A DNA stretch of 9,775 nucleotides from Actinomycetota bacterium (GTDB lineage: Bacteria > Actinomycetota > Actinomycetes > Streptosporangiales > Streptosporangiaceae). Where the stretch lies: assembly GCA_003168295.1 (NCBI GenBank), contig PMST01000609.1, positions 1 to 9,775 on the forward strand, written 5' to 3'. A model generated the notes under the pieces. The model had not been told where the DNA came from, searched no databases, and was given only the letters and a program-made list of their open reading frames with translations. The position numbers and the translations under genes were made by a program. Positions 1 to 9,775 of the stretch are shown here, piece by piece (position 1 is the stretch's first letter; every line of letters begins with the position of its first letter).

Positions 1-57
1 CTGGGGCTGAACCCCCCGCACCTCGTCACCATGGTCGCGGACGGGCTTTCATCATGA
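1..57 (+). CDS. C-terminal end of an unidentified gene (5' cut by window edge)
   Basis: Frame 1 from the window edge reads LGLNPPHLVTMVADGLSS and stops at TGA (55-57). Fifteen of its 18 sense codons end in G or C, as expected for a real gene in this genome. Frame 2 stops almost at once. Frame 3 stays open longer but gives an arginine- and proline-rich product typical of a shadow frame. The gene would converge on the GGDEF gene, whose stop is only 10 bases away. Too little is visible to assign a family. Confidence 0.4.
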   Translation: MGLNPPHLVTMVADGLSS

Positions 58-79
58 GCTCTGGCATCATGAGCTCTGG
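50..79. repeat. 15-bp perfect tandem duplication holding both convergent stop codons
   Basis: The unit CATCATGAGCTCTGG occurs twice head to tail (50-64 and 65-79). Each unit contains TCATGA, a palindrome that reads TGA on both strands. The plus-strand partial gene stops in copy 1 and the minus-strand GGDEF gene stops in copy 2. A 14-bp perfect palindrome, CTCTTGATCAAGAG (82-95), follows inside the end of the GGDEF gene. No T tract suggests a terminator. Confidence 0.85.
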
Positions 80-1467
80 ACCTCTTGATCAAGAGTTCTG
101 GACACGGCAAAAGCGCTCGGCAGATCGGTACGGCTGCCACCCGTGCCGCCGTCAGCGCCGCGATCTGAGTTCCGCGCGCCGCTGATGGCGCTGAGACCCC
201 TTGTCGTGCTGATCATCTGTACCTGATCCCGGCCGCCTGCCTTAGCCCGGTACAGCGCGGCGTCGGCCATTGCCATCAGGTCGGAGTATTCCCGCTTGCT
301 GCCGCTGTCCAGCGCCGCCACTCCGACCGACACGGTGACACGCACCCGCTCCCCGCCGGTTGTCCCTGGAGCGATGATGGACAAGCCGGCGATGTTAGCG
401 CGCACACGCTCCGCGATGCGGAACGCGTCTACCGCGCGGGTCTGAGGCAGAAGCAGTGCGAACTCCTCGCCGCCGAAGCGGCCGGCCCGGTCATAATCGC
501 GCAGCAAGCCATTCAGCGTGTGCGCGATCTCCTTGATGACCTCATCACCGACCATATGGCCGTACGTGTCATTGATGACCTTGAACCTGTCGATGTCGAG
601 CATCGCGACCGCCAGCGGTGTCCTGGTACGTACTGCCCGGGCGACCTCCGCAGTAGACTCACGTTCCCAGGTGGCCGCGTTCAGCAGACCTGTCTTGGAA
701 TCGGCTCGCGCGTCGTTGACCAGCTGAACATGCCGCAGTGACCGCTGCAGCAACGTGACAACGGGCAAGGCCACGGGGGCAAGGATCGGGTTTCCGGCCA
801 CCGCGTAGGTAACCAGGACACTAATGCAGATCTCGGCGGTGTCGTTGTAGAGTGGCTCACCGCTGAAAAGCTCCGTACGGATACTCGCAGCCGGGTCGGT
901 GCCCTTGACGGCCGTCATGATCATGGCCTTGTTCAGGACCGACTTCACCAGGACGCTGAGCGTCACTAGCAAGGTCCATACCATTCCGTGACCGAGGGCC
1001 CAGCCCGCGGAGGCTGGCATGAGGCCAGACAGGCCATGGAAGGTCACCGACGCTGCGCCGTAGGAGAGCCCGAGTGACGCGCCGCTGAACACCCGCCGAT
1101 AAGTGGGCGCGCGCCGGACCCGCCACTGCGTCAGCGCTACCCGGACGATCGGGGCAATCAGGGCAAAGAGCGGAGGCAGCAAGATGGCGACTGGCAATTC
1201 CCAGACGCCTTGGACGTCCTTGATCATGCCGCCCTGTTCCCCAGCCTTCCTGCTCAGCTCGATGGCGCACGCCGTGCAGGCCAGCAGCAGGATGAAAAGG
1301 ATCAGGTCATGTCCGGTGACCGTCGTAACGGAGGCCGCGATACCGATGGCGGCGCCATCAACGGCAATGACCGTAAGGACGAAGACCGAGAGCCAGCGGG
1401 GCAAGGACCAGATGGGCCAGCCACTGACGGCTGTCAGCCACCGCGCGAGGCGACGGCCGATCTCCAT
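67..1467 (-). CDS. Membrane-anchored diguanylate cyclase (GGDEF domain)
   Basis: Predicted to condense two GTP into cyclic di-GMP at the inner face of the membrane. I choose the ATG at 1467 (466 aa, MEIGRRLARW) because GGAGGGAGG (1474-1482) lies six bases upstream; a GTG at 1581 would add 38 residues but has no comparable site. The N-terminal half holds about six hydrophobic segments, a membrane sensor region I cannot assign to a named MASE family. After a short linker the GGDEF domain covers roughly residues 250-420. It has LDIDRF with metal-binding aspartates near 291-293 and the signature GGEEF at 332-336. The RxxD inhibitory site (RDYD, 323-326) lies exactly five residues before the signature, so feedback inhibition by c-di-GMP is expected. 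The last 45 residues or so are Gly/Ser/Arg-rich and probably disordered. No EAL or HD-GYP domain is present. Its upstream region carries opposite-strand mini-ORFs, so it is probably transcribed alone. Confidence 0.9.
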   Translation of the reverse strand: MEIGRRLARWLTAVSGWPIWSLPRWLSVFVLTVIAVDGAAIGIAASVTTVTGHDLILFILLLACTACAIELSRKAGEQGGMIKDVQGVWELPVAILLPPLFALIAPIVRVALTQWRVRRAPTYRRVFSGASLGLSYGAASVTFHGLSGLMPASAGWALGHGMVWTLLVTLSVLVKSVLNKAMIMTAVKGTDPAASIRTELFSGEPLYNDTAEICISVLVTYAVAGNPILAPVALPVVTLLQRSLRHVQLVNDARADSKTGLLNAATWERESTAEVARAVRTRTPLAVAMLDIDRFKVINDTYGHMVGDEVIKEIAHTLNGLLRDYDRAGRFGGEEFALLLPQTRAVDAFRIAERVRANIAGLSIIAPGTTGGERVRVTVSVGVAALDSGSKREYSDLMAMADAALYRAKAGGRDQVQMISTTRGLSAISGARNSDRGADGGTGGSRTDLPSAFAVSRTLDQEVQSS

Positions 1468-1767
1468 CAGCGGCCTCCCTCCTACCACGTAGCGTACCGC
1501 CGTTCGCACAGCGGTCCACCTCGCCATTGTCCCCCAAAAACCCATGCCCAGAGTGCAAACGGTGAAAACCCGGCTACTCACTGGTAGAAGACTATCTTCT
1601 CTTCTGGCTCGATTTACCTCATGGCTATCCGAAAGTAATGGCGAAGTTGCGCCAAGTAACTATGGGGATCGATCATTTCCGGCATTAGGTGCAAAATGCC
1701 TCTTAGGCTTGACAACTGACGACAATTGGTTACCGCAGGGCGCCGGAAATATCGGGAGGAGGATGCC
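1468..1767. other. Intergenic leader between the GGDEF gene and the first mini-ORF
   Basis: This stretch is clearly richer in A and T than the flanking genes, and no open frame in it has coding-like codon use. On the minus strand it would hold the promoter and leader of the GGDEF gene; I see no c-di-GMP riboswitch-like sequence. On the plus strand a perfect TTGACA (1709-1714) could be a -35 box for the mini-ORFs, but the -10 position 16 bases on reads TACCGC, a poor match. Just upstream, GGCATT (1681-1686) and AATGCC (1695-1700) form a perfect inverted repeat with an 8-base loop, which could be an operator or hairpin. A further seven-codon frame, MPLRLDN (1696-1719), starts inside that repeat. 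Its ribosome site is weak and it is not related to the three downstream ones. Confidence 0.4.
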
Positions 1768-1791
1768 ATGCCCGGCGAGAGCTCGGGCTGA
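1768..1791 (+). CDS. Seven-codon mini-ORF 1 (MPGESSG)
   Basis: ATG to TGA encodes MPGESSG. A strong Shine-Dalgarno, GGGAGGAGG (1754-1762), lies five bases before the ATG. It matches 19 of 24 bases with the two mini-ORFs downstream and keeps the M-x-G-E-x-x-G pattern. An ATG at 1763 opens a longer frame of 64 codons ending at 1954, but it overlaps the Shine-Dalgarno end and its product looks non-coding. Function is unknown. It could be a secreted or modified micropeptide precursor, a translated regulatory leader, or a decayed duplication of a gene start. Translation is inferred from the ribosome site and the repetition only. Confidence 0.45.
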   Translation: MPGESSG

Positions 1792-1865
1792 ACTACCTGT
1801 CTGGCCTTTACGTTGTATTAGTTACTTAGAGCATTCATGTCAGTACTCAGAGGAAGGTGGGCGAG

Positions 1866-1889
1866 ATGCGCGGCGAGCAGTGGGGCTAG
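1866..1889 (+). CDS. Seven-codon mini-ORF 2 (MRGEQWG)
   Basis: ATG to TAG encodes MRGEQWG. AGGAAGG (1851-1857) lies eight bases before the start. The first 22 bases are identical to mini-ORF 3, while the flanks on both sides differ. The stop is TAG here and TGA in mini-ORF 3, so the peptide length is kept although the third stop-codon bases differ. It starts 98 bases after mini-ORF 1. I know no named family with this peptide. A single Trp and a single Gln leave few side chains for a cross-linked product, and no modifying enzyme gene is in the window. Confidence 0.5.
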   Translation: MRGEQWG

Positions 1890-1952
1890 ATCATCCGACC
1901 GACCAGTACCACCCGCAGAAAGGAGACACCATGCGCGGCGAGCAGTGGGGCT
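1866..1952 (+). repeat. 22-bp exact direct repeat (copies at 1866-1887 and 1931-1952)
   Basis: The two copies run from ATG through the first T of the stop codon without a mismatch and are 65 bases apart start to start. Identity ends sharply: upstream both flanks have purine-rich ribosome sites of different sequence, and downstream the bases differ yet both complete a stop codon. A third, diverged copy is at 1768-1791. Identity at wobble positions as well suggests either recent duplication of a very short unit or constraint on the nucleic acid itself, such as a protein or RNA binding site. Confidence 0.9.
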
Positions 1953-1954
1953 GA
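1931..1954 (+). CDS. Seven-codon mini-ORF 3 (MRGEQWG)
   Basis: ATG to TGA encodes the same heptapeptide as mini-ORF 2. AAAGGAG (1919-1925) lies five bases before the ATG, the best-placed site after that of mini-ORF 1. The stop ends one base before the stop codon of the convergent MFS gene, so any plus-strand transcript would run antisense into the MFS 3' end. No further copy and no longer plus-strand gene follows. This argues against a simple leader-peptide attenuator, which would need a structural gene downstream on the same strand. Confidence 0.5.
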   Translation: MRGEQWG

Positions 1955-1955
1955 C

Positions 1956-3212
1956 CTAAGTGTGCTGATGGCGCCGGCTGGACCAGTCTTGATCGCGGAC
2001 CCAGCTGAACGCGATGACCAGTGCCGTAACGGCGCCGACAGCACCGCATACTGCGATAACCAAGGCCGGGGAATGATGGTCTGCGGCGGCTCCGGCCAGG
2101 ACCATGACGATTCCCTGGCCCAGGCTCATGCCGCCCTGGGCCAGGCCGAAGGCCTGGCTGCGCTGTTCGGTTGGTGCTGCGTTGACGAAGGCGGCGTTGG
2201 CGGCCAGCTGGTAGGCAGCGAACAGGCCGGAGGCGAACAGGATCAGCAGCGATGCCGGCAGGTCAGGCCGCCAGATAAACAGCACAAGGACGGCTGAGGC
2301 AGCGACCGATAGCGGGCCCATGGACCACAGCCGTGTCGGCGGAGCCACGAAACGGCTGAACACGATCGCCCCCGCAGTCTCCCCCAGAGCCGGGGCGGCC
2401 AGGATGACGCCGACGGCGATGGCACCGCCGCCCAGAGCCCGGGCGAGCGGGGTTACTACCCCTTCCGGAGCGTTGTAGAACGCAGCGAGCCAGCCGAAGA
2501 GCATGGTGGTACGCAAGGTCCGGTTGGCGAACACCAGGCGGATTCCGGCCATGACCCCGGCCGGCCGTGACGGCTCGGCGGTCTGGCGGGTTAGGGTGAC
2601 CGCCGCGGGCCGGACCCGTACCCACGCCCGCACGATGAGCGCGGACGCGACGAAGGTCGCGGCGTCGACGGCCAGCGATGTCCGGATGCCGAACAAACCG
2701 ACGATCGCGCCCCCGGTGGCGAAACCGAGGACCTGCGCGAACTGGAACGTGGTGAGGGTCACCGCGGTGCCCATCAGGTACCTATCGCCGGTCAGCACGT
2801 CGGGGTAAAGCGCCGCCCGCGCCGAGGTGAACGGCGCCCCGGCCAACGTCACCACGAAGAGCAACGCCACCATCGCGGCTATGGGCACCCTCGGGAGGGC
2901 CATGACCAGGACGAGAACCGCCCGGGCCAGGTCGCACGCGATCATCACGCGACGGCGCGGATAGCGATCGGCCAGCCAGGCGAGGGTGATGCCGCCGACG
3001 AAGGTCGGCACGATGCTCACCACGAAGGTGATCGCCGCGAGCAGTGCGGAGCGGGTTCTGTCGTAGACGAGTATGGTCAGCGCGACACGGGCAAGCTGAT
3101 CACCAGCTACCGACAAAAGCTGCGCCAGCCACAGAGCCCGGAACTCTGCCACCGCAAACACGTCGCGGAACGTTGTCTTCGCGGCCTGCTCGGATGCACC
3201 CCCCCGGGCCAC
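1956..3212 (-). CDS. MFS transporter, MFS_3/EntS-like exporter
   Basis: A 418-residue polytopic membrane protein with about 12 hydrophobic segments, the usual size for a proton-driven drug or siderophore exporter. The conserved loop between helices 2 and 3 is present as GGITLAWLADRYPRRRVM at about 73-90 (G, D, R and the RRR basic cluster of MFS motif A). The N-terminal FRALWLAQLLSVAGDQLARVAL and the DAATFVASALIV stretch near 183-194 resemble the MFS_3 branch (transmembrane secretion effector, EntS). Substrate cannot be told. The only recognised start codon is GTG at 3212, but the strong GGAGG (3233-3237) is 20 bases away from it. An in-frame ATA at 3227 is five bases from GGAGG, and translation from there would add five residues. 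An in-frame TGA further upstream, with no ATG, GTG or TTG after it, limits other choices. It is separated from pheT by about 150 bp, so it probably has its own promoter, though I find no clear one. Confidence 0.85.
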   Translation of the reverse strand: MARGGASEQAAKTTFRDVFAVAEFRALWLAQLLSVAGDQLARVALTILVYDRTRSALLAAITFVVSIVPTFVGGITLAWLADRYPRRRVMIACDLARAVLVLVMALPRVPIAAMVALLFVVTLAGAPFTSARAALYPDVLTGDRYLMGTAVTLTTFQFAQVLGFATGGAIVGLFGIRTSLAVDAATFVASALIVRAWVRVRPAAVTLTRQTAEPSRPAGVMAGIRLVFANRTLRTTMLFGWLAAFYNAPEGVVTPLARALGGGAIAVGVILAAPALGETAGAIVFSRFVAPPTRLWSMGPLSVAASAVLVLFIWRPDLPASLLILFASGLFAAYQLAANAAFVNAAPTEQRSQAFGLAQGGMSLGQGIVMVLAGAAADHHSPALVIAVCGAVGAVTALVIAFSWVRDQDWSSRRHQHT

Positions 3213-3224
3213 CGCGTGTCTAGT

Positions 3225-3237
3225 TATGTTGTCCTCC
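3225..3237 (-). promoter_or_regulatory. Strong Shine-Dalgarno facing an ATA codon at the MFS gene start
   Basis: On the minus strand GGAGG (3237-3233) is followed after five bases by ATA (3227-3225), which is in frame with the transporter (ATA ACT AGA CAC GCG GTG GCC). The spacing is ideal for ATA and far too long for the GTG. This suggests either a former ATG changed to ATA, a base-calling error, or rare AUA initiation. Confidence 0.5.
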
Positions 3238-3323
3238 GGCTCAGCGCTGTACGGTAATCACATCCTGACCGACAGTTGCCACCTTTAGCAACAGAGCACC
3301 ATAAGGCAGTCCAGAGAACCTGC

Positions 3324-3340
3324 TTCCCGGTATCCGGGAG
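3324..3340 (-). terminator. Possible weak hairpin terminator of pheT
   Basis: TCCCGG (3325-3330) and CCGGGA (3334-3339) form a perfect 6-bp stem with a three-base loop, extendable by one T-G pair. It begins about 26 bases after the pheT stop. No T run follows on the minus strand; actinobacterial terminators often lack one, so this is only a possibility. Confidence 0.25.
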
Positions 3341-3365
3341 CTGTAACGCACTGCCGTTCGGAAAA

Positions 3366-6041
3366 TTAGCTGGGATCGCCGGCTCCGCGCAGGACCGCGC
3401 CGACCCGGCGCCCGGCCTCGGCGACCGCCGCGTCGCGGGCGGCCGTCGTCTCGGCCACCGTCAGCGTCCGGTCCGGGGCCCGGAACCTCAGCGTGTAGGC
3501 CAGCGACTTGCGATCCTCGCCGACCTGGGCTCCGGCGTACACGTCGAACAGCCGCACGTCCTCGAGCAGGTCCTTGGGAGCCCCGGCCACCAGGGCCGCT
3601 TCCACTTCGGCGGCGGGCACGGCCGCGTCCACGATCAGCGCCACGTCCTGGGTGGCCAGCGGATAGCCCGAGAGCTGCGGCGCCTGCACGGTACCGTCGT
3701 CGTCGGCCGCCGTGAAGACGACCGACAGGTCGAGCTCCATCGCGCAGGTCCGCGCCGGTAGGCCGAACTTCTGGATCACCCCCGGATGCAGCTCCCCCGC
3801 GTGTCCCGCCAGCCACTCCCGTTGCCGCCCGCCGTCCCCCGGGGCCACCCGCGCGTAGATGGCCGCGCAGCGTCCCGGGTGCCACGGCGCGTAGGCGTCG
3901 GCGCGCACGTCGAGCGACACCCGGCAGATCCGGCCGACCGCTCGCGCGGCCTCGATCGCGTCTGCCCACGACGACTCACGGCCCGGCCCCCACCAGCCGC
4001 CGAGCTCGCGGGCACCGGTGAGGACGGCGCCGACCCGGAGCGGCTGGTCGGGCAGCGCGGCCTCGAGCAAGGCGAGTTCGGACACCGAAGGCCCCCGGTC
4101 GACGGGGAGGATGGGCGCCGAGGCCGCCGCCCCCGGCCGCGGCCGGAAGACCGGGCCGATCTCGAAAAGCGCGGTGTCGGCGAAACCCCGTCCGACGTTC
4201 CTGGCCAGCATCCGGAACAGCCCGGGCAGCAACGTGGTCCGCAGCAACGGCTCATCCTCGCTGAGCGGGTTGGCCACCACCACCGCCGGGCGGCGCACGT
4301 CGTCGGTCGGCAGCCCGAGCATCTCAGCGTCGGACCGGGGCCCGAACGGCGACGACAGCACTTCGACGTACCCGGATTCGGCCAGCGTGCGGCCCACCGA
4401 ACGGCGCAGCCGCTGCCGTGGCGTCAGACCCCGTCCGGCCAGCGCGCGGGGCATCCGGCTGGGCACGTTCTCGTAGCCTTCCAGCCGGATCACCTCCTCG
4501 GCCAGGTCGGCGGGGTCGGTGAGGTCGGGACGCCAGGACGGCGGGGTCACCTCGAGCACGGATATCAGGACGGCACCTGTCAGACCAGACGGGGCCGACG
4601 GGGCCGGCTCGTCCGCCCGCCACGGGGCGATGGTCGGCGTGGCCTCCGTCCGGGTTTCCCGCACGGTGCAGCCGACCTCGCGCAGCCGCCGGACCACGAT
4701 GTCCCGGCCGTACACCACCCCGGCCACCCGGTCCGGGTAATCCGCCGCCATCGAGATCGTCACCGGCGGCACGTCGACGCAGGCGTGGGAGCAGCCGGGC
4801 ACCGCCCGCCCGCCGCCCAGCGCGGACAGCAGCGCCACCGCCTTCGCGCTGGCCCGCAGCGGCAGTTCGCGGTCCACGCCGCGCTCGAACCGGTAGGACG
4901 CCTCGCTGTGCAGCTTGTGCCGCCTGCTCATCTTGGCCACGGCGTCGGCGTCGAAATGCGCGGCCTCGATCACCAGGTCAGATGAGTCCGAGTCGATCTC
5001 GGTGGACAGGCCACCCATGGTGCCGGCCAGGGAAATCGGCCCGGACGCGTCGGTGATCAAGATGTCGTCCGGATCGAGGGTGCGGACCACGTGGTCCAGC
5101 GTCTCGAGCTTCTCTCCCGGCTGCGCCCGCCTGACCACGATCTCGCCGGTCAGCTTAGACCGGTCGAAGGCGTGCAGCGGCTGGCCGAGCTCGAGCATCA
5201 GGTAGTTGGTCACGTCGACGGCAAGCGACACCGACCTGACCCCGCACCTGGCCAGCCGCACCCGCATCCACAGCGGGGTCAGGGCCGCCGGGGAGAAGCC
5301 GCGCACCTCGCGCAGCACGATCCTGTCACAGCCGGAGGGGTCGCCGATGCGGGCCGGGTAGACCTCCGCGCCGACCTCATCGATGTCCCCGCCAACCGCG
5401 TCGGCGCCGGGCCGCTGCTCCGGATCTGGGCCGGCCGAGGCAGGATCGGTGAAGGGCACCCCGAACGCGCTCGCCAGCTCGCGCGCGATCCCGCGCACCG
5501 ATACCGCGTAGCCGCGGTCAGGCGTCACCGCGATCTCGAACACCTCGTCGCGCAGCCCCGCGTACGCCACGAAATCGGCGCCGAGCGGCGCGTCCGGAGC
5601 CAGCACGATGATGCCGGTGTGATCCTCGCCGATGGCCAGCTCCCTGGCCGAGCAGATCATGCCCTCGGAGATGTGGCCGTAGGTCTTGCGCGCGCCGATC
5701 TCGAACCCGCCGGGCAGCATCGCGCCGGGCCGCGCGAGCGGAACCCGGTCGCCGACGGCGAAGTTCGTCGCGCCGCAGATCACCCCGGACGCCTCGTCGG
5801 GCGGGCCGGCCAGCTGCACCTCGGAGACGGCGACCCGGCAGTACCTGATCGGCTTCTTGAGACCGGTCAGTTCCTCGATCGAGAGCACCTGGCCGACGAC
5901 GACACCGCGGATGTCGTGACCCACCGACTCCAGCGACTCGACCTCGAGCCCGGCCGCGGTTAGCCGTCGCGACACTTCGGTGGCGTCGACCGGGTCCGGC
6001 AGCGGCGCGTAGGTACGCAGCCAGGAAAGCGGCACTCGCAT
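3366..6041 (-). CDS. pheT: Phenylalanine-tRNA ligase beta subunit
   Basis: The beta chain of the cytoplasmic (alpha-beta)2 PheRS, which charges tRNA-Phe; this chain binds tRNA and carries the editing site. The protein is 891 aa, a little long for the family (about 800-840). It starts with the typical [11 protein letters not shown]. Order: tRNA-binding OB fold at about 45-155 ([13 protein letters not shown], ending in [21 protein letters not shown]); B3/B4 editing domain at about 230-400 ([29 protein letters not shown]); B5 domain at about 425-525 ([23 protein letters not shown]); catalytic-like core at about 535-780 ([16 protein letters not shown]); FDX-ACB anticodon domain at about 789-891 ([22 protein letters not shown]). 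Part of the extra length is a Pro/Ala/Thr-rich insert near 464-492 inside B5, and another is a Pro/Ala/Gly stretch near 199-225. The ATG lies one base after the pheS stop (TGA-G-ATG), so translational coupling is expected. Confidence 0.98.
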
Positions 6042-6042
6042 C

Positions 6043-7188
6043 TCAGATCTCCATCCCGAACGCCCGGCTGAACCGTACGTCGCCGTCTACCGCGTCCCTG
6101 ATCTCGGTCAGCCCGTGCCCGATCATCAGGCTGCGCTCGATGCCCAGCCCGAAGGCGAATCCGCTGTACCTGTCGGGGTCGATGCCGCACGCGACCAGCA
6201 CCCGCGGGTTCACCATGCCGCAGCCCGCGATCTCGATCCAGCCTTGCGAACGGCAGACCCGGCACGGGTCACCGCCCGGTCTTCGCCGACGCGCCGCGGC
6301 AGATGTGGCATTCCATCGACACGTCACCCGACGGCTCGGTGAAGGGGAAGTAATCGGGCCGGAGCCGGGTCCGCAGTCCCGACGCCGAACATGCGCGTCC
6401 ACGAACGACTGGATCGCGCCGCGCAGGTCGGCCATCGTCAGGCCCTCATCCACCGCGAGCCCTTCGATCTGGTGGAACACCGGGCTATGCGTGGCGTCAA
6501 GAGCCTCGTTGCGGTAGCACCGGCCCGGGCTGACCACGTAAAGCGGCAGCGGCCGCGACAGCATCGACCTGATCTGCACCGGCGAGGTGTGCGTCCGGAG
6601 CACCAGGCCCGACCTGGCGTCCTCCGCCTGCTGACCGGCCGCCCCGCTGGCCGAGGCGATGAACAGGGTGTCCTGCATCTCCCTGGCCGGGTGGTCAGGC
6701 GGGATATTCAGCGCGTCGAAGTTATACCACTCCGCCTCGACCTCAGGCCCCTCTGCGACCTCGTAGCCCATCGCGACGAATACGTCGGACAGCCGATCCG
6801 AAGTCGTGGTGACCGGATGCCGCGCGCCGGCCGGGGTCCGGCCGCCGGGCAGGGTGACGTCGACGGCCTCGGTGATCAGCACCTGCCGGTCGCGGTCGGC
6901 TTCCAGCTCGGCCTGGCGGTTCTGCAGCGCCTTGCGGAGCTGGCCTTTGGCCGCGCCCACCCGGCGCCCGGTGTCGGCCCGGGCCTCCGGAGGCAGCGCG
7001 CCGATCTCGGCGCTGGCCAGCGAGAGCGGCGCCCGGTCACCGTCGTGCGCGATCCGGGCCGCCTTCAGTTCATCGAGCGTTCCGGCGGCGGCGACGGCAG
7101 CGAGTGCCTCGTCAAGCGCGCGCGCTATCTCGTCCGGCGCCAATGAGGCCACCGTCCGTGGGTCGTAATTCTTGTTTGGTGCGGACAT
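6043..7188 (-). CDS. pheS: Phenylalanine-tRNA ligase alpha subunit, with an internally scrambled segment
   Basis: The catalytic alpha chain of PheRS. I start it at the ATG at 7188 (MSAPNKNYD, 381 aa), which has an AGGA just upstream; the longer frame from 7290 has no ribosome site and an atypical N-terminus. Residues 1-100 form the coiled-coil tRNA-binding arm. The class II core follows: [33 protein letters not shown], motif 2 with [21 protein letters not shown] (about 226-246) and motif 3 with [13 protein letters not shown] (343-355). Residues 267-305 are nonsense for the family. Removing one base near 6387-6396, one near 6371-6372 and one in the C run 6275-6277 restores [23 protein letters not shown], then CHIC and CRVC cysteine pairs, then [16 protein letters not shown]. 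The three +1 shifts sum to one codon, so the frame stays open. As written the protein would lack FPFTEP, part of the phenylalanine pocket region, and should be inactive. Sequencing error is the likeliest cause because the gene is essential. Confidence 0.92.
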
Positions 7189-7466
7189 GGGTCCTGCTTC
7201 CTGCGGGCCGTACGTCATTTGCGGTTCTGCTGAGGTTCTGACGAGTAATTCGCCGAACGGGCCGTGGTGACAGCGGTGTCCCCGAGGCAAAAGAAGTTCC
7301 TCGAAGGCGAAGCGGGCAGGCCGGGAAATGGCCGGACATGTGTCTGCGCGGTTTATCCGCAGGACATCAGCGCCCGCCGATCGCTGTGCTGGATTGCCCG
7401 AAGGGACATTACCTTACCGAGTCATCACGCGCTGCCGACAGACCCCGGGAGTCCTAGGCGGCGTTC
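7189..7466 (-). other. Upstream region of pheS, no supported regulatory element
   Basis: This 278-bp gap should hold the pheST promoter and leader. I searched for a T-box (specifier loop and antiterminator), a Phe-rich leader peptide and a hairpin followed by T residues, and found none convincing. A 5-bp inverted repeat CGAGG/CCTCG (7283-7287 and 7299-7303) is too short to weigh. TAAGGT/TAATGT-like boxes near 7400-7412 have no good -35 partner. Confidence 0.3.
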
Positions 7467-8762
7467 TTAGCCGGCGGCAGTCCCCGCGGGCATGATAAAT
7501 CGGAACTCGGCACCGCCGCCGGGCGCGCGGCGCACGCCGATCGTGCCGCCATGGGCCTCGACGAGGCCCTTGACGATATACAGTCCGAGGCCGGTGCCGC
7601 CGCGGCGCTTGCCCCGCCAGAACTGGCGGAACACGCGGGGCGCTACCTCCGGCGAGATGCCCTCGCCCTGGTCACGCACCGAGACGGCGGCCGCGTCGGG
7701 CAGGGCGGACGGCGCTTCCGCCGCTTCATCGCCCAAGTGCGCTGGTTCCACCACGACTGTCACGATACCAGCCCCGTGCCGGACAGCGTTTTCCACCAGG
7801 TTGCTGAGGATCTGATCGATCTTATCGGCGTCCAGCCAGGTCTCCGGCAGGCCGCTGCGGACCTCGAGCCGGTACCGGTCCTCGGCGTCGCCCGCGGCGA
7901 CGCGGCCCGCGATGATCTTCCTCGCCCGGTCGGGCAGGTCCACCAGCTGCCGGTGAACTTCCATCCGGCCTGACTCGATCCTGGACACGTCGAGCAGCTC
8001 GGTGATGAGCCTGGTCACGCGGTCAGCGTCGGCGTTCACCGTCTCCAGCATCACGCGCTTCTGGTCGTCGGTGAACCGGCCCCACTTGTTCAGCAGCGTG
8101 GCGGTGAACCCCTTGACGCTGGTGAGCGGGGAACGCAGCTCGTGTGCGACGGTCGATACCAGCTCGGCGCGACTGCGTTCCAGCCGCTCCCGCTGCTGCG
8201 CACCGCGCAGGCTGATGACGAGTTTTTGCAGTGCTAGCCCGGGGGGGGCGACCCCCCCCAAACCCCCCCCGCTTACGGGGGGGCTGCCCGCCCCCCCGTG
8301 CCCCCCGGGCCCCCCTTGGGGGGGATGAGGCGTACGGCTCGCTTTGGGGGTGCGGACGTAGCCGACCGAGACCAGGAGCTCGGTGCCGTTTGAGAGGTAC
8401 AGGGATCGTTCTGGGTGACGGGTGCGGGTAGGCAGGCCGTGGTAGGGATCGGCGTAGACCCACCAGTCGCGTCCATCGGCGTCGCGGAGCGGCAGCATGT
8501 CGAACACGAACTTGCCGATGACCTCGGCCGGTTCCAGCCCGGTCAGGCGGGCGGCGACGCGGTTGAACACGACAATGCGGCCGACCTCGTCGGCCACCAC
8601 CACCCCATCCGGCAGCTCATCGGCGAAGACCAGGCTGCCGATCGGCACCGGGCCTTCCGGTAGCGGGCTGATACCGTTCGCGGTCTCGCGGTTTGTGGGC
8701 GCCTGGGCCGTTGACGGGGTCCTTGGGTCCGATGACGCCCGGCTCGATATGAGCTTGTCCAC
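7467..8762 (-). CDS. PAS-domain sensor histidine kinase, no partner regulator nearby
   Basis: A 431-aa kinase with no clear transmembrane segment, so probably cytoplasmic. It starts at GTG 8762, with GGAGG about ten bases upstream and no better alternative. Order: low-complexity N-terminus (1-40); PAS domain at about 44-137 (LPDGVVVADEVGRIVVFNRVAARLTG); a Gly/Pro-rich linker at 141-175 encoded by an odd GC-homopolymer block; HisKA helices with the H box STVAHELRSPL, phospho-acceptor His207; HATPase domain with N box NLVENAVRHG (Asn321, Asn325), G1 box DQGEGI (364-369) and G2 box GGTGLGL (388-394). All key residues are present, so it should autophosphorylate. No response regulator gene adjoins it. 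It lies between the TrmH gene and pheS, a position I recall for a homologous kinase in Streptomyces. The signal is unknown. pheS starts 278 bp after its stop, so the two may be transcribed separately. Confidence 0.93.
   Translation of the reverse strand: MDKLISSRASSDPRTPSTAQAPTNRETANGISPLPEGPVPIGSLVFADELPDGVVVADEVGRIVVFNRVAARLTGLEPAEVIGKFVFDMLPLRDADGRDWWVYADPYHGLPTRTRHPERSLYLSNGTELLVSVGYVRTPKASRTPHPPQGGPGGHGGAGSPPVSGGGLGGVAPPGLALQKLVISLRGAQQRERLERSRAELVSTVAHELRSPLTSVKGFTATLLNKWGRFTDDQKRVMLETVNADADRVTRLITELLDVSRIESGRMEVHRQLVDLPDRARKIIAGRVAAGDAEDRYRLEVRSGLPETWLDADKIDQILSNLVENAVRHGAGIVTVVVEPAHLGDEAAEAPSALPDAAAVSVRDQGEGISPEVAPRVFRQFWRGKRRGGTGLGLYIVKGLVEAHGGTIGVRRAPGGGAEFRFIMPAGTAAG
8222..8345. 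repeat. GC-homopolymer palindromic block inside the kinase gene
   Basis: Runs of six to eight identical bases alternate: G8 (8241-8248), C8 (8252-8259), C8 (8263-8270), G7 (8277-8283), C7 (8291-8297), C6 (8301-8306), C6 (8310-8315), G7 (8318-8324). They pair into hairpins: G8-CGA-C8 (8241-8259); an 8-bp stem CCCCCCCG/CGGGGGGG with loop CTTA (8264-8283); a competing 7-bp G7/C7 stem (8277-8297); and C6-TT-G6 (8310-8323). The minus strand holds five C-run-derived G tracts of six or more bases, so G-quadruplex folding is possible. The block is read through in frame as a Gly/Pro linker of the kinase. All six frames give Gly/Pro/Arg-rich readings without stops over most of it. It resembles an inserted dispersed palindromic repeat; copy number elsewhere cannot be seen from this window. 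Boundaries are approximate. Confidence 0.75.
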
Positions 8763-8849
8763 TGCAGCGAAGCCTCCGTCCGGCGAGGCCGCACTGCAAT
8801 CGTCCGGCGGCCGGAAGTGGTCACGGTATGGGTGACGGATTGTGATCAG

Positions 8850-8879
8850 ACTCTAGCGCGGAAATTGCTTTTGTGACAG
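8850..8879 (-). promoter_or_regulatory. Candidate promoter of the histidine kinase gene
   Basis: In the 195-bp gap before the kinase, which is AT-rich over 8855-8945, the minus strand reads CTGTCA (8879-8874), an 18-base spacer, then TAGAGT (8855-8850). The -35 matches four of six bases of TTGACA and the -10 fits TAnnnT. About 15-20 bases downstream, GTCAC (8820-8824) and GTGAC (8832-8836) form an inverted repeat that could be an operator near the start site. No terminator hairpin for the TrmH gene is visible in the gap. Confidence 0.3.
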
Positions 8880-8957
8880 TCCTGAGACATGAATTCTCTA
8901 CGTTGTAATCCAAATACTCTATGCCATCTTGAATGACTTAGATACCGCCTTGTCCCG

Positions 8958-9775
<818 letters not shown>

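What the first reader, a model, noticed from the sequence alone, without database searches (positions are those of the whole stretch)
1754..1954. Three tandem seven-codon ORFs, each with its own Shine-Dalgarno
Within 187 bp the plus strand carries MPGESSG, MRGEQWG and MRGEQWG, each 24 bases from ATG to stop. Each is preceded by a purine-rich ribosome site at 5 to 8 bases. Two share 22 identical bases in otherwise different flanks, the third matches 19 of 24, and the stops are TGA, TAG and TGA. Keeping start, length, stop and ribosome site while flanks diverge suggests that a heptapeptide is made. Known precedent that such tiny genes exist: biarylitide precursors of only five codons. Here no P450 or other modifying gene is visible, so a micropeptide signal, a translated regulator or decayed gene starts remain possible.
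Basis: partly seen in the sequence, partly recalled or inferred. Interest (0 to 1): 0.75.

Follow-up and report, generated by a model that had tools for sequence, protein, structure and literature searches.

The report
Tandem seven-codon genes beside diguanylate cyclase
Many soil actinobacteria carry a family of genes only six to eight codons long, often repeated in a row, next to and facing away from a membrane enzyme that makes the messenger c-di-GMP, which suggests a new kind of tiny-peptide signal.

Summary
The ORFs at 1768-1791, 1866-1889 and 1931-1954 (+) are the only SD-preceded seven-codon ORFs in the window. They belong to a recurrent family: 1 to 13 ultrasmall ORFs, each with its own SD, reading M-R-x(2-4)-W-x(0-2)-stop, divergent from a membrane diguanylate cyclase (DGC), often with a convergent MFS gene beyond. 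A tandem DNA pattern that ignores gene content gave 40 clusters in two overlapping draws of 394 and 120 genomes; 33 lie beside a DGC of this family. Codon variants inside arrays are mostly synonymous (32 of 46, 12.8 expected), so selection acts on the peptide. In 19 of 19 genomes with two or more array-bearing DGCs, each DGC has its own dominant peptide. The DGC sensor models like ECF-transporter S-components (Foldseek not significant). MFS and DGC are fused in three species. Best reading: leaderless micropeptide ligands of their partner DGC, probably exported by the MFS. Translation is near certain by comparison; function is inferred. 24 of 89 distinct GGDEF upstream regions lack a motif ORF. 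MPGESSG is probably a decayed copy.

The parts
1754..1762 (+). Shine-Dalgarno GGGAGGAGG of micro-ORF 1
   Evidence: Sequence, 5 nt before ATG
1768..1791 (+). micro-ORF 1, MPGESSG-TGA; probably a decayed copy (lacks family R2 and W6)
   Evidence: family motif
1849..1857 (+). Shine-Dalgarno AGAGGAAGG of micro-ORF 2
   Evidence: Sequence, 8 nt before ATG
1866..1889 (+). micro-ORF 2, MRGEQWG-TAG
   Evidence: MRGEQWT x3 at the homologous place of L003
1919..1925 (+). Shine-Dalgarno AAAGGAG of micro-ORF 3
   Evidence: Sequence, 5 nt before ATG
1931..1954 (+). micro-ORF 3, MRGEQWG-TGA
67..1467 (-). divergent partner: membrane diguanylate cyclase, S-component-like sensor domain plus GGDEF (GGEEF motif); likely ATG start at 1467 after a GGAGGGAGG
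   Evidence: Pfam GGDEF 1e-40; alignments; fold; start read from sequence
1956..3212 (-). frequent second partner: MFS protein (MFS_1/MFS_3), convergent with the micro-ORFs; a relative is fused to the DGC in three species
1468..1753 (.). divergent control region between DGC start and first micro-ORF SD; contains GTGA-N12-TCAC, shared with L003 (function not shown)

Best explanation
The locus is a peptide-cyclase signalling module. Shown by sequence comparison: a divergent array of ultrasmall genes is under selection for its 6-8 residue product (typically M-R-x-x-x-W-x), and arrays are paired one to one with membrane DGCs. Inferred: repeated start-stop genes give a high dose of one leaderless formyl-peptide; the adjacent MFS, whose best NCBIfam matches (all below cut-off) are efflux-type, moves it out of the cell; the peptide, or a fragment of it, binds the S-component-like sensor of the partner DGC and switches c-di-GMP synthesis, so that cells read their own or their kin's peptide. 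The variable middle residues would give each DGC paralogue a private code. In the window the working peptide would be MRGEQWG (two copies), with MPGESSG a decaying copy.
Against: No expression, peptide or binding data. 24 of 89 distinct GGDEF upstream regions have no motif ORF, among them the three MFS-DGC fusions and Nocardiopsis and Spongiactinospora loci; two of the 24 (L028, L032) have related ORFs outside the motif. At 21 of 65 array regions a gene other than the MFS is next and at 3 the contig ends, after adding the 5 read from maps. One convincing array, L181, has no DGC beside it. The peptide-sensor distance correlation (partial Mantel 0.53 given GGDEF) is not specific, since MFS distance gives 0.72 under the same control; only peptide-sensor given MFS (0.38) against peptide-MFS given sensor (-0.03) favours the sensor. 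Known S-component ligands are small molecules (recalled), and a heptapeptide is large for such a pocket. Foldseek's own E-values were not significant.
Confidence: 0.5

Rival explanations
1. The micropeptide acts inside the producing cell as a direct cofactor or inhibitor of its partner DGC (or of the MFS) in the membrane, a dosage-controlled micro-regulator with no secretion.
For: No leader and hydrophilic middle residues; DGC partner kept even without the MFS; one dominant peptide per paralogue.
Against: MFS neighbour across distant lineages and MFS-DGC fusions point to transport; a ligand-binding type of fold for the sensor.
Confidence: 0.25
2. The ORFs are precursors of a modified peptide (RiPP-like, as biarylitides) whose modifying enzyme lies elsewhere; MFS exports the product and the DGC regulates or responds to it.
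For: Tiny precursors and multiple copies are known for biarylitides (PMC13417212, abstract start and passages); the recurrent Trp could be a modification site; a few peptides have a second aromatic or His near W, such as MRVTYWH.
Against: No P450 signature in ORFs of 200 aa or more of the array loci; no enzyme shared across lineages beside the arrays apart from the DGC, with lineage-bound neighbours such as a lactonase-type propeller or ABC-F; peptide varies with DGC paralogue.
Confidence: 0.12
3. The array matters as RNA or through the act of translation: antisense RNA to the MFS-DGC transcript, ribosome or tRNA sink, or attenuation of a downstream gene.
For: Lies antisense between MFS and DGC and converges on the MFS end in the window; start-to-start spacing mostly 61-81 nt; at 5 of 62 array regions with a called neighbour the next gene is on the array strand.
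Against: Selection on residues, synonymous and Ser codon swaps; arrays also without the MFS, and at 57 of 62 the next gene is on the other strand, so there is nothing to attenuate; no Rfam match in the window.
Confidence: 0.1
4. Chance or decayed gene starts or a DNA repeat without a product.
For: MPGESSG lacks the recurrent residues; L002 carries a frame-broken extra copy.
Against: Shuffle controls, recurrence with the same frame in many genera, synonymous excess.
Confidence: 0.02

Closest known systems
Leaderless communication peptides (LCP), SIP-RopB of Firmicutes (PMC10518010; introduction and passages read)
   Same: Ultrasmall ORF (24 bp for SIP) with its own RBS, no leader or processing sequence, divergent from its receptor gene in the cases I read, a distinct sequence per system.
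   Different: Receptor there is a cytosolic RRNPPA regulator; here a membrane DGC. LCPs are described as highly hydrophobic and mostly 8-10 residues; these are 6-8 residues with hydrophilic middles, usually R2 and a near-terminal W. Tandem copies up to 13 and a frequent MFS partner here. The words tandem and actinobacteria do not occur in that paper's main text.
Biarylitides (PMC13417212, abstract start and passages read)
   Same: Minimal precursor genes (18 bp) that annotation misses; up to six copies reported in Lysinibacillus.
   Different: Five-residue precursor with a dedicated P450; here 6-8 codons, no P450 found, DGC and MFS partners.
5TMR/LytS-YhcK-type receptors and ECF S-components (PMC11109136, abstract and passages read)
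   Same: Predicted sensor fold; S-component-like receptor domains joined to GGDEF are described there.
   Different: No Pfam PF07694 match to the window or L119 sensor (only a sub-threshold MASE9 hit for the window, E 0.026); no adjacent micropeptide array is mentioned in the passages I read.
Rgg-SHP pheromone systems (recalled; search listing and the introduction of PMC10518010)
   Same: Peptide gene beside its receptor gene.
   Different: SHPs are made as longer propeptides, processed, and sensed in the cytosol.

Membership tests
Leaderless communication peptide (LCP/RopB) | Ultrasmall ORF encoding a peptide with no secretion leader | tested here: met
   Of 192 motif ORFs 159 encode 7 residues, 20 encode 6 and 13 encode 8
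Leaderless communication peptide (LCP/RopB) | Receptor is a cytosolic RRNPPA (RopB clan) regulator encoded alongside | tested here: not met
   The regular neighbour is a membrane GGDEF protein
Leaderless communication peptide (LCP/RopB) | Highly hydrophobic aliphatic/aromatic peptide, mostly 8-10 residues | tested here: not met
   Middle residues are mainly N, T, G, S, D, E
Leaderless communication peptide (LCP/RopB) | Secreted, re-imported, active as signal | not testable with these tools
   Needs culture experiments
Biarylitide RiPPs | Five-residue precursor | tested here: not met
   6-8 codons; a second aromatic or His residue occurs in 12 of the ORF peptide types listed, so a cross-link is not excluded for those
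Biarylitide RiPPs | Dedicated cytochrome P450 beside the precursor | tested here: not met
   No P450 haem-ligand signature in ORFs of 200 aa or more of the array-bearing loci; short loci limit the reach
Diguanylate cyclases (partner gene) | GGDEF domain with GG[DE]EF motif | tested here: met
   Pfam PF00990 1e-40 and invariant GGEEF in the alignments
S-component-fold (5TMR-type) receptor (sensor of the DGC) | S-component fold of the membrane domain | tested here: inconclusive
S-component-fold (5TMR-type) receptor (sensor of the DGC) | Pfam PF07694 sequence match | tested here: not met
   No PF07694 row for the window or L119 sensor with max_evalue 10 (the tool's filters drop most matches above about 0.1)

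The most novel reading that the evidence does not exclude
A class of bacterial signalling in which leaderless 6-8 residue peptides, encoded as tandem arrays of independently initiated ultrasmall genes, are sensed directly by their divergently encoded membrane diguanylate cyclase. Peptide concentration would thus set c-di-GMP in actinobacteria, and each cyclase paralogue would have a private peptide code and often a dedicated MFS exporter.
Probability: 0.42. Interest if true: 0.93.

Novelty: categorically new. Interest (0 to 1): 0.88.

Why it matters
Genes of six to eight codons are invisible to annotation. Six literature searches aimed at such peptides, at peptide-controlled diguanylate cyclases or at ultrasmall ORFs with GGDEF genes gave no report of this system (open PMC papers only). 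In Streptomyces c-di-GMP controls development and antibiotic production, with BldD as an effector (PMC4151990 and PMC7026642, titles and abstract starts in the listing), and what membrane cyclases sense is largely an open question (recalled). If the peptides are the ligands, they name the input of a whole cyclase family, give synthetic heptapeptides that could be added to cultures, and make the question testable at once in cultured strains such as Jiangella alba, Pseudonocardia bannensis or Actinomadura macra.

Tried and rejected
Tried without result: Rfam on the window (none). MFS-based search of viral contigs (none). Tandem pattern in viral contigs: 18 stretches, none with a GGDEF gene in the DNA held; a few hold paired ORFs (for example L170) and were not followed up. 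Phylum draw of 149 genomes: only low-complexity hits in G519. BldD-type boxes in the divergent region: GTGA-N12-TCAC in 4 of 65 against a shuffle mean of 0.4, with spacing 5-16 in 6 of 65 against 4.7, TNACNCWGNGTNA in 3 of 65 against 0.1; not general (both consensus forms recalled). Sigma-70 promoter scan of the gap: none; two terminator-like sites on the minus strand, shuffle mean 0.5. P450 scan: none.

Rejected: MFS as the constant partner; peptide-sensor coevolution as proof (MFS control); L074:12860 MRDTWTR before a kumamolisin-like gene as a member (single copy, no support). Pattern clusters not beside a DGC, 7 of 40: G032, G358, G360, G185:7205618, G456 and G408/L180 (not ORFs, short-period repeats, or the end of an MFS ORF; not proven to be chance), and G427/L181, kept as a real-looking orphan. 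TRR in the pattern also admits TGG, so some raw hits are not ORFs; the maps used true stops.

Rows dropped before counts: the synonymous test left out R2 and W columns and single-copy arrays; related arrays are not independent. The motif behind the 65 regions allowed only R, S, G or A at position 2 and required W, so the R2 share is conditional, and it excluded MPGESSG, MLDNWRWP (L028) and MRGRDY (L032). The script counted 91 GGDEF regions; L115 repeats L021 and L139 repeats L037, all four empty, hence 65 of 89. Eleven later DGC loci are outside this count, 7 of them with micro-ORFs. Mantel tests used 53 DGCs with arrays and an ORF of at least 380 aa, and 35 of those with an MFS. The 394- and 120-genome draws share some genomes; no cluster was counted twice. 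In one search the L012 stretch was the wrong part of the protein.

Full report
What was checked. The window (9775 bp) holds, on the minus strand, a GGDEF protein (67-1467), an MFS protein (1956-3212), pheT, pheS, a histidine kinase and a SpoU-type methyltransferase. The gap between GGDEF start and MFS end holds three plus-strand ORFs of seven codons, each with its own SD, exactly as reported. They are the only SD-preceded seven-codon ORFs in the window; shuffled gaps give 0.07 on average and never three in 300. The two identical copies agree at 9 of 30 bases on either side of the ORF.

Relatives. The nearest GGDEF homologues listed are nearly all unnamed metagenome proteins; the one listed row that names an organism is a Streptosporangiaceae MAG (best 120 of 7440). 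One scan of genome contigs with their alignment gave 38 loci, from Streptosporangiaceae MAGs to Pseudonocardia, Amycolatopsis, Nocardiopsis and a Frankiaceae MAG. The strand opposite the GGDEF gene showed the same thing repeatedly: SD, start, a 6-8 codon ORF, often in tandem. Examples are MRNTHWG (L001), MRGDSWG x2 (L002), MRGEQWT x3 and MRTTMWT x2 before two GGDEF genes (L003), MRNEWS x4 (L012), MRGISWI (three Actinoallomurus), MRGVSWI (Actinomadura macra), six RNKNW-type ORFs (Pseudonocardia bannensis), MRGVNWV and MRSVQWA (Frankiaceae MAG). The family motif is M-R-x(2-4)-W-x(0-2)-stop: 40 of 47 distinct dominant peptides have R2, where the search motif allowed R, S, G or A and required W. 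Without any motif, 40 of 43 repeated SD-preceded tiny peptides on the array strand contain W, and the other strand has no repeated tiny peptide.

A search that ignores gene content. A tandem DNA pattern (two copies of RTGCG-N10-TGG-N3-TRR, 34-64 bp apart) was run on 394 genomes of the class: 21 match, while the reversed pattern hits 4 genomes once each. Of 32 clusters in those 21 genomes (the second G145 array is listed), 28 lie beside a match to the DGC profile A2, divergent and within a few hundred bases. In 120 genomes of the family of L001, 7 match with 8 clusters, 5 beside a DGC. Together 33 of 40. Of the other 7 only L181 looks real: three different micro-ORFs between a nucleoside phosphorylase and a DUF222 gene. 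The longest arrays are in the family of G145: 13 copies of MRDTTWS/R in L119, 8 of MRDNNWN, 8 of MRDNTWT; 16 of its 22 genomes match. That this family is Jiangellaceae is inferred: a G165 contig has the length of one named Jiangella alba, and G113 and G194 contigs match Phytoactinopolyspora ones; that these genera belong to Jiangellaceae is recalled.

Translation. Of 89 distinct GGDEF upstream regions 65 have at least one motif ORF, 192 ORFs in all. From SD-start to the first TGG, 189 of 206 spacings are in phase 0; 10 of the 13 in phase 2 are GTGs nested inside MRANSWD ORFs; 61 starts had no TGG in reach. Inside arrays, leaving out the R2 and W columns, 32 codon variants are synonymous and 14 not, where random changes would give 12.8 synonymous (p=5e-9, not corrected for shared ancestry); six arrays exchange Ser AGC and TCC. 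MRGNSWD has 10 DNA variants in 6 loci with one peptide, and MRDSNWT has both AGC and TCG for Ser. Starts are ATG 175 and GTG 17; stops are TGA 174, TAG 9 and TAA 9. I take translation and selection on the peptide as established by comparison, though no expression data exist.

Partners. The DGC is the regular partner. The MFS is the next gene at 36 of 65 array regions by script and at 5 more where a spurious ORF over the array was counted first; at 21 another gene is next and at 3 the contig ends. In Amycolatopsis eburnea, A. sp. CA-128772 and Kibdelosporangium persicum the MFS and DGC are one protein of 873-910 aa, without motif micro-ORFs at its upstream side. In 19 genomes with two or more array-bearing DGCs no two paralogues share their dominant peptide, whereas five peptides recur in two to six genomes.

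Coevolution. Peptide distance follows sensor distance more than GGDEF distance (0.63 against 0.46; partial 0.53). The control with MFS distances is also positive (0.72), so much of this may be a better clock; peptide-sensor given MFS is 0.38 and peptide-MFS given sensor -0.03. Suggestive only.

Reading. The closest working analogue is the leaderless communication peptide of Firmicutes: SIP comes from a 24-bp ORF and the LCP genes I read of are divergent from ropB (PMC10518010, introduction and passages). It is not a member: receptor class and peptide chemistry were tested and differ. I therefore propose a peptide-cyclase module: array makes peptide, MFS probably exports it, S-component-like sensor reads it, GGDEF answers. 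Steps shown: ORFs, selection, pairing, fusion. Steps inferred: secretion, binding, effect on c-di-GMP. Main doubts: 24 of 89 regions without motif micro-ORFs, array loci without MFS, one orphan array, no expression data.

Novelty. Six searches aimed at the system found no report of these peptides or of micro-ORF arrays paired with diguanylate cyclases; four more were for analogues. Only open PMC papers are held, so most subscription papers were not searched. I rate the system categorically new in its parts, with an LCP-like principle.

Noticed in passing
window 6260-6400: The pheS ORF (6043-7290, -) reads an unlikely Arg/Pro-rich stretch in its middle, as if the frame were locally shifted; may be sequencing error.
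   Followed up: no
window 8235-8335: The histidine kinase gene contains long C and G homopolymer runs giving a Gly/Pro-rich insert between PAS and HisKA; possibly an assembly artefact or recent insertion.
   Followed up: no
L034, L035, L036: MFS and membrane DGC fused in one 873-910 aa protein, with no motif micro-ORF on its upstream side; L034 and L035 share a lone MASVSWV ORF about 2-4 kb away, not followed up.
   Followed up: partly
L015:7896-10982, L020:1273-4398: DGC ORF continues in frame into an ABC-F ATPase (Pfam on L015); in Actinoallomurus (L009) a separate ABC-F gene follows the DGC. A single MAGVIWG micro-ORF lies upstream.
   Followed up: partly
L181:1141-1322 (-): Orphan array of three different micro-ORFs (MSGNWG, MRGVAWG, VRGEQWT), each with a purine-rich SD, without an adjacent DGC.
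   Followed up: partly
L073, L074, L136, L201: Two-peptide loci in which one peptide, MRDTWT, is constant while the other varies (VRSTIWY, MRVTYWH, MRVQWV, MRNTWA).
   Followed up: partly
L118-L128: In several loci of the G145 family a gene of about 340 aa follows the DGC; those of L118 and L119 are PF10282 lactonase-type beta-propellers.
   Followed up: partly
window 50-101: Short direct repeats CATCATGAGCTCTGG (two exact, one 80%) around the end of the GGDEF gene.
   Followed up: no
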